Origin: an uncultured Kiloniellaceae bacterium
GTDB taxonomy: Bacteria > Pseudomonadota > Alphaproteobacteria > Kiloniellales > Kiloniellaceae
NCBI GenBank assembly: GCA_947493695.1
Contig: CANLSF010000002.1
Span: 1 to 64,000, forward strand
Length of the DNA: 64,000 nucleotides
Reading direction: 5' to 3'
Part shown: piece by piece, positions 1 through 64,000 of the stretch
How the letters are laid out: each line of letters opens with the position of its first letter
How positions within the stretch are numbered: position 1 is the stretch's first letter
The notes under the pieces: model-generated
What the model was told of the DNA's origin: nothing
The model's database searches: none
Seen by the model: the letters and a program-made list of their open reading frames with translations, nothing else
Made by a program: the position numbers and the translations under genes

Positions 1-2357
1 ATGACCGCCTGACCTTCCAGGTTACCCGGGGTCTCGGTCTTGCCGTCATCCTGGGTGACCGAAGAGACCACCTGCATGGGCGCTGTGATGTCGATCTCGG
101 GGAAGCTCGCACCGCTGCCTTTGGTGTAGACCGAAGGATCGGTCAACGGCTTGTAGGTGATCTCTGCCATGCGGCCCAGGCCGTCGTTCGCAGAGATCAG
201 GAGGTCGGGAGCGCCAGACTGGTTCAGAAATGTATCGTTCGCCTTATTGCTGCCGCTGGCGTTGCGATAAGCATGCACCCAATCGACTAGGCCATCTCCA
301 TTGACATCCAGAAACTGGCCACGGGTTGCACCAATCTTTCGGTCGTCAACGTAATGCGGGGGCTTATAGTTAGCGGAAAGTGTCCATCCATGACCCGTAT
401 TGATCCAAGTGTCGTTCGCCTGATTACTCCCGCTGGCGTTGCGGTAGGCGTGAATCCAATCGACGAAACCATCGTGGTTCACGTCCTCAAGCAATACCCG
501 GGTCGCGCCTATCTTGCGGTCGTCAATATAGTGTGGCGGAACATAGTCCGTTGAGAGTTCCCACCCATTACCTGTGTTCAACCAGGTTTCGTTAGCCGCA
601 TGACTACCGGATGCATTCCGATAAGCGTGGATCCAGTCGACTAAACCGTCGCCATTGACATCTTTCATCACAGCACGGGTCGCACCGATCTTGCGGTCAT
701 CGATGTAATGCGGCGGCACGTAATCCGGTGACAGTGTCCAGCCAGACCCCGTATTCAACCAAGCCTCGTTAGCGGAATGGCTGCCGTCTGCGTTCCGGTA
801 AGCATGCACCCAGTCGATAAGACCGTCCCCGTTCACGTCCTCAAGCGCCACACGGGTCGCGCCGATCTTGCGATCATCGATGTAATGCGGTGGCACGAAA
901 TCCGTAGAGAGCGTCCAGCCTGTTCCCGTATTCAGCCAGGTGCCGTTGGCGGCGTGGCTTCCGTCTGCATTCCGATAAGAATGCACCCAGTCGACGAGGC
1001 CATCACCATTAACGTCCACAAGCTGTACACGGATTGCACCGATCTTGCGGTCGTCTATATAATGCGGCGGCTTGTAATCCGCGGAAAGTGTCCAACCTGA
1101 TCCCGTATTCAGCCAGGTATCGTTAGCGGCATTGCTTCCGTCTGCGTTCCGGTAAGAATGCACCCAGTCGGCAAGACCATCGCCATTCACGTCCACAAGC
1201 TTCGCACGAACCGCGCCGATTTTTCGGTCATCAACATAATGCGGAGGCTTGTAGTCTGTGCCAAAGGTGAATGCACTCGCACCACCGGCATAGTCGCTAT
1301 AGGTAAAGCTATGCGGTTCCAGGCAGTAGTTGCTGGCGTCGCACTCGGTCACGGAGGTTAGGCGCGAACGACCCGTGGCCACGCCGTATTCGTACGCCAT
1401 GTCGTAACGCTTCACCAAATCACCGGGGTCCAAATAAACCACCCCTCCATCTTGGATAACGGATCCGACTTGATTGGCGTAGGTCTCAATCGCCTTCAAT
1501 CGCTCCACGGTTTGTATCCGTGTCCCGGCCATATAGTGCACGCGGGTATCCGTCCGTGCCTCATAGACAAAACGTACGGAAGCTGTCGGCAAGGTCCCTG
1601 CAACCGTATTGCCTGCGTAGTCGATGCGCGTAACCTTGTGAGTGTTTTCCGGCGTGGCGTCATCCGGATCGTCCTCTTTATAGGTCAACGTCAGATAGTT
1701 TCCGACCCGATCCTCAATCCGGTTCACCGACCAGTAGCGCACGTCCGCCTGACCCGGAACCTCGACGGCGGACTCCGCCGTGTTGCCGTAGGTCATCACC
1801 TGGCCGGACTTGGTCCAGACCTTGAAGTAAGCCGGACCCGCGCCTGCAGTCCCGTAGGAAACGATCTTGGAGAAGGAGGCAAGCTCTGTGCTGTAGACCG
1901 TGCCATCCGCTCCGTAGGTGCCGCCATCGATGGCCACCAACCGCTGACCATCCAGGCAGAAGCGGTCATCCGCGCTGTAATCAACACCGTCGATAGCGCC
2001 GTCCTGCGCGAGCGTCCTGCCACAGCGGTGGATCACCGAAAGGCCCCCGAGGGACCAGCCGACACCGAGAATCCCATTGTCGCCCCGGCTGCCGTAGATC
2101 AGTGAAAGACTGGGCGCCATACCCGCGACACCGGGCGGAACCGAGATGGGAATGGAGTAGTTTGCCGAGCCGCTTTCATCCACCGCAATGGCGCCAGGGG
2201 TCACACCCGCCACCGTCGTCTGTGCCGATGCGGAAGCTCCACCGAGCAACAGGCTCGCCGCAGCAAACGCGGACAGCAGCAAACGGCTTCGGCTGGGCAA
2301 GGCTCTGAATTGAGATTGAGATCCAAACGACAGTAGACGAGATACGCTAGAAATCAT
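1..2357 (-). CDS. Exported SpvB/Rhs-type repeat protein (C-terminus beyond left edge)
   Basis: An open frame of 785 codons runs from an ATG at 2357 to the window edge without a stop, so only the N-terminal part is present. Residues 1 to about 45 form a signal peptide: an Arg/Ser-rich start, a hydrophobic LLLSAFAAASLLLGG core and an ASAQ cleavage motif. The next part (GVTPGAIAVDESGSANYSIP, then PPGVAGMAPSLSLIYGSRG and GILGVGWSLGGLSVIHRC) matches the SpvB/TcdB N-terminal domain of Rhs and insecticidal-toxin shells. It is followed by six tandem 59-residue repeats with a DVNGDGLVDW calcium-binding FG-GAP/VCBS loop. In the family, proteins of this kind form a hollow shell around a variable C-terminal toxin or enzyme; that part lies outside the window. 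A toxin role is inference. The alternative is a large adhesin-like surface protein. Confidence 0.85.
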   Translation of the reverse strand, partial: MISSVSRLLSFGSQSQFRALPSRSRLLLSAFAAASLLLGGASASAQTTVAGVTPGAIAVDESGSANYSIPISVPPGVAGMAPSLSLIYGSRGDNGILGVGWSLGGLSVIHRCGRTLAQDGAIDGVDYSADDRFCLDGQRLVAIDGGTYGADGTVYSTELASFSKIVSYGTAGAGPAYFKVWTKSGQVMTYGNTAESAVEVPGQADVRYWSVNRIEDRVGNYLTLTYKEDDPDDATPENTHKVTRIDYAGNTVAGTLPTASVRFVYEARTDTRVHYMAGTRIQTVERLKAIETYANQVGSVIQDGGVVYLDPGDLVKRYDMAYEYGVATGRSRLTSVTECDASNYCLEPHSFTYSDYAGGASAFTFGTDYKPPHYVDDRKIGAVRAKLVDVNGDGLADWVHSYRNADGSNAANDTWLNTGSGWTLSADYKPPHYIDDRKIGAIRVQLVDVNGDGLVDWVHSYRNADGSHAANGTWLNTGTGWTLSTDFVPPHYIDDRKIGATRVALEDVNGDGLIDWVHAYRNADGSHSANEAWLNTGSGWTLSPDYVPPHYIDDRKIGATRAVMKDVNGDGLVDWIHAYRNASGSHAANETWLNTGNGWELSTDYVPPHYIDDRKIGATRVLLEDVNHDGFVDWIHAYRNASGSNQANDTWINTGHGWTLSANYKPPHYVDDRKIGATRGQFLDVNGDGLVDWVHAYRNASGSNKANDTFLNQSGAPDLLISANDGLGRMAEITYKPLTDPSVYTKGSGASFPEIDITAPMQVVSSVTQDDGKTETPGNLEGQAV
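200..1262 (-). repeat. Six tandem 177-bp coding repeats (59 aa, FG-GAP/VCBS-like)
   Basis: The same 59-residue unit occurs six times in a row in the SpvB-like protein, at an exact 177-bp spacing. Each unit contains a PPHY(V/I)DDRKIGA motif, a D-x-N-x-D-G-x-x-D calcium loop (DVNGDGLVDW; once DVNHDGFVDW), an (A/S)YRNA(S/D)GS motif and a WLNTGSGW-type end. The last unit breaks down after FLNQSG. Spacing is constant and divergence between units low, which suggests recent tandem expansion. Confidence 0.9.
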
Positions 2358-2442
2358 CGGTCATTCCCCAAGGCAAAGACAAAACCCGCAAAAGCGACTT
2401 AAAAAGCTTTAAAACCCCAACCTGAAAAAGACTTCAGGCCAT

Positions 2443-2469
2443 AAAAAAACCGGCTCCCAACGGAACCGG
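2443..2469 (-). terminator. Rho-independent terminator-like hairpin in the leader of the SpvB-like gene
   Basis: On the minus strand an 8-bp GC-rich stem (CCGGTTCC / GGAGCCGG, one G-T wobble) with a 4-nt loop is followed directly by seven T residues. It lies about 85 bases upstream of the SpvB-like start codon and points toward it, with no gene upstream on that strand. It could be an attenuator or the end of a short leader RNA. A second perfect 8-bp stem, AAGCGTAA / TTACGCTT, lies about 100 bases further upstream (near 2570-2590). Nothing else is recognisable in 2358-2921. Confidence 0.55.
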
Positions 2470-2921
2470 CTTCGCCGAACACACCACACAACCTGACGCT
2501 TTATTGCGAGGACCGAAGTCTCCGGCAAAAAGCCAAGCAAAAGCACCTCGCAAAGATTGCGAAACAAAAGCGTAACTCATTACGCTTCCTCACTTTTTTA
2601 AAGATTGTGCCGTGTTGAATTTACAGCCGCAGGTTAGATCACAATAAAGTCACTGACAATACACAAACGACAATCCTGAGACACATTTCCTGTGGATAAA
2701 TCAACTAAATGGCAGAATTCCTGGGGTTGTAGAGGGCGTTTTTGAATTTAGGCGGAACTGCTTTTTCGCTACTCGAATCCGTTGAAGATTTGCGCCAATC
2801 GCTCTGGCCAAAGGGCAAAATTGGCGCAAAGACTTTGCCTCGCAGAGGTGAGGTGTTAGATAACTTCGCCCCTATGCAGCCCGCGAAGAATCCCGCGTTA
2901 AAGACCGAAACCGACATTCAG

Positions 2922-3998
2922 ATGAAAACCGACCTCTTCGACTTCGAGCTTCCGCGCGCGCTGATCGCGCAGCATCCTGCCGCGCCGCGCCATGCCGCGC
3001 GCCTGCTGTCGGTGGGCGAGGCCCTGGGCGATCACGTGATGATGGATTTGCCCGGTCTGCTGGAGCCGGGCGATATCCTGGTCTTCAACGACACCCGGGT
3101 CATTCCCGCGCGTCTGACCGGTCGGCGCGGCATGGCCAAGATCGAGGTCACGCTGCACAAGAGCGACGGTGGCGACGTATTGCAGTCCAGTGAGAACCTG
3201 GACGCCCGCGCCCCGGCCCAGTGGAAAGTCTTTGCCCGCCCCGCACGCAAGCTGAGGGTCGGCGAGCGGGTCGATTTCGCCGAGGACTTCTCCGCTGAGG
3301 TCATGGCTAAGGGCGAGGCCGGAGAGGTCACGCTGAAATTCAGCGCCGAAGGAACAGACCTGCTGGAGCGTTTGAACCGCCATGGCATCATGCCCCTGCC
3401 CCCTTACATTCAGCGTGAGGCCAAAGGCGACGCGCACGACAATTCCGACTACCAGACCATCTTCGCCACCCATGACGGCGCCGTGGCGGCACCGACCGCA
3501 AGCCTGCACTATACACCGGAACTGCTGGCCGCCATCGATGCACGGGGCCTGAAGCGCACCACCCTGACCCTGCATGTGGGGGCAGGCACCTTCCTACCGG
3601 TCAAGGTCGAGGATACCCGGGACCACAAGATGCACAGCGAGACCGGAATCATCTCCGCCGAGACTGCCGGGATCATCAACGCCGCCAAAGCCGCAGGCGG
3701 GCGCGTGGTCGCGGTCGGAACAACGGCCCTCAGATTGCTGGAGAGCGCCGCGGCGGAAGACGGAACGCTGCAGCCCTATGCCGCCGATACGGATATCTTC
3801 ATCACGCCGGGCTATCGCTTTAAATTGGTCGATCTGATGCTGACCAACTTTCATCTGCCACGCTCGACCCTCTTTATGTTGGTCAGCGCCTTTGCCGGGC
3901 TGGAGCGGATGCAATCGGCCTATGCCCATGCCAAGGCTGAGGGCTATCGCTTTTACTCCTATGGCGACTGCAGCCTGCTGCAACGCGCCGATCGATAA
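2922..3998 (+). CDS. queA: S-adenosylmethionine:tRNA ribosyltransferase-isomerase (QueA)
   Basis: QueA transfers and isomerises the ribosyl group of SAM onto preQ1 at position 34 of tRNA, giving epoxyqueuosine. The 358-residue protein starts [19 protein letters not shown], the usual QueA N-terminus. It has the family blocks [47 protein letters not shown] and the C-terminal [12 protein letters not shown]. The frame is open further upstream (to 2742), but that extension is unlike QueA, so the ATG at 2922 is preferred even though no strong ribosome-binding site precedes it. It is the first gene of a compact cluster; tgt follows 18 bases downstream. Confidence 0.96.
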
Positions 3999-5150
<1,152 letters not shown>

Positions 5151-5163
5151 CAAGGTTTCCAAG

Positions 5164-6288
<1,125 letters not shown>

Positions 6289-6366
6289 ACAAGCTTGGTT
6301 CTCATAACCATCTAGGGTTACTCTGTAAAACGCGCGCGCACATCTGTCAGTGGATTGAAGTTCTCT

Positions 6367-7368
6367 ATGATCAAGTTACGCCGGACCGTCACCCAAACCG
6401 CAGCGGCGGTTGTCGTTGTCATCGGCGGCACGGCATCGGCCGGTGCCCTGGAACTCTCCCTGCCGATCTCCTGCAAAATAGGCGTAAACTGCTTCATTCA
6501 GCAGTATGTCGACCTTGATGCAAGTTCCGCTGCCGTTGACTACAGCTGCGGCAGTACAACCTACGACGGACACAAGGGTACGGACTTTCGGATCAAGACC
6601 CTGGTGGACGTGGCACGCGGAGTTCCCGTGATTGCCTCGGCGCCGGGGAAGGTCACAGCCCTGCGGGATGGTACGCCGGACCGCCTGGTAAAAAGCGAGG
6701 CGGACCGTGCCGCGGTAAAAGACAAAGAATGTGGCAACGGCGTCGTGATCACCCATGACGACGGATGGCAAACCCAATATTGCCACCTGCTCGAAGGCTC
6801 CATCAACGTGGAAGAAGGTGCGGATGTTGAGCGCGGCGACCAACTTGGACTGGTAGGTTATTCCGGCAGCGCCGCCTTCCCACACGTCCACCTCTCGGTC
6901 CGCAAAGCTGGAAAGACCATCGATCCCTTCAGGGGCCTTGAAGGCGGCCCTGCCTGTGGTGTTGGAAAGGCGCCATTGTGGACCCCAGCAGTTCTTGAGA
7001 AAATGGATCGACCCGCGTCTCAGCTCCTCGACATCGGCTTTTCCGATGGCCCCGTCAAACTGGGCGATCTTGAGCGGGGAACGGCGCAGGGCTTCATGCC
7101 CCAGCCGACGTCAAAGGCGCTGGTGTCCTGGGGCTGGGCGATCAACCTGAAAAAGGGCGATGAAGTCATCTCGACGCTGGTCAGCCCCCTGGGCGAACTG
7201 GCACGGAACTCCGTGGTACTCGACAAAAACAAGGCACAATATCTGCTGTTCGCAGGAAAAAGGCGTCCGGCAGGCGGATGGCCCCAGGGTAATTATCACG
7301 CCGTCTTCACAGTGCTGCGCAACGGGAAAGCTGTCCTCAAGTCCGAAGCACCGGTCGACCTTCGCTGA
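6367..7368 (+). CDS. Exported M23 (LytM-type) metallopeptidase
   Basis: The 333-residue protein has a signal peptide (basic MIKLRRTV, then AAAVVVVIGGTASAGA) followed by a peptidase M23 fold. The first metal motif is visible as GHKGTDF (H-x3-D) and the second as HVHLSV (H-x-H). Enzymes of this family cut cross-links in peptidoglycan. The segment after about residue 210 is an extra beta-rich C-terminal domain with no clear assignment. The ATG at 6367 is chosen; an in-frame TTG lies 12 bases upstream. Active-site residues are intact, so an active endopeptidase is likely, although some M23 proteins are only activators of amidases. Confidence 0.88.
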   Translation: MIKLRRTVTQTAAAVVVVIGGTASAGALELSLPISCKIGVNCFIQQYVDLDASSAAVDYSCGSTTYDGHKGTDFRIKTLVDVARGVPVIASAPGKVTALRDGTPDRLVKSEADRAAVKDKECGNGVVITHDDGWQTQYCHLLEGSINVEEGADVERGDQLGLVGYSGSAAFPHVHLSVRKAGKTIDPFRGLEGGPACGVGKAPLWTPAVLEKMDRPASQLLDIGFSDGPVKLGDLERGTAQGFMPQPTSKALVSWGWAINLKKGDEVISTLVSPLGELARNSVVLDKNKAQYLLFAGKRRPAGGWPQGNYHAVFTVLRNGKAVLKSEAPVDLR

Positions 7369-7404
7369 CCGCTGCAGGCAACCGTCCCCGAGAAGGGCCG
7401 ATCC

Positions 7405-7794
7405 TCACGCGAAGGAAATCAGATCCCACTTGTTACCGTAAAGGTCTCGAAAGACCGCCACGGTGCCGTAGGTTTCTTCCCGTGGGGTCTCCAGGAATAC
7501 GACGCCATTGGCAAGCATCCGCTCATAGTCGCGGTAAAAATCGTCGGTCTGCAACAGCAGAGAGACCCGTCCGCCGGTTTGATTGCCAACCCGGCTCGCC
7601 TGGGCATCGCCATCGGCCTTTGCCAGGAGAATGCGCGTTTCACTTGATTCCGGTGGCGCGACAAGCACCCAACGCTTATCCCGTGAGAGCAGCGTATCTT
7701 CCACAAGCGTAAAGCCGACCTGATTGCAGTAAAACGCAATCGCCTCGTCGTATTCGTCGACCACGAGGGTGACCGCGGAGATATGCTGTTTCAT
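7405..7794 (-). CDS. VOC (glyoxalase/bleomycin-resistance) family protein
   Basis: A 129-residue protein with the paired beta-alpha-beta-beta-beta pattern of the vicinal oxygen chelate fold. It opens with ISAVTLVVDEYDEAIAFYCNQVGFTLVED and ends with GTVAVFRDLYGNKWDLISF, the usual VOC start and finish. Members range from glyoxalases and dioxygenases to drug-binding proteins, and no feature here fixes a substrate. It converges with the M23 gene, whose stop is 36 bases away. Confidence 0.85.
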   Translation of the reverse strand: MKQHISAVTLVVDEYDEAIAFYCNQVGFTLVEDTLLSRDKRWVLVAPPESSETRILLAKADGDAQASRVGNQTGGRVSLLLQTDDFYRDYERMLANGVVFLETPREETYGTVAVFRDLYGNKWDLISFA

Positions 7795-7816
7795 GACGTG
7801 ACCCGATCTTCGGGTT

Positions 7817-8191
7817 TTACTGGACCAGAGATTGTTTCGGTGTCGCAGGGTCAGCCGGCCCCGCTGGATCTGCGGGATAGCAGAGGAAAGTGGCGCGGAC
7901 CGGTTGAATCAGGGGGCACTTGGTCCAGAGCACGTCGTCGTCCTGAAAAAAGAGCTTACCGGACGGACAGTCTTCACGGGCGTATTCAAGCACCTGCGCG
8001 GGCTCGTTAATCTGACTGCTGTAGCAGTAGGAGAGAACGGCGGGCGTTTGCCCACCTCTGTTTTCCTGCGCCACTTTTTCTATCACTGCCGAAGGCGCTT
8101 CAGTTTTGATGGGTTGCACCGTGCAGGCCGCAATGCCAATGCCGGAGAGCACCACCAGGAGGATTCGACAAAAGAAACGGCCGGCTATCAA
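7817..8191 (-). CDS. Small predicted lipoprotein, unknown function
   Basis: The 124-residue product has a hydrophobic start (RILLVVLSGIGIAAC) ending in a lipobox (I-A-A-C), so it is probably lipidated and membrane-anchored. The mature part contains several cysteines (YCYSS, REDCPSG, TKCPLI, FLCYP) and a Pro/Ala-rich tail. The start is a TTG at 8191 preceded by GGAGAG at good spacing; the nearby in-frame GTG alternatives stop at once. I recognise no domain. It lies 22 bases upstream of the VOC gene on the same strand. Confidence 0.7.
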   Translation of the reverse strand: MIAGRFFCRILLVVLSGIGIAACTVQPIKTEAPSAVIEKVAQENRGGQTPAVLSYCYSSQINEPAQVLEYAREDCPSGKLFFQDDDVLWTKCPLIQPVRATFLCYPADPAGPADPATPKQSLVQ

Positions 8192-8261
8192 GCCTTCACT
8201 CTCCGCGAAATGGGATCAAGATGAAGCGGCCCGCTGTAGCACGAACAGACCGTCATGTTCA

Positions 8262-9194
8262 TCAGTAGAGTGAGATCTCGACAGCACGGTTACCGGCTTC
8301 ACGAACGCCGTCGCCGGTCGGAACCAGCGGAGCCGATTCACCTAAAGCATCTTCTTCGCTGATGCGATCAAGCGACACATCGGATTCCAGAAAAGCTGCC
8401 GTCACGGCGTCGAGGCGCCGGCGCGAAAGCGCCAGATTGTAGGCACTTGATCCGGTGCTGTCGGCATGCGCCGTCAGACGTACGGAAAGCCCCTCGTCAT
8501 CCTTCACCGCCCTGACGACCTGCGCCAGGGTATCACTGCCAACTGCGGTCGGGTTGCTGCTGTCGAACTGGAAGTAAACGATAAAAGACGCCGCCTCAGG
8601 CTCTGGCGCTTTGGCCGGGGCCGGGATCGCAGCTTCCTGGGTGTAATTGACCAGCGTCAGGTCATGAGTTGCAGCGGCCTCGACTTTTGCCATTGCAGTC
8701 TCGAATTCACCTTTGCAGGACCCTTCGTTTTCATTGTCGGCGCGGCGGACCGTCCTGTTTGCTTCGGTCGCTTCGATCCAGCAATCGTAACTGACCTGTG
8801 CGTCCGCTGCGGCGCGCGGCGCCATTGTCATGCCGCCCCGTTCAAAAGCAATGCGCATGCGATCCAGCGCGTCCTGGAACATTGGCATCTGCTCGTCTGT
8901 CAGATCCCGGTCTGCAACCGCATCCGGTTGTACTGCAGAACGGCGCGCCGCTGTGCGTGCCTTGTGATTAAAGTGCTCCGCATCGGTGAGGTCGAAAGCT
9001 CCGTCGCGTTCGTCTGCAAGCTTGCTGTAGCCGCGGTAAAGTGCGTTACCAAACGCGGTCCCGTTCGCACCGAGCTCTTCGGCACTGTCCGTATCAAACC
9101 AACCGCTGAAGATTCCATCGAGAGGTCCTGCAGATGCCGGCGAGGCTGCCAACAAAGCAACACAGGTGCCCAATACTAAAGACTTCGTTTTCAT
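8262..9194 (-). CDS. OmpA-like periplasmic/outer-membrane protein
   Basis: The 310-residue protein has a signal peptide (MKTKSLVLGTCVALLAASPASA), a helical middle region with no family match I can name, and a C-terminal OmpA domain (about 205-310). That domain starts ASFIVYFQFDSS and contains VRLTAHADSTGSSAYNLALSRRR, the peptidoglycan-binding signature, and ends RAVEISLY. The ATG at 9194 follows GGGGATCGGA, which decides the start over an upstream GTG. It probably tethers the outer membrane to the wall. The N-terminal part is not a recognisable beta-barrel. Confidence 0.88.
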   Translation of the reverse strand: MKTKSLVLGTCVALLAASPASAGPLDGIFSGWFDTDSAEELGANGTAFGNALYRGYSKLADERDGAFDLTDAEHFNHKARTAARRSAVQPDAVADRDLTDEQMPMFQDALDRMRIAFERGGMTMAPRAAADAQVSYDCWIEATEANRTVRRADNENEGSCKGEFETAMAKVEAAATHDLTLVNYTQEAAIPAPAKAPEPEAASFIVYFQFDSSNPTAVGSDTLAQVVRAVKDDEGLSVRLTAHADSTGSSAYNLALSRRRLDAVTAAFLESDVSLDRISEEDALGESAPLVPTGDGVREAGNRAVEISLY

Positions 9195-9791
9195 TCCGAT
9201 CCCCACTTTTTGAGCCCGACTTCGCCACAGCGGTTTCCGCCGCTCGGGAAAAGGCCCTTCTCTCGATTAGAATCCAATACAACAAACACGCGGTATTCCT
9301 GCAGCGGTATAGCGATTTTTTACGATTCGAGCAAGCTGCAGTTTACCATCCAGCGGGTTATAATCCTATCCGCACAGCCTTAAGACATCCTTTCCAGACT
9401 TCTCTAACGCAATCGGACAAACCCTTGATCTAACGAAGCAGTTGCGAATGTCCACGAAACCGATTCTTCTCAAAGTCACAGCCCCACCGATGCTTTGAGC
9501 ATCAAAGCCGCAACCTATCCAAACACTCTCACAAATAGAACGCCCAACACTGAGTTGGCCTCGTCACATCATCCTCTTTACGCGTCTCACGCGTAATTCA
9601 TTAAATAGTTAATCCAAATTAAGACCTATGCCCCAAAATTAACATGCGACAAAACTCAAATACTTCATAAATGCTGTCTATTCTATTGCCGTGCCCGAAT
9701 TTTATGTTTCTACTATGCATCGGATGGTTCCAACTGATGCTGTCAGGATGACGGAAACCGGGGCGGTTAGTTGGGAAAAGGTAGTTTTATC
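9195..9791. other. 597-base gap, AT-rich, no gene seen
   Basis: This gap separates the OmpA-like gene from the divergently oriented pseudoprotease gene, so it should contain promoters for both. It is AT-rich from about 9590 to 9720. Short hairpins (GATGC-TTTGA-GCATC near 9490; ACGCG-TCTC-ACGCGT near 9580) are present but not convincing as terminators or operators. Confidence 0.5.
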
Positions 9792-10844
9792 GTGTATCGG
9801 CGCCGTGTGAATCTCTTTTTGGCAGCAACTGTCTGTGCAGGTATGGGCTTTGCTTCCCTCGCTGCGACAGCGCAGCCGACACAGACCAGCATGAATTTCA
9901 CAGTCCCCAAACCGCACGCAACAGAAGCGTCCGGCCAGCAGGCATCTGACAGCATGCCGCAAGACATGGTGGTGGATGCGGCGGAGTACCCCTGGAGCGC
10001 CGTGGGACGCCTGAACACTGGCGGTCGCGGATATTGCACCGGCATTCTGGTCGACGAAAATCATGTCCTGACCGATGCCCACTGCCTGTTTTACCGGACC
10101 GAAGGCCGCTGGTGGCAGCCTAATGAACTGCATTTCGTCGCCGGCTACCAACGCGACACCAACGTCACCCACTCCAAGGTCAAGAGTTACGAGCTCGCAC
10201 CTGGATACCGCGCGAATGGCGGTGCCAGCCTTTCCAGCATCATCAACAACTGGGCGCTTGTCAGACTCGAGAAACCCCTGGGCCGTCAGGCCGGCTGGCT
10301 TGGGCTGAAAAACCTGGACAAGAGGTTGGTCCGGCGTCTCAAAAACGGTCAGGGCGCGTTTATTCAGGCCGGCTATCGCCGCGACGCCGAACATGCAATC
10401 ACCGTCGGCTTCGATTGTCACGCTGACGGATTTTTCGACGCCCAGAGCCGTATCGGCAACCGTTGCCAGCTCAAACCCGGTCGTGCTGACCTTCCCTTCC
10501 TGGTCTACATGGATGGCAAGTTCAATGTGGTGGCCAATCGTGTGCTCGCCTCGCTGGCCGAACGCACGCCGCAGTCCGGCTCTCTCTCCAATCCGCGGTT
10601 CCGCGCGAAAATGGGCAAGGGCGATAGTCAGGCCCCTAAATCCGGCGCAGCCGCATCGCCTGTTCCGGAGAAAACCATCTCGAACCTGCTCGAGAGCCTG
10701 GGCTATGCCGAAGGCGAAGCTGCAGGACCTAAGGATCAGGCTCGCGAAGCCGCCATCAAATCCTTTGAGAGCTCCAATGGCCTGCCGGTAACCGGTGAAG
10801 CCACGATCCCTCTTCTGGGCGAGATCATCGACGCTTCCAACTAA
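9792..10844 (+). CDS. Exported trypsin-fold pseudoprotease with C-terminal PG-binding-like tail (copy A)
   Basis: The 350-residue product has a signal peptide (basic YRRRVNLFL, then a hydrophobic core to ATAQ). Residues about 60-260 follow the S1/trypsin fold: YPWSAVGRLN, GYCTGILVDENHVLTDAHC with His97 and the Cys82-Cys98 pair, and FDC...NRCQLKPG with a second Cys pair. The other two catalytic residues are gone: the usual D-W-A-L reads NNWALV (Asn153), and the usual G-D-S-G-S-P reads GRADLP (Ala232). Residues about 295-350 (ISNLLESLGY, AIKSFESSNGLPVTGEATIPLLGEI) resemble a PG_binding_1 repeat. The GTG at 9792 is preferred because AAAGGTAG precedes it; a TTG 21 bases upstream is possible. A close paralogue follows. 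Confidence 0.85.
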   Translation: MYRRRVNLFLAATVCAGMGFASLAATAQPTQTSMNFTVPKPHATEASGQQASDSMPQDMVVDAAEYPWSAVGRLNTGGRGYCTGILVDENHVLTDAHCLFYRTEGRWWQPNELHFVAGYQRDTNVTHSKVKSYELAPGYRANGGASLSSIINNWALVRLEKPLGRQAGWLGLKNLDKRLVRRLKNGQGAFIQAGYRRDAEHAITVGFDCHADGFFDAQSRIGNRCQLKPGRADLPFLVYMDGKFNVVANRVLASLAERTPQSGSLSNPRFRAKMGKGDSQAPKSGAAASPVPEKTISNLLESLGYAEGEAAGPKDQAREAAIKSFESSNGLPVTGEATIPLLGEIIDASN

Positions 10845-11108
10845 CTCTGCCCGAGCCACCTCTCATCGTTCGCCTACCACTGGTATTTTACCATCACCTG
10901 CTGATGCCGACGATCGATTACGCAGAAGTCTTACATCAGCAAAAAAACACAATAGCGCACTGATTTTATTTAATAGTTCAATCGCTCTTTCCCTGCGGGA
11001 GACCGGTTTTACCAGTCTAATTTGAACTCTCACGCGCAAACCAGCGACTAAGGATCATTGCACCGCATTCACCGGTGCTTTTACACCTTTGGAAGCTGGA
11101 GACGCACC

Positions 11109-12266
11109 ATGGCGGGTTGTTTCAAGGTTCGCAGTTGGAGGCTCAGGCGAGCGCCGGCGCAATCATACTGGGGAAAAACATACCGCGTCTCCGCCCTACT
11201 TTCCGGCCTGCTGATGGCATCTGGCTTAGCCTTTGGCGATTCTGCACTTGCGGACACACCGAACAGGGCTGCGACCGCTGCACAGCTTACGGCTCTGAAC
11301 GCCAAAGACACGACAGGTGCAAACACCAGCACCACGACCGCGACCTCCCCGATTGCAAAGCCTGTCGCGCCTGCCCCCTTGCCCGACTCTGTGGTCGTAG
11401 ATGCCGCAGAGTATCCCTGGAGTGCCATTGGGCGCCTGAACACCGGTGGGCGCGGATACTGCACCGGTATCCTGGTCGACGCGCATCATGTGCTGACAGA
11501 TGCACACTGCCTCTTTTACCGAACCGAAGGTCGCTGGTGGCAAGCAAAGGAACTGCACTTCGTCGCGGGTTATCAACGTGACAGCAACATCGTTCATTCA
11601 CGGGTCGCGCATTACGAACTGGCACCGGGCTATCGGGCCCATGGCGGTGTCAGTCTTGCAAGTATCTTGAACAACTGGGCTCTGGTGAAGCTCGAGAAAC
11701 CCCTGGGTACCCAGGTTGGATGGCTCGGCCTGAAAAACCTGGACAAGAAACTCGTACAGCGGTTGAAGAAGGGTCAAGGTGCCCTGTTGCAGGCCGGTTA
11801 TCGGCGTGACGCGCAACACGCCATCACCCTGGGCCTGGATTGCGGTCCCAAGGGCTTCTTTTCAGCCGAGAACCGGATCGGTCATCGTTGCCAGCTCAAA
11901 CCCGGCCGTGCCGATCTGCCATTTCTTGTCTATATGGACGGCAGGTTCAATCTGGTCGCCAATCATGTGATTTCCTCGATCACACGACAGCCGCCGCGCA
12001 AGGGTTCGCTCTCAAGTGCGCGTTTCCGGGCCAAACTGAAACGCGGTGAGAGCCGCGCACCAAAAACCAACGCTGTGGCGTCCTCGGTTCCCAGAAGCAC
12101 AATCTCTGACCTGCTGGTAACACTCGGGCACGCAAATAGAGACCAAAGTGCCGAGACAGAAGCCCGCAAAGCCGCGATCCAATCATTTGAAAGCGCAGAG
12201 GGCATGCCGGTGACAGGTGAAGCGTCATTGGCACTGCTGGGCAAAATCATCGAAACGACCTACTGA
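11109..12266 (+). CDS. Exported trypsin-fold pseudoprotease with C-terminal PG-binding-like tail (copy B)
   Basis: This 385-residue paralogue of the preceding gene has a longer, basic N-terminus and a signal-anchor segment (VSALLSGLLMASGLAFG), then a Thr/Ala-rich linker. The fold blocks are the same: GYCTGILVDAHHVLTDAHC (His133), LNNWALVKLEKPLG (Asn189 where Asp is expected) and CQLKPGRADLPFLVYMDG (Ala268 where Ser is expected). The tail repeats the PG-binding-like motif (AIQSFESAEGMPVTGEASLALLGKI). Both copies share the same substitutions, so the loss of catalysis predates the duplication or is selected in both. The ATG at 11109 follows GGAG; an in-frame TTG at 11058 is a weaker alternative. 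The 264-base gap between the copies looks non-coding. Confidence 0.85.
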   Translation: MAGCFKVRSWRLRRAPAQSYWGKTYRVSALLSGLLMASGLAFGDSALADTPNRAATAAQLTALNAKDTTGANTSTTTATSPIAKPVAPAPLPDSVVVDAAEYPWSAIGRLNTGGRGYCTGILVDAHHVLTDAHCLFYRTEGRWWQAKELHFVAGYQRDSNIVHSRVAHYELAPGYRAHGGVSLASILNNWALVKLEKPLGTQVGWLGLKNLDKKLVQRLKKGQGALLQAGYRRDAQHAITLGLDCGPKGFFSAENRIGHRCQLKPGRADLPFLVYMDGRFNLVANHVISSITRQPPRKGSLSSARFRAKLKRGESRAPKTNAVASSVPRSTISDLLVTLGHANRDQSAETEARKAAIQSFESAEGMPVTGEASLALLGKIIETTY

Positions 12267-12462
12267 GTCTATAAACGCCTCAGGTTTAAAGGCAGCATCC
12301 CTTCCTGACCCCGCCTTCGTTCATCTGCCCTCCCCCAATTCGCGCAAAACCCTGAGCACGCAGCCTATCTCTCCTGTCACCTTCACTCAACGGCGAGCCG
12401 CCTGCTCTCCCTGACCGGCTCAAGAAGTTTTATTTTTCTACCCAGGAAGGATTTGCCGTACA

Positions 12463-12606
12463 ATGGAACAACAGCGGGCCGCAACGGTCCGCCGGGCCGC
12501 GGTGAAAACAGACGAAAAACTCCAACACAAGCCATCACCGCAAGGTCTGAGAAAAGGAAACGACCTGATTCGCGGCGCACTTCCATTTGGAGCTGCGCCG
12601 CGCTGA
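12463..12606 (+). CDS. Possible 47-residue basic small protein
   Basis: A short frame (start MEQQRAATVRRAAVK, end GALPFGAAPR) begins with an ATG 11 bases after AGGAAGGA and ends 21 bases before the DUF2235 start on the same strand. It is rich in Arg, Lys and Ala. There is no family match. It may be a leader peptide, a small partner protein or chance. The rest of 12267-12627 shows nothing clear beyond a weak CTGAG / CTCAG hairpin just after the pseudoprotease stop. Confidence 0.25.
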   Translation: MEQQRAATVRRAAVKTDEKLQHKPSPQGLRKGNDLIRGALPFGAAPR

Positions 12607-12627
12607 GATCTTCATTGGGAGGGGACA

Positions 12628-14277
12628 ATGAAAAAGATCATCGTATTGTCGGATGGCACCGGGAATGGCGCTGCCAAGAGAAACAAAACCAACGTCTGGA
12701 GACTCTACAGAGCACTTGATCTTCAGGCTAAAGATCAGATCGCGATGTATGACGACGGTGTCGGCTCGCAGGAGTTCCTGCCACTCAAAATTCTCGGGGG
12801 CGCCTTTGGGTTCGGGCTGCGGCGCAACGTCCTCGAACTCTACAAATTCGTCTGCCGGAATTATAAAGACAACGACAAGATATACCTTTTCGGCTTCAGC
12901 CGCGGCGCCTTCACGGTTCGTCTTCTTGCCGGCTTGATCACAACACAGGGCCTGTGCCAGTCGGCGCAAAACGAGGCGGAGCTGGACGAGGAGGTCAACA
13001 AGAACTACCGGGCCTATCGCGCCAGGTTTGGTGGCAGCCCTCTCTACCATGCGTACCTGTGGCTCAGGGGTCACCGGAACGCCGAGTCACAAGACAGCCA
13101 ACCCAAGGTCAAAATTGAATTCATCGGGGTTTGGGATACGGTGGATGCCTACGGCTTGCCCATCGATGAACTTGCCACTCTCTGGCACTGGTGCATCTTT
13201 CCGATCAAGTTCAAGACCAGGAACCTCTCCACGGATGTGGTGCGGGCCTGCCACGCCCTGTCCGTCGACGATGAACGCCTCACCTTCCACCCGGTCCTTT
13301 GGGACGAGAGCGGCGAAACAGAAAACCCCAAGAGAATCGAGCAGGTCTGGTTCTCCGGCGTTCACTCCGATGTCGGCGGCGGCTATCCCATGAACGAACT
13401 GTCTCTGGTTCCACTTGACTGGATGTTGCAAAAAATCGAACGGCTACCGACACCGCTCAAGATGATTGACGAGGCGCGGAAGGAATACAGTCAGCAGGCT
13501 GACTGGCACGGAAAGCAGCACGACTCACGCTCTGGCCTCGGCGCGTACTACCGTTACAGCCCCCGCAATATTGCAAAGCTGTGCGACGATAAGATCAACA
13601 ACGTTAAAATCGCTAAACCGCAGATCCACAGCGGGGTTCTTGAACGGATCAAGGAGAACACGGTTCCCTATGCGCCGACCGGTTTGTCGGCTGACTATGA
13701 AGTTGCCTATAGCGGTGACCCCAAGGACTGGGTGTACGAGGAAGGCAAGGAGTCCGAAGAAAGAGATTCCTCTCTTGTCTACGCACGGGACAGAATATTT
13801 CTGCGCAAGGGCCTATACCTCGGCCTGCTTTCGGCAAGTATCGTTCTCTTCGCCTCGCGCTTTGTATTCCCGTGGTCACCTTCGGCGAGCTGCGTCGACA
13901 GTGCCTGTTACGTCGAACCGGTTCTGACATTTTTGCGCGATAAGCTTCCGGATTTCGCCAGTGGCTGGATCGACACGCTCAGTCAAAACCCTGGGCTGAT
14001 GTGGGGTTTACTCGGCGCTTTCCTGTTTTTTTTCTACTGGAAGAAACGCCTCTCACAATCAACCCAGGAACAGGCTGCAAACGCCTGGTCCGATCTTAAG
14101 GCAAAGGGTGACAATCAGACCAACTATCAGCGCGAAACCGGACGCGAAACATTTTTGTCCGGGATGAGAAGCTTCACCGACAAATATCACAAAGCCATCA
14201 TCAAACCGGCCATCGTCCTGGTACTCGTGGTCGCAACCCTGCTTTGGGCAACAGACGGCTCCCTTCCGGGGATGTGA
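12628..14277 (+). CDS. DUF2235 alpha/beta-hydrolase with C-terminal membrane helices
   Basis: The 549-residue protein opens with MKKIIVLSDGTGNG and carries the nucleophile elbow GFSRGAFTVR (Ser91), the acid block IGVWDTVDAYG and the histidine block FSGVHSDVGGGYP. That is the S-D-H arrangement of DUF2235, the family that includes Tle1-type phospholipase effectors. Three hydrophobic segments follow (about 391-411, 441-458, 525-545), so the enzyme is probably anchored in the membrane with the hydrolase in the cytosol. GGGAGGGG precedes the ATG. No type VI secretion genes, immunity gene or VgrG lie in the window, so a housekeeping lipid or signalling hydrolase is as likely as an effector. Confidence 0.85.
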   Translation: MKKIIVLSDGTGNGAAKRNKTNVWRLYRALDLQAKDQIAMYDDGVGSQEFLPLKILGGAFGFGLRRNVLELYKFVCRNYKDNDKIYLFGFSRGAFTVRLLAGLITTQGLCQSAQNEAELDEEVNKNYRAYRARFGGSPLYHAYLWLRGHRNAESQDSQPKVKIEFIGVWDTVDAYGLPIDELATLWHWCIFPIKFKTRNLSTDVVRACHALSVDDERLTFHPVLWDESGETENPKRIEQVWFSGVHSDVGGGYPMNELSLVPLDWMLQKIERLPTPLKMIDEARKEYSQQADWHGKQHDSRSGLGAYYRYSPRNIAKLCDDKINNVKIAKPQIHSGVLERIKENTVPYAPTGLSADYEVAYSGDPKDWVYEEGKESEERDSSLVYARDRIFLRKGLYLGLLSASIVLFASRFVFPWSPSASCVDSACYVEPVLTFLRDKLPDFASGWIDTLSQNPGLMWGLLGAFLFFFYWKKRLSQSTQEQAANAWSDLKAKGDNQTNYQRETGRETFLSGMRSFTDKYHKAIIKPAIVLVLVVATLLWATDGSLPGM

Positions 14278-14359
14278 AGCGGTCTGTGCGAAAGCTTGAA
14301 GCATGAGACAGCCAGGCCGCGGCTTCGACCAGGTCTCACCGAGAGGGTGAGTGGCAAAG

Positions 14360-14400
14360 AGGCCTCATACCCCAGCGACTTGTCTTGGAGTATGAGGCCT
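14360..14400. terminator. Hairpin between convergent genes
   Basis: An 11-bp perfect stem (AGGCCTCATAC / GTATGAGGCCT) lies between the stops of the DUF2235 gene (+) and the PAS_5 gene (-). T-runs are short on both sides, so it may be a weak bidirectional terminator or an mRNA end-protecting hairpin. Confidence 0.5.
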
Positions 14401-14433
14401 AAATTCTGTGTAAACGGGATCTGATCGGGAAAG

Positions 14434-15495
14434 TTAAGCGTGCGTGATATAGCAAAGGGCGTGAACGTCGCCCAGCCGCTCTCCGCTCAAGGGCAATGCA
14501 ATCACGCGATAACTGACATTGCCCAGGGACGTCGGAAAGACTTCGATGTCCTGGATCGGTCGACCCGCTCTGGCCACTTCCCGTCCCACCGTCATGATCC
14601 ATTCCGTGACCATAGGAGTATATTCGATCAGGACTTCGCCCTGGGCTGAGGCTTGCTCACGTGCAGTCCGCATCACCTCGGCAAAAGAGCGTTCAACCGT
14701 CGCATGGTCACTGATGTCGTTGCAATTGATCATGAGTGAGTTCGGCCAATGCTGGGCAATTTCACTCGGGTCAATGTCGATCACTGAAGGAACCTGACGA
14801 CCGCGGCGCAATTCGTCCCAGTAGGACGCAACGTCTCGCGGCTTGTTATGCGCAGCCCGCTGCTGGGCTTCGGCCAGTTTCTTTTGCTGCTCTTGCGCGG
14901 CTCTGCGGCGCTCGAGTGGCGTCATCCCGCCCTGGACCAGGCTCTTTCTTTTTGTGCCCGCAGGTGCGGCAGGCGCCGGCTGAAATTCGTCCATGTTGGG
15001 AACGACCACGTCACGCTCTGCAGGTGCAGGCCGTTCTACCCCGGCAAGAGGATGCGGAATGCTCTGAGGTGCATCAGCTGGACCGACGACCGGCGTCCCA
15101 TTCTCATGAGGACGCGGAGGCTCAGCATTCACATCCTGCGCGCCGGGGGTCTGCAAAGGTTGTTTTTGAGCTTCGGCGCGTTCTGCCGCCAAGCGCCGAA
15201 GTTCCTGTTGCCGGGCATGAAGCGCGTCATCCTGGCTCGGAGCTGCCGGCGCGGGCGCAGAAGAGGCCGCCTCCTCTGGCACTGTCGCCGGATCATTGGA
15301 AAATGCAGCTTCAACGCGGGCCGTCAATTCCTGAGCGCCCTTCACAGGTGCGTCAGGTTTCGGTCCACCCATATCTTCCGGGGTCGCCACACGCACCGGC
15401 GCGCGGCGCCGAATCATGCCGCTGGTCAGCGACCCGGTGGGCCGTGCATCGCCACCGGTGTCTTGCTGAAGCAGTTCCTCATTCATTGAATTCAT
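14434..15495 (-). CDS. PAS_5-domain protein with long disordered N-terminus
   Basis: Residues 1 to about 225 are Pro/Ala/Glu-rich and low in complexity, with a charged Gln/Ala/Arg helix around ERRRAAQEQQKKLAEAQQ. From about 230 the sequence SYWDELRRGRQVPSVIDIDPSEIAQHWPN matches the start of PAS_5 (PF07310), a family largely confined to alphaproteobacteria and thought to be sensory; its ligand is unknown. The ATG at 15495 is chosen; ATGs at 15531 and 15486 are alternatives and none has a strong ribosome-binding site. It is the third gene of an operon with a ParA ATPase and a ribbon-helix-helix protein, so it may be the cargo or reader of that positioning system (inference). Confidence 0.75.
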   Translation of the reverse strand: MNSMNEELLQQDTGGDARPTGSLTSGMIRRRAPVRVATPEDMGGPKPDAPVKGAQELTARVEAAFSNDPATVPEEAASSAPAPAAPSQDDALHARQQELRRLAAERAEAQKQPLQTPGAQDVNAEPPRPHENGTPVVGPADAPQSIPHPLAGVERPAPAERDVVVPNMDEFQPAPAAPAGTKRKSLVQGGMTPLERRRAAQEQQKKLAEAQQRAAHNKPRDVASYWDELRRGRQVPSVIDIDPSEIAQHWPNSLMINCNDISDHATVERSFAEVMRTAREQASAQGEVLIEYTPMVTEWIMTVGREVARAGRPIQDIEVFPTSLGNVSYRVIALPLSGERLGDVHALCYITHA

Positions 15496-15618
15496 GCCGC
15501 CGAGAACTCCCACCCGTCTTGCGCGAAGCATCGTTCGATCAAGACCTGCTTTACCTTGAACCCTGTATCCACTGCCGCACGTCTTCCAGCCCGCAGGGCG
15601 TGAAGGCCGGCGGAGCGC

Positions 15619-16143
15619 TTACCCCCGGTAAACATCGTTCACCATTGCCGCAAACTCGGAACCACCGCAGTCCTTGGCAACCTCATTGATATGATTATCG
15701 AAAGCCTCAACCAAAAACTCCTGGGCGCTTTGATTGAGGTGCGCTGCGGCAAGCTTCAGCATCAGGTGACGCTTTTCATCAAGACGCAGAGACATCTTGA
15801 CGCGCCCGTGGTCATCCAGCTTCGGATGGGAATTGAGAGCCCGGGCCTGTCTTGCCGCCACTTTCTGACGTTGCTGGGCCGCCCGCGCGATAATACTGGA
15901 TACAATCGGCGCCGGCTCCGCTTCTTCCTCGGTCGTCCGCTTTGCAACCTTCTCCGTTGAAAAGCTCGACTTCAGGATCGCAACCTGCTCCCGCAGCGTT
16001 TTCTGATCCCGCTCCAGAAATTCGGGATTGGAGTACTCGTGATCAGACTCGTCATCGTCCATGGGCGGTGCTGTTCCCGAAGGAATGGCAGCGCCTTTAG
16101 GCGTCAGGAGCGAAGACGTAAGCGAGGCCGCTTTCGTTGTCAT
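15619..16143 (-). CDS. Ribbon-helix-helix-like partner of the ParA ATPase
   Basis: A 174-residue protein. The N-terminal half is acidic and likely disordered (MDDDESDHEYSNPEFLERD), the middle is a charged helix, and residues about 125-170 (GRVKMSLRLDEKRHLMLKLAAAHL, then SAQEFLVEAFDNHI) have the beta-strand/two-helix pattern of ribbon-helix-helix DNA-binding proteins. The ATG at 16143 follows AAAGG; upstream frame residues are unlike the rest. It begins 14 bases after the parA stop, so the two are co-translated neighbours. By analogy with ParG/Omega-type partners it may stimulate the ATPase or bind DNA; this is inferred from position and fold. Confidence 0.7.
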   Translation of the reverse strand: MTTKAASLTSSLLTPKGAAIPSGTAPPMDDDESDHEYSNPEFLERDQKTLREQVAILKSSFSTEKVAKRTTEEEAEPAPIVSSIIARAAQQRQKVAARQARALNSHPKLDDHGRVKMSLRLDEKRHLMLKLAAAHLNQSAQEFLVEAFDNHINEVAKDCGGSEFAAMVNDVYRG

Positions 16144-16157
16144 AACCAATACCTTTG

Positions 16158-16850
16158 TTACACACCGACGTTGAAGGCTTGTTTCTGCCCCTGCGCATTC
16201 GTGCTCGACGGCATAATCGTCTTCCGCTGCCCCGTCCCCATGCGTCCGTCGATGTATTCCCAAAGCTTGACGATCTCGTTCGCGGAACGGGTCGCCTTTG
16301 GAATCTCCATGACTGTCCGCCCGTCGATCATGGACGCGGCGAAGTCTGTCCGGTGATGAATAATTGATGGTGCAACCGTGCCATGCTGCGACAGCGCAAA
16401 CGCTGCCTCTGTGGTCAGGCGCGCCCGCGGGGTCGCACCATTGATCACGAACACCAGCGGCTTGCCGAGATTTTCCACCAGCTCGACCGTTGCGCCGGCG
16501 GCACGCAGGTCATGCGGACTCGGCCGGGTCGGAATGAGAATAAGATCGGAAACATTGACCACATCCGCAATTGTCTCCGTGATCGCCGGCGGTGTATCGA
16601 TCACCAGCAACTTGATCCCCGCGTCGCGCATGCGCTCAACATCCTGCGCCAGTCGCGACACATAGGTGCTCACGAAAACCGGCGTATCGGACTGGCGCTC
16701 GTTCCACCAATCCGCCAAGCTGCCCTGAGGATCAGTGTCGACCAGAGCCACTGGTCCGGCGCCACTCCTTTCGGCCTGCACGGCAAGGTGACCAGACAAG
16801 GTCGTCTTGCCAGACCCACCTTTCTGGGAGGAAACTGCCAACACCCGCAT
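16158..16850 (-). CDS. Orphan ParA/MinD-type ATPase
   Basis: The 230-residue protein begins MRVLAVSSQKGGSGKTTLSG, with the deviant Walker A motif of the ParA/MinD family (Lys10 and Lys15), then LVDTDPQGSLADWW (Walker A') and LLVIDTPPA (Walker B). It is short and lacks an N-terminal helix-turn-helix, as in ParA proteins that place chemosensory clusters, plasmids or other cargo. The start at 16850 follows AAAGGAG. No parB, parS, smc, dnaA or replication gene is near, so it is probably not the chromosome-partition ParA. Its tail (GTGQRKTIMPSSTNAQ) is polar and probably flexible. Confidence 0.85.
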   Translation of the reverse strand: MRVLAVSSQKGGSGKTTLSGHLAVQAERSGAGPVALVDTDPQGSLADWWNERQSDTPVFVSTYVSRLAQDVERMRDAGIKLLVIDTPPAITETIADVVNVSDLILIPTRPSPHDLRAAGATVELVENLGKPLVFVINGATPRARLTTEAAFALSQHGTVAPSIIHHRTDFAASMIDGRTVMEIPKATRSANEIVKLWEYIDGRMGTGQRKTIMPSSTNAQGQKQAFNVGV

Positions 16851-17298
16851 TGATATCACGCTCCTTTTCCGCGCGGACCCCGAAAGATCCGCTGGCATGC
16901 TTCAGCGCAAAACGTTCACAACGCCGCCCTGAAGCACCTGATTCCGCCGAATTTCGCCGATGTAACGCCCCACAACCTACTGGTTCACTGCGTCACACTC
17001 GGGTTACCCTCGGATATTAGAACTGAGCTCTTAAGAAGGCGTTACTATTCAAACGCGTAGAGCTAATAACCGGCCCCAGGCTTGAGTACAATTTTAGTTA
17101 CCCGATACATATATTTTCTATTTATTGTATTTTTCGTCAATATATTTAAATTGATCTATTTTTGAGAGAATACATTGATCAAAGTATAGATAAATTTTTG
17201 CCGTTACCCTCAAATACGCAATATATACTTGCCGGGAACCCTGAAAGCCTTCAGTTTCGGGGGCGCGAATATCTCGAATCCACACTGAAAGCGATTAA
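16851..17298. other. 448-base AT-rich intergenic region
   Basis: The region lies between the divergent parA-like operon and the enolase-superfamily gene. From about 17040 to 17230 it is strikingly AT-rich compared with the flanking genes and should hold both promoters. I see no gene, strong palindrome or terminator in it. Confidence 0.5.
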
Positions 17299-18402
17299 AT
17301 GGCGACCGATACGGCAATCACCGCAGTTGAAGCGAAACTCTTTGCCATTCCTCTGGCTGAAATCCTCACTGACGCCAAACACGGCGATCACAGTCACTTC
17401 GATCTCGTCACGGTCACCCTCACTCTTGCGAGCGGCCTTCAGGGCACGGGCTACACCTACACCGGCGGTCGCGGCGGACAGGCGATCCTGGCGATGATCG
17501 AGCATGATCTAGGGCCGCAGGTTATCGGCAGGGATGCCAATCAGATCGAAGAGATATTCGACCACATGGAGACCTATATCCATTACGTCGGTCGCGGTGG
17601 CATTGCCTCCTTTGCAATATCAGCAATCGACATCGCGCTGTGGGATTTGTGTGGCAAAACGAAAAGTCTGCCGCTGTCCGTAATGGCAGGCGACGCCGAT
17701 AAAAGCTGCAAGGCCTATTGCGGCGGCATTGACCTCGGATTTGATCAGGAAAAGCTGCTTTCCAGCGTTCAAGGCTACCTCGACCGCGGCTTCAATGCGG
17801 TGAAAATCAAGGTCGGACGTGAGGATTTCTCTGAGGATCTGGCCAGGGTTGAGGCCGTGCGCACGCTGATCGGCCCGGAGACGAGCTTTATGGTCGACGC
17901 CAACTACTCCATGACTGTCGAACAGGCCATCACCGCCGCGAAAGCCTTCCAGGCCTTTGATATCCTGTGGTTTGAGGAGCCCATCGTCCCGGACAATTAC
18001 CTAGGCTACGCGCAGATCGCCGACGCAACCGGCATGCCGCTCGCTATGGGGGAGAACCTGCACACGCTCTATGAATTCGAATTCGCTTTCGCACAGTCCA
18101 AACTCTCCTACATCCAGCCCGATGCTTCGAATTGCGGCGGTATCACCGGCTGGCTGCGCGTCGCGGATCTGGCGGAAAAGCAGGGAATACCGGTCTGCAG
18201 CCACGGCATGCAGGAGCTTCACGTCAGTCTCCTGGCGGGCCGGAAGAATGCGGGCTGGCTGGAGGTCCACAGCTTTCCTATCGACCAATACACCACGCGT
18301 CCTCTCGTGGTGGAAAACAGCCGCGCCGTCGCCCCTGAGACACCGGGAACAGGTGTGACCTTCAATTGGGAAAAGCTGGCGCCCCATCTCTGGTCACGCT
18401 AG
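17299..18402 (+). CDS. Enolase-superfamily enzyme, mandelate racemase subgroup
   Basis: A 367-residue protein of normal length. The KIKVGR motif (K-x-K) provides a catalytic base, and VDANYS, WFEEPI and GENLHT provide the Asp, Glu and Glu ligands for Mg2+. [10 protein letters not shown] and [10 protein letters not shown] supply the Asp-His dyad of the mandelate racemase subgroup. These enzymes take a proton from the carbon next to a carboxylate, and most members are sugar-acid dehydratases. The substrate cannot be read from the sequence. No sugar transporter or dehydrogenase is adjacent, so the pathway is unknown. Confidence 0.85.
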
Positions 18403-18671
18403 ACCGGAACTCAGCTCCATCGAAGCGAACCGTGTCGGTGAATGGCCAGGCCTTTTCTGGCGTGGCCTCCGAGGTCATTTGAGTCTGGGGATCTGGCGGT
18501 TAAGGAGGGTCAACTCCCCAGTCAGATGACTCCCGAACGAGCGCACAAACCCAGATGGCAAACAGACTCAACTAGAGATTGACATCCATAAATAGAAACA
18601 GGAAACATACTAATCTTCTTAAACGGGTCACATGCGTGACTAGGTTCAGAAACAATCCCATAGGAGATTCC

Positions 18672-19154
18672 ATGTTTGCGCGCGCATTTTTGTCTGTTTT
18701 TCTTCTGCTGATTCTATCTGCCTGCGCAAGCAATCCCTATAAAATCGACAAGGATCAGGTTGAGAACGTTTCGAGCATCAAGGGCTATTCTGAGCGCGAC
18801 GGTCTCTTCACCTGGCTGAGCGCCCGCATCGAATCCATAGACGGCAAGAGCGTGAGCTACATTCTCAAGAGTGAGACCGATTACGAAATTCCGGTCACGC
18901 CGGAGATGCACAAATTCCTGGTGCTGACGGAGTTTAACAAGAGTTTTGGCGGCGCCTGCCCTTGTGTGACCTTTACTGAGCTGGTTGCCCCGATTGAGCC
19001 AAACAGCAGCTACGGTTTGAAGGCCCGTGTCGACGGTGCCGGCGTTGAAGTCTGGATCGAGAATCTCGCGGACTCGACAGCCATTACCGAAGTGGTCAAA
19101 ACACGCTACGCTCCCAGCCAGCGGAACAATTACGTTCCGATCATCATTTACTGA
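18672..19154 (+). CDS. Predicted lipoprotein, unknown function
   Basis: The 160-residue product begins with a short hydrophobic signal (FARAFLSVFLLLILSAC) and a clear lipobox LSAC. The mature part is beta-rich (SVSYILKSETDYEIPVTPEM) and ends in YVPIIIY. AGGAGATTCC sits directly before the ATG at 18672, which settles the start over the longer open frame. No family is recognised. The preceding 269 bases contain no other gene. Confidence 0.75.
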   Translation: MFARAFLSVFLLLILSACASNPYKIDKDQVENVSSIKGYSERDGLFTWLSARIESIDGKSVSYILKSETDYEIPVTPEMHKFLVLTEFNKSFGGACPCVTFTELVAPIEPNSSYGLKARVDGAGVEVWIENLADSTAITEVVKTRYAPSQRNNYVPIIIY

Positions 19155-19170
19155 CTTGCTGCGAGAGGTC

Positions 19171-19214
19171 GCCCGGCAGTAGGCCTGGATGCAGACTGGG
19201 TTGAACCGCCGGGC
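19171..19214. terminator. Hairpin between convergent genes
   Basis: GCCCGGC and GCCGGGC form a perfect 7-bp GC stem between the stops of the lipoprotein gene (+) and cysE (-), with a second short stem (CAGT / ACTG) inside the loop. No strong T-run follows on either strand, so confidence as a terminator is moderate. Confidence 0.4.
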
Positions 19215-19217
19215 CCT

Positions 19218-20021
19218 TTATACCTCGGGGAGGCTCTGATCCATCTGGCGGGCCGGCTGGTCACAGCAGGTCCCCACAATCTTGCCGGGGACACCGACCA
19301 CGGTGCAGCGCGGCGGAACATTGATCAGGACCACGGAGGCTGCTCCGACCTTGGCGCATTCGCCAATCTCGATGTTGCCGAGGATCTTGGCGCCGGCACA
19401 AATCAGCGCTCCACGACGGACCTTTGGATGGCGGTCGCCGCTATCCTTGCCGGTGCCGCCCAGCGTCACGTTCTGAAGCAGCGAGACGTCGTCCTCGATC
19501 ACGGTGGTTTCCCCGATCACAACGCCGGTCCCGTGATCAATCATGATGCCGCGGCCGATCTGCGCCGCCGGATGAATATCCAGGCCGAAAACCTCGGAAA
19601 TCCGGTTTTGCAGGAACAGAGCCATCGGCCGCCGGTCGTTTTTCCAGAGCCAATGACCAAGCCGGTAGCACTGCAGCGCATGGAAGCCTTTGAAGTAAAG
19701 CAAGGGCTCCAGATGACTGGTGCAGGCCGGATCCCGGTCGAGAACCGCCATGATATCGGCCCGAATTGCCGCGCCGATGTCTGAATCCGACGCGAAAGCC
19801 TCATCAAAAACCTGTCGCAGCAGCATCGGCGGCATCTCAGTGCTTCCCAGCTTCTGCGCCAGATGGAAACTCAGGGCCTGCTCCAGGCGCTCGTGGTTCA
19901 GCAGCGTGGAGTGAAGATATCCCGCGAGAGCCGGCTCCTTGGAAACCATCTCGATCGCTTCTTCACGGATATGCGCCCAGACGGGGTCGCAGGTAGCAAA
20001 CCTCTCAGCCGTACGTGACAT
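19218..20021 (-). CDS. cysE: Serine O-acetyltransferase (CysE)
   Basis: CysE acetylates L-serine with acetyl-CoA, giving the acceptor for sulfide in cysteine synthesis. The 267-residue protein has the helical N-terminal domain, then the left-handed beta-helix hexapeptide repeats. Family blocks are YRLGHWLW, GLDIHPAAQIGRGIMIDHGTGVVIGET and VTLGGTGKDSGDRHPKV, with the catalytic His in the IDHGTG and GDRHP segments. Length is typical of the longer, cysteine-inhibited form. It is separate from the sulfate reduction operon about 11 kb away but feeds the same pathway. Confidence 0.95.
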   Translation of the reverse strand: MSRTAERFATCDPVWAHIREEAIEMVSKEPALAGYLHSTLLNHERLEQALSFHLAQKLGSTEMPPMLLRQVFDEAFASDSDIGAAIRADIMAVLDRDPACTSHLEPLLYFKGFHALQCYRLGHWLWKNDRRPMALFLQNRISEVFGLDIHPAAQIGRGIMIDHGTGVVIGETTVIEDDVSLLQNVTLGGTGKDSGDRHPKVRRGALICAGAKILGNIEIGECAKVGAASVVLINVPPRCTVVGVPGKIVGTCCDQPARQMDQSLPEV

Positions 20022-20298
20022 CGATGTTTCCTCTTTTGCGTGCTGCTTAACTCTGACTTGGTCTCGACGAGATCAATATCAGTATTTAAATTCAATATAC
20101 TAGACATATCTCTTCATACTCTGAAGTCAGAAATGAATCCACATGCCAGCCACACCGCTAGACGGTGATCTCGTGATAACGTAAGAACTTCAGTTCCTAA
20201 GTCCAATAAAAAACGCTGATGACACGAGTGACCCGCCTCGCATCAGCCGCATTCCCCAGGCGGGCCAGGTCCTGTAAATCAGCAGCCGAGAGGGAAAC

Positions 20299-20916
20299 AT
20301 GGCCAAAGAGATTATCAAGAGTCTATCGGAGCTGCAGTCTCATTACGGTCCGCCCGGTGATCTGGCCGTGGACAAAGAAATGACCGCGCTCGACGAGCAT
20401 TGCCGCCGTTTCATTGAAATCTCCCCTTTTATCGTGATTGCGACCGCGGCGGCGGACGGTTCGGCCGACGCCTCGCCCCGCGGTGATGCACCGGGGTTTG
20501 TTCAGATCCTTGATGACAAGCATTTGCTGATACCCGACCGGGCCGGCAACAATCGGCTCGATAGTCTGAAGAACCTTGTCGAAAATCCCAACATCGGCCT
20601 GTTGTTCTTCGTACCGGGGATGAACGAAACGCTCAGACTCAATGGCACCGCTCTGCTCACGACCGACCCTGAACTGCTGGCTCCAATGACTGTGAACCGG
20701 AAAACGCCCCACACCGCCTTGCTGGTGACCGTCGATCAGGTCTTTCTGCAGTGTGCCAAGGCGCTGATCCGCTCGAAACTCTGGGCAGCGAAGAGCCAGA
20801 TCAACCGCAAAAGCTTTCCGTCTCTGGGAAAAATTCTGTCCGACCAGGTGGACGGCATCAGCCAAAGCGAAGCCGATCATGTGATCGAAGAGTCGCAGCG
20901 GATCCGGATGTACTAG
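20299..20916 (+). CDS. Pyridoxamine 5'-phosphate oxidase-like FMN protein
   Basis: The 205-residue protein shows the PPOX split-barrel pattern: FIVIATAAADGSADASPRGDAPGFVQILDDKHLLIPDRAGNNR, then NIGLLFFVPGMNETLRLNGTA and a C-terminal helix with LWAAKS. It matches the MSMEG_1061-type group of flavin-binding proteins rather than true PdxH, since the PLP-binding end is missing. The function is probably redox or detoxification and the substrate is unknown. AGAGGG precedes the start. It converges with the GST gene, with 12 bases between the stops. Confidence 0.85.
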   Translation: MAKEIIKSLSELQSHYGPPGDLAVDKEMTALDEHCRRFIEISPFIVIATAAADGSADASPRGDAPGFVQILDDKHLLIPDRAGNNRLDSLKNLVENPNIGLLFFVPGMNETLRLNGTALLTTDPELLAPMTVNRKTPHTALLVTVDQVFLQCAKALIRSKLWAAKSQINRKSFPSLGKILSDQVDGISQSEADHVIEESQRIRMY

Positions 20917-20928
20917 TCAGAAGCAGGT

Positions 20929-21561
20929 CTAGGGCTCCTGATCCTCCAGCTCTGCCGGGAAAGCAGTCGCCGGAACCGAGGCGCACCGGACCATGGCAGC
21001 GCGCCACCGGCAAAGCCCCGGAAAGTCTTCCAGCATTGCCGCGCCAGTTGGCGCCAGTTGCAGGTAGGTAAGCATAGGCAAAGCCCAGAGATCCGCCAGG
21101 GTCAGATCGCGCCCCAAAAGGTACGGCCCTCCAACAAAGCTCTCCAACACACTCAGAACCCTACGGCCCTCTGCAGCGGCATCCGCCGACAGAGGCCCCC
21201 GCTCCCGCTCTTCCACCCAAATGCCCCAGACAAGCTGCGGGTAGGCATAGTTGTCCAGAATACGCATCAGCTGCAGGCATCGCGCCCGCGCAAGCGGCTC
21301 GCCCGGAAGAAGCGTCTCGTTGCCGCTGATCGCCACGAGATATTGCGCAATGGCATCGGTTTCGAAGAGGCGAACCCCGCCGTGTTCCATAGCCGGTATC
21401 TTGCTGAAGGGATGGAGCTCGAGATAGCCCGCCGGCAGGTTCTCCTTGTCGAAGATATCCAGCTCGACAAAATCATAAGACAGGCCGCACTCTGCCAGAA
21501 CCAGACGGGCGACCCGCGTGTAGACGCTGTAGGACGCACCGTGGAGCCGAATTGCTGTCAT
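20929..21561 (-). CDS. Glutathione S-transferase family protein
   Basis: The 210-residue product has an N-terminal thioredoxin-like domain (IRLHGASYSVYTRVARLVLAEC, SKIPAMEH with the cis-Pro, and FETDAIAQYL with the Glu/Asp that holds the glutathione gamma-glutamyl group), then an all-helical domain containing LTLADLWALPML. AGGAG precedes the ATG at 21561. The catalytic position appears to be Ser (SYSVYTR). The substrate is unknown. The TetR gene ends just upstream on the same strand, so co-transcription with it is possible. Confidence 0.88.
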   Translation of the reverse strand: MTAIRLHGASYSVYTRVARLVLAECGLSYDFVELDIFDKENLPAGYLELHPFSKIPAMEHGGVRLFETDAIAQYLVAISGNETLLPGEPLARARCLQLMRILDNYAYPQLVWGIWVEERERGPLSADAAAEGRRVLSVLESFVGGPYLLGRDLTLADLWALPMLTYLQLAPTGAAMLEDFPGLCRWRAAMVRCASVPATAFPAELEDQEP

Positions 21562-21617
21562 ACCGCACTCCTGATTTCTGACGCTTGCTTGAGCACCCGA
21601 CAAGTCCCTGTTCGCAG

Positions 21618-22250
21618 TTAACGCGAATGAGGATGCAGACCGACCAGCGCACCTGCTTTCGCATCCTGCAGAGCGTCTTCGGGCGCCCCGGCTTTCGCAA
21701 GGACGCGCATTCCGAAGTACACCGATTGCAGATGCCTCGCAATTCTGCGCGCTTCTTCCACCGAAGCAATCAAATCAGGTATCGCACGGAGGGCTTCAAC
21801 GAACGCGGCTTCCATTGTCGCCAGACTCGCATTCACGCTTCGTTCGGTCGCCATGTCCAGTGGCGCCTGATCGACCGCCGCATTGCAAAGAAGGCAACCC
21901 CGGCGATCTCCGCGCTCCACAACCGCATCAATAACAGCCTGCAGCAAAGCACCGATCCGCTGATATCCGGCATCTGCCGCCTCAAGTCCGTCGCGATGAA
22001 TTCCGCCGCGGAGCAGGTCAACCGCAAGCGCGACTTCGGTTTTATCGTAAAACGCGAGCGCTTTGAGGTAGAGCGCACGTTTGTCGCCGAAGGCACCGTA
22101 AAGACTGCCCTTCTTCAATCCGGTCGCCTCGACCAGATCGCTCATGGCTGTGCCTTCAAAGCCCTTTTCCCAGAACACCCCCATTACGGAAACAAGCACA
22201 TCGCGCTCCTCGAACTTCCGGGGGCGCCCCATTGAAACAACTTCACTCAT
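21618..22250 (-). CDS. TetR-family transcriptional repressor
   Basis: A 210-residue protein with an N-terminal helix-turn-helix (GRPRKFEERDVLVSVMGVFWEKGFEGTAMSDLVEATGLKKGSLYGAFGDKRALY) and a helical ligand domain. The block RGCLLCNAAVDQAPLD has two adjacent-region cysteines, as in TetR_C regulators related to NemR/AcuR. Two copies of a 14-bp inverted repeat lie just upstream between this gene and the divergent DM13 gene, so it very probably represses itself and that gene. Electrophile or redox sensing through the cysteines is an inference. Confidence 0.92.
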   Translation of the reverse strand: MSEVVSMGRPRKFEERDVLVSVMGVFWEKGFEGTAMSDLVEATGLKKGSLYGAFGDKRALYLKALAFYDKTEVALAVDLLRGGIHRDGLEAADAGYQRIGALLQAVIDAVVERGDRRGCLLCNAAVDQAPLDMATERSVNASLATMEAAFVEALRAIPDLIASVEEARRIARHLQSVYFGMRVLAKAGAPEDALQDAKAGALVGLHPHSR

Positions 22251-22269
22251 CTGTGATCAATCCATTTAT

Positions 22270-22283
22270 TGACTGAACGGTCA
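22270..22283. promoter_or_regulatory. Probable TetR operator, site 1
   Basis: TGACTGAACGGTCA is an inverted repeat with TGAC/GTCA arms, 20 bases upstream of the TetR start codon. It matches site 2 under the shared consensus TGAC-Y-G-A-W-C-R-GTCA. Confidence 0.7.
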
Positions 22284-22339
22284 AAAATATCATCTAATCC
22301 TTCATACCCGAGGAAAACCGGGTTCGCATCTCTAATTTG

Positions 22340-22353
22340 TGACCGATCAGTCA
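22340..22353. promoter_or_regulatory. Probable TetR operator, site 2
   Basis: TGACCGATCAGTCA repeats site 1 in nearly palindromic form, 70 bases away (about seven helical turns), between the divergent TetR and DM13 genes. Two equal sites on the same DNA face suit a repressor of both promoters. Confidence 0.7.
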
Positions 22354-22448
22354 AAAAATCAAGATCTCCTCTCAAAATTGAGAAGGAACAGATGCTCAAC
22401 CTGATAACAGGCGGGCCAAACAGCCCAGGTTTAGGAGGGGAAACCGCG

Positions 22449-22493
22449 ATGGCAAACGAACATAGGCGTCCTCCTCGCCCTATCGCCCGCTAA
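22449..22493 (+). CDS. Possible 14-residue leader peptide
   Basis: A short frame (MANEHRRPPRPIAR) starts 8-10 bases after a strong AGGAGGGG and stops 49 bases before the DM13 start codon. It is rich in Arg and Pro. It may be a translated leader; the strong ribosome-binding site is the only support. Confidence 0.2.
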   Translation: MANEHRRPPRPIAR

Positions 22494-22542
22494 CGAAATG
22501 ATCACCCACCGGATCGAAACCTTAGCCAAGGAGAACAAGACC

Positions 22543-22947
22543 ATGAAAGCCTTTCAGCTCATCCGCGCCGTTTTCGCCGCAATCGTCCTCGCAACCGCCA
22601 CCCTGACACTGGGCGCTGCTGCTTCCTTCGCAGATGGCCACGGCATTACGGGCAATTTCACCGGGACCAACGACCACACAGTCAGCGGGTCCTTTGAAAT
22701 CGTGAAAAGCGACGACGGTTACACCTTGACCCTCCGCGACGATTTCGAACTGGACGGCGCGCCGGATCCCAAGATCGCCTTTGGTAAGAACGGCTACTCA
22801 AAAGGCACGATCTTCACAAAATTGAACAAGCTCAAGGGCAAGCAGGTCTACAAACTGCCCGCCAGCATCAACCCGTCCGACTACAACGAAGTCTGGGTCT
22901 GGTGCGAAAAGTTCGACGTCGGCCTGGGCGTTGCGAAGGTTAAATAG
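22543..22947 (+). CDS. Exported DM13-domain protein
   Basis: The 134-residue protein has a signal peptide (MKAFQLIRAVFAAIVLATATLTLGAAASFA) and one DM13 domain. The domain has GNFTGTNDHTVSGSFEIVKS, LTLRDDFELDGAPDPKIAF, GKQVYKLPASI and the conserved VWVWCEKFDVGLGVAKV, whose single Cys is the proposed redox residue of DM13. In other proteins the domain is linked to electron transfer or metal-dependent oxidation. AGGAG precedes the ATG at 22543. Its promoter region holds two TetR operators, so expression is probably induced by the TetR ligand. Confidence 0.85.
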   Translation: MKAFQLIRAVFAAIVLATATLTLGAAASFADGHGITGNFTGTNDHTVSGSFEIVKSDDGYTLTLRDDFELDGAPDPKIAFGKNGYSKGTIFTKLNKLKGKQVYKLPASINPSDYNEVWVWCEKFDVGLGVAKVK

Positions 22948-23030
22948 CGCCGATACTCGCAGTGGTTCGGGCGGATACCCCTGGACCATGCACTCCCCGA
23001 GCGCGATCGCTCTTGACCTTCAGGTCAGGA

Positions 23031-23097
23031 GCGTGAATCGCCCTCTGATTATATGAGTAGAGGTTGATTCACGCTTTTCACTAACGTGGTGAAAAGC
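23031..23097. repeat. Intergenic palindromic repeat (copy 1)
   Basis: GCGTGAATC and GATTCACGC form a 9-bp stem whose loop contains a second stem (CCTCT / AGAGG). A further hairpin (GCTTTTCAC / GTGAAAAGC) follows at once and shares two bases with the first. The frame GTGAATC, about 25 bases, GTAGAGxTGATTCAC recurs after the alpha/beta-hydrolase gene (48927-48965), so this is probably a dispersed repeat of the genome. Confidence 0.6.
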
Positions 23098-23110
23098 GAT
23101 CAGGCTCAAG

Positions 23111-23156
23111 AACCCTCTCTGCCGGTCGGACAAGGCAGGGAGGGTTTCGGTGTTTT
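23111..23156 (+). terminator. Strong rho-independent terminator
   Basis: A 13-bp stem (AACCCTCTCTGCC / GGCAGGGAGGGTT, one G-T wobble) with a 10-base loop is followed by TTTCGGTGTTTTT on the plus strand. It closes the DM13 transcript and sits 13 bases before the end of the convergent ABC operon, which it may also help to terminate. Confidence 0.8.
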
Positions 23157-23168
23157 TGAGTTACAAGC

Positions 23169-23951
23169 CTAGCCGAAGTCCTCGAACTGGTCGATGGCTG
23201 CCCTATCATAGCCCTTGCTTGCCACCAGCAACTGGCGGGTATAACGCTCGGATGGGTCGCCCTGTGCAAGGGCATCCGCAGTCACTTCCTCGACCACCTC
23301 GCCGTTACGCATCACAGCGATCCGGTCGCAGATGTGTGAAACAACGGCAAGGTCATGACTGACCAGCACGAAAGTCAGAGAGAGCTCTTCCCGCAAGCGC
23401 ATGAGCAGGTTTAGAACCTCCGCCTGAACCGAAACGTCGAGCGCTGAAGTCGGTTCATCCAGCAGCAAAATCTTGGGCTTCAGAATCAGAGCGCGGGCGA
23501 TTGCAACCCGCTGCCGCTGACCGCCGGAAAGCTGATGCGGAAAACGGAAGCGAAATCCGTGCCCCAGCCCGACCTGCTCAAGCGCTTCCTCCACACGGGA
23601 ACCGGGTTTATCCAGTCCCTGAATAGCGATGGGCTCGGACAGAATACGGTTCACCGTATGGCGCGGATGCAACGAACCATAGGGGTCCTGAAAAACCATC
23701 TGTACGGTTTTGTAAAAGGCATCCGAGCGCTGCGCCGTTGGTTCCAGCGCTTCCCCATCAACGGTCACTCGGCCGCCCCAACCGGTCGCCAGTCCGCAAA
23801 GCGCACGCAGCACAGTGGACTTGCCCGATCCCGATTCCCCCACCAGGCCAAAAGACTCTCCTGCTGCGATTCGGCAGGTGACGTCCTTGACCGCGTGAAC
23901 TCTGTCGGCGCCGGAGGAAAAAACGACATTAAGATCCTGAATATCGATCAT
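23169..23951 (-). CDS. Peptide/nickel-type ABC transporter ATP-binding protein (DppF/OppF type)
   Basis: The 260-residue ATPase has Walker A GESGSGKST, Q-loop QMVFQDPYGSLHPRHTV (typical of OppF/DppF), signature LSGGQRQRVAIARAL, Walker B ILLLDEPTSALD and the switch SHDL. It lacks a long C-terminal oligopeptide-binding extension. It is the last of five co-directional genes. ATG 23951 lies 3 bases after the stop of the partner ATPase gene; an in-frame GTG at 23966 would overlap it. Confidence 0.93.
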   Translation of the reverse strand: MIDIQDLNVVFSSGADRVHAVKDVTCRIAAGESFGLVGESGSGKSTVLRALCGLATGWGGRVTVDGEALEPTAQRSDAFYKTVQMVFQDPYGSLHPRHTVNRILSEPIAIQGLDKPGSRVEEALEQVGLGHGFRFRFPHQLSGGQRQRVAIARALILKPKILLLDEPTSALDVSVQAEVLNLLMRLREELSLTFVLVSHDLAVVSHICDRIAVMRNGEVVEEVTADALAQGDPSERYTRQLLVASKGYDRAAIDQFEDFG

Positions 23952-23953
23952 GG

Positions 23954-24790
23954 CTACAGCAACCACGCCGGATCACGGGTGAGCACCGGCAGATCAACAT
24001 GCCGGGCATCGATCTGCGGCAAGCAATTCAAAAGGCCCCGCGTATAGGGGTGCTGCGCATTATGAAGCTCCGATGCGGCCAGCTCTTCCATAACCTGCCC
24101 GCCGTACATCACCAGGATACGGTCACAGAATGACGCCACTAGGTTCAGGTCGTGACTGATAAAGATCAGCCCCATTCCGCGCTGGCTGACCAGATCATCA
24201 AGGATCGCCAGAACCTGAAGCTGAACCGTCACATCAAGCGCAGACGTCGGCTCATCCGCGATCAAGAGGTCAGGGTCGGTGATCAGCATCATGGCGATCA
24301 TGATGCGTTGCCCCATCCCGCCGGAGACCTCATGCGGGTAAGCCCGATAGACCCGCTCCGGATCACGGATGCGAACCGCCTCAAGCATCTCCAGCGCCTT
24401 GGTCTTTGCCACAGCCTTTGAAGCCTTTGCGTGCGCCCGGTAGGCCTCGCTGATCTGCCGTCCAACCGTCATCACCGGATTGAGGGAGTATTTCGGGTCC
24501 TGCATGACCATGGAAATTCGCCCGCCACGCAGGTCGCGCAATTGCCGCCCCGGTGCATTCAGCAGATCAATGCCGTCGAAAGTCATGGTCTTTGCCGCCA
24601 CCCGTCCAGGCGGTGCCGTCAAGCGCAGCAACGCCCGTCCGGTCTGCGACTTACCGGACCCGGACTCGCCGACGATCCCAAGCTTCTCACGACCAAGATC
24701 GAAGCTGACACCGCGCACGGCTTCAACCACGCCCTTGCGGGTATCGAAGGAGACACTAAGGTCTCTGACAGAGAGCAGAGGTTCAGTCAT
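23954..24790 (-). CDS. Peptide/nickel-type ABC transporter ATP-binding protein (DppD/OppD type)
   Basis: A 278-residue ATPase with Walker A GESGSGKSQT, Q-loop SMVMQDPKYSLNPVMTVGRQ, an ABC signature degenerate as VSGGMGQRIMIAMM, Walker B LLIADEPTSALDVT and FISHDLNLV. The start at 24790 follows GGAG, so the longer upstream frame is rejected. It begins one base after the stop of the permease gene. Together with the DppF-type subunit it forms the nucleotide-binding heterodimer. Confidence 0.93.
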   Translation of the reverse strand: MTEPLLSVRDLSVSFDTRKGVVEAVRGVSFDLGREKLGIVGESGSGKSQTGRALLRLTAPPGRVAAKTMTFDGIDLLNAPGRQLRDLRGGRISMVMQDPKYSLNPVMTVGRQISEAYRAHAKASKAVAKTKALEMLEAVRIRDPERVYRAYPHEVSGGMGQRIMIAMMLITDPDLLIADEPTSALDVTVQLQVLAILDDLVSQRGMGLIFISHDLNLVASFCDRILVMYGGQVMEELAASELHNAQHPYTRGLLNCLPQIDARHVDLPVLTRDPAWLL

Positions 24791-24791
24791 C

Positions 24792-25715
24792 TCAATCTCC
24801 GCTTTTCGGATCGAGAACATCACGAAGACCGTCCCCGAGAAGATTGAAACCAAGACTGACCACGAAAATCGCAATTCCGGGAATAGACGCCAGCCACCAC
24901 TGATCCAGCAGAAACTTGCGTCCTGACGAGATCATCGCGCCCCACTCCGGCAGAGGTGGTTGCGCCCCTAACCCGAGAAAGCCCAACCCTGCAGCCGTCA
25001 GGATGATTCCGGCCATATCCAGCGTCACCCGCACGATGATGGATGAGGTGCAAAGTGGCACGACATGTCCCCAGATCACGCGCCAGGAGGAAGCGCCCTG
25101 CAAACGGATGGCAGCGATGTAGTCAGCCTTGCGGATGGTGAGGGTCTCGGCGCGCGCGATCCGGGCATAGGGTGGCCAGGAGGTAATGGCGATGGCAAAG
25201 ATCGCATTCTCGATGCCCGGCCCGAGTGCCGCCACGAAGGCCAGAGCCAGGATCAGACGCGGGAAAGCCAGGAAAATATCTGTAATCCGCATCAGCACCT
25301 TGTCGACCCAGCCACCAAAGTAGCCGGCGGAAGTTCCAACCAGTAGTCCAACCGGCGCCGCGATCACTGCGACCAGCACAACGACGTAGAGTGTAAGACG
25401 CGTGCCGTAGACGATACGGCTGTAAATGTCCCTGCCCAGCTCATCTGTGCCGAACCAGTACTCTGCGCTGGGCGGCAGCAGGCGTTGTGTAAGATCGGGC
25501 GCGACCGGAGAAGCGGTGGCCAGCAGTGGCGCGAAAGCCGCAACGGCGACCAGCAGGCCAACGATGATCAGGCCCAGCAAAGCCAAGCGGTTCGCCGCGA
25601 AATCGAGCCAGGCATAATAAGCGCGACCGCAACTGGCTTGCAGGTGCGACTCAGGATTCTCGCTGGTCAGCCAGGCCTTCACGCCCGTCGAGGAGGGTGA
25701 GGAAATATCGCTCAT
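24792..25715 (-). CDS. Peptide/nickel-type ABC transporter permease (DppC type)
   Basis: The 307-residue membrane protein has the DppC N-terminal leader, a first helix (LALLGLIIVGLLVAVAAFAPLL), the WFGTDELGRDIYSRIVYGTR block and an EAA-loop region with IRLQGASSWRVIWGHVVP, followed by GLGFLGLGAQPPLPEWGAM, typical of the family. Six transmembrane helices are expected. It overlaps the DppB-type gene by 4 bases. Confidence 0.94.
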   Translation of the reverse strand: MSDISSPSSTGVKAWLTSENPESHLQASCGRAYYAWLDFAANRLALLGLIIVGLLVAVAAFAPLLATASPVAPDLTQRLLPPSAEYWFGTDELGRDIYSRIVYGTRLTLYVVVLVAVIAAPVGLLVGTSAGYFGGWVDKVLMRITDIFLAFPRLILALAFVAALGPGIENAIFAIAITSWPPYARIARAETLTIRKADYIAAIRLQGASSWRVIWGHVVPLCTSSIIVRVTLDMAGIILTAAGLGFLGLGAQPPLPEWGAMISSGRKFLLDQWWLASIPGIAIFVVSLGFNLLGDGLRDVLDPKSGD

Positions 25716-26782
25716 TTGGCGCGTGGATCCAGCAGCCGATATAGAATATCGGACAAAAGGTTGAGGCTGATAAAGACGGCACCCACGACGACCGTGCCGC
25801 CAAGGACCGCGTTCATATCCGCCTGCAAAAGAGAATTGGTGATGTATTGGCCAAGTCCCGGCCAGGCGAAGACGATCTCGGTCAGAACCGAGCCTTCAAG
25901 CAGGCTGGCGTAGGAGAGTGCAATCACCGTCACCAGCGGCACCATGACGTTGCCCAGGGCGTGCCGCCAGATGATCCGTGTTTCGCTGAGGCCTTTTACT
26001 CGGGCCGTGATGATGTACTCCTGGCTCAGCTGTTCCAGCATGAATGAGCGCGTCATCCGGCTGATGTAGGCAAGACTGAAATATCCCAGGATGATAGCGG
26101 GCAGCGCGATGTGGCTCAGGGCATTCAAAAAGACATCGATTTCACCGGCGATCAGACTGTCGATCAAAAGCATGCCGGTGACAGGATCCACCAGGTACTC
26201 GTAGGCGATGTCGAGACGGCCAGGTCCGGCGACCCAGTCGAGTTTGGCGTAGAACAACAGAAGGCCGACGAGTCCAAGCCAGAACACGGGCACTGAATAG
26301 CCGAGCAGTCCGAGAACACGTACGAGCTGATCCGGCCAGCGGCCCTTGTGCACCGCCGCGACAACGCCCATCGGAACGCCCAGGAGTACACCAAAGATGG
26401 TGCCCATGGTGGCCAGTTCCAGAGTCGCAGGAAACACTCGCTTAATGTCTTCGATGACAGGATTGGCCGTCAGAACCGACTCGCCGAAATCGCCGACAGC
26501 GACGTTCTTCACGTAAATCAGGAATTGCTGCCAGAGCGGCAGATGGAGCCCCAACTCGATCTTGGCTTTTTCGTAGGCACTGGCGGAGGCGTGGTCGCCG
26601 ACGACCGCCAGTACAGGGTCGATCGGAACAACCCGGCCAATGAAAAAGGTTACGACGAGGAGGCCCAGGAAGGTGATCGCGAGGGTCGTCACCACCCCCA
26701 GAACCACCTTTACAGGGTGCGGCACCCAGGAGTGCGTTGAAGCCGCTTCCCCGGATGCCGCGTTATGCATGCTACTTGTCAC
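25712..26782 (-). CDS. Peptide/nickel-type ABC transporter permease (DppB type)
   Basis: The 356-residue permease has GESVLTANPVIEDIKRVFPATLELATMG, the EAA-loop segment TARVKGLSETRIIWRHALGNVMVP and a C-terminal EIVFAWPGLGQYI block. It has a longer N-terminus than E. coli DppB (a polar stretch of about 25 residues before the first helix). It lies 19 bases after the binding-protein gene. Confidence 0.94.
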   Translation of the reverse strand: MTSSMHNAASGEAASTHSWVPHPVKVVLGVVTTLAITFLGLLVVTFFIGRVVPIDPVLAVVGDHASASAYEKAKIELGLHLPLWQQFLIYVKNVAVGDFGESVLTANPVIEDIKRVFPATLELATMGTIFGVLLGVPMGVVAAVHKGRWPDQLVRVLGLLGYSVPVFWLGLVGLLLFYAKLDWVAGPGRLDIAYEYLVDPVTGMLLIDSLIAGEIDVFLNALSHIALPAIILGYFSLAYISRMTRSFMLEQLSQEYIITARVKGLSETRIIWRHALGNVMVPLVTVIALSYASLLEGSVLTEIVFAWPGLGQYITNSLLQADMNAVLGGTVVVGAVFISLNLLSDILYRLLDPRAK

Positions 26783-26800
26783 GAGATGCTCTCAGACTGA

Positions 26801-28381
26801 TTAGTCCTTGGTCACCTTGTAGTAGCGGTTATCGTCAAATGCAGGACCGATGATGAAGCCCTTGGTGTTGGCGCGTTCGGCGGCAACCTCAATTTCCTGC
26901 ATCATGATCACGAAAGGCGAAACCTGTTGATGTTCACGCTGCAGCGCAAGGTACATCTCGGCACGCTTCGCAGCATCGCCTTCCAATACGGCAGCATCCG
27001 CCTGCTTGGTCATCTCGGGGATGTCCCAGGCGTTCCGCCATGCGAGTGGTTTGGACTTGGCGTCATCGCTGTTGTCCGGGTTCCGCGCAAAGGTATCTGC
27101 ATTGGTGTGTGGATCCTGATAGTCCGGTCCCCAGCGGCCAATGTAGATGTCATGGTTACGGGCGCGGTACTTGGTCAGCGTCTGTTTGCCGTCACCGGGG
27201 ATGATCTCAAGCGTGATTCCCGCCTGGGCGAAGGTTGACTGAATCGACTGAGCCATTTCGGTGATTTCCGCAGTATTGCGGGTATCCATGGTCAGGCTGA
27301 AACCTTCAGACAGACCGGCTTCCGCCAGCAGGCTCTTTGCCTTTTCAACGTCAAGGCTGAAAGGCGTTTCGGTCAACGCGCCGAGGAAACCCTTTGGCAG
27401 GAAAGCCTGATGGACGGTTGCCTTGCCTTTCATGATGGTCTGCTCGATGCCCTTGTAGTCAACCAGGTACTTCAGTGCCTGACGAACTTCCGGCTTCTGC
27501 AGGTATTTGTTTTTCTGACTGAGACCCAGGTAGTAGACAGCCCCCTTCTCGCCCTGACGGACACGGATGTCGTCATTGCCTTCAAGGCCGGCAAGCTGAT
27601 CGGCGCCAAGCTTGCGGGCAATATCGATATCGCCCTTTTCCAGCAGCAGGCGCTGGGTGGCAGGCTCGGAAATGTGACGGATCACGACGCGCTTCATCGC
27701 AGGCTTGTCGCCCCAGTAGTCGTCGTTGCGATCGAGCACCAGAACCTCGTTGGCTTTCCACTGGCGTAGTTTAAAGGCGCTGGAGCCTGCGTAGTTGGTG
27801 CGCAGCCACTTGTGGCCCATGTCACCGTCCTGCTCGTTCGCCATGACTTCCTTTTTGTCGACGACCGAACTGATCGTCGCAGTCAGACAGTAAAGCAGAA
27901 AGGTCGGCGCGTAAGCCTGATCGGTCTCGATCGTTAGGATATCGCCGTCGGCCTTGATCTTGTCTTTCACGTTCTCAGGCGTAAAACCGAACTGAGTCAG
28001 GATGAACGCCGGTGACTTGTCGAGAATGATCGCGCGCTGCAGAGAGAAAGCAGCATCTTCCGCGGTCAGCGGATTGCCGGAAACAAAGTTGATGCCCGAA
28101 CGGATCTTGAAGGTGTAGGTCTTGCCGTCTTCGGAAATATCCCAGCTTTCGGCGACCACACCGTAGATCTTGGAAACATCGTCGACTTCGTATCCGATCA
28201 GCCGGTCGTAGGTGTTGCCGGCATATTCGGCGCCGGAGAATTCGAAAATCTCAGCGGGATCGAGCGTGATGATGTCGTCGATGGTGTGCGCCATTACGAG
28301 CGTATCTTTTGGAGTCTCCGCCAATGCCGGAGTCGACCAAGCCATTGCGGCAATCAATGCCGCGCCCATCAGTCTTCGCAT
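26801..28381 (-). CDS. Periplasmic substrate-binding protein of the peptide ABC importer (SBP_bac_5)
   Basis: The 526-residue protein has a signal peptide (MRRLMGAALIAAMAWSTPALAE) and the solute-binding family 5 pattern: LDPAEIFEFSGAEY, GVVAESWDISEDGKTYTFKIRSGINF, the pocket block DPHTNADTFARNPDN and a C-terminal YLALQREHQQVSPFVIMM. It captures the solute in the periplasm and sets specificity; the likely ligand is a peptide or related amine compound. AGGAAGGTCAGGAAT precedes the ATG at 28381. It is the first gene of the operon. Confidence 0.92.
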   Translation of the reverse strand: MRRLMGAALIAAMAWSTPALAETPKDTLVMAHTIDDIITLDPAEIFEFSGAEYAGNTYDRLIGYEVDDVSKIYGVVAESWDISEDGKTYTFKIRSGINFVSGNPLTAEDAAFSLQRAIILDKSPAFILTQFGFTPENVKDKIKADGDILTIETDQAYAPTFLLYCLTATISSVVDKKEVMANEQDGDMGHKWLRTNYAGSSAFKLRQWKANEVLVLDRNDDYWGDKPAMKRVVIRHISEPATQRLLLEKGDIDIARKLGADQLAGLEGNDDIRVRQGEKGAVYYLGLSQKNKYLQKPEVRQALKYLVDYKGIEQTIMKGKATVHQAFLPKGFLGALTETPFSLDVEKAKSLLAEAGLSEGFSLTMDTRNTAEITEMAQSIQSTFAQAGITLEIIPGDGKQTLTKYRARNHDIYIGRWGPDYQDPHTNADTFARNPDNSDDAKSKPLAWRNAWDIPEMTKQADAAVLEGDAAKRAEMYLALQREHQQVSPFVIMMQEIEVAAERANTKGFIIGPAFDDNRYYKVTKD

Positions 28382-28527
28382 ATTCCTGACCTTCCTGTTG
28401 TTATGAATTTTATGCCGGCCCATTAAGCTTAAAGCCGTTAATTCGGAAATTACACTGTACGCGAGTGCGTAGGATTTCGCCGAGCATGCCTTATCGACAA
28501 AGGCCTGTCCATGCTATCACAGCGCCC

Positions 28528-29463
28528 TTACTTGGCTTTACTCGCCGGTAAGTTGATCCAGCCCTGAAGGACCAGGGTCGCGGCCAACACGATGATCACG
28601 CCCGGTAAAACGCTGAGGCCGGGTGGCGCCTGACCCAGAATCCAGGTCAAAGCCAGAACCAGTGCCGGGTTCATATAGCTGTAGGCCATGACCCGCGTCG
28701 GGCCGAGCCTCATGGTTGAATACTGGGTGAGAAAAAAAGTGATCAGGGTGGTGAAGACTGCCAGATAGAGCGTACCGAGATACACCTTTGGCTCAACGGC
28801 GGACCAGTCGAGAGCAATCAGTCGGGGTATGGAGAGAAAAAACAGCCAGAGAGCGCCGGTCGCAAGCGTCCAGAACGTCATAACCGGCATGGGTTCGCCA
28901 CGATGAAAGAACTTCACGAGGGGGGTGTAGAAGCCGAAACAGATACAGCCCGCGAAAAAAATCAGATCACCACGATTGAGCTCCAGCCCCAACAAGCGCT
29001 CCGGATCACCGCGAAACACCACCCACATCGCGCCGACGGCACCCAGGATCAACGCAATCAGCTTTTTACGCTCGAGCCGATCCTTGAGAAGCACAGCCGC
29101 AACAATCGCGGCAATGCCGGGAATGAAGGCAAACAGTGCGCCCGTGTTCAGTGCGGTCGTTGTCACCAGTGCTTCGAACATGCACCAGAAGAAGCCGACC
29201 ATACAGGCGCTGATCGCGCCGTAGCGTGCAAGATCGCGCAGTCCCGGCATCGAAAGGCCGTATTTGAAAACGGCGATGGGCAGGAACAGAAGTGCCGCCA
29301 CCAGAAACCTCAGAAAGGTGAGCACCTGTGAATCGAGACCGTCTGCAATCGCCGCGACCACCGGAAATGACGTTGCGATCAACAGAGTTGCGATCAGCAT
29401 ACGTCCGTGGTCCCGCCACCCCACGGGCGGCGCAGCAGATGACTCCGGCAATGACGCTGTCAT
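28528..29463 (-). CDS. EamA/DMT-family permease
   Basis: The 311-residue protein has ten predicted transmembrane helices in two EamA halves (for example LIATSFPVVAAIADGLDSQVL then FLRFLVAALLFLPIAVF, and in the second half GPTRVMAYSYMNPALVLALTWIL). Family members mostly export metabolites or amino acids; the substrate is unknown. The start at 29463 is 5 bases after the stop of the M14 carboxypeptidase gene, so the two are co-transcribed and the exporter may handle its products (inference). Confidence 0.88.
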   Translation of the reverse strand: MTASLPESSAAPPVGWRDHGRMLIATLLIATSFPVVAAIADGLDSQVLTFLRFLVAALLFLPIAVFKYGLSMPGLRDLARYGAISACMVGFFWCMFEALVTTTALNTGALFAFIPGIAAIVAAVLLKDRLERKKLIALILGAVGAMWVVFRGDPERLLGLELNRGDLIFFAGCICFGFYTPLVKFFHRGEPMPVMTFWTLATGALWLFFLSIPRLIALDWSAVEPKVYLGTLYLAVFTTLITFFLTQYSTMRLGPTRVMAYSYMNPALVLALTWILGQAPPGLSVLPGVIIVLAATLVLQGWINLPASKAK

Positions 29464-29467
29464 CGCT

Positions 29468-30592
29468 CTACAGGCGGTCGGCGACGGCGTAGATGGTATC
29501 GATGCAGGACCAGGCCAAACGCCCGCAACGCTCCGGTGACCAGCCATAGAGCTCATCCGGCGTGTCGATCGTATCCTTGAAGGGTTGCTCCAAGGTCATG
29601 GACAGAGACCCGAAGGTCTCCGCCGTGTAGCTCGTGCACATGGCCAGACTGGCCTTTCCGGGCGGTGTCTCCGGGTATCCGAACTTGGTCTGGAAGTCGG
29701 GCGAAATAGCGGCAAGCTTTTCTCTGAAATCCCGATAGAGCTCAATCTGCGGCTCGGTGATCGAAGGGATCCCATTGAAGCCTGCAATGAAGTTGTAGGG
29801 CAAAGCCTCGTCGCCATGCACATCCAGACAGAGTTTCAAACCGGTCTGATGCATGCGTTCGCGCACCAGAAAAACTTCCGGACTGCGCTCCATGGAGGGC
29901 TTTTCCCATTCGCGGTTCAGGTTCACACCCTTGGCGTTGGTCCGCAGATGCCCGCGCCGGCTGCCGTCCGGGTTCATGTTGGGAACGACGTAGAAGACGG
30001 TTTTCTCCAGAAGCGCACGAACGACTGGATCATGCGGATCCGTCATACGGGACAGAAAGCCTTCCATCCACCACTCGGCCATGGTTTCGCCAGGATGCTG
30101 GCGCGCGATCACCCAACAGGGGGTGCGGCCCTCGTCAGGCGACCCAATTGTCAGCAGGTCCATAGTCTGACCGTCCAGGGTTTCCCCCAGAACCTCGAGC
30201 CGCACATTCGGCGCCTCTGCCGCACTGGCCACAAGATCCGCATGACGCTCCATGGAAAAGGGCGCGAAATAGGCGAAGTAAATCGAATCCTGTTCAAGGG
30301 TGTGTGAGAAGGTCATGACCTTGCCGTCGAAACTGGTATCAACCCGGAACCAGGTTTCGCGGTCATAGGACGCGACGGCACGATAGCCTTCAAACCCACC
30401 AGCGTAGGTCACTTCGCCCGCATTGACGATATCAACCGCGATCTTCGCGCCCCGCCGGTCCGTCAGTCTGAAGTAGAACCACTGCAGAAAATCGGATTCG
30501 TTGTCCTTACAAATCCGGACCTTGGGATTTGCAGCATTTGAGAGGTCGACAACCTCAATATTACCGCCGTCGAAACTGCTGTTGATCTGCAC
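29468..30592 (-). CDS. M14-family zinc carboxypeptidase (cytosolic/AGBL-like type)
   Basis: The 374-residue protein has an N-terminal beta domain (residues 1 to about 130) followed by the carboxypeptidase domain. Zinc ligands are visible in RQHPGETMAEW (H-x-x-E) and LDVHGDE (His), with VNLNREW for substrate carboxylate binding and the catalytic Glu in MTLEQPFKD. The N-domain plus M14 layout is that of cytosolic carboxypeptidases, whose bacterial members remove C-terminal residues from peptides or proteins. There is no signal peptide. The start is a GTG at 30592 after GAGG. The neighbouring peptide importer suggests a role in peptide use. Confidence 0.9.
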   Translation of the reverse strand: MQINSSFDGGNIEVVDLSNAANPKVRICKDNESDFLQWFYFRLTDRRGAKIAVDIVNAGEVTYAGGFEGYRAVASYDRETWFRVDTSFDGKVMTFSHTLEQDSIYFAYFAPFSMERHADLVASAAEAPNVRLEVLGETLDGQTMDLLTIGSPDEGRTPCWVIARQHPGETMAEWWMEGFLSRMTDPHDPVVRALLEKTVFYVVPNMNPDGSRRGHLRTNAKGVNLNREWEKPSMERSPEVFLVRERMHQTGLKLCLDVHGDEALPYNFIAGFNGIPSITEPQIELYRDFREKLAAISPDFQTKFGYPETPPGKASLAMCTSYTAETFGSLSMTLEQPFKDTIDTPDELYGWSPERCGRLAWSCIDTIYAVADRL

Positions 30593-30741
30593 GGAACCTC
30601 ACAAAGAAACGGAACAGGCAGACCGGACGCACATGCGTTCATACGAGACCTGCCGAAGAAACCTCTAAGCCGGACAGCATAGAAATTCCCCCCGGTACAG
30701 CAACAGGAATGTTGGGGCGGTGGGTTCCGCGGGGGTTCAGC

Positions 30742-31053
30742 TTATTGGGGCGCGAGCTGCAGCTTGAGACCCGCCAACTCCTGTGAGAAGAGGATCTGAC
30801 AACTCAAGCGGGACTCCTCCTCGACTTCGAAGGCTTCATCGAGCATGTCGACTTCTTCGTCAGTGGCTTCGTAGAGCCTTTCCTGCCATTCCGGCGCAAC
30901 ATACACATGACAGGTTGCGCAGCTGCAGGCACCACCGCACTCGGCCTTTATGGGGAGACCATGATCGCGGATGATTTCCATGACCCGCCATCCCTCAATG
31001 GCATCGAGTTGATGTTCGGTTCCATCGCGATCAGTGACAAGAATAAAGCTCAT
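30742..31053 (-). CDS. 2Fe-2S ferredoxin of the sulfate-assimilation operon
   Basis: The 103-residue protein has the plant-type/adrenodoxin ferredoxin cluster motif ECGGACSCATCHVY (C-x5-C-x2-C) and the fourth ligand in SRLSCQI near residue 85. It is close to Isc/adrenodoxin-type ferredoxins. It is last in the cysG-cysI-cysH operon, 49 bases after cysH, so it is a good candidate electron donor for sulfite reductase CysI, since no CysJ flavoprotein gene is present. The donor role is inferred from position. Confidence 0.85.
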   Translation of the reverse strand: MSFILVTDRDGTEHQLDAIEGWRVMEIIRDHGLPIKAECGGACSCATCHVYVAPEWQERLYEATDEEVDMLDEAFEVEEESRLSCQILFSQELAGLKLQLAPQ

Positions 31054-31102
31054 CGGAATTCTCGATCTCGTCTTCAGAAGTTCGGAAAAAGGACAGGTCT
31101 TT

Positions 31103-31852
31103 TCAGCAGCCGGGCAAAGGTGTGCCAGGCCGCCTGGCATTTGGCACGGTGGACGGAGCAGGCCGGTCGTGAATGCCGCATTCGGTCTTCTGCGACCCTG
31201 CCCAGCGTCCCGAGCGAACCGCACTCTCATCCAACGGAGCCTGGGTGCAGGGCGCACAGCCGATCGAGAGAAATCCATCCTCGGTCAGGGGATGCCGCGG
31301 CAGGTTCAGATCGTCGAAGGACTGCTCGATCTTCTCTGCCGACCAATCGACAATCGGATTGATTTTGAAGTGTGTGCCGTCGTGCTCGATGCGAGGCAAG
31401 TAGGATCTAAGCGCCCCGTGGAAACGTTTGCGTCCGGTCACCCAGGCGTCGAACCCCTCCAGCGCCTGGCTCAAGGGCGCAACCTTGCGCAGTTCGCAGC
31501 AACGTACCGTATTTCGCTGCCAGAGTGTTCCGTCGGGGTCTTCCTGCGCCAGATCGACAACAGCCGGCTTCACGGAACGCACGTCGGTCAAGCCAAATCG
31601 GTCAATCAACTGATCCCGGTAATCCAGGGTTTCGGGAAAATGCTTGCCCGTGTCGAGAAAGATCACCGGAACAGATGGATCGATCTCAGCCACCAGACTC
31701 AGAACAATCGCCGATTCAGCGCCGAATGACGAAACGACAGCAACACGTCCTTTAAAGCCCTCTTCGATCGCCGCGCGCAGCAGTTTCCTGTCCGGCAGAT
31801 CCTGGAAGCGTTTCAGCAGGATCTCCGGGGCAACATCAGGCTGATGTTTCAT
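31103..31852 (-). CDS. cysH: Adenylylsulfate/phosphoadenylylsulfate reductase (CysH)
   Basis: CysH reduces activated sulfate (APS or PAPS) to sulfite. The 249-residue protein has the VSSFGAESAIVLSLVAE nucleotide-binding loop, FLDTGKHFPETL, and two cysteine pairs, RCCELRK and GCAPCT. These mark the 4Fe-4S, APS-type branch rather than the cluster-free PAPS enzyme of E. coli. The catalytic Cys lies in the TECGIH motif near the C-terminus, followed by an extra tail of about 20 residues. It is co-directional with DUF934 9 bases upstream. Confidence 0.93.
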   Translation of the reverse strand: MKHQPDVAPEILLKRFQDLPDRKLLRAAIEEGFKGRVAVVSSFGAESAIVLSLVAEIDPSVPVIFLDTGKHFPETLDYRDQLIDRFGLTDVRSVKPAVVDLAQEDPDGTLWQRNTVRCCELRKVAPLSQALEGFDAWVTGRKRFHGALRSYLPRIEHDGTHFKINPIVDWSAEKIEQSFDDLNLPRHPLTEDGFLSIGCAPCTQAPLDESAVRSGRWAGSQKTECGIHDRPAPSTVPNARRPGTPLPGC

Positions 31853-31861
31853 CTGCGCCGC

Positions 31862-32359
31862 TCAGGCCGCCGGTCGATTGCGGCGAAGGGCGAGCGCGGG
31901 CCGACGGGCATCTGCCCCCGGCTGATAAGTGACGGAAATCTCGGAGATCGCTTTCTCCCAGGCAGCCGCTGCCGCCTCGTTGGCAACTTCGAACGCGTCG
32001 AAGCCACAACGCTGCATCAGCAGGAACTGATCGCGCAGAACGTTTCCGACCGCACGGACCTCACCCTTGAAAGCATAACGGTCCCTGAGCAAGCGGGCGT
32101 AGGAGTAGGCGCGCCCGTCGTTAAACTTGGGAAACTCCAACGCGACCACGGCGAAACGATCAAGATCATCGGCGAGCAGCGCTGGCGTCTGATCACTTTT
32201 CAAGCGCACACCAATCGGCGTATTGCGGGACAGCAGGGCCTCCCGCTCGCTTTGCCAGCGATCCAGGGTCACAACGATCGGACCTTCGACCAGTTCGTCC
32301 TCGTCGGCCAGCGCCTGCCAGCTGTCCTCGGCCAACACGCCTTCCTTAATGAGCGGCAT
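31862..32359 (-). CDS. DUF934 protein of the sulfite-reductase operon
   Basis: The 165-residue protein (MPLIKEGVLAEDSWQAL, then TPIGVRLKSDQTPALLADDL, ALEFPKFNDGRAYSYARLLRDRY, GNVLRDQFLLMQRCGFDAFEV) matches DUF934, which in alphaproteobacteria and pseudomonads is encoded next to cysI. Its biochemical role is not established. The ATG at 32359 follows AAGGAG and overlaps the end of cysI by 14 bases, which indicates translational coupling and a probable functional link with sulfite reductase. Confidence 0.88.
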   Translation of the reverse strand: MPLIKEGVLAEDSWQALADEDELVEGPIVVTLDRWQSEREALLSRNTPIGVRLKSDQTPALLADDLDRFAVVALEFPKFNDGRAYSYARLLRDRYAFKGEVRAVGNVLRDQFLLMQRCGFDAFEVANEAAAAAWEKAISEISVTYQPGADARRPALALRRNRPAA

Positions 32360-34001
32360 AGAGCTTCTCCTTGAATGGTGCCAGTCCGACCCGGCGGAAG
32401 GTATCGCTGAACTCTTCACCGTCCGAGCGGTATTCCAGGTAGGTGTCCACGATGTCCTCGACCGCATCGACAACATCATCGTAGGAAAACGCCGGGCCGA
32501 CGATCTTGCCGATGGCCGTATTCTCATCGGCGCTGCCGCCCAGGGTGATCTGATAGAACTCCTCACCCTTCTTGTCGACGCCGAGCAGACCGATATGGCC
32601 GACGTGGTGATGTCCACAAGCGTTGATGCAGCCTGAGATCTTGATCTTCAGACCTCCGATGTCGTGCTGGCGCTCCAGATCGCTGAAGCGTTCTGAGATA
32701 CGCTGAGCGACAGGAATCGAGCGGGCATTGGCGAGGTTACAGTAGTCCAATCCCGGGCAGGCAATCATATCGGACAGCAGACCGGCATTCGGCGTGGCCA
32801 GTTCGACATCCCGAAGACCGGACCAGAGCGCATAGAGATCTGCCTTCTTCACATGTGCCAGAACCAGGTTCTGTTCGTGCGTCACCCGGATCTCGCTGTG
32901 GGAATAACTTTCGGCCAGGTCAGCAACCGCGTCCATCTGCCAGGCACTGGCGTCTCCCGGCGGTTTACCCGTCGGCTTCAAGGAGATTGTCGCGACGGCA
33001 TAGCCAGGCTGCTTGTGCGTGCTGACATTGGTCCGCACCCAGCTGGCGAAGTCACGGTCTTCGAAACGCTTGACCTCAAGCTCCCGGACAGTGTCGTCCA
33101 GGCGTTCGTAACGTGGCGGCGAGAAATAGTTTTCGATCCGCGCGATCTCATCCAGAGGAAGCTGCAGCGCCGATTCCTTGATGTGCGACCACTCTTCCTC
33201 AACCAGGTTCCGGAAGCTCTCGATCCCTTCGCTGCGCACCAGGATCTTGATCCGCGCCTTGTAGAGGTTATCGCGGCGGCCAAGCTGGTTGTAGACCCGC
33301 AGGATTGCCTCCAGGTAGGACAGGAGATGCTGCTTCGGCAGGAACTCACGGATGGTTTGTCCGATAACCGGCGTCCGACCGAGACCACCACCGACGACCA
33401 CCTCAAAACCAACCTCTCCCGCTTCGTTCCGGCACATCTGCAGACCGATGTCATGCACCCGCACTGCTGCGCGATCATGATCGGCACCTGTGACCGCGAT
33501 CTTGAACTTGCGCGGCAGGAAGGTGAATTCCGGATGCAGGGTCGACCATTGCCGGATGATCTCGCAGTAGACGCGCGGATCCTCGATCTCGTCAGCAGCG
33601 GCGCCGGCGAACTGGTCGGACGTGGTATTGCGGATGCAGTTACCGCTGGTCTGGATAGCATGCATCTCGACCTCGGCCAGATCGGCGAGGATGTCAGGAG
33701 TCTCTTCCAGCTTCGGCCAGTTGAACTGAATATTCTGGCGCGTGGTGAAGTGACCGTAACCCTTGTCGTAACGGCGCGCGACATAAGCCAGCTTGCGCAT
33801 CTGCGTCGACGAAAGTGTGCCGTAGGGAACCGCGACACGCAGCATGTAGGCGTGAAGCTGCAGATAGAGACCATTCATCAAACGCAGCGGCTTGAATTGA
33901 TCTTCGGTCAGCTCGCCGCTGAGGCGACGCTCTACCTGATCGCGGAATTGGTGAACACGCTCGTTGACCAGCGTGTGGTCGAACTCGTCGTATCTGTACA
34001 T
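32346..34001 (-). CDS. cysI: Assimilatory sulfite reductase hemoprotein (CysI)
   Basis: The 551-residue enzyme reduces sulfite to sulfide at a siroheme coupled to a 4Fe-4S cluster. Cluster ligands are seen in ACPGLDYCNLA (C-x5-C) and GCINACGHHHVGH (C-x3-C). The ferredoxin-half domains contain YGHFTTRQNIQFNWPKLE and GNCIRNTTSDQFAG. It fits the nitrite/sulfite reductase group that takes electrons from ferredoxin or a separate reductase; the operon's own ferredoxin may serve. Confidence 0.94.
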   Translation of the reverse strand: MYRYDEFDHTLVNERVHQFRDQVERRLSGELTEDQFKPLRLMNGLYLQLHAYMLRVAVPYGTLSSTQMRKLAYVARRYDKGYGHFTTRQNIQFNWPKLEETPDILADLAEVEMHAIQTSGNCIRNTTSDQFAGAAADEIEDPRVYCEIIRQWSTLHPEFTFLPRKFKIAVTGADHDRAAVRVHDIGLQMCRNEAGEVGFEVVVGGGLGRTPVIGQTIREFLPKQHLLSYLEAILRVYNQLGRRDNLYKARIKILVRSEGIESFRNLVEEEWSHIKESALQLPLDEIARIENYFSPPRYERLDDTVRELEVKRFEDRDFASWVRTNVSTHKQPGYAVATISLKPTGKPPGDASAWQMDAVADLAESYSHSEIRVTHEQNLVLAHVKKADLYALWSGLRDVELATPNAGLLSDMIACPGLDYCNLANARSIPVAQRISERFSDLERQHDIGGLKIKISGCINACGHHHVGHIGLLGVDKKGEEFYQITLGGSADENTAIGKIVGPAFSYDDVVDAVEDIVDTYLEYRSDGEEFSDTFRRVGLAPFKEKLYAAH

Positions 34002-34008
34002 GATTTGC

Positions 34009-34326
34009 TTATCCCGCTAACGAAAGTGGAGTGTTTTCGGCCTGATGCCCGTTTCCGAACGCGACACTTGGCCCTTTTGCACGAATGAATTCCCGTGTTT
34101 CAACAGGACGGATCTCGCCGTCGCTATTATCGACTGGCATGAGGTAAGGGCCGACAATTTCCAACGAAGCTTCAGGCGTCTCTGCGCCCGCAAGCGTCTC
34201 TGCTGCGTCTTCCGTTGACACGAGCACAAGGCTTTCGCTCAACCGCTCGGTCCAGCCACCGGCCTGCGCGCGGTAAACTACGGCACCATCACCGAGGCGA
34301 TTTGCAGTGAGAATTTGTACTGTCAT
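34009..34326 (-). CDS. DUF2849 protein between cysG and cysI
   Basis: A 105-residue protein (MTVQILTANRLGDGAVVYRAQAGGW, then GPYLMPVDNSDGEIRPVETREFIRAKGPSVAFG) that matches DUF2849, a family found almost only between siroheme synthase and sulfite reductase genes in alphaproteobacteria. The function is unknown. It begins 15 bases after cysG and ends 8 bases before cysI, so its expression is tied to theirs. Confidence 0.88.
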   Translation of the reverse strand: MTVQILTANRLGDGAVVYRAQAGGWTERLSESLVLVSTEDAAETLAGAETPEASLEIVGPYLMPVDNSDGEIRPVETREFIRAKGPSVAFGNGHQAENTPLSLAG

Positions 34327-34340
34327 CTTGATCTCTTCCT

Positions 34341-35795
34341 TTAAACCGCAACGCGGCGCAGAACTTCTGCCCGGGCGGTTAGGTCAGCGTCCGTTTGTGT
34401 GGCAGGAGCAGTTGCCCCACCTGCAGCCGAGACCACATCACCAACAATAAAAAGTCCGGGTCCCTTGATCCCGTTCGCCGCAACCAGTGTTGCCAGGTCC
34501 GCCAACGAACCGGTGACGGTCCTCTGTTCGGGCAAGGTTCCGTTTTCGATCACCGCTGCAGGCGTCTGCGGGTCCAGGCCATGCTCGATCAGACGCTCGC
34601 AGCTGCGGCCAATTGTCGAAACACCCATATAAATCACCAGGGTCTGCTTCAGACTGGCCAGCGCCGTCCAATCGAGATCGGGTTCGCCGTCCTTCGCGTG
34701 TCCGGTCACAAACGTAACCGCCTGCGCATGGTCGCGGTGGGTCAGCGGAATACCGCTCGCAGCCGCACAACCGGCGGCCGCTGTGATTCCAGGAACCACT
34801 TCAACATCGACACCATGTTGCGCGAGGTAATCCTGTTCCTCGCCGCCCCGTCCGAAGATGAAAGGATCACCTCCCTTTAGACGTACGACGTGTTTCCCGA
34901 GGCGGGCTTGCTCAACCAGGACTGCGTTGATTTCATCCTGGGTGCGGGTGTGATTGCCCCGGGTTTTACCGACATAGATCCGTTCGGCATCGCGACGCGC
35001 GTAGTCCAGGATTTCGGGTCCGACCAGCTTGTCGTAAACCACAACGTCAGCATGCTGTAACGCACGCATCGCCTTGAAGGTCAGAAGGTCCGGGTCACCA
35101 GGTCCTGCACCGACAATAGCGACACGGCCCTTTGGGTTGTGCCGAGCCGAAGATGCATTGACCAAAGTAAGCATCTTTTCACGCGCAGCCGTTTCATCGC
35201 CTGCGAGAACCGACGCTGCTTCGGGTCCGTCGAAGAACCGCTCCCAAAAGCGCAGGCGCGCGCGGCCTTCATGTATGTTTGCTTTGACCGCACTGCGGAA
35301 ACTCTCGGCGAACTCCGCAAGCGCACCGAGACGAGCCGGCAGGAGTGCTTCAATCTGCGCCCGCAAGCGGCGCGCCAGGACGGGTGCCGTGCCTGCGCTC
35401 GAAACCGCAATCGTAATCGGATCACGATCGATGATCGCCGGCGTAATAAAGTCGGACAGGTCAGGCCGATCCACGACATTGACCGGCCGACCGGCAAGAC
35501 GGGAAGCTTCCGCAACGAGGGTATCACGTTCGGGAATCTCGGTTGCGGAGACCACAACGGTCTGCTGCGCAACGTCTTCATGCCGAAACGCGCGCCGTTC
35601 CATACGCAGGCTGCCATCGCGCTCCAGCGTCAGCAGCTCAGGTGCAATCTCGCGCACATCCATTGCATCGGTCACAACGGTGATGGAAGCACCGGCTTTG
35701 CGCAAAAGCCGTACCTTGCGCAGCGCGGTCTCACCAGCGCCAACCACAAGGCAAGCTCGGCCCGTGAGCTTTAAAAAGCTTGGGAAATATCTCAT
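34341..35795 (-). CDS. cysG: Siroheme synthase (CysG fusion)
   Basis: This 484-residue trifunctional enzyme methylates uroporphyrinogen III, oxidises precorrin-2 and inserts iron to make siroheme, the CysI cofactor. The N-terminal dehydrogenase/ferrochelatase part has MRYFPSFLKLTGRACLVVGAGETALRK and VVDRPDLSDFITPAII. The C-terminal SUMT part has VAIVGAGPGDPDLLTFKAMRAL, VVRLKGGDPFIFGRGGEE and AVTFVTGHAK. The start at 35795 gives the normal CysG N-terminus. It is the first gene of the six-gene operon. Confidence 0.95.
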   Translation of the reverse strand: MRYFPSFLKLTGRACLVVGAGETALRKVRLLRKAGASITVVTDAMDVREIAPELLTLERDGSLRMERRAFRHEDVAQQTVVVSATEIPERDTLVAEASRLAGRPVNVVDRPDLSDFITPAIIDRDPITIAVSSAGTAPVLARRLRAQIEALLPARLGALAEFAESFRSAVKANIHEGRARLRFWERFFDGPEAASVLAGDETAAREKMLTLVNASSARHNPKGRVAIVGAGPGDPDLLTFKAMRALQHADVVVYDKLVGPEILDYARRDAERIYVGKTRGNHTRTQDEINAVLVEQARLGKHVVRLKGGDPFIFGRGGEEQDYLAQHGVDVEVVPGITAAAGCAAASGIPLTHRDHAQAVTFVTGHAKDGEPDLDWTALASLKQTLVIYMGVSTIGRSCERLIEHGLDPQTPAAVIENGTLPEQRTVTGSLADLATLVAANGIKGPGLFIVGDVVSAAGGATAPATQTDADLTARAEVLRRVAV

Positions 35796-36764
35796 CGCAG
35801 TTCGATCCGGACTGTCATGCCGCGCTCCGACCTCCTGCCCAACGGGCAATGGTCTCATTAAATTGCCGACCTGCCTCCATCTGCCTCTTCCAGTGAAGGT
35901 CTCGGAGAGATGAAACAGGTCGACTTCGGTTTATTTCACACAAACATATGCGCAAACTTCGTATTGTACATTTGATCATGCAATAAATTTATTCAATACA
36001 AATATTTTGTGTTAAAATATTCTAATCCCCTGCTCCTGAAGTCTCTTCAGGCAACACGGGCCTGAAACCGGTTTCAGAAAAACTCTCTGAAGTTACGGCA
36101 CGGAAGAGACACTCCTCATGCGAGTAAAACAACCACTTTCAGGTTGTAGTACGGAGTCGATCCTACGCGCTGCGTTCTGTTCGCACACCATTCCAAAATC
36201 ACGGACGTGTTAACCGCAACAATTAACCGAATATTTACTAAAAATTAACACTCTCTTTACATACTTGTTTGTGTTCAGACGAAATAAGACCCAACTACAA
36301 ACTAAATCACAGGAAATTTATCTTATCGCACGCGAACGAGACTCCTGTGATCCGATAGAGGATGAATCTTATCCCATTTCTTCAGATACATCGTACAACT
36401 CCAGCGCTCGCCGTTTCCGTGGTAGAATCTGGATTGCAGATATATTTCTGTAGATTGACCAAATAGTTAACAGGAGTGAGCGCAATTCCAAGTGTTTACG
36501 TTCTGGAAAAACGACATAATCCTATATGGTTAAGCCTAAAAAGATCTGATCAACCGAATGAGTACCATTAACGATTGAAGGAAATAAAACCTAAAATTAA
36601 GCATCAAAATTTGCTAAAATTTGAATCTAGTTTTTCCCTTCCCGTTAAAAAAAGGGCAGCATGTAGCAAGATGTATGCTGGCCGGGTGGGAAATGAACCC
36701 GTTGCAAGTGTACCGGTTGGCGAGACCCGGGGGACCGCTTGATTTTTTAGTATGGAGAACAAGA
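35796..36764. other. 969-base AT-rich gap between the cys operon and rpfF
   Basis: This gap separates the divergent sulfur operon and DSF synthase gene. Close to the cys side it has AATAAATTTATT and near-palindromic ACAAATATTTTGT. Next comes a CTGAAG / CTTCAG hairpin and a perfect 16-base palindrome at 36062-36077. From about 36200 to 36640 it is very AT-rich with repeated TTAAC words. Short open frames here lack ribosome-binding sites and protein-like composition, so I call no gene. Confidence 0.5.
36062..36077. promoter_or_regulatory. Perfect 16-bp palindrome, possible operator
   Basis: CTGAAACCGGTTTCAG reads the same on both strands. It lies about 270 bases upstream of cysG and 690 upstream of the rpfF-like gene. 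No repressor is encoded next to it. It could be an operator or a site of structure; no second copy is seen in the window. Confidence 0.4.
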
Positions 36765-37778
36765 ATGCTCGAACAGCTTGGCACGACGCCAGAAACTGTT
36801 GAGAAACACGTCTCACCGAACCCGCTCTTCGACCGCAACTCAGCCGTAGCGTCGTCCACAGCGGAAAAAGCCCGGACAGCAGTTAAGCGGGCGATGGCAG
36901 ACCGAACTGTCGATATAAAGGAAGAACTCTCAAACCTGGATCTCGAAGAAATGGAGTTGGCTTTCTCCGCCAGGGATGAGGTTTGCACTTGCTGGTTCGA
37001 CTTTGAAGACCGCCCCAGTTTCACTCCTGCCCTGCTGAATGACATCAGCAAGGTTCAGCAGAGTCTGCGCGCGTCTTTTGAAAAAGCCGATCCGCGCGCA
37101 AACAAACTGAAATATCTTGTCTGGGCATCGCGTATGCCGGGCGTCTGGAACCTGGGTGGCGACCTCAGCCTCTTTGCCGACCTGATCCGGAACGAAGAAC
37201 GTGACAGGCTGCGTGAGTACGCATATCGGGTCGTGCGTGAAGGCTATGCGAACTGGACAAACCTGAACCTGCCCATCATTACCGTCGCGCTCATTCAGGG
37301 AGATGCACTTGGCGGTGGTTTCGAAGCAGCTCTCTCCAGCAATCTGATTGTCGCGGAGCGGAGTGCGAAATTCGGCCTGCCGGAAATTCTCTTCAGTCTC
37401 TTCCCGGGCATGGGCGCCTACAGTTTCCTCTCTCGCCGGATTGCGCCCGGTCGCGCGGAACGGATGATTATGAGCGGACGCCTGTACACGGCGGAAGAAC
37501 TCTACGAACTCGGCATTGTCGATGTCCTGGCGGATGATGGCTGTGGCGAAGAAGCCTTGCACCAATACATTGCCAAGAACGACCGGCGACATGCGGCGCA
37601 TCGGGCAATCTTCCAGGCACGCCAACGCATCAACCCGGTGACCTTGAAAGAAATGATGGATATCACCGACCTCTGGGTCGATACCGCGATGACGCTTGAT
37701 GAAGCGGACCTGAAGAAGATGTCACGCCTGGTGTCAGCGCAGGACAGGCGCCGTGAACGCGTTCTGAAATCGGCCTGA
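36765..37778 (+). CDS. rpfF: RpfF-like DSF (diffusible signal factor) synthase, crotonase fold
   Basis: The 337-residue protein is a crotonase-fold enzyme of the RpfF group, which makes cis-2-unsaturated fatty acid quorum signals from acyl-ACP. Diagnostic blocks are LKYLVWASRMPGVWNLGGDLSLFADLI, VALIQGDALGGGFEAAL and KFGLPEILFSLFPGMGAYSFL. Glu187 and Glu207 sit 20 residues apart, the same spacing as the catalytic Glu141/Glu161 of Xanthomonas RpfF. About 45 residues are added at the N-terminus relative to the Xanthomonas enzyme. The ATG at 36765 follows GGAG at 8 bases. It converges with an RpfC-like kinase, as in Xanthomonas. An ordinary enoyl-CoA hydratase is unlikely given these motifs. Confidence 0.88.
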   Translation: MLEQLGTTPETVEKHVSPNPLFDRNSAVASSTAEKARTAVKRAMADRTVDIKEELSNLDLEEMELAFSARDEVCTCWFDFEDRPSFTPALLNDISKVQQSLRASFEKADPRANKLKYLVWASRMPGVWNLGGDLSLFADLIRNEERDRLREYAYRVVREGYANWTNLNLPIITVALIQGDALGGGFEAALSSNLIVAERSAKFGLPEILFSLFPGMGAYSFLSRRIAPGRAERMIMSGRLYTAEELYELGIVDVLADDGCGEEALHQYIAKNDRRHAAHRAIFQARQRINPVTLKEMMDITDLWVDTAMTLDEADLKKMSRLVSAQDRRRERVLKSA

Positions 37779-37861
37779 TCCCCTCAGGCAAGCCTCCTTC
37801 AGCAAAATGAAGCAGAGGCCAGGCCTGCGGCAAAGGTAACGCGCCTGCTGCATTGAACGGG

Positions 37862-37908
37862 ACGGCTCCGAAGAACATCACAGAGATGTCTGACTTCGGA
37901 GCCGTTTT
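37862..37908 (+). terminator. Terminator of the rpfF-like gene
   Basis: ACGGCTCCGAAG and CTTCGGAGCCGT form a perfect 12-bp stem followed by TTTT on the plus strand, 84 bases after the rpfF stop and just before the end of the convergent kinase gene. Confidence 0.7.
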
Positions 37909-37941
37909 CCTGTGCAATTTCGCTATTGTGCGCTTTAGCTT

Positions 37942-40818
37942 TTAATGTGGCGTCGCCCGCCGGTCCTGAGAAAGTTCCCGTCCAACGGCGACCTTGACCA
38001 TCTCGAACTCATCGTTCAATTCAGCCAAAAGCGTGCGGGTGCGGTTGTTGTCCCGGTCTGGTCCAAATTCGCGCAGATCCAGCAACAGACGGACCATGCG
38101 CTTGGCTCCCACATAGCCTGCGCTGCTGCGCATCGCATGAGCCTCGTCATGGAAGGCAGCCAGATCACCGTTGTCGAAGGCTTCGTTCAAACTGATCAAG
38201 GTCGCAGCGGCGTCTGCCAGAAAGCCGTCAAAGATCTCCGCAATAAAGGCCTCGTCGGTATCGAGCGCACGAAGCGCGTCCAGAGCATCAGGATCGAGAA
38301 CCGTCTCGTTTGAAGCTCCACCATATTTCGGATGGGCCGAAATGGGTGTGATGAGCTGAACCGATGGCTTTGGCGCGGCCACATCATCAGTTTCACGTGA
38401 GCGAACAACTGTCTCATCAATTAGGGTTCCGCCCCCGACAGTAAGCTCCCGCACGAGTGCAAGCAGCTGCTGTGCTTCCACCGGTTTGGTGAGATAACCG
38501 TCCATTCCGGCTTCCCGGCAATCCTGTTTCGCCTGTTCCGTCGCGTCAGCGGTCAGGGCGACAATCGGCATATGCGGCTCTTCCGTATTAAGAACCCGAT
38601 ACATCTTCGTGAGATCGAGACCGCTCGTGCCCGGCATATTGATGTCGGTCAGGACAATGTCAAAAACCTCAACATCGAGGCGATCCAGGGCGTCGTCACC
38701 GTTCTCCGCTGTCTCGACCACGTGACCTGCGTTTTCCAGTACGCGGGAGATCACACTGCGGTTGGTTCGATTGTCGTCCACCAGCAGAATCTTTCGGCGC
38801 GCGAGCTTGTCAATTTCAGCCCCTTCGGCAGTCGCCTCTTCAGCATCCAGCTCGGTAATGCCAGAGCTGTAGAAGAGGCCGGCCTGATGCAACGCAGTTG
38901 AAAGAGCGTCGCTCGTCGCTGGTGCTGAGATCACCACATCGAGAGGCCAGCCTTGTTTCGCCGTGCTCTCTTCGCTTTCACTGGAGACTTCTACGACAGC
39001 GATGCCTTCGTTGCTTCCCCGGTCTCTCAGATAGCGAATCATCTCCTCGGCAAGATGATCCTGACCTCCGGCGCCTGCTGCGATCACCAGATGTCCTGTG
39101 CTGCGGTAGCGTTCCACCGCGGACACGGCTTCGTCGATCCGCTCCACAGCCTTAAAGTTCGCGCCTTCAAGCGCAGAAAGGATAAGGGATCGTTGAGGCT
39201 CAGGTGCGGAGACTACGACCGGCAACTGGTTTTCCATCTGTGATGCGGCAAGGGCATCTGGAAGCGAAGCCTCTGCAGACGCATCGGACGATGACATCAG
39301 CGAGAAGGGAATCGAGAGATTGAATTGACTGCCCTGCCCTTCCTGACTCATCACCTCGATTTCTCCGCCCATCATCTCGACGAGCTGCTTGGTGATGGTC
39401 AAGCCCAGTCCGGTACCGCCGTAGCGTCGGTTTATCGCGTCGTCTGCCTGCGTGAAGCCCTCGAAGATCGATCCGAGTTTTTCCGGTGGCACACCGATCC
39501 CCGTGTCACGGACCGTAAAGAGGATCACATCCTGCCGCCCATTGTGTTCGAGCAGGCACGCAGAAATCTCGACCTCGCCCTCGGAGGTAAACTTGATGGC
39601 GTTGCCCGTCAGGTTTACCAGGATCTGCATCAGACGCTTGGTGTCGCCGACAAGTCGGATCTGCAGACGCGCATCTAGCGAGATACGTAGCTTCAGCCCC
39701 TTTTGTTCGGCCTGGGTATGGAGCATACGCCAGACAGAAGCCACGACCTCGCAAACGTCAATTTCGTCCAGGTCCAGATTTTGTTTGCCGGCTTCAATCT
39801 TGGAGAGATCCAGAATCTCGTTGATCAGGGAAAGCAAGGCCTTCGCCGAAGTCTGCACCGTGCCCACCATCGAACGCTGGTCGGCATCCAGCGATGTCGT
39901 CTCAAGCAGACCGCCGGTCGAGATCACTGCGGTGAGTGGCGTCCGGAGTTCATGGCTCATAGTTGCCAGGAAACGACTCTTCGCCTGGCTTGCCTCTTCA
40001 GCCTGCGCCCGGGCCCGGTTGAGTTTTTTGATCAGTGTCGAGACGTATGCCGGCAGGACGATCAGCGAAATCAACAGTCCGGAGGCGATAAAGCTGTTAC
40101 TCGACCAATAGCTGCTGGTCAGAACCGCGCCGCCGAAGCCGAACGCACTGATCGCGGCGGAAAAGACCAGGAAGCTGACGCCATAACGGAAACCATTGCC
40201 AAAGGTGACCCAGAGATAGATCGGAAAGAGAACCGACGCGGGTCCGCCCCCCACCGCCAGCATGTAACTGAGTGTCAGCAGGTCCACCATTGCCATTGCA
40301 CAGCGGCGCGGCGTCGATTGCGCCGGCGAGAGAACGATGTGCAGAAGAGCCAGCCAACCAACGCAGAGCCCCCAGGCCATCGCGCGTGCAGCCTGCTCAA
40401 GGCCTTCGTGCGAGTCGATGTAAAGGCTGGCAAGCGAGAGATAGATCATCGCGACACCGCCAAGCGCCATACGGATCGTCGCCTGCTCGTGCTCACTGTC
40501 CGGCCGCTTGGCCAGAGCCTGATCAACCGCATATCGGCGTGGCCACCAGACCAGCGCCAATGCCAGTGGCGTCGCGATAAGGGAAACAATGAGTATCAAT
40601 GACTCCAGAGGCCAATCGGCGACTGGCAATCCTCTTACCAAAAACGGCGCGGCAACCACTGCAATGCTGGTAAAGGCCGCGATGATGAGGCCGACCACCG
40701 CAACGCGTGTTCGTTTGTGCAGGACTTTTGGGGCAGAAGTAGCCAAAGGCTGCGCCACAGCCTCTTCATGTGGTTGCTTCGCCACAGTGTCGCGGGTTAT
40801 GTCGCTGCCATTTTTCAT
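37942..40818 (-). CDS. rpfC: RpfC-like hybrid sensor histidine kinase (DSF receptor type)
   Basis: This 958-residue kinase has a multi-helix membrane input domain (about 38-265) containing the RpfC-type block PASVLFPIYLWVTFGNGFRYG. Then come HisKA (SHELRTP, His289), HATPase (DTGIGV, GGTGLGL, about 380-505), a receiver (about 675-790, VLTDINMPG with Asp725 and Lys778) and a C-terminal HPt domain (HDEAHAMRSSAGYVGAKRM, His894). In Xanthomonas RpfC the same order senses DSF and restrains RpfF. Residues about 530-650 form an extra receiver-like domain with no phospho-Asp motif, absent from the shorter Xanthomonas protein. The ATG at 40818 is used; a TTG at 40842 would overlap the upstream gene. 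The DSF ligand is inferred from locus and domain match. Confidence 0.85.
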   Translation of the reverse strand: MKNGSDITRDTVAKQPHEEAVAQPLATSAPKVLHKRTRVAVVGLIIAAFTSIAVVAAPFLVRGLPVADWPLESLILIVSLIATPLALALVWWPRRYAVDQALAKRPDSEHEQATIRMALGGVAMIYLSLASLYIDSHEGLEQAARAMAWGLCVGWLALLHIVLSPAQSTPRRCAMAMVDLLTLSYMLAVGGGPASVLFPIYLWVTFGNGFRYGVSFLVFSAAISAFGFGGAVLTSSYWSSNSFIASGLLISLIVLPAYVSTLIKKLNRARAQAEEASQAKSRFLATMSHELRTPLTAVISTGGLLETTSLDADQRSMVGTVQTSAKALLSLINEILDLSKIEAGKQNLDLDEIDVCEVVASVWRMLHTQAEQKGLKLRISLDARLQIRLVGDTKRLMQILVNLTGNAIKFTSEGEVEISACLLEHNGRQDVILFTVRDTGIGVPPEKLGSIFEGFTQADDAINRRYGGTGLGLTITKQLVEMMGGEIEVMSQEGQGSQFNLSIPFSLMSSSDASAEASLPDALAASQMENQLPVVVSAPEPQRSLILSALEGANFKAVERIDEAVSAVERYRSTGHLVIAAGAGGQDHLAEEMIRYLRDRGSNEGIAVVEVSSESEESTAKQGWPLDVVISAPATSDALSTALHQAGLFYSSGITELDAEEATAEGAEIDKLARRKILLVDDNRTNRSVISRVLENAGHVVETAENGDDALDRLDVEVFDIVLTDINMPGTSGLDLTKMYRVLNTEEPHMPIVALTADATEQAKQDCREAGMDGYLTKPVEAQQLLALVRELTVGGGTLIDETVVRSRETDDVAAPKPSVQLITPISAHPKYGGASNETVLDPDALDALRALDTDEAFIAEIFDGFLADAAATLISLNEAFDNGDLAAFHDEAHAMRSSAGYVGAKRMVRLLLDLREFGPDRDNNRTRTLLAELNDEFEMVKVAVGRELSQDRRATPH

Positions 40819-40831
40819 CGAGCGGACTTTT

Positions 40832-42430
40832 TCAGCCGCCAACGCTCAGCTCGTCCGGCGGCGCTTCTAAAACTCTGTCATGAGGGAAGAGGACAACGAT
40901 TGTGGTGCCAACCCCCTTCTCACTCCTGATCTGCAATTCTCCGCCATGCAGTTCAGTCAAATCGATCGAGAGCGGCAATCCAAGGCCAGTGCCAGGAACC
41001 GCCTGGGTTTCCGAGTTCCTCAGACGCCCAAAGCGCGTGACAGCAACCTTGATTTCCTCCTCGGTCATACCGACGCCATTATCGGCAACCGCGATTTCAA
41101 CACCATCCCGGCTGCTGCGCACCGAAACCGTGACCTCACCTTCCTTCAGGGTGAATTTGAGGGCGTTGACCAGAAGATTGAGAAGAATCTGCTTCACCTT
41201 CACGGGATCAACCATCAAAAGCGGAACACCCGACTCGATGTCGGTGCGGATCACGATCTTTGCTGCAGAAGCCCGCTCTTCAGCGAGACGCAGCACATCA
41301 TCCACCAGAACGGCCAGATTGACGGCCTCTTCGTGGAGTTCGATCGTACCTGCTTCGATCATCGAGACGTCGAGAATGTCCTTGATGATGTGCAGGAGCA
41401 GACTGCCACTCTCTTCAATATTGTGCGCGTAATCGCCGTATTTGTCGTTACCGATCGGACCGAGCAGCTCGGTTCCAATGACCTGCGCGTAGCCGATGAT
41501 GGCGTTCAACGGCGTGCGCAGCTCATGACTCATGTTCGCGAGGAACTCGGTTTTGCTCCGGTTCGCGACTTCCGCCAATTCCTTCGCCTGGATGAGCTGC
41601 TGTTCGGCCGCCTTTCGGTCTGTGATGTCGAAAGATACCGTCACGATGTTGGTGACCTGCCCGCTGGAGTCCCGCACCAGAGATTTTGACGTCAGGAAAA
41701 TGCGTTTGACGCTGTTGACCGTGACGAACTCTTCCTCGAACAGCGGCGGCGCTTCCCCGGTCGCGAAAGCGCGCTCATCCAACAGGATCGAGTTCTGAGC
41801 ATAGTCGTTATTCAGCAGTTCCATCGCCGTGCGGCCAACCGCTTCATCGGGGATCACGCCGAAGAGCTGGGCCTGGTAATTATTCATGAAGGCATAGCGC
41901 GCGCCGGCGGTGGTTGCCGAAATCATCGCGGGAACGGCGTCGATCACCAATAGCAGACGTTCGTGGCTCTCGGTTAAAGCGCGCTCAAGCTGGCTTTTAT
42001 CGGTTTCGTAGCGATGCTCCAGGCTTACCGCACGTTCATTCAGGAGCTTCTGATGCTCGCGCAGGCTAAGCAGATTGCGTGAGCGAGCTCTAAACTCGTG
42101 ATGATCAACCGGGCTCAAGAGAAAGTCCGTGGCCCCGGATTCAAGAGCAGCATAGCGGAAAGCCTGATCTTCGTAGGCTGTCACCACCATGACAGGGACA
42201 TCAATACAGGGCGGAAGCTCGCGGAAACGGCGGATAAACTCAGCACCGTCCATCTTCGGCATCTTAAAATCGGTAACAACCAAATCCGGGACATTGCTTT
42301 TGGACCACTCGAGTGCGGCCTGAGGTTCGGCGAAAGCCTTCACCGTATCGTTGTCACCAATCGAGCTCGCCAGCTTCTCCAGAACCCGGCGGTTGGTAAC
42401 CCTGTCATCTATGACGACGATAATCGACAT
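40832..42430 (-). CDS. Receiver-PAS-histidine kinase in the RpfG position
   Basis: A 532-residue soluble protein. The N-terminal receiver (3-120: IVVIDDRVTNRRVLEKL, VTDFKMPKMDG with Asp54, GATDFLLSPVDHHEFRARSRNLL) resembles RpfG's receiver, but Ser106 replaces the conserved Lys. A coiled coil (about 122-160), a PAS domain (about 160-275) and a HisKA/HATPase module (SHELRTP, His302; DNGVGM; GTGLGL) follow. There is no HD-GYP domain. Its stop lies 13 bases before the RpfC-like start, so the two are one operon, with this gene first, as rpfG is in the rpfGHC operon. It probably receives phosphate from the RpfC-like HPt and passes it on by its own kinase (inference). Confidence 0.88.
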   Translation of the reverse strand: MSIIVVIDDRVTNRRVLEKLASSIGDNDTVKAFAEPQAALEWSKSNVPDLVVTDFKMPKMDGAEFIRRFRELPPCIDVPVMVVTAYEDQAFRYAALESGATDFLLSPVDHHEFRARSRNLLSLREHQKLLNERAVSLEHRYETDKSQLERALTESHERLLLVIDAVPAMISATTAGARYAFMNNYQAQLFGVIPDEAVGRTAMELLNNDYAQNSILLDERAFATGEAPPLFEEEFVTVNSVKRIFLTSKSLVRDSSGQVTNIVTVSFDITDRKAAEQQLIQAKELAEVANRSKTEFLANMSHELRTPLNAIIGYAQVIGTELLGPIGNDKYGDYAHNIEESGSLLLHIIKDILDVSMIEAGTIELHEEAVNLAVLVDDVLRLAEERASAAKIVIRTDIESGVPLLMVDPVKVKQILLNLLVNALKFTLKEGEVTVSVRSSRDGVEIAVADNGVGMTEEEIKVAVTRFGRLRNSETQAVPGTGLGLPLSIDLTELHGGELQIRSEKGVGTTIVVLFPHDRVLEAPPDELSVGG

Positions 42431-42730
42431 CAAGCAGTCACTCGCATCAGATACACCCCCGCCTCCACTGGATGCCCCAACAGCGAGGACCGGAAAGCAT
42501 TCGATAAACGTACACGAAACAGCCTAAAGGTATTGTTAATGCTCTATTGATCTTACTCGAAACACACAAAACTGATTTCTACCATAAATACGCACCCACT
42601 CTACCTGCGATAATCTCAGGCGCGTGAATTAATAACCCAATAAATCAACAACATCGATGGTTAATTTTCGATTATGGCTTCATCCACCGGTTGGTTTTGG
42701 CGTAAATTCTTCCGTAAGTATACATATTTC

Positions 42731-43144
42731 TTACGGTTGCATGGCATCCGTTTCAGGTAACCATTCCTGTAAAACCAACTCCAGTGTAATACAAATTGAG
42801 TTCCTTCCTGGCAGGAATCGGCCCCCTAACACCCTGGCGTCCGGCGTTGATATGGTTCCCCGGAGATCGGCTTTCGGCCGTCCGCCCTCCCCCGGCATCA
42901 CTTCACCGCTTAAGGTCAGGATTTCAACGCCGGGTCCTTGCTCGACGAAAGTCGGCGCATCTTCACCGGCACCATTCTGCAAAACCGCGTCGACCAGGCT
43001 GCCAACTGCCGAGCGGACGACCGCAGCGCGGATTCCATTTTCGAAACAGGCCTGCTCCACGCCCTCAACCAGATCTTCATTCGGACGGAGTCGAATGACC
43101 GCGGAACGGCCATAGCTGCCTTTTTCGATCCTGGTTTCGCTCAC
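42731..43144 (-). CDS. PPC-domain (DUF296) protein, copy 1
   Basis: The 137-residue protein has the PPC/DUF296 pattern: RLRPNEDLVEGVEQACFENGIRAAVVRSAVGSL, PGVEILTLSGEV, then ADLRGTISTPDARVLGGRFLPGRN and a C-terminal ITLELVLQEW. The paired histidines found in its neighbour are missing (GGRF where GGHL is usual), so the metal site is probably lost. It starts with GTG after GGAGGG. It is last in an operon with thiolase and acyl-CoA ligase genes. PPC proteins in bacteria have no settled role; a small-molecule or CoA-related function is suggested only by context. Confidence 0.82.
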   Translation of the reverse strand: MSETRIEKGSYGRSAVIRLRPNEDLVEGVEQACFENGIRAAVVRSAVGSLVDAVLQNGAGEDAPTFVEQGPGVEILTLSGEVMPGEGGRPKADLRGTISTPDARVLGGRFLPGRNSICITLELVLQEWLPETDAMQP

Positions 43145-43204
43145 CCTTCCCTCCTCGTGTTCAGCCTGATCAAATGACCTTGAGATTGCCTCATCAAACC
43201 GAGC

Positions 43205-43765
43205 CTATGACATGGGTACAGCAGAGACCGGGTGAAAGAGGCTGTAGTTGGTCTCGCTATCATAGGCGACTTCAAAGCCGGCATTGCGCAATGGGGCTAC
43301 GATGACCACAGCTCCACCCGATCCCAGAATGCAACCTTCCAACGGCAGATGACCGCCGTGCACACGTCCCTTCGCATCCACCATCACCGCATGACAGTGA
43401 ACCAGCGGCACTCCTACCTCCCCAAGCCCGAAGATAGCATTGGCGCCCAGCAGGAGAACCGGTCCCTCCAAAACCCGAGGCGCGCCGTAGGTCGCAACCC
43501 GCGCACCGCTCTTGTCGATCATTCCGGTAAAGTAGCTGACCTTATCGAAAAGCCCTGAAATGATCTGCAGAGCGGCACTCTTGATATCCTGCCCGGAAAG
43601 CACTTTTGCCAACTCGGGGAGCAGGTCTACACCTTCACCAAGTGATAGCCGCAGTTCGGTTCCTGCCTCTGCCCACTCACACATGCGGCGCGGCAAGAGT
43701 GGCGTTCCCGGTTGCTCAATGAGACGCCGCCCTTTCCAGGTGTCGCTCTGCTGCGGGATTGTCAT
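43205..43765 (-). CDS. PPC-domain (DUF296) protein, copy 2
   Basis: A 186-residue protein whose core (LRLSLGEGVDLLPELAKVLSGQDIKSAALQIISG, then VPLVHCHAVMVDAKGRVHGGHLPLEGCILGSG) matches PPC/DUF296, with conserved His in VHCH and GGHL as potential metal ligands. It starts inside the stop codon of the acyl-CoA ligase gene (ATGA overlap), so translation is coupled. The second PPC copy downstream lacks these His residues, so the pair may form a heteromer with one active member. Confidence 0.82.
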   Translation of the reverse strand: MTIPQQSDTWKGRRLIEQPGTPLLPRRMCEWAEAGTELRLSLGEGVDLLPELAKVLSGQDIKSAALQIISGLFDKVSYFTGMIDKSGARVATYGAPRVLEGPVLLLGANAIFGLGEVGVPLVHCHAVMVDAKGRVHGGHLPLEGCILGSGGAVVIVAPLRNAGFEVAYDSETNYSLFHPVSAVPMS

Positions 43766-45369
43766 GTCCTGTCACCAGCCTCATTCTTAACCAGATCGCC
43801 GCGCGCATAGAGTTCCTCACGGATCAGGTGCTTCGGAACTTTCCCGTATCCCGACTTCGGAAGCTCATTCCAGAAAACAAACATCTGTGGAAATTTGTAA
43901 CGCGAGAGCTTGCCTTCAAGGTGTCCGAGCAATTCCGCCTTTGACAATCCCGCGAATTCCCCGCTGGAAGACCTGACGATCACAGCCACACCGGCCTCGC
44001 CCCACTTGGGATCAGGAACACCCAGCACGGCAACCTCCTCGACACCCGGATGAGTCAGCAGAACTTCCTCGGCTTCACGCGGATAGACGTTCGATCCTCC
44101 GGAAATGTACATATCCGAGGCCCTGCCCGTCAGATACAGAAACCCGCGTTCATCGAGATACCCGAGATCGCCGGTATGAAACCATCCATCCTTGAAGACC
44201 TTTGCATTGGCCTCCGGATTGTTCAGATACCCGGCAAAGACCGCGGGCCCCCGCACGCAAATCTCACCGCGCGTATTTGGTGGAAGCATCTCACCTTCCA
44301 GCCCCCGTATGGCAATCTCCATACCGCTGCGCGCAAAGCCGCAGCTGCCCACAGGCATCTCGTCATCGACAATGGAATGATCCTCAGCAGGCAGATAGGT
44401 AATGCTGCCCGTGACCTCGCCAAGGCCATAATACTGTACGATGACTTTGCCGATATTCTTGAGCGCTGCCACCTGGTCTTCCCTGTACATCGGCGCGCCG
44501 GCATAGATGACATGGCGCAGGGAAGAATGATCGTAGCGATCGACCGCCGGATGGCGGACCATACGTGTCAGGATCGTCGGAACCGTGAACATATTCGCCA
44601 CGCCATGCTCTTCGATCAGACGCCAGACCGCCTCCTCATCAAAACTGCTGCCCGGCAGCATCACAGACTTGGCTCCACGGGCAACCTGCGGCATGGCATG
44701 TACACCCGCACCGTGGGAGAGCGGCGCAACAATGAGCGACGCATCCGTCGGCCCCAGACCCGGCATCTGATCCGCAAGGTAATTGTTGACGACAAAACAC
44801 ATCTGGCCGTGAGTGAGGATCGCCGCCTTGGAGCGCCCCGTCGTTCCGGAGGTAAAGAAGTACCAGCAAGGATCGTCGTGCTCCACCGCGGCTTCAGGAA
44901 AGGCTGTGCCCAGGTTTTCCGCGACAATGGCTTCGTAATCGGTTTCGCCCTCGCGAGCAGAACCGATACAGACAACTTCGTTAAGGTGAGTGGCCTCCGC
45001 CCGCACAGCATCAACGTGATTCGGGAAAATATTCTCGTAGAGCATGACCCGGGCGCCGCTGGCAGAGCCGAGATATGCCACTTCCGGCGGAGTCAGCCGG
45101 AAGTTACAGGGCACCCAGACAGCACCGAGTTTGTAGGTGGCCCACATGGATTCGAACATCTGGTTCGAATTGCGGGAGATCACCAGGATCACATCACCCT
45201 TGCCGACACCGCGCGCACTCAGGGCCGCGGCGAGAGCGTCGACCCGGGCATTAAGCTCAGTCCAGCTCCAACTCTCCTGCCCCCAGACCAGCGCAGTTTG
45301 ATCACGATAACGCTGTGCCGCCTGAGTCAAAAAATGACCCAGGTTCATTACCGAATTGCTCTGCCTCAC
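43762..45369 (-). CDS. AMP-dependent acyl-CoA ligase
   Basis: A 535-residue adenylating enzyme with the phosphate-binding loop WYFFTSGTTGRSKAAILTH, YYGLGEVTGSITYLP, DGWFHTGDLGYLDERGFLYLTGR and the C-terminal Lys block LPKSGYGKVPKHLIREE (A10 motif). It activates a carboxylic acid to its CoA ester; chain length is not evident. A GTG at 45369 after GGGGGAG is used; an internal ATG at 45348 is possible. In Xanthomonas an acyl-CoA ligase (RpfB) also lies near rpfF, but here it belongs to a separate thiolase operon, so equivalence is not claimed. Confidence 0.92.
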   Translation of the reverse strand: MRQSNSVMNLGHFLTQAAQRYRDQTALVWGQESWSWTELNARVDALAAALSARGVGKGDVILVISRNSNQMFESMWATYKLGAVWVPCNFRLTPPEVAYLGSASGARVMLYENIFPNHVDAVRAEATHLNEVVCIGSAREGETDYEAIVAENLGTAFPEAAVEHDDPCWYFFTSGTTGRSKAAILTHGQMCFVVNNYLADQMPGLGPTDASLIVAPLSHGAGVHAMPQVARGAKSVMLPGSSFDEEAVWRLIEEHGVANMFTVPTILTRMVRHPAVDRYDHSSLRHVIYAGAPMYREDQVAALKNIGKVIVQYYGLGEVTGSITYLPAEDHSIVDDEMPVGSCGFARSGMEIAIRGLEGEMLPPNTRGEICVRGPAVFAGYLNNPEANAKVFKDGWFHTGDLGYLDERGFLYLTGRASDMYISGGSNVYPREAEEVLLTHPGVEEVAVLGVPDPKWGEAGVAVIVRSSSGEFAGLSKAELLGHLEGKLSRYKFPQMFVFWNELPKSGYGKVPKHLIREELYARGDLVKNEAGDRT

Positions 45370-45414
45370 GTCTCCCCCTGCATCGCCACAGTTCCGCTTT
45401 CCGCGGCGCCTCTT

Positions 45415-46581
45415 TTAGCGAAGAGGCTCTAGTATCGAGACGTAATTGGCAACCGCAGCGCCCCCCATGTTGAAGATCCCGGCCATCTGCGCGTTATCGA
45501 CCTGAATATCGCCGGCGGTGTTGGTGAGCTGCATTGCCGAGAGCACATGCATTGAAACACCGGTCGCGCCAATCGGATGGCCCTTGCTTTTGAGGCCTCC
45601 GGAAGCGTTGATCGGTAGCTTGCCGTCTTTATGCACCCAGCCTTCAGCAATCGCTCTAGCGCCCTGACCTTCCGGTGTAAGGCCCATGGCTTCGTACTCG
45701 ATCAGCTCGGCAATCGTGAAGCAGTCATGGGTCTCGACCAAAGAAAGATCGTCCAAGGTGATCTTCGCCTTGTCGAACGACTGCCGCCACGCGGTCTTGC
45801 AGCCCTCGAACAACGTGATATCCCGCTTACTCAGCGGCAGGAAGTCGTTGACCTGAACCGCGGAACGGAACACCACCGCCTTTTTCATGGTCAAGGCGGT
45901 CTCGACATCGGTCAGAACCAACGCGGCCGCACCATCGGAAACCAGCGAGCAATCCGTACGCTTCAGCGGTCCTGCGACAATAGGGTTCTTCTCCGAGACA
46001 TTGCGGCAGAAATCGTATCCCAGATCCTTGCGCATCTGCGCCCAGGGATTCACTGCCCCGTTCTTGTGGTTCTTGGCGGCAATCGACGCAAGCGCGTCGG
46101 ACTGATCGCCGTACTTCTGAAAGTACTTCTGCGCAATCAAGCCGAAGACGCCGGCGAAACCGCCTTCGATCTCGCCATCTTCCTTCAGGTAGGAGGCTTT
46201 GAGCAGAGTGTTGCCGATCTCCCGGCCTGCCAGGGCAGTCATCTTCTCCACACCGACAACCAGAACCACCCGGGCATGCTTTGCATCAATCGATTTTATG
46301 CCCTGGTGAATCGCGGCAGACCCGGTCGCACAGGCATTTTCGATCCGTGTCGCCGGCTTGAAACGGAAGCGGTCGTCAGTCTGCAGAACCAGCGAAGCAG
46401 GGAAAGCCTGCGGCGAAAAACCTTCATTGAAGTGACCGATCAGGATCTCGTCGACATCGTCGGGGCCGAGACCGGCGTCATCAAGCGCTTGAACTGCGAC
46501 CTTTGCGATCAGCGATTCAACATCGTCATCTTCGTGTTTTCCAAAGGCCGTATGGCTCCAACCAACGATACAGGCTGTCAT
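45415..46581 (-). CDS. Thiolase-superfamily acyl-CoA acetyltransferase (SCP2-like)
   Basis: A 388-residue protein with the nucleophile block RIENACATGSAAIHQG (active Cys) and the GLKSKGHPIGATGV block with the catalytic His. The third block ends GIFNMGGAAVAN, the N-x-GG form of SCP2/SCPx-type thiolases rather than C-x-GG of classical FadA. It may cleave or form a 3-ketoacyl-CoA. The start at 46581 follows GGAGGA. It is the first gene of an operon with an acyl-CoA ligase and two PPC proteins, and an 18-bp inverted repeat lies 55 bases upstream. Confidence 0.88.
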   Translation of the reverse strand: MTACIVGWSHTAFGKHEDDDVESLIAKVAVQALDDAGLGPDDVDEILIGHFNEGFSPQAFPASLVLQTDDRFRFKPATRIENACATGSAAIHQGIKSIDAKHARVVLVVGVEKMTALAGREIGNTLLKASYLKEDGEIEGGFAGVFGLIAQKYFQKYGDQSDALASIAAKNHKNGAVNPWAQMRKDLGYDFCRNVSEKNPIVAGPLKRTDCSLVSDGAAALVLTDVETALTMKKAVVFRSAVQVNDFLPLSKRDITLFEGCKTAWRQSFDKAKITLDDLSLVETHDCFTIAELIEYEAMGLTPEGQGARAIAEGWVHKDGKLPINASGGLKSKGHPIGATGVSMHVLSAMQLTNTAGDIQVDNAQMAGIFNMGGAAVANYVSILEPLR

Positions 46582-46635
46582 GCTTTCCTCCATCTTCAAG
46601 CAACAAGGCTTGCGCTGAGTCTGATTTGGCGAAAA

Positions 46636-46653
46636 ACCTAACAGACGTTAGGT
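46636..46653. promoter_or_regulatory. 18-bp inverted repeat upstream of the thiolase operon
   Basis: ACCTAAC-AGAC-GTTAGGT has perfect 7-base arms around a 4-base centre, 55 bases upstream of the thiolase start. Its size and symmetry are those of TetR-type operators that control acyl-CoA genes. The sequence differs from the TGAC/GTCA operators of the TetR gene in this window, so the regulator is probably encoded elsewhere. Confidence 0.6.
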
Positions 46654-46740
46654 GTCCTGACCAGAGACGGTGATATCTTTCTGAAAAGACGTTGTGTGAA
46701 GATGCTGCAGGGTCAAGTTCCGCAATCCACGGAGGCATCA

Positions 46741-47640
46741 TCACTTCTGTGGCTGGCGTCCTTCGATAAGATCGCGAAAGGGGCGGAATCCCTCTACCAG
46801 ATGATCCAGAAACGCGCGGACCCGCGCGCTGTAGCGCAAATCCTTGTGGGTCAGCAGCCAGAAATCCCGCTGACTGACAATCTCGCCAGGCGGGATGCGG
46901 ACCAGATCAGGATCCGCATCGCCCATAAAGCAGGGCAAGATTGTTGCCCCAACGCTTTGACGCACCGCTTCAAGCAGTGTGGGTACGGAGTCGACCCGCA
47001 AACGACAGAGATGATCCGGAATTTCGGGTGCAAGACCCGGCCAGCTCGGGCTCTCGGACCCGTCATCCCAGTTCATCCAGAGCATCTGTTCCACCCGCTC
47101 GCTCTGTGACGCAAGATAGGAACGCGATCCGTAAGCGGCGAAAGACGCCGTTGCCAATTTGCGACCGACCAGACGCTCGGGCGGTGTGTTCGATGTGCGC
47201 AGCACAACATCCGCTTCGGCATCATCCGGACCGACCTTATCGTAAGCCGTCTTGATTGAAGTCGTGATCCGCAGGTTGATCTCGGGATAGCGCTTCAGAA
47301 AGGACGCCGTGACGGGCAGCAGTAAATGATTCGAGAGCGTATCGGCGATGGATACGCGGATTGTCCCCGATAGCTCCTGGTCCTGACCGGCAAGAGTCCG
47401 GTCCAGTTCGATAACGTCCTGCTCCATCCGCAAAGCAGTCTCGAAGAGCTTGCGACCGGCAGCATTCAAGCGATACCCGGAGGTCAGGCGATCAAACAGC
47501 TTGGACCCCAGTTTCTCCTCAAACGCGTTTATGCGCCGCGAAACACTGCTCTGGTCCACGCCAAGCAGCCGAGCGCCTGCAGAGCCTGATCCGCCCCGAG
47601 CCACCGCAAGAAAGATCCGAATATCGTCCCAGTTTTCCAT
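46741..47640 (-). CDS. LysR-family transcriptional regulator
   Basis: A 299-residue LysR protein. Its N-terminal winged helix is MENWDDIRIFLAVARGGSGSAGARLLGVDQSSVSRRINAFEEKLGSKLFDR, followed by the LysR substrate-binding domain (GTIRVSIADTLSNHLLLP). It is divergent from a DUF1330 gene and an alpha/beta hydrolase gene, its likely targets, with 110 bases between. It is on the strand of the thiolase operon and ends about 160 bases upstream of it. Confidence 0.92.
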   Translation of the reverse strand: MENWDDIRIFLAVARGGSGSAGARLLGVDQSSVSRRINAFEEKLGSKLFDRLTSGYRLNAAGRKLFETALRMEQDVIELDRTLAGQDQELSGTIRVSIADTLSNHLLLPVTASFLKRYPEINLRITTSIKTAYDKVGPDDAEADVVLRTSNTPPERLVGRKLATASFAAYGSRSYLASQSERVEQMLWMNWDDGSESPSWPGLAPEIPDHLCRLRVDSVPTLLEAVRQSVGATILPCFMGDADPDLVRIPPGEIVSQRDFWLLTHKDLRYSARVRAFLDHLVEGFRPFRDLIEGRQPQK

Positions 47641-47642
47641 CC

Positions 47643-47656
47643 ATGCAAATTAGCAT
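47643..47656. promoter_or_regulatory. Possible LysR binding site
   Basis: ATGC-AAATTA-GCAT is an AT-centred dyad immediately upstream of the LysR start codon, between it and the divergent DUF1330 gene. LysR sites often follow T-N11-A with such arms. Support is sequence symmetry and position only. Confidence 0.4.
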
Positions 47657-47750
47657 AGAGGTAATGAAAAAACACAAATTTCAAAGCTTTTTCGCATTTT
47701 GTAAAGCTATGGCCTGACCGCTTCAACGCTTGCCATAAAGGAACCAAGCC

Positions 47751-48038
47751 ATGACCGCCTATTTTGTTGCTCAATTCACTGTCAAAGATTCTGCAATCCT
47801 CTCGTCCTACTCGCAAAAAGCGGGACCGGTTATTGCCTCTTTCGGGGGAGAGCTGCTGTTCAAAAGCACAGCCGGCGAAGCCCTTGACGGAAGTAATCCG
47901 AACAAATGCATCGCGGTCTTTCGTTTTCCAAGCGATGAGGCCATGCGTAGCTGTCACGACTCCGACGCCTACCAGGCTTTGGTTCAGGAACGTCGAAACG
48001 GCGCCGAGATGATTATTACCGGCTACGCAACCAGTTAA
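47751..48038 (+). CDS. DUF1330 protein
   Basis: A 95-residue ferredoxin-like-fold protein with the DUF1330 pattern MTAYFVAQFTVKDSAILSSYSQKAGPVIASFGGELLFK, then NKCIAVFRFPSDEAMRSCHDSDAYQALVQERR. Members are common beside LysR genes and hydrolases; no activity is established. It is followed 61 bases later by an alpha/beta-hydrolase gene, with which it likely forms an operon under the divergent LysR regulator. Confidence 0.85.
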   Translation: MTAYFVAQFTVKDSAILSSYSQKAGPVIASFGGELLFKSTAGEALDGSNPNKCIAVFRFPSDEAMRSCHDSDAYQALVQERRNGAEMIITGYATS

Positions 48039-48099
48039 AAACCGCGTCCAATACACCGCGCGCTGTCGTCACAGATTCAGATAGAAGGGAAGCCAGTTC

Positions 48100-48867
48100 A
48101 TGACGCTCGGCTACCACAGTCTCGGGCATGGTCCCGAAAAGATCATCTTTCTCCACGGCTGGCTCAGCGACCATCTTGTTTATGAGCCGCTATTTCCTCT
48201 CCTGGATCAGGACCGCTATACGGCCGTTTTCGCAGATTATCGCGGGTACGGGCAATCCAACCACCTCGATGGAGACTATAGCATCGCTGAAATCGCGCGA
48301 GACGTTATCGAACTGGCCAAGCATCTGAAGTGGTCCCACTGCCACATCGCGGGACACTCAATGGGCGGCATGGTCTTGCAAAAAATCGCCTGCTTAACCC
48401 CCAACTTGGTAGCATCTGGTATTGCAATCACGCCCGTGCCCGCCTCGGGTCTTCCGCTCACGGCTCAATTAACGAGTTTCTTCAAGTCTGCGATCGAAGA
48501 CGATGGAGCGTTGACCGAGCTGTACGATGTCCTCACAGGCAAACGGTACTCGGGTTCCTTCCTGACTTACATGACAGGACGTACACGCAGAGTCACCACG
48601 AGGGCAGCGTTGCTCGGGTACATGAACGCTTGGACAGGAACGGACATCAGTGCCGAGGTCGCTGCAATCGAAAGTAAGATTCTTGTGATCGCGGGCAGGT
48701 TTGACGGAGCCGTCGGCCCGGATGTGATGGAACAGACCTACCTGAAACAACTCCACAACGTCGAGCTCGTGACGATCGAGGGCGCGGGACACTATCCGGC
48801 GCAGGAAACCCCGGTTGAGCTCTTCACGGCAATCGAACAACATCTCAAAGCGAACGCGTTCTCATGA
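48100..48867 (+). CDS. Alpha/beta-fold hydrolase
   Basis: A 255-residue protein with the oxyanion block FLHGWLSDHLVYEPLF, the nucleophile elbow AGHSMGGM (Ser about 88), an Asp after strand 7 (VIAGRFDGAVGP) and the catalytic His in EGAGHYPAQE. It is soluble with no signal peptide. Substrate is unknown: an ester, lactone or C-C hydrolase cannot be told apart. A palindromic repeat follows it. Confidence 0.9.
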   Translation: MTLGYHSLGHGPEKIIFLHGWLSDHLVYEPLFPLLDQDRYTAVFADYRGYGQSNHLDGDYSIAEIARDVIELAKHLKWSHCHIAGHSMGGMVLQKIACLTPNLVASGIAITPVPASGLPLTAQLTSFFKSAIEDDGALTELYDVLTGKRYSGSFLTYMTGRTRRVTTRAALLGYMNAWTGTDISAEVAAIESKILVIAGRFDGAVGPDVMEQTYLKQLHNVELVTIEGAGHYPAQETPVELFTAIEQHLKANAFS

Positions 48868-48878
48868 ACATCACACGA

Positions 48879-48965
48879 GATCGGATCATGTTTGGCCAGA
48901 GCCGCTTTTCGGTTTCGCCAAAACATGTGAATCCGATTTCACTTAAAAAGGTAGAGCTGATTCAC
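48879..48965. repeat. Intergenic palindromic repeat (copy 2)
   Basis: A long imperfect hairpin pairs GATCGGATCATGTTTGGC with GCCAAAACATGTGAATCCGAT. It is followed by GTGAATC, 25 bases, GATTCAC. The tail GGTAGAGCTGATTCAC resembles AGTAGAGGTTGATTCAC of the element at 23031-23097. Both follow plus-strand genes, as expected of a dispersed intergenic repeat. Confidence 0.55.
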
Positions 48966-49012
48966 AAGAACGATAAATCGCCTCAAGCGAATCCATCTAA
49001 ACTTGATCTGAC

Positions 49013-49366
49013 CTAGGTACGAAACTGACTGTGAAATTGCGTATGGAGTTCCTTAAGCACAGCTGGAAACAGGTCCCACGCCCAGGAACGCTTGGTTTTC
49101 TTTGAATTCTTAAAATCAAGCGGTTCCACGAAACAGACGTCGATGGCATCCTTCATCTTAGGGTTTCCATCGACGTAGTACCGCCGCGCGATTTCAAAGC
49201 AAGCCTCGACCTGCAATCGATCAACACGATCAATGCACTTCTGAGCGTAGCGCGAGAAGACCTCGACTTCGAAGGTCAGAAGACCTTCCTCCGCGTTGAG
49301 ATCGCCTGTGATGTCAGGGAACGCCTTTTTCAGTTCCTTGATCAGCAAGCTTCGGTGCATCGCCAT
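49013..49366 (-). CDS. Small soluble protein of unknown function
   Basis: A 117-residue hypothetical (MAMHRSLLIKELKKAFPDITGDLNAEEGLLTFEVEVFSRYAQKCIDR, end LFPAVLKELHTQFHSQFRT). It has mixed helix/strand composition, no signal peptide and no motif I recognise. Length and pattern resemble small immunity-like or DUF7674-type proteins, but this is weak. It stands alone between the hydrolase gene and the ankyrin gene. Confidence 0.6.
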   Translation of the reverse strand: MAMHRSLLIKELKKAFPDITGDLNAEEGLLTFEVEVFSRYAQKCIDRVDRLQVEACFEIARRYYVDGNPKMKDAIDVCFVEPLDFKNSKKTKRSWAWDLFPAVLKELHTQFHSQFRT

Positions 49367-49440
49367 TCGATCGCCAACCTGACTTAGTTGAATCGCTTAA
49401 ATATCTGGCTGAAAGATAGCGAACTTTGGTCGAGAAAGTC

Positions 49441-49878
49441 CTAACGGCTTTGTCTTATCTGTACGGCGATGGGATCCTCTTCACCACGACGGAGCGCATA
49501 ATCAAGCGCGTTTCGGTCCCATTGGTCCCTGATCATGATATCGGCACCACGCTTCAGTAGCATTTCAACGATTTCGCCGTGCCCCTTGAAGGATGCCAGG
49601 ATGAGGGGCGTCACGCCCTCACCGTCGATCCAGTCCAGCGTCGCCCCGTGATCGAGCAAGCGCCGGGCAATCTCGGTCTGCCCGTCACGGGCCGCGAAGA
49701 TAAGCGCTGTATTGTTATGAGAGTCTGCCAGGTCGGGGTCGACGCCTTGCGCAAGCAAGCCTTCGACTGCCGCCAGATCACCCTGCTTTGTCGCGGCAAT
49801 GATAGCGGCGGCGGTCGTCTGCTCCGCCACCACAGCCGAGGTATAAAAGACCAATACTAGAGCACAGAGTGCCCTCAT
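49441..49878 (-). CDS. Exported ankyrin-repeat protein
   Basis: A 145-residue protein with a short signal peptide (MRALCALVLVFYTSAVVAE) followed by three to four ankyrin repeats with the usual GDLAAVEGLLAQGVDPDLAD, NNTALIFAARDGQTEIARRLLDHGA and VTPLILASFKGHGEIVEMLLKRGAD units. It is probably a periplasmic protein-binding module. Its ATG overlaps the stop of dihydroorotase (ATGA), so it is translated with pyrC, though the link in function is unclear. Confidence 0.88.
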   Translation of the reverse strand: MRALCALVLVFYTSAVVAEQTTAAAIIAATKQGDLAAVEGLLAQGVDPDLADSHNNTALIFAARDGQTEIARRLLDHGATLDWIDGEGVTPLILASFKGHGEIVEMLLKRGADIMIRDQWDRNALDYALRRGEEDPIAVQIRQSR

Positions 49879-51221
49879 CCATTGACCGGAGGCAGCGTAT
49901 CCTGGAAGCGGACCGGCCGTCCGAGGGGATCGCCAATCAGCTCCCCATCGCGCATAACCGTGGAACCACGAATCACAGTGGCCATAGGCCAGCCCGTCAC
50001 GGTCATCCCTTCAAAGGGCGACCAGCCACACTTGTAGGCCAGCCAGTCCGATGTAATCTCGGTACGCGCCTTCAGGTCGACGATTGAGAAGTCGGCATCA
50101 TAGCCGACCGCGATACGCCCCTTGCCCGCGATATTGTAAATCCGCGCAGGACCTGCGGAGGTCAGATCAACCAGACGTTCCAATGACAAACGACCGGCAT
50201 TCACATGATCCAGCATCAACGGCAAGAGGGTCTGCACACCCGGCATCCCGGAGGGTGACTGCGGATAGTCCCGTGCTTTTTCTTCTTTGGTATGGGGCGC
50301 ATGATCAGATCCGATGACATCGACAATCCCCTGTCGGATGCCTTCCCATAAGCCCTCCCGGTGACGTTCATCCCGGATCGGCGGATTCATCTGCGCGTAA
50401 GATCCCAGGCGGTCATAACATTCGGGCGCTGCAAGGGTTAGATGCTGTGGCGTGACCTCAACCGTCACCAGGTCCTTGTTAGCCGCAAGCAACGGCATCT
50501 CGTCGGCGGTGGTGATATGCAGGACATGGATGCGCCGGCCGGCCTGCCGGGCGAGACGCATAATCCGGGTCGTGGCTTTGATCGCCACCTCCTCGTCGCG
50601 CCAGACCGGATGGTCTGATACAGGTGCACCGTCACGCACTAGGGACAGACGTTCCCGCAATCGAGGCTCGTCTTCCGCATGGATGGCCACGCGGCGCGTG
50701 CCATGTTTGAGAACGCGCAGAAGCGTATCATCATCCTCGACCAGCAGGCTGCCGGTCGAGGAGCCCATGAAAATCTTTACACCACTGCAGCCCGGGTGAC
50801 GCTCGAGCTCTCCGAGCCGATCGGCGTTCTCCTCTGCCGCACCAATGAAAAAGGCGTGGTCGGTCCAAGCCCTTCCCTCGGCCCGGGCAAACTTATCGTC
50901 CAGATCGGATGCCGCCAGGGTCAGGGGCATGGTGTTCGGCATCTCGAAAATCGCCACAACCCCGCCCAGCGCGGCGGCTGCCGTCCCGCAAGCCAGGTCT
51001 TCCTTATGCTCCAGACCGGGTTCACGAAAATGCACCTGACTGTCAATCACCCCAGGCAACACGTGCAGTCCTGTGGCATCGAAACTTTCCTTTGCAGCCG
51101 AGGCATCCAGGTCACCGAGCGCGGCGATTCGCCCATTCACAACGGCAACATCGGTTTCGACAAGTCCTGCAGGGGTTGCAACACAGCCGCCTTTGATCAC
51201 GAGATCGTAGGATTGAGTCAT
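49875..51221 (-). CDS. pyrC: Dihydroorotase (PyrC, class I amidohydrolase)
   Basis: PyrC closes carbamoyl-aspartate to dihydroorotate in pyrimidine synthesis. The 448-residue enzyme has the metal motif GVIDSQVHFREPGLEHKEDL (H-x-H), the carboxylated Lys region GVKIFMGSSTGSLLV, VLHITTADE, and the catalytic Asp block IGSDHAPHTKEEK. It is the longer class I type. A shared operon with a glycosyltransferase upstream (47-base gap) and an ankyrin gene downstream is likely. Because an allantoinase or hydantoinase is similar in fold, the assignment rests on overall pattern. Confidence 0.88.
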   Translation of the reverse strand: MTQSYDLVIKGGCVATPAGLVETDVAVVNGRIAALGDLDASAAKESFDATGLHVLPGVIDSQVHFREPGLEHKEDLACGTAAAALGGVVAIFEMPNTMPLTLAASDLDDKFARAEGRAWTDHAFFIGAAEENADRLGELERHPGCSGVKIFMGSSTGSLLVEDDDTLLRVLKHGTRRVAIHAEDEPRLRERLSLVRDGAPVSDHPVWRDEEVAIKATTRIMRLARQAGRRIHVLHITTADEMPLLAANKDLVTVEVTPQHLTLAAPECYDRLGSYAQMNPPIRDERHREGLWEGIRQGIVDVIGSDHAPHTKEEKARDYPQSPSGMPGVQTLLPLMLDHVNAGRLSLERLVDLTSAGPARIYNIAGKGRIAVGYDADFSIVDLKARTEITSDWLAYKCGWSPFEGMTVTGWPMATVIRGSTVMRDGELIGDPLGRPVRFQDTLPPVNG

Positions 51222-51268
51222 GGTTTTTGGATCCTCGTTTTCATTGTCATGCCGGTACTACCGGCCAC

Positions 51269-52321
51269 TCATCCGGCGCGCCGCTGCCCAGCATGCCGGT
51301 CCTGGATCAACGCCTCGAACAGCGTAACATAACGCTGCACGCAGGCTGCCTCGGTAAACTCGTCGTCAAAGCGTTTCCTTCCGGCCGATACCAGCCGTTC
51401 CGCAAGTCCCTCGTCATCCATCACCCGACCAATCGCCGCCGCCAAGGCAGTCGCATCATCAACCGGCACCATCAGCGCATCTTCATTGTCCCGGATCAAC
51501 TCGGCAGGTCCCGTTGACGCGGCGGCCACCAGGGGCTTGCGGTACCCCCAGGCGTCGAGCACGACATTTCCGAAAGGCTCAACCCTGGAAGGGAAAGCAC
51601 AGATATCTGCAGCTCCGAACAATGCCGCCTTATCGTTCCGCCAGCCCAGAAAACGCACCCGCTCGGCCAATCCCAGGTCTCGCGCAAGATCTTCCAATTC
51701 GGACTTTAACGCGCCTTCCCCGGCGATCCAGAGATAAGGACGCGTCTCAAGCGCTAGCGCGCGGATCAAGACATCCAACGCCTTTGCTGTGTGAAGGCGC
51801 CCGAGCGCGAGCACGAGCGGTACGTCGTCCGGTGTGTCGAAAGTCGCTCGGTCAATCGCAGGGGCGGTTTCAATCCGGGCGAAGTTGGGTAAATAGGTCG
51901 CCTGGGCGCGAGGCCAGCCGTCATTCACAACATGATCGATAAGCTCAGTTGTATTGCAGATAAGGTGGTCGCAATTCTGAAAATTCTTGACCGGGTAATA
52001 ACCGCCGAGCCGGGCCAGACGGAGAAAATCACCGGTCGGGCACATGACGCTTGCCCGGCTCATCCAGGTCATGACGACATCGGGTTTGAAATCCGCGATT
52101 TCCCGCTTCAATGCTGCTGTTGTCGTAAAATCCAGCCATTTGCGGAACGGCAGCTCCAGCGGGACCACGCCTCCGGCCTTGATCAGTTCAGCGCGCTCCG
52201 GGTGACTGCGAATGACGGCCCGGCTTTCATGCCCAGCATCCTTCAGGGCAATCACAAGGGAAACGAAAAAGGTTTCGGCTCCCCCCGCCTTCCCGCCGGA
52301 CATGACATTCAGAATACGCAT
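51269..52321 (-). CDS. GT4-family glycosyltransferase
   Basis: A 350-residue GT-B fold enzyme. The N-domain opens RILNVMSGGKAGGAETFFVSLV; the C-domain has LALGRLHTAKALDVLIRA, RVRFLGWRNDKAALFGAADICAFPS and the nucleotide-sugar motif RVEPFGNVVLDAWGY (E-x7 position is Asp, as in several GT4 members). It probably adds a sugar to a cell-surface lipid or glycan. No other polysaccharide genes are in the window. Confidence 0.88.
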   Translation of the reverse strand: MRILNVMSGGKAGGAETFFVSLVIALKDAGHESRAVIRSHPERAELIKAGGVVPLELPFRKWLDFTTTAALKREIADFKPDVVMTWMSRASVMCPTGDFLRLARLGGYYPVKNFQNCDHLICNTTELIDHVVNDGWPRAQATYLPNFARIETAPAIDRATFDTPDDVPLVLALGRLHTAKALDVLIRALALETRPYLWIAGEGALKSELEDLARDLGLAERVRFLGWRNDKAALFGAADICAFPSRVEPFGNVVLDAWGYRKPLVAAASTGPAELIRDNEDALMVPVDDATALAAAIGRVMDDEGLAERLVSAGRKRFDDEFTEAACVQRYVTLFEALIQDRHAGQRRAG

Positions 52322-52529
52322 CTAGGTCAACAGTCTCCATCGGACGGAACTGGAACACCGGCACAACCCGGTGGTGAAGGCACACGGTCCCGGGTCAGCC
52401 GCTGTGGCGGTTATACGAGCGGGCAAGCCGCTTGCCAAGCAGACCTTGCGCAAATGTCGCCGCGATGCCAATTCTTGATACTGAACGAACAACAGACCTC
52501 TCGCGGTCCAGATGAAATGAGAGACGCGA

Positions 52530-53468
52530 ATGCCCGAGCCAATCAAAGCTAAAGGCCTGATTCTGCCCCACCGCGGCGTGCTGCGAATCTCGGGCCCTGA
52601 CCGGGTTGCCTTTTTGCAAGGCCTCGTTTCGAACGACATTGACGCCGTTTCGCCGACTCAATCCATCTGGTCAGCCTTTTTGACCGCCCAGGGAAAATTC
52701 CTGCACGAGTTTTTCGTAACGGAGGAACCGGCAGGCGCAGGAACGCATGAAAAGGCGGGGTCCGAAGGCGCCCTGCTGATCGATTGCGAAGCTGAGCGTC
52801 TTGCCGACCTTCAGCGCCGCCTGAAACTCTACAAACTACGCTCGCAGGTGCAGTTGGAGGATGTACAGAGCACTTACTCTGTTGCCGCTCTTTTTGGTGA
52901 TGCGGCCCTCTCCGCGCTGGATCTCGAGAACAGCGCGGGAACGAGTGCTGACCTCGGTGCGGGACGGGTTTTTGTCGACCCCCGCCTGATCGAGATGGGC
53001 GCGCGTGCAATTCTGCCTGCCGCGACGGCCGAAGCTGTGTTGGCCGGCGCCGGATTTGAATTGTCCGCTCTTGCAGAATACGACCGTTTGCGCAGCGAAC
53101 TTGGTGTTCCGGACGGCAGTCGCGACCTTGAAATCGAAAAGTCGATCCTGCTGGAAAATGGTTTCGACGAGTTACACGGCGTCGATTGGGACAAAGGCTG
53201 TTACATGGGGCAGGAACTCACAGCGCGCACCAAGTACCGCGGTCTGGTCAAGAAGAGACTGATGCCAGTGGAGATCTCCGGCACGGCGCCTGCACCCGGC
53301 ACCCCACTGCTTTTGGAGGGTAAAGAAGTTGGAATTATGCGATCCGCAGTCGACTCCAGGGGACTGGCCACGGTCAGGCTGAATGCTCTGCAGGAAACCG
53401 ACAGCCTTGAAATGCATGCCGGGGAAACGAAAATCGTGGCTCGCAAACCGAGCTGGATGAGGACCTGA
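52530..53468 (+). CDS. ygfZ: YgfZ/GcvT-like folate-binding protein
   Basis: A 312-residue protein of the YgfZ (IbaG/tetrahydrofolate-binding) family that helps assemble or repair certain Fe-S enzymes. The signature KGCYMGQELTAR (K-G-C-Y-x-G-Q-E) is exact at about 228, and the N-terminal block VLRISGPDRVAFLQGLVSNDI is typical. The Cys of the signature is the reactive residue in E. coli YgfZ. Its neighbours are unrelated. Confidence 0.92.
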   Translation: MPEPIKAKGLILPHRGVLRISGPDRVAFLQGLVSNDIDAVSPTQSIWSAFLTAQGKFLHEFFVTEEPAGAGTHEKAGSEGALLIDCEAERLADLQRRLKLYKLRSQVQLEDVQSTYSVAALFGDAALSALDLENSAGTSADLGAGRVFVDPRLIEMGARAILPAATAEAVLAGAGFELSALAEYDRLRSELGVPDGSRDLEIEKSILLENGFDELHGVDWDKGCYMGQELTARTKYRGLVKKRLMPVEISGTAPAPGTPLLLEGKEVGIMRSAVDSRGLATVRLNALQETDSLEMHAGETKIVARKPSWMRT

Positions 53469-53508
53469 GCCGCAGTCCAAACATAACGTAAACGCCGTGA
53501 ATTCTACT

Positions 53509-54411
53509 TCAGGCGCTTAACTGTCCCTGCTGCTCGCTCTCACTGTGGGCAGCCAGTTCATCGAGTGCCTGCTTGATAAAGCGTGCAAGCTGCTCAGCCG
53601 GCGCATTCGGCGGATCGATCCTGGCAAAAAGATCGACGCTGACCATACCAAGATCCGGCAATTGCGTGTTTTGCGGCAGGGGATGCAGACCCTCAGGTAC
53701 CGTGCTGCGCGACAGGGCCATTACACCGAGGCCGCTCTTCACAGCCATCTGCAATCCAGAGAGGCTGGAACTGGAAAAGGCAATCCGCGACGCTATGTGC
53801 GCGCTATCCAACGCTCGGATCATCGCTGCGCGGTAACGGCACCCCTCCGGATAAACCACGAGTGGTAAAGGCGAACGGTTCTCACTGTTCTGATTCGTTC
53901 CGGCAACCCAAACCACAGGCTCCGACCAGGTCTTGATCGGCTGCATCGTTGTGCGCTCGGTGCGAATACCGATCATCACATCGAGGTCGGAGGATTCAAA
54001 GTGATCTCCCAGCGTCGCGCTCAGATCACAAGTGACCTCAAGCGTCACTTTCGGATGCGCCTGCGCAAACCTGCCCAGCACTTGCGGCAGAATCGAAGTC
54101 GCAAAGTCATTGGGTATTCCGACGCGGATCGAGCCACTCAGGAAAGGATCCCGGATCACCTCGAAGCAAGTGTCGTTCAGCGACAAAATCTCGCGCGCTG
54201 TCTCGAGCAGAATTTCACCCTGACGCGTCAGAACGGGCGCTCGGCTGTCCCGCATCAACAAGGATGCGCCGCAAAGAGACTCTAAACGCTGGATCTGAAG
54301 CGACACCGCCGACTGCGATCGACCGACAACCCTGCCCGCACGCGTAAAGCTACCGGTTTCAATAACCGCCACAAAGGTTCGCAGACTCTCGATGGGCAAA
54401 TGCTTACGCAA
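53509..54411 (-). CDS. LysR-family regulator divergent from creatinase
   Basis: A 300-residue LysR protein with the HTH LPIESLRTFVAVIETGSFTRAGRVVGRSQSAVSLQIQRLE and an effector domain starting SGSIRVGIPNDFATSILPQVL. The first codon is a TTG at 54411; a second TTG 12 bases further in is possible. Because it is divergent from the creatinase gene (318-base gap), it is the likely activator of creatine use (inference). Confidence 0.9.
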   Translation of the reverse strand: MRKHLPIESLRTFVAVIETGSFTRAGRVVGRSQSAVSLQIQRLESLCGASLLMRDSRAPVLTRQGEILLETAREILSLNDTCFEVIRDPFLSGSIRVGIPNDFATSILPQVLGRFAQAHPKVTLEVTCDLSATLGDHFESSDLDVMIGIRTERTTMQPIKTWSEPVVWVAGTNQNSENRSPLPLVVYPEGCRYRAAMIRALDSAHIASRIAFSSSSLSGLQMAVKSGLGVMALSRSTVPEGLHPLPQNTQLPDLGMVSVDLFARIDPPNAPAEQLARFIKQALDELAAHSESEQQGQLSA

Positions 54412-54729
54412 GATGTGTCAACCACCTACGTTAGAATTAATCTTATATAGAAGTAGAGTGATATGATTGCGTTCATAAATCAAACAATAAAAAACATTAA
54501 TTTTTCAAATCAAAGTTATCGTGATATCGAACTTCTTCAGAGAGAGAACACAAGATTAGTTGAGAGTGAAAATCAGCCTCAAAGCCAAGCTGGCTGCGCG
54601 ACTCAGTCTCAAACAACAGTATCACACTGAAAATTATAACGAATAGATCGGCAGGAATGGAACCTCAAAACTGCAAATAGCAGCAATCTATTCCTGGTTG
54701 ACCCGAACTCCGTCATGCAAGAGGCAAGA
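54412..54729. other. 318-base AT-rich gap between LysR and creatinase genes
   Basis: The gap should hold the divergent promoters. It is AT-rich (for example AAACATTAATTTTTCAAATC near 54490) with no clear palindrome, gene or terminator that I can identify. Confidence 0.45.
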
Positions 54730-55932
54730 ATGGAAGAGTTTCTCGCGATTCCGAATGGTACAAAAGTAGCACACACCTTTACGTCAGATGAGGCAGCCAG
54801 ACGCCTCAAGCTGCTGAGAGATCATATGGCGCAAGAGAAGCTCGAAGCTGTTCTCTTTACGTCGATTCACAACATCAACTACTTCAGCGACTTTCTGTAT
54901 TGCGCCTTTGGCCGGAACTACGGCCTTGTGGTCACGCCTGACCGGGCCGTGACAATTTCCGCCAATATCGATGGCGGGCAACCTCACAGGCGGAGCGTTG
55001 ACGAAAATCTGGTCTATACGGATTGGAAAAAAGACAACTTTTTCAGAGCGGTTCAAAACGAGGTCGGCCCCTGCCAACGGGTCGGTGTGGAGTTCGACCA
55101 CCTCACTTTGCAAAATCATCGCAAACTGACTGACGCCCTGCCCGGCGCCGCGTTTTTCGATGTCGGCATGCCCACGATGCAGATGCGTATGGTCAAGTCG
55201 AAGGAAGAGATTGAACTGATCCGGCACGGTGCGCAGATCGGCGATATCGGCGGTGCGCACTGCGTAGAGGCGATTGGCGAAAATGTCCCCGAGTACGAAG
55301 TCGCTCTGCACGCGACGCGTGCCATGATCCGCGAAATTGCGAAGCGCTTTCCCCACGGCGAGTTAATGGACACCTGGACCTGGTTTCAATCAGGGCTGAA
55401 CACAGACGGCGCCCACAACCCGGTCACCTCCCGACGGGTTCAAAAGGGCGATATCCTGAGTCTGAATTGCTTTCCGATGATCGCGGGATACTACACCGCT
55501 CTGGAGCGCACCTTGTTTCTGGATCATGCAAGCGACCGTCACCTGGAGCTCTGGGAAATCAATTGCAAGGTTCACCGGCGTGGCCTCGAGCTGATCAAAC
55601 CCGGCGTTCGCTGTTGTGATATCGCTCTGGAGCTCAACGAAATTTATCGCGAACACGACCTGCTTGACCGCCGGACCTTCGGTTACGGCCACTCCTTTGG
55701 CACGCTAAGCCACTACTATGGCCGGGAAGCAGGGCTGGAGCTCCGGGAAGATATTGAGACGGTGCTGGAACCCAACATGGTTGTCTCCATGGAGCCCATG
55801 ATTATGCTTCCGGAAGGTATGGAAGGTGCTGGTGGATACCGCGAGCACGACATCCTGGTCATTCATGAAAATGGCGCTGAAAACATCACCAAGTTTCCCT
55901 TCGGACCGGAGCACAACATCGTCTCTGCCTAA
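54730..55932 (+). CDS. Creatinase (creatine amidinohydrolase)
   Basis: Creatinase splits creatine into sarcosine and urea. This 400-residue pita-bread (M24-fold) protein shares long blocks with Pseudomonas creatinase: FTSIHNINYFSDFLYCAFGR, VTISANIDGGQPHRR, MDTWTWFQSGLNTDGAHNPVT, SLNCFPMIAGYYTALERTLF and RTFGYGHSFGTLSHYYGREAG. His229 corresponds to the catalytic His232 there. It lacks the metal ligands of true M24 aminopeptidases, as creatinases do. The ATG at 54730 follows GAGG; the ATG at 54715 is the alternative. No sarcosine oxidase or urease gene is close. Confidence 0.93.
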   Translation: MEEFLAIPNGTKVAHTFTSDEAARRLKLLRDHMAQEKLEAVLFTSIHNINYFSDFLYCAFGRNYGLVVTPDRAVTISANIDGGQPHRRSVDENLVYTDWKKDNFFRAVQNEVGPCQRVGVEFDHLTLQNHRKLTDALPGAAFFDVGMPTMQMRMVKSKEEIELIRHGAQIGDIGGAHCVEAIGENVPEYEVALHATRAMIREIAKRFPHGELMDTWTWFQSGLNTDGAHNPVTSRRVQKGDILSLNCFPMIAGYYTALERTLFLDHASDRHLELWEINCKVHRRGLELIKPGVRCCDIALELNEIYREHDLLDRRTFGYGHSFGTLSHYYGREAGLELREDIETVLEPNMVVSMEPMIMLPEGMEGAGGYREHDILVIHENGAENITKFPFGPEHNIVSA

Positions 55933-56046
55933 CGGCGTTTCGGCACTCTGGAGAGTCGCGTTTCAATCCAACGCCCTAGAGGGTGAAAGTCATTTAAGTT
56001 CGAAAATGTTCTTGTTTTGTTCTTATTCGCCGAATAACCTGAAAGT

Positions 56047-57129
56047 ATGGATGAGGCGATTGCAGCAAAGGCGAAAAAGGGACGCGGTGCCGTCGGAAAC
56101 CCGAAGCCACGGTTCGATGCCGAGGAACGCATGGCTGTCGATGATGGATGGGGAAGCGCAGACCCTGATGAGCTGCCACCGCTTAGAACCACCGTCTCGT
56201 CGGACAGCAGTCGAAAGGTCATCGCCCGCAATGACTCGCCGGACCTGCCCTTCGATCGATCTGTAAATCCTTATCGGGGTTGCGAGCACGGCTGCGTCTA
56301 TTGCTTCGCCCGTCCGACCCATGCCTATCTGGGCATGTCACCGGGTCTCGACTTCGAAACCAAACTGGTTGCGAAACACAATGCGGCGGAATTGCTGCGC
56401 GCAGAGCTCGCGCGCCCCTCTTACCGCCCGGCCACGATGGCGTTGGGCACGAACACCGACCCTTACCAGCCAATCGAAAAGCGCCTGGAGATCACCCGCC
56501 AGGTACTGCAGGTGCTTGCTGAAACCAGGCATCCTCTGGGAATCGTAACCAAGTCGCACTTGGTCACCAGAGACATCGACATCCTTGCCCCCATGGCGAA
56601 AGAAGGTCTGGTGCGCGTTTTTCTCTCAGTCACCACGCTGGACAGGGATCTGGCCCGTCGGATGGAACCGCGCGCCAGCAGCCCTGCCCGGCGCCTGGAG
56701 GCTGTCCGGACACTCAATGATGCGGGTATTCCCTGCGGTGTCATGGCCTCACCCATGATTCCGAGCCTGAATGACCACGAACTGGAGGCGATCCTTGAAG
56801 AGGCGGCGTCCAATGGTGCGCGCTGGGGCAGCTACATCCTGTTGCGGTTGCCCCTTGAAATCAAAGAGCTCTTTAACGACTGGCTCGATGTACATGCGCC
56901 TGACCGCAAGAACCGCATTCTGAACATCCTGCGCGAAGCCCGCGGCGGCAAACTCTACGACAGCCGATGGGGTCAGCGCATGACCGGGAAAGGCGTGTTT
57001 GCCGATCTTCTGGCGCGCCGTTTCGAACGGGCCGTAAAACGTTTGGGTCTCAATCAGGATGAACCCAATGTCGATTGCTCGAAATTTCAACCACCTGCAA
57101 AAGACCCGAGGCAATTCAGTCTTTTCTAG
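56047..57129 (+). CDS. PA0069-family radical SAM protein
   Basis: A 360-residue radical SAM protein with the cluster motif YRGCEHGCVYCFARP (C-x3-C-x2-C), MALGTNTDPYQPIEKRLEITR and IVTKSHLVTRDIDIL. It belongs to the PA0069 group distantly related to spore photoproduct lyase (Rv2578c-like). Substrate is unknown; a DNA-repair link is often suggested but unproven. It starts about 115 bases after creatinase on the same strand. Confidence 0.9.
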   Translation: MDEAIAAKAKKGRGAVGNPKPRFDAEERMAVDDGWGSADPDELPPLRTTVSSDSSRKVIARNDSPDLPFDRSVNPYRGCEHGCVYCFARPTHAYLGMSPGLDFETKLVAKHNAAELLRAELARPSYRPATMALGTNTDPYQPIEKRLEITRQVLQVLAETRHPLGIVTKSHLVTRDIDILAPMAKEGLVRVFLSVTTLDRDLARRMEPRASSPARRLEAVRTLNDAGIPCGVMASPMIPSLNDHELEAILEEAASNGARWGSYILLRLPLEIKELFNDWLDVHAPDRKNRILNILREARGGKLYDSRWGQRMTGKGVFADLLARRFERAVKRLGLNQDEPNVDCSKFQPPAKDPRQFSLF

Positions 57130-57222
57130 TGCGTGTTGCGCTCCATCGAATAAATCTGTGCGCAGGCGGCATCAGGCTTGGCGAAGTAGTGCGGAGTGTA
57201 CAGAGCCGGACACTCGCCCCTG

Positions 57223-58722
57223 TCAGCAGTTCTTGATTGTGAGCTTGCCTGGAAGCCGCGTGGCGGAATCACCACAGGCATCTTTGAGCTGATGTTGCAG
57301 GAGGTGTGTTGTATCTCTCAGGTCAGTGCCACTCAAATTGGCCCCCCCAAACCGGGTGTAGTGAAGATTGGCACCCCGGAAGTCGGATCCGCGCAGGTCA
57401 CTGCCCCTGAAATCTGCGGACCAGAGATCAGCCCCTTGAAAATCAGCGCCCTCAATGCCGGACGACGAAAGACGGGTGGCCCGCAGGACGGCGCCGCTCA
57501 GGTCCGCCCCATGCAGCACTGCCGCGCTCAGATCGGCTCTTTCGAGTTTCGCGCCGCGCAGGTTCGCAGCAGTGAGATTCGCGCCGGAAAGAACCGCCTC
57601 ATTCAAGGCGGTTCCCTGAAGATCCGCGTAGAGCCGGAAACCAAGCACCTCGAGTGGTCGCTGTGAGCTGACGGAAACAACAGAGGCTGTGAAGGTCACA
57701 AACGCCACGGCAACGGCGACAGCGATTTCTGGTAACCGCCGTGAAGATCCTTCGCGCGCACGTTCTCCAAGGAGCGTCGTCCTGGTTATCCGATACATTG
57801 CACATCCGGTCCAAAACGCGATGGTCACAAAAAGCGACAGCCCAAGACTGCCGAGCCAGTCATGCTTGGGCAAATAGCGTAACCAGAAGAGAAACACTGT
57901 GACCGGCACCAAAACCCAGGCCGTTACCACGGAGATACCAACCTGCAACCACCAGAGCGATGGCCGGTCATCGGTTAGACGCAACACATAAAGACGCACG
58001 AGGCTGGTTAAAAGCCAGGGATAGGCTTTTTCATCCAATGAAAAGGCATCGGGAAAGAACGCCGGCAGCTTGGCCAGACCACGCCACAGACGCTGCAGAT
58101 ACATATGCAGATAAATGTAGATTCCCAGGAGTACCACCGGAGCCGCCAGAAAAAATCCCGCGATCGGCACATCCGTCTGAATAATCGGTAGAGGTGTCGA
58201 AGCCGCATTGACCACCAGAGCCATATCGGAGGTCGTCGCCAGAGCAAGCCAGGCATAGACGCAACCGCCGACCACACCCAGAAAGACACCCCGGGCATGC
58301 TTCGAGATTTCAGCGACATGCGCCAGCCCCTCAAAGCGCGCGACTTCAGGCTCCACCAGCGCGTCGGTCAGGTCCGCGCCCGCAAGCTGCTGGACCTGCA
58401 AACCCTTGACCGGCGACAAGGTCGCACCGGTCAGATCAGCACCCCGAAGATCTGCGCCGGTCAGATCGGCATTCAAAAGATTGGCATGAGCGAGTGTCGT
58501 CCGCCGAAGGTCGGCCTTGATCAAGCTCGCTTCCGGCAACCAGGCATGGGCAAGGTCTGCGCGCTCCCCCGCCTCGCCGTCTGAACTTAGCCAGAGTGCG
58601 TGCGCTGAAAGAACCTGAGCCAATTCTTCGGTCGATAACTCAACAGGGCTATCAGACTGGCGCCCGGCGATTTCGGAGACATCCTGTTCGGCTTCATCTG
58701 GCCGATGAAGGTGTTCGGCCAC
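57223..58722 (-). CDS. Pentapeptide-repeat / membrane / pentapeptide-repeat protein
   Basis: The 499-residue protein has an N-terminal pentapeptide-repeat block (about 60-110: ADLAHAWL..., ADLRRTTLAHANLLNADLTGADLRGADLTGA). A membrane region of four to five helices follows (about 145-345: GVFLGVVGGCVYAWLALATT, IAGFFLAAPVVLLGIYIYLHMYLQ, VGISVVTAWVLVPVTVFLFWL, LGLSLFVTIAFWTGCAMY, IAVAVAVAFVTFTASVV). A second, longer pentapeptide block (about 375-470) comes next, so two right-handed quadrilateral beta-helices flank the membrane. It uses a GTG start after GGGGGG. Function unknown; no toxin or gyrase-protection context. Confidence 0.85.
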   Translation of the reverse strand: MAEHLHRPDEAEQDVSEIAGRQSDSPVELSTEELAQVLSAHALWLSSDGEAGERADLAHAWLPEASLIKADLRRTTLAHANLLNADLTGADLRGADLTGATLSPVKGLQVQQLAGADLTDALVEPEVARFEGLAHVAEISKHARGVFLGVVGGCVYAWLALATTSDMALVVNAASTPLPIIQTDVPIAGFFLAAPVVLLGIYIYLHMYLQRLWRGLAKLPAFFPDAFSLDEKAYPWLLTSLVRLYVLRLTDDRPSLWWLQVGISVVTAWVLVPVTVFLFWLRYLPKHDWLGSLGLSLFVTIAFWTGCAMYRITRTTLLGERAREGSSRRLPEIAVAVAVAFVTFTASVVSVSSQRPLEVLGFRLYADLQGTALNEAVLSGANLTAANLRGAKLERADLSAAVLHGADLSGAVLRATRLSSSGIEGADFQGADLWSADFRGSDLRGSDFRGANLHYTRFGGANLSGTDLRDTTHLLQHQLKDACGDSATRLPGKLTIKNC

Positions 58723-58808
58723 GCTTCGCCCCCCTTTTAAAGAGACAAACGAAATCTCTTAAGACGGCAAAGTCTAGACTATCCTGCGAAGATGCGCAGC
58801 ATTCTTGG

Positions 58809-59747
58809 TTATTTCTGCGTCAGATTGGGCATCACCTGCCCCATCCGGGCAAAGGGCGATACCCCCGCCGAAAGCTTCAGATCCCCGGCCCGCTTCAGAC
58901 CATCACGACCGAACCTCTCGCGCACGGCAGCCCGAAGCCAGAGCTCGGCCTGGGCATGACGTGCAGCATCCAACGCCTCCGTCTCCCGTAACCAGGTCAT
59001 ATGCCGATCCAGGATTTCGATAAAGCCGTCAATACCCTCGCGCTCGGAAGCAGCAACCGAAGTTACGGCAACCGGCCATTGGTCTTTTCCCTGTTCGGAG
59101 AGCGACAATGCGCCTTTAAGATCCGCGAGCGCGCGCTGCGCTGCCTTACCCATATCCGCCTTAGTCACCAGCGCAACATGCGGGATTTCAACGATCCCGG
59201 CCTTCATGAACTGCAGCGAGTCTCCCGAGCCCGGCTGGACACAAAAGACCACCGTATCGGCAACGCTGGCAACGTCGGTCTCAGATTGCCCCACACCGAC
59301 CGTCTCGATCAAAACCACATCGAAAACGGCCCGCATCAGTACCATGGCGGCGATGGTCAGATCCGCCAAACCGCCCAAGCGGTCTCGCGCGGCCATGGAG
59401 CGCACGAAAACGCCGTCATCCACGGTCTCACGCGACAGCCTAACCCGATCCCCCAACAAAGCCCCGCCCGAGCGCGTGGAGGAAGGGTCAACCGCGATGA
59501 TCCCGATCGTTCGCCCTTCTGCACGCAGAGCATCAATCAAGGCCCCCATCAGAGTGGATTTGCCAACCCCGGGAGGCCCCGTCAAACCCACAACATGCGC
59601 TCGGGGAGCGTGATAGGCGTCGCTCAGCAAAGCCAGTGTCTCCGGCGCATCGGGACGACGCTCGAGCTGCGCAAGGGCACGGGCGAGTGAAACTTTGCCG
59701 CCGGAAGCGACTTCTTTCAGAGACAAAGTTCCAACGCTTGAATTCAT
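58809..59747 (-). CDS. meaB: MeaB/ArgK-family GTPase (methylmalonyl-CoA mutase chaperone)
   Basis: The 312-residue G3E GTPase has the P-loop GLTGPPGVGKSTLMGALI, the VDPSSTRSGGALLGDRVRLSR switch, ETVGVGQSETDVA and the NKxD-type LVTKADMGKA. In the family it guards the cobalamin of methylmalonyl-CoA mutase. No mutase gene is in the window. The ATG at 59747 is used; an upstream TTG (59780) adds 11 residues unlike the family. The queG gene also depends on cobalamin, so cobalamin use by this organism is consistent. Confidence 0.9.
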   Translation of the reverse strand: MNSSVGTLSLKEVASGGKVSLARALAQLERRPDAPETLALLSDAYHAPRAHVVGLTGPPGVGKSTLMGALIDALRAEGRTIGIIAVDPSSTRSGGALLGDRVRLSRETVDDGVFVRSMAARDRLGGLADLTIAAMVLMRAVFDVVLIETVGVGQSETDVASVADTVVFCVQPGSGDSLQFMKAGIVEIPHVALVTKADMGKAAQRALADLKGALSLSEQGKDQWPVAVTSVAASEREGIDGFIEILDRHMTWLRETEALDAARHAQAELWLRAAVRERFGRDGLKRAGDLKLSAGVSPFARMGQVMPNLTQK

Positions 59748-59821
59748 AGGGTCTGATCGTTTTTCCTGAAGTAAAACCAAGTGCGACTCAGCCTCTCATT
59801 CATAGCGCAACCCGCAGTCTG

Positions 59822-61603
59822 TCAGTCGCCAAGCACAAGTCCTTCTCGCCTGGGATCGGCGCCACCGGTCAGCTTGTCCTTCGCGATGACGATGCCGTGC
59901 AGGCCGCTGTTAAGGTCGCGGATTTTAACCTCATGTCCCAGCGCTTCAAGAGCCTGCTGATACCCAACGGCTTCAGTGCCCTCTTCCAGGTCCGTAGCGC
60001 CGTTGCGATTGACGAAATGTCCCATGTCGATGGCCTTCTGAATATCCATATCCCAATCGAGCACAGCCACCAGGGTCTTGGCCACGTAGTTGATGATCCG
60101 GCTACCGCCCGGAGAGCCGATCAGCAACACGGGTTCGCCCTGCGCGTCGAAGACAATGGTAGGGGCCATGGAGCTGCGGGGACGTTTGCCGCCTTCCACA
60201 CGATTGGCGATCACTTTGCCGTCTTTCTCGGGCACACGTGAGAAATCGGTCAGTTCGTTGTTGAGCAGAAAGCCATTCACCATGACCCGGCTGCCGAAAC
60301 CTGTCTCGATGGTGGTGGTCATGGAGACCGCATTGCCATAGCTGTCGCGGATCACAAAGTGGCTGGTACCGGGCCGCTCCAACCCCTCGTCCGGAGACCG
60401 CAGCGCTGCATCCTTCCAAGGTGGCGTTCCGGGCGTGGCTTTACCCATGGCTCCATCGCGCTTGATCAAACTGGCGCGGTCGGCGAGGTAATCCGCATCC
60501 AGCAAGCCTTTGGTAGGCATGCGCACGAAGTCGCTGTCCGCCATGTAAAGTCCCCGGTCGGCATAGGCCAGCTTGTTCGCTTCGGCGAAGAGATGGGCTG
60601 CCTCCGCGCCTGGCCCCATGGCGGGCAGGTCGAAATGACTGAGTACGCTCAGGATCTGGCCGACCGTGAGGCCACCGGACGTCGGCGGCCCCATACCGCA
60701 GACCTTGTGCGCTCGATAGTCCATGCAGACAGGATCCCGTTGCTTTACCTCGTAATTCGCGAAATCCTCGAGCGACAGAATACCGGGGTTCTCGGTGGTG
60801 GCTTGGACTGCGGCCAAAATGTTCTTCGCAATATCGCCTTTGTAGAAAACGTCAGCGCCCCCTTCCGCAATGGACCGCAGGGTCGCTGCGAATTCAGGGT
60901 TTTTCAGCAAACTGCCCTCGGCCTTGGGTGTGCCGTCTTCGTTGAAGAAATAGGCTTTAGCCGCCGGGAATTTATCCAGTCCCTTTTCCTGCGCAGCGGC
61001 AATCGACTTCGCCATCCGTGGCGAGATCTCAAAACCCGCGTCGGCCAGGCTTATGGCCGGTTGGAAAAGATCGCTCCAGGCGGCCTTACCGTGCTTGCCA
61101 TGCGCGACTTCCAGGAGCCGAAGTGTACCTGGTACGCCCACCGACCTGCCGCCGACGACGGCCTCCCAAAACCCCTTAGGAGTCCCGTCTTCCTTCAGAA
61201 AGTACTCGGGTGTCGCAGCAGCGGGCGCGGTTTCGCGGCCATCGTAGGTTTCCAGTGTTTTCGAATTGGCATCCCAATACAGCAGGAAAGCGCCACCGCC
61301 GATCCCTGAAGACTGTGGCTCGACCAAATTGAGCATCATCTGCACAGCGACAGCAGCATCCATTGCCGTGCCGCCAGCTTTGAGAACATCGTACCCGGCC
61401 TGCGCAGCGAGCGGATTGGCCGCTGAGACCATAAATTCCTGTGAGGTGACCGACTCCTTGGAAAGGCGTCCTGTCCCACTTTCCGGCTGTGGATCTTGCG
61501 CAAAAGCAGTCCCAAGCCCCAACGACGCAGCAATGCCCAGTGCAGCAATGGCCCGACAAATCGGCACCCTGCGCGACCGGGTAATGATGTAGTCTTTCGC
61601 CAT
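59822..61603 (-). CDS. ggt: Gamma-glutamyltranspeptidase, exported form
   Basis: A 593-residue precursor with a signal peptide (RRVPICRAIAALGIAASLGLGTAFA), the large subunit with SGIGGGAFLLYW and GRETAP, and the autoprocessing nucleophile Thr in RPGTSHFVIRDSYGNAVSMTTT. The substrate-pocket block is SSMAPTIVFD...LLIGSPGGSRI. In the periplasm it cleaves glutathione and other gamma-glutamyl peptides. The ATG at 61603 follows GGAGG at 8 bases. A second GGT gene starts 116 bases upstream on the same strand. Confidence 0.93.
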   Translation of the reverse strand: MAKDYIITRSRRVPICRAIAALGIAASLGLGTAFAQDPQPESGTGRLSKESVTSQEFMVSAANPLAAQAGYDVLKAGGTAMDAAVAVQMMLNLVEPQSSGIGGGAFLLYWDANSKTLETYDGRETAPAAATPEYFLKEDGTPKGFWEAVVGGRSVGVPGTLRLLEVAHGKHGKAAWSDLFQPAISLADAGFEISPRMAKSIAAAQEKGLDKFPAAKAYFFNEDGTPKAEGSLLKNPEFAATLRSIAEGGADVFYKGDIAKNILAAVQATTENPGILSLEDFANYEVKQRDPVCMDYRAHKVCGMGPPTSGGLTVGQILSVLSHFDLPAMGPGAEAAHLFAEANKLAYADRGLYMADSDFVRMPTKGLLDADYLADRASLIKRDGAMGKATPGTPPWKDAALRSPDEGLERPGTSHFVIRDSYGNAVSMTTTIETGFGSRVMVNGFLLNNELTDFSRVPEKDGKVIANRVEGGKRPRSSMAPTIVFDAQGEPVLLIGSPGGSRIINYVAKTLVAVLDWDMDIQKAIDMGHFVNRNGATDLEEGTEAVGYQQALEALGHEVKIRDLNSGLHGIVIAKDKLTGGADPRREGLVLGD

Positions 61604-61718
61604 AGTCATAACCTCCAGAAAAGAGCCATCTTTGTTCATGGCATTCGCCGCCGAGTTTTCAGTTTTTCACAGATAGATAGAGATGTCAGTCCCGTGTTTC
61701 GCAGAATGACGCAAGACG

Positions 61719-63272
61719 TCACAAAACCGACGCAGCGCCGTCACGGCGCGGATCACCTGCCGCAGACAAAACGCCATCGGCCGTCAGAGACACGGAGTGA
61801 ACACCGCCAAAAAACAGATTGTGCGTGGGCCAATCGAGAACACTGTCGGCCGCGTCTCCGATTGATGAGACGTCAGGAATTACTGCACCGCCTTCCCTGT
61901 TAAGCACGCCGCCCTCAACATGGATGCGGTGCGCGCCGACGGCCTCGCTCAAATTCATGCCGTGATCGATCAGATTTAGCAAGACCTGCAGGATTGCCGT
62001 ACGGATCCGATTGGACCCGCCCGACCCAAGTCCGATTAAACTGCCGTCTTCCCGGCGGGCAACAGTCGGCGCCATCATGGATGACATCCGCACGCCTTCC
62101 TGCCAGCCGGTCATACCGCCGGGGTTGAGGTCTTCTTCGCCCATCATGTTATTGGGCATAACACCCGTTCCCGGCAGAAGGTATCCGCAGCCCTCGCCAT
62201 TCGAAAGCGACATGGCAGCAACGTTACCCTGTGCATCCACCACACTGATATGGGTGGTTCCACGATCGGCCGGGGGCGCGACGGCAACCTCTTTTCTGTA
62301 TCGCGCAAGCAGGTCCGGCGCATAAAGCTGTGCAGTTGGATTCTCTTCCCGACCGAGCTTCTCATCGAGCGCCACCTCGACCCTGGCACGATTGGTCAAA
62401 GCCATAACCCGCGCGAGGGAATTTAGATGTGCTTCCTTGTCATCTGGTTTCGCCCCGGCGGTTTCCATGAGTTCAAGGGCGAAACCGATCAGGATACCGC
62501 CGGCGGAGGGCGGGGGATTTGAGAAGATTTGCGCGTCGCGATACCGCTGGGCAATCGGCTTGCGGCGCTTGACCTCGTATCCCTGCAGGTCTTCCTGCGT
62601 CAGATGCCCGCCGCTCTCCCGACAGGCCTCCAGCAGCAGCGTGCCGAGCCTGCCGCCCCCATAAAGCAGGTCTTCCCCTTCACGAAGGATAGCCTCGAAA
62701 GTCTCGGCCAAATCCGATTGGCGCAGGAGGTCGCCGGTGCCGAGAAGCCGGCCATCGGGCCCACTGTAAATTGCCTTAGCTTCGGGACTTGCAGTCAAAA
62801 TAGGCGCGACGACCCCGATCAGATACGCGTCCACCGATCGCAGGACCACACCTTCACGGGCAAGTTTGATGGCCGGCGCGATGATCCGCTCGAGCGGCAG
62901 ACTGCCGAGATCCCGGTAAATTCGAAACAGGCCCTTAATTTGTCCGGGTACGGCAGAAGCCCCCAAACCGATGTGAAATTCCTGCGTTGCCGTTCCGAAG
63001 TCTGCATGAATTGGGTAAAAGGAGGTCTCTTCAACCGGACGCCGTCGCCGGGGGGTATCGACAAAGAAATCGTAAACCGTCGAGTCACCCGCCGCATCAC
63101 GTGCCAGCAAAAATCCACCGCCTCCTAAGGAGGAGAGGATCGGTTCTGCAACGCACGACGCGCAGAGACCGGCGAGGACAGCATCAAAGGCGTTGCCGCC
63201 GTCACGTAAAATTTCCTCGACCGCCGCTGCTGTGGCTGGATGGCCGCAGGCCACGGCACCGTGATTCTTCAT
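61719..63272 (-). CDS. Gamma-glutamyltranspeptidase-like protein without signal peptide
   Basis: A 517-residue GGT-family protein with FDAVLAGLCASCVAEPILSSLGGGGFLLA, the processing Thr in DRGTTHISVVDAQGNVAAMSLSNG and SMMAPTVARREDGSLIGLGSGGSNR. It starts MKNHGAVACGHPATA with no hydrophobic leader, so it should be cytosolic, unlike its neighbour. Amino-acid identity between the two is low by eye, so they are not a recent duplicate. It may act on a different gamma-glutamyl compound (for example in polyamine, glutathione or capsule metabolism). GGCGGAAGT precedes the ATG at 63272. Confidence 0.88.
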   Translation of the reverse strand: MKNHGAVACGHPATAAAVEEILRDGGNAFDAVLAGLCASCVAEPILSSLGGGGFLLARDAAGDSTVYDFFVDTPRRRRPVEETSFYPIHADFGTATQEFHIGLGASAVPGQIKGLFRIYRDLGSLPLERIIAPAIKLAREGVVLRSVDAYLIGVVAPILTASPEAKAIYSGPDGRLLGTGDLLRQSDLAETFEAILREGEDLLYGGGRLGTLLLEACRESGGHLTQEDLQGYEVKRRKPIAQRYRDAQIFSNPPPSAGGILIGFALELMETAGAKPDDKEAHLNSLARVMALTNRARVEVALDEKLGREENPTAQLYAPDLLARYRKEVAVAPPADRGTTHISVVDAQGNVAAMSLSNGEGCGYLLPGTGVMPNNMMGEEDLNPGGMTGWQEGVRMSSMMAPTVARREDGSLIGLGSGGSNRIRTAILQVLLNLIDHGMNLSEAVGAHRIHVEGGVLNREGGAVIPDVSSIGDAADSVLDWPTHNLFFGGVHSVSLTADGVLSAAGDPRRDGAASVL

Positions 63273-63522
63273 ACTTCCGCCCTGACTTAAGATCACCCAG
63301 GCTTATTTCTGTTCCTGAGTTGGGCGGTTTTCTGGCATGTCCGACTTCGGATGTCGAGCCTTGGAGGTTCGATTCCGGCGGTCACAACCGCTTGGGATAA
63401 GGGTAACTACGGACCTTGACGCCCCAATACCGCCATGTTTGATAACTATCTTTCGAACTCATAGAACTTGTGACGATAGCAGGACAGCTATTCGGACGAC
63501 TTCAGGAAAGGATGACTTCGCC

Positions 63523-63807
63523 ATGCGTCGTGGACTTTTTGCATTAGGTTTGACGGCTTGCGTCCTCCTTACCGGGCCTTCTTCTGCCATAGCGGAAGAC
63601 GATCCAGCCGATCCAGGTGAACTTGCACGCGAAAGCATCGAACTGATGATGCGCTCGCTAAACCTTTTGATGGATAACATCCCGCAGTATGAACTGCCGG
63701 AAGTTACCGAAGACGGTGACATCATTATCCGGCGCAAACGCAATACGGTTGAGCCGGAAGAAAACGAACAAGACGACGACCTGGAACTCGAAAAGACACG
63801 CACGTAA
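63523..63807 (+). CDS. Small exported protein of the alphaproteobacterial 'YE.PE..DGDIIIRRK' type
   Basis: A 94-residue protein with a signal peptide (RRGLFALGLTACVLLTGPSSAIAE), a helical stretch (LARESIELMMRSLNLLMDNI) and the tail YELPEVTEDGDIIIRRKR, followed by an acidic end. The tail resembles small alphaproteobacterial envelope proteins that databases often label 'AAA+ family ATPase' without any ATPase motif; no nucleotide-binding motif is present here. The ATG at 63523 is used because the upstream frame lacks protein-like composition. Confidence 0.65.
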   Translation: MRRGLFALGLTACVLLTGPSSAIAEDDPADPGELARESIELMMRSLNLLMDNIPQYELPEVTEDGDIIIRRKRNTVEPEENEQDDDLELEKTRT

Positions 63808-63873
63808 CTGTCCGTTCTTTTTTGGGGCTACCCACTTTTAAGACCGCGGTTTCCGCCGCGGGTCCATCACGCT

Positions 63874-63893
63874 ATCCGGCGGTCACGCCGGAT
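63874..63893. terminator. Hairpin after the small exported protein gene
   Basis: ATCCGGCG and CGCCGGAT form a perfect 8-bp stem with a 4-base loop, about 70 bases after the stop. Another stem (CCGCGG / CCGCGG) lies just before. There is no T-run, so it may be a weak terminator. Confidence 0.35.
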
Positions 63894-63966
63894 GGGCTTG
63901 AGACTTGACAGACATCGCGAATGCCTCAAGCTATCGCCCTCAAACACTTTGAAAAATGAGCGGCAT

Positions 63967-64000
63967 ATGATCGATAGTCTGGGTGCTTTTGTTCCCGAGA
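63967..64000 (+). CDS. Possible start of a gene running off the right edge
   Basis: An ATG opens a frame (MIDSLGAFVPE) that is still open at the window end. The 11 visible codons have no stop. The N-terminus IDSLGAFVP is compatible with the start of an amidase, but 11 residues do not allow a call. Confidence 0.3.
   Translation, partial: MIDSLGAFVPE

Follow-up and report, generated by a model that had tools for sequence, protein, structure and literature searches.

Where would a DSF signal go if the gene beside its receptor encoded a further kinase in the place of RpfG? The question is raised by three genes in the window, the 64,000-nucleotide stretch of DNA from an uncultured Kiloniellaceae bacterium that was analysed here. 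According to PMC4504480 there are two core DSF routes, RpfC–RpfG and RpfR; both act on c-di-GMP, and accessory kinases, RpfS among them, are added to these. The present locus is probably a DSF-type quorum-sensing locus built on RpfF and RpfC whose response regulator is a kinase in its own right, and the HPt domain of RpfC would pass the signal to this second kinase; both the wiring and the signal are what we infer from the genes.

An rpfF-like crotonase gene (36765..37778, + strand) is convergent with the gene for an rpfC-like membrane hybrid kinase (37942..40842, − strand), which is preceded on its own strand by the gene for a REC-PAS-HisKA-HATPase partner kinase (40832..42430, − strand). The rpfF frame is open from a TTG (36621-37778, 385 codons); its probable start is the ATG at 36765, codon 49, and in two of three genus relatives a stop is present in the frame ahead of this ATG. 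The rpfC ORF encodes 966 aa and that of the partner (40832-42433) 533 aa, with a conserved ATG at 42430 as the probable start. Pfam assigns ECH_1 to the first product, HisKA-HATPase-Response_reg-Hpt to the second and Response_reg-PAS_4-HisKA-HATPase to the third. The open reading frames and Pfam bear out the membrane kinase with RpfC domain order, convergent to rpfF, that the earlier note had described, and Pfam and the receiver tree do the same for its upstream gene, which joins an RpfG-like receiver to PAS-HisKA-HATPase with no HD-GYP.

The crotonase is assigned to the RpfF/DSF-synthase family, with a cis-2-unsaturated fatty acid as its predicted product. The two Glu residues 20 apart to which the earlier note had pointed are both present (aa 235 and 255 of the TTG ORF; codons 37323-37325 and 37383-37385, + strand) and align with the motifs of the RpfF crystal sequence 3m6m; the catalytic pair of Xanthomonas campestris (Xcc) RpfF is given as E141 and E161 in PMC9040811. 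The pattern occurs in 127 of 131 RpfF rows and, in its loose form, in five of the six ordinary enoyl-CoA hydratases of the window's own genome, so the spacing was rejected as proof of a DSF synthase and the family call rests on PRK08788 (358.9 bits, cut-off 177), the nearest structures and a tree. The four best PDB matches have E values of 6e-58 to 2e-47, the next best 5e-16; two of the four are named RpfF and two crotonase or putative enoyl-CoA hydratase. The tree splits RpfF from the six hydratases with a support of 100, the hydratase branches being long and carrying a long-branch warning. An ordinary hydratase, with which the synthase might have grouped, is ruled out by these three results. 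The narrow RpfF equivalog NF053515 gave 247.9 bits, short of its curated cut-off of 550, and the protein is therefore not filed under it.

Upstream, each of the four genus genomes carries genes for two PCC proteins, an acyl-CoA ligase and a thiolase. Among 130 loci searched, this four-gene arrangement with the ligase is confined to the genus; ligase matches above 120 bits occur also in L043, L051 and L102 and in five of the eight REC-HD-GYP loci (L173-L177), and the ligase was not accepted as a linked RpfB.

The membrane kinase appears to be of RpfC type by its motif, input domain and tree. Its sensor motif DSEHEQ (40483..40500, − strand) belongs to an R-x-D-S-E-x-x-Q pattern ahead of the membrane helices, followed by HisKA with the phospho-acceptor His297 (39787..39984), HATPase, a receiver with Asp733 (38452..38790) and an HPt domain with His902 (37996..38235). 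Five DSF-essential residues are kept, R113, D115, S116, E117 and Q120, equivalent to Xcc R15, D17, S18, E19 and Q22; the abstract of PMC5391125 counts six such residues, of which the comparison here covers five. With the RpfC input domain and these residues in place, the concern that the kinase input might not group with RpfC falls away. The protein departs from the description of five transmembrane helices with a 22-residue N-terminal sensor: simple hydropathy finds two extra hydrophobic segments before the motif (residue 115), which make it a long variant, and the order relatives L026 and L031 are without them. The present locus and the X. campestris system (PMC4504480, PMC5391125) share convergent rpfF and rpfC, the RpfC domain order, the five sensor residues, a partner gene upstream of rpfC and a related receiver; they differ in the two extra segments and in rpfH, since no second ORF with an RpfC-like input was found here in 27000-52000.

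The partner was also compared with RpfG. In the receiver tree (114 columns, duplicate rows kept), 103 partner receivers fall with the RpfG receivers on one side of a branch with a support of 97. The gene thus has a receiver related to that of RpfG and stands beside rpfC; Pfam finds no HD-GYP output, so the partner is not an RpfG, the enzyme that breaks down a second messenger in the textbook system, and in contrast to that of X. campestris it carries PAS-HisKA-HATPase and has Ser for the receiver Lys. Its catalytic residues, D9, D10, D55, T85, H303, N423 and those of the G boxes, are invariant in nine aligned sequences. The receiver (42083..42421, − strand; Asp55 in TTG numbering) has Ser107 at the position of the conserved Lys, where eight RpfG-type proteins have seven K and one R. 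Because the usual Lys is absent, the receiver may not be an ordinary switch, and the substitution suggests a coupling unlike that of one.

Behind the receiver stand a PAS_4 domain (41612..41941, − strand) and a kinase core (HisKA with His303, then HATPase; 40877..41557, − strand). In its sequence the core appears to resemble the DivJ/PleC/PdhS kinases: PdhS (187 bits) and DivJ (173 bits) rank second and fourth of 82 families, with TorS first, at scores far below the equivalog cut-offs of 2000 and 1000. Over the window's own genome the PdhS model places the partner 13th and RpfC 27th of 33 places, and it matches nine of 14 control genomes as well, including E. coli. The core shares with these kinases the H-E-L-R-T motif, whose Thr is linked to phosphatase activity (PMC7003649, PMC3577659); the partner differs from the kinases described there in its N-terminal RpfG-type receiver and its linkage to rpfC. 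RpfS, a soluble histidine kinase of X. campestris, likewise joins PAS_4 to a histidine kinase in DSF signalling, and according to PMC4504480 it binds DSF by an N-terminal PAS_4, whereas the partner here begins with the receiver and is linked to rpfC. The same review describes a Burkholderia rpfF convergent with its sensor gene, as here, and a single PAS-GGDEF-EAL protein, RpfR, in contrast to our membrane hybrid kinase and separate kinase.

The kinase-partner form is not an oddity of one genome. Among the 11 rpfF-bearing genomes of the order, convergent rpfC is present in all and REC-PAS-HK in nine, these being all four genus genomes and five genomes of another family; the gene order is thus kept in relatives, as the earlier note had proposed to survey. 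In 131 rpfF loci read, the partner was REC-HD-GYP in 8 (all from other classes), REC-HK in 36, REC-PAS-GGDEF-EAL in 54, another type in 5 and not found in 28, where a partner was counted only at a distance of up to about 1500 bases from rpfC (or rpfF) and seven loci (L035, L045, L046, L048, L062, L146, L163) duplicate one genome from two sources. The distinct loci comprise 30 REC-HK, 53 GGDEF-EAL, 8 HD-GYP, 3 HisKA_2 and 2 REC-PAS. Two forms are thus common among the loci read, that with the kinase and that with GGDEF-EAL; the 54 rows of the latter are mostly alphaproteobacterial in origin. Two GGDEF-EAL record titles name Burkholderiales (L072) and Mycobacterium (L060).

Eighty named loci are the best 80 of 488 relatives among the matches listed; from the phylum sample, with 61 other genomes with matches, 17 were taken in, together with G201 and G337 from the class sample, and most of its many f194 genomes were left out. 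The class-wide sample gave rpfF matches in 24 of 385 genomes, at 25 places; the 23 places read, which leave out the window and one genus-mate, had REC-HK in 14, REC-PAS-HisKA_2 in one, GGDEF-EAL in one, no partner in four and a cut by the contig end in three. One of the 14, L149, has its partner on the other strand and without a detectable HATPase_c. Partner types were assigned by small HMMs built from the loci, and by hand for L047, L060 and L155; Pfam on 24 partners agreed, except for L149 (no HATPase_c) and L152 (weak PAS). At 24 of the 131 loci no RpfC was present in the stretch, six of them cut by a contig end, so rpfF is not always accompanied by this receptor; of the 107 loci in which rpfC was found, 101 have it in the usual place convergent with rpfF, the six exceptions being L050, L067, L068, L076, L090 and L097. 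Unusually long open frames for rpfF occur in L090, L147 and L153.

Several residues follow these forms. All 95 partners that lack HD-GYP have Ser or Thr in place of the receiver Lys. The sensor Gln is Met, Ile or Leu in the RpfC of 52 of 54 GGDEF-EAL loci, and these loci differ from the window in this and in their output; they share with it the gene order, Ser or Thr for the receiver Lys and PAS_4, and no published name for them was found. The HPt His is kept in all 102 RpfCs with a linked partner and lost in L028 and L032, both without one (Fisher p 0.0018, from an analysis that also bears on the kinase core and took in 20 of the 36 REC-HK rows); as L028 and L032 are sister genomes, this counts as one event, and the His is kept without a linked partner in L036 (partner cut by the contig end), L178 and L179. 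Distances of RpfC, RpfF and partner are correlated over 29 loci (r 0.56-0.80, 0/999 permutations), which is significant and not specific to co-evolution, as plain vertical descent fits equally well. Six duplicate rows were dropped before this correlation, which left out L149 as well, and before the RpfC and RpfF trees. The receiver, RpfC and RpfF trees are quick ones with SH-aLRT only, the latter two without a mixture model; a warning of long branches that meet applies to the receiver and RpfF trees, and the RpfC tree has one long row.

How might the signal travel? By homology, RpfF would make a cis-2-unsaturated fatty acid, which RpfC would detect via the short DSEHEQ sensor next to the membrane, with RpfC then expected to autophosphorylate at His297 and the phosphate to pass to Asp733 and on to His902. 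From there the HPt may phosphorylate Asp55 of the partner's receiver, which would change the kinase or phosphatase activity of the core, and the core could act on a further, unlinked response regulator. Less of this would hold if RpfC signalled in the ordinary way to a c-di-GMP enzyme encoded at an unlinked site, REC-HD-GYP or another, the REC-PAS-HK being a neighbour with another job, which we regard as unlikely. The genome does have three HD_5 proteins, one with a receiver (C5, its one REC-HD-GYP), and the receiver nearest to the partner's among paralogues is that of a REC-GGDEF on C10 (45% identity). The search for an HD-GYP RpfG elsewhere in the genome found none linked to the receptor, however; in the tree the receiver of C5 falls outside the group of partner receivers, and its gene comes after genes for a kinase and a REC-HDOD protein on the same strand. 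The C10 gene overlaps that of a hybrid kinase to which the RpfC input model gives no match, and the C10 regulator has a normal KP motif, so the two were set aside as a second DSF receptor pair. Many loci, moreover, have REC-HK next to rpfC.

Receivers at the N-terminus of a kinase can serve as regulatory inputs. The flow might accordingly be reversed or lateral: acting as an integrator or as a sink for phosphate, the REC-PAS-HK would use its PAS input and its kinase to feed RpfC or its own receiver; the PAS domain and the Ser in place of Lys would suit this, and we still hold it to be improbable, because the same slot is filled in other lineages by plain outputs with related receivers (HD-GYP, GGDEF-EAL), which argues for an output role of the partner. 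Since the Lys is absent in the GGDEF-EAL form too, its loss does not decide between the two. It is distinctly unlikely that the signal is something other than a DSF-type quorum signal, with RpfF and RpfC monitoring the cell's own fatty-acid or membrane state: the upstream ligase, thiolase and PCC genes and the lack of any signal chemistry found for the organism favour this, against which stand the five conserved sensor residues and the convergence of rpfC with rpfF noted above.

We return to a phosphorelay through a second kinase. The earlier note had placed it there rather than into c-di-GMP hydrolysis; its gene and receiver identities stand at the level of sequence, and the exclusion of c-di-GMP was too strong, because the kinase core seems to be DivJ/PleC/PdhS-like and the genome has a PleD homologue (REC-REC-GGDEF) with a DivK-like gene beside it. 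A ChpT match is also present, and c-di-GMP may lie downstream of the partner kinase. As a tentative extension, in which our confidence is low, a fatty-acid quorum signal in much of the Alphaproteobacteria might travel by way of RpfC and a DivJ/PleC/PdhS-like kinase with a receiver to the DivK/PleD-CckA-ChpT-CtrA network (cell cycle, motility, c-di-GMP), the receiver Lys having been lost when kinase-type and GGDEF-EAL-type partners replaced RpfG and the sensor having changed along with the output. There is a precedent for quorum sensing joined to the CtrA relay in the acyl-homoserine-lactone system of Dinoroseobacter shibae (PMC4046655).

The genes of this alphaproteobacterium thus seem equipped both to produce and to detect a fatty-acid signal of cell density. 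In many alphaproteobacterial loci an RpfC-kind receptor and an RpfG-related receiver come together with a kinase, so the front end seems to have been retained and the DSF output swapped. Such loci are natural material for asking how a receiver becomes coupled to a new output, and whether the cell-cycle relay of the Alphaproteobacteria is steered by fatty-acid signals.

The variant of the Rpf/DSF system at this locus, with a kinase in the slot of RpfG, is real and conserved. Reading the window's open reading frames recovered the three genes claimed in the earlier note, namely an rpfF-like gene at 36765-37778 (forward strand), an rpfC-like gene at 40842-37942 and a third gene at 42430-40832 (both reverse strand), and Pfam assigns their products ECH_1 (the synthase), HisKA-HATPase-REC-HPt (the membrane kinase, RpfC) and REC-PAS_4-HisKA-HATPase, respectively. 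From sequence, the identities of synthase, receptor and receiver are well supported. Against the PRK08788 family, whose cut-off is 177, the synthase scores 358.9 bits; with NCBI's narrow RpfF equivalog it reaches 247.9 bits, below the cut-off of 550. Of its best four structure matches (E 6e-58 to 2e-47; the next 5e-16), two are named RpfF and the other two crotonase or putative enoyl-CoA hydratase. The 6.46 Mb genome contains no second close relative of RpfF, the 12 other matches reaching at most 51 bits. The alternative raised in the earlier note, that it belongs among ordinary enoyl-CoA hydratases, finds no support in a tree of 125 RpfF rows from the survey and six hydratases from its own genome, where the latter, on long branches, form one side of a branch with a support of 100 (starred).

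Of 61 genomes searched from the order, 11 contain rpfF, all 11 with rpfC convergent to it, and the gene-order survey proposed earlier found REC-PAS-HK immediately upstream of rpfC in nine; L028 and L032, rpfF loci from family f3, are without this partner beside rpfC. Denitrobaculum tricleocarpae, a genus-mate of the window's genome, is placed by NCBI taxonomy in the Alphaproteobacteria, Rhodospirillales. The stretch upstream on the same strand (42731-46599) encodes an acyl-CoA synthetase, a thiolase and two PCC-domain proteins, as it does in 4/4 genomes of the genus; in an uncultured Rhodopila (L043), a ligase gene and a thiolase gene lie together some 5 kb away from rpfF.

A wider survey covered 131 rpfF loci, including 7 duplicates: 11 from the order, 80 named loci (the best 80 of 488), 23 from a class sample and 17 from a phylum sample. 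Of these, 107 have an rpfC, which in 101 cases lies downstream of rpfF and converges on it; in the other 24 none is seen in the stretch examined, six of these stretches being cut by a contig end. Linked partners, duplicates included, are REC-PAS-GGDEF-EAL (54), REC-(PAS)-HK (36), REC-HD-GYP (8), REC-PAS-HisKA_2 (3) and REC-PAS with no output found (2, among them L103), with none in 28 loci. All eight REC-HD-GYP rows come from other classes of the phylum, and among the loci read none is linked to an alphaproteobacterial RpfC. The class sample of 385 genomes gave rpfF matches at E 1e-60 or better in 24 (25 places); the 23 places read, which exclude the window and its genus-mate, hold 14 REC-HK, one HisKA_2 and one GGDEF-EAL partner, with none in four and a contig-end cut in three, and the kinase form is therefore spread across many families of the class. 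One of the 14, L149, has its partner on the other strand, with HisKA but no detectable HATPase_c. Among the named loci (best 80 of 488), 50 are GGDEF-EAL and 13 REC-HK. In Skermanella-type loci (L037, L038, L142), the REC-PAS-HisKA_2 gene sits across rpfF, on its opposite side, and L142 has no RpfC in the stretch examined.

A KEGG-based survey reports the RpfC-RpfG pair in alpha- and beta-proteobacteria (PMC8895600), so that RpfC in Alphaproteobacteria is already known and RpfG has been reported there too, and a 2015 review lists rpfF-rpfG-rpfC clusters in Methylophaga, Leptospirillum, Thiobacillus and Methylobacillus (PMC4504480). Among the titles and abstract openings listed from the open-access literature, a scope outside which most subscription journals and bioRxiv fall, none mentions a kinase or a REC-PAS-GGDEF-EAL protein as the partner of RpfC in Alphaproteobacteria.

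The RpfC-type input domain proposed for the membrane kinase is borne out by the motif RPDSEHEQ (residues 113-120), in which R113, D115, S116, E117 and Q120 match, in spacing and identity, the Xanthomonas residues Arg15, Asp17, Ser18, Glu19 and Gln22 described as essential for DSF detection (Cai et al. 2017, PMC5391125); all five are invariant in the 11 RpfCs of the order. Because simple hydropathy places two extra hydrophobic segments (40546-40704) before the sensor, a seven-helix input domain is suggested. In the 12 proteins examined, such segments are also seen in L023, L025, L036, L057 and L145 and are absent from L026, L031, L047, L112, L169 and L173. In Inquilinus-type loci (L047:13656-15765, L056:4145-5068, L060:13707-15454), one or two short RpfC-input-like ORFs lie between rpfC and partner, placed like rpfH in Xanthomonas; the L060 RpfC groups with Inquilinus though its record is titled Mycobacterium sp. 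KBS0706, a title that may be wrong. At L155, rpfF is flanked by two RpfC-like kinases.

The full set of five sensor residues occurs in 30/36 kinase-type, 6/8 HD-GYP-type and 2/2 HisKA_2-type RpfCs and in 2/54 of the GGDEF-EAL type, where Met, Ile or Leu replaces the Gln in 52/54 and the sensor often reads EHEM-x-x-NR, not EHEQ-x-x-IR (e.g. L065, L107); the type of receptor thus largely tracks the type of output. The conserved receiver Lys (KP motif; 42113-42115 in the window) is Ser or Thr in all 95 partners without HD-GYP and K/R in the eight with it; every partner retains the Asp and Thr/Ser positions. The HPt His is retained in 102/102 RpfCs with a partner and in three others for which none was found, and is replaced by Gly or Val in L028 and L032, two sister genomes that have no linked partner; this loss, one evolutionary event, fits an HPt that acts on the partner.

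The RpfG-like receiver claimed for the upstream gene also held up: in a tree of 114 columns, with RpfC and other receivers as outgroup, all 103 partner receivers, RpfG's included, lie on one side of a 97 (starred) branch. RpfG receivers branch first and the remaining 95 then stand together (94, unstarred); 52 GGDEF-EAL and two REC-PAS rows form one clade (96, starred), L079 and L159 lying apart, and kinase-type rows occupy several branches at the poorly resolved base. The HK label needs four changes, one forced by starred branches, and a single origin of kinase-type partners would be compatible with this tree; the labels kinase, GGDEF-EAL, HD-GYP and HisKA_2 likewise need four. The receiver tree would fit acquisition by an RpfG-type receiver of a kinase output first and of GGDEF-EAL later, but that direction depends on 114 columns and an outgroup with long branches. 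In the RpfC tree, 52 GGDEF-EAL and two REC-PAS rows plus the odd L149 form a clade (100, starred) nested within kinase-type rows. The search for an HD-GYP RpfG elsewhere in the genome yielded a sole REC-HD-GYP protein (contig C5), whose receiver falls outside the partner group. The nearest receiver paralogue (45% identity) belongs to a REC-GGDEF protein on contig C10 (L201:5794-9289), whose gene overlaps that of a hybrid kinase; a search of the latter with the RpfC input model gave no match.

The partner's kinase core is unlike that of RpfC. Against 82 families it ranks TorS first, PdhS second and DivJ fourth, while for the RpfC core DivJ ranks 19th and PdhS is outside the 25 shown. Its G-P-x-G ... 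Y-x-x-Y stretch recurs, with changes, in the majority of the 14 further kinases of this genome that score best with the PdhS model, an unspecific model (matches in 9/14 control genomes) by which the partner is 13th and RpfC 27th of 33 own-genome places. A tree of 37 cores puts the partner on the PdhS-like side (100/100, starred), a weak placement because the own-genome rows were chosen with that model, and joins 15 of the 20 kinase-type partners entered, the window's included, in a set (90/94, unstarred). Kinases of the DivJ, PleC and PdhS types are reported to target DivK and PleD, at a step upstream of CckA-ChpT-CtrA (PMC3577659, PMC7003649). A protein homologous to PleD is encoded in the genome (619 bits against a cut-off of 474), its gene adjoined by a DivK-like one called DivK from place and length only, and ChpT is matched at 79 bits (cut-off 22.9), with Caulobacter the sole one of the 14 controls to give such a match. 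The phosphate flow, signal molecule and target of the system are points on which we infer, and the window's partner may act on DivK or PleD.
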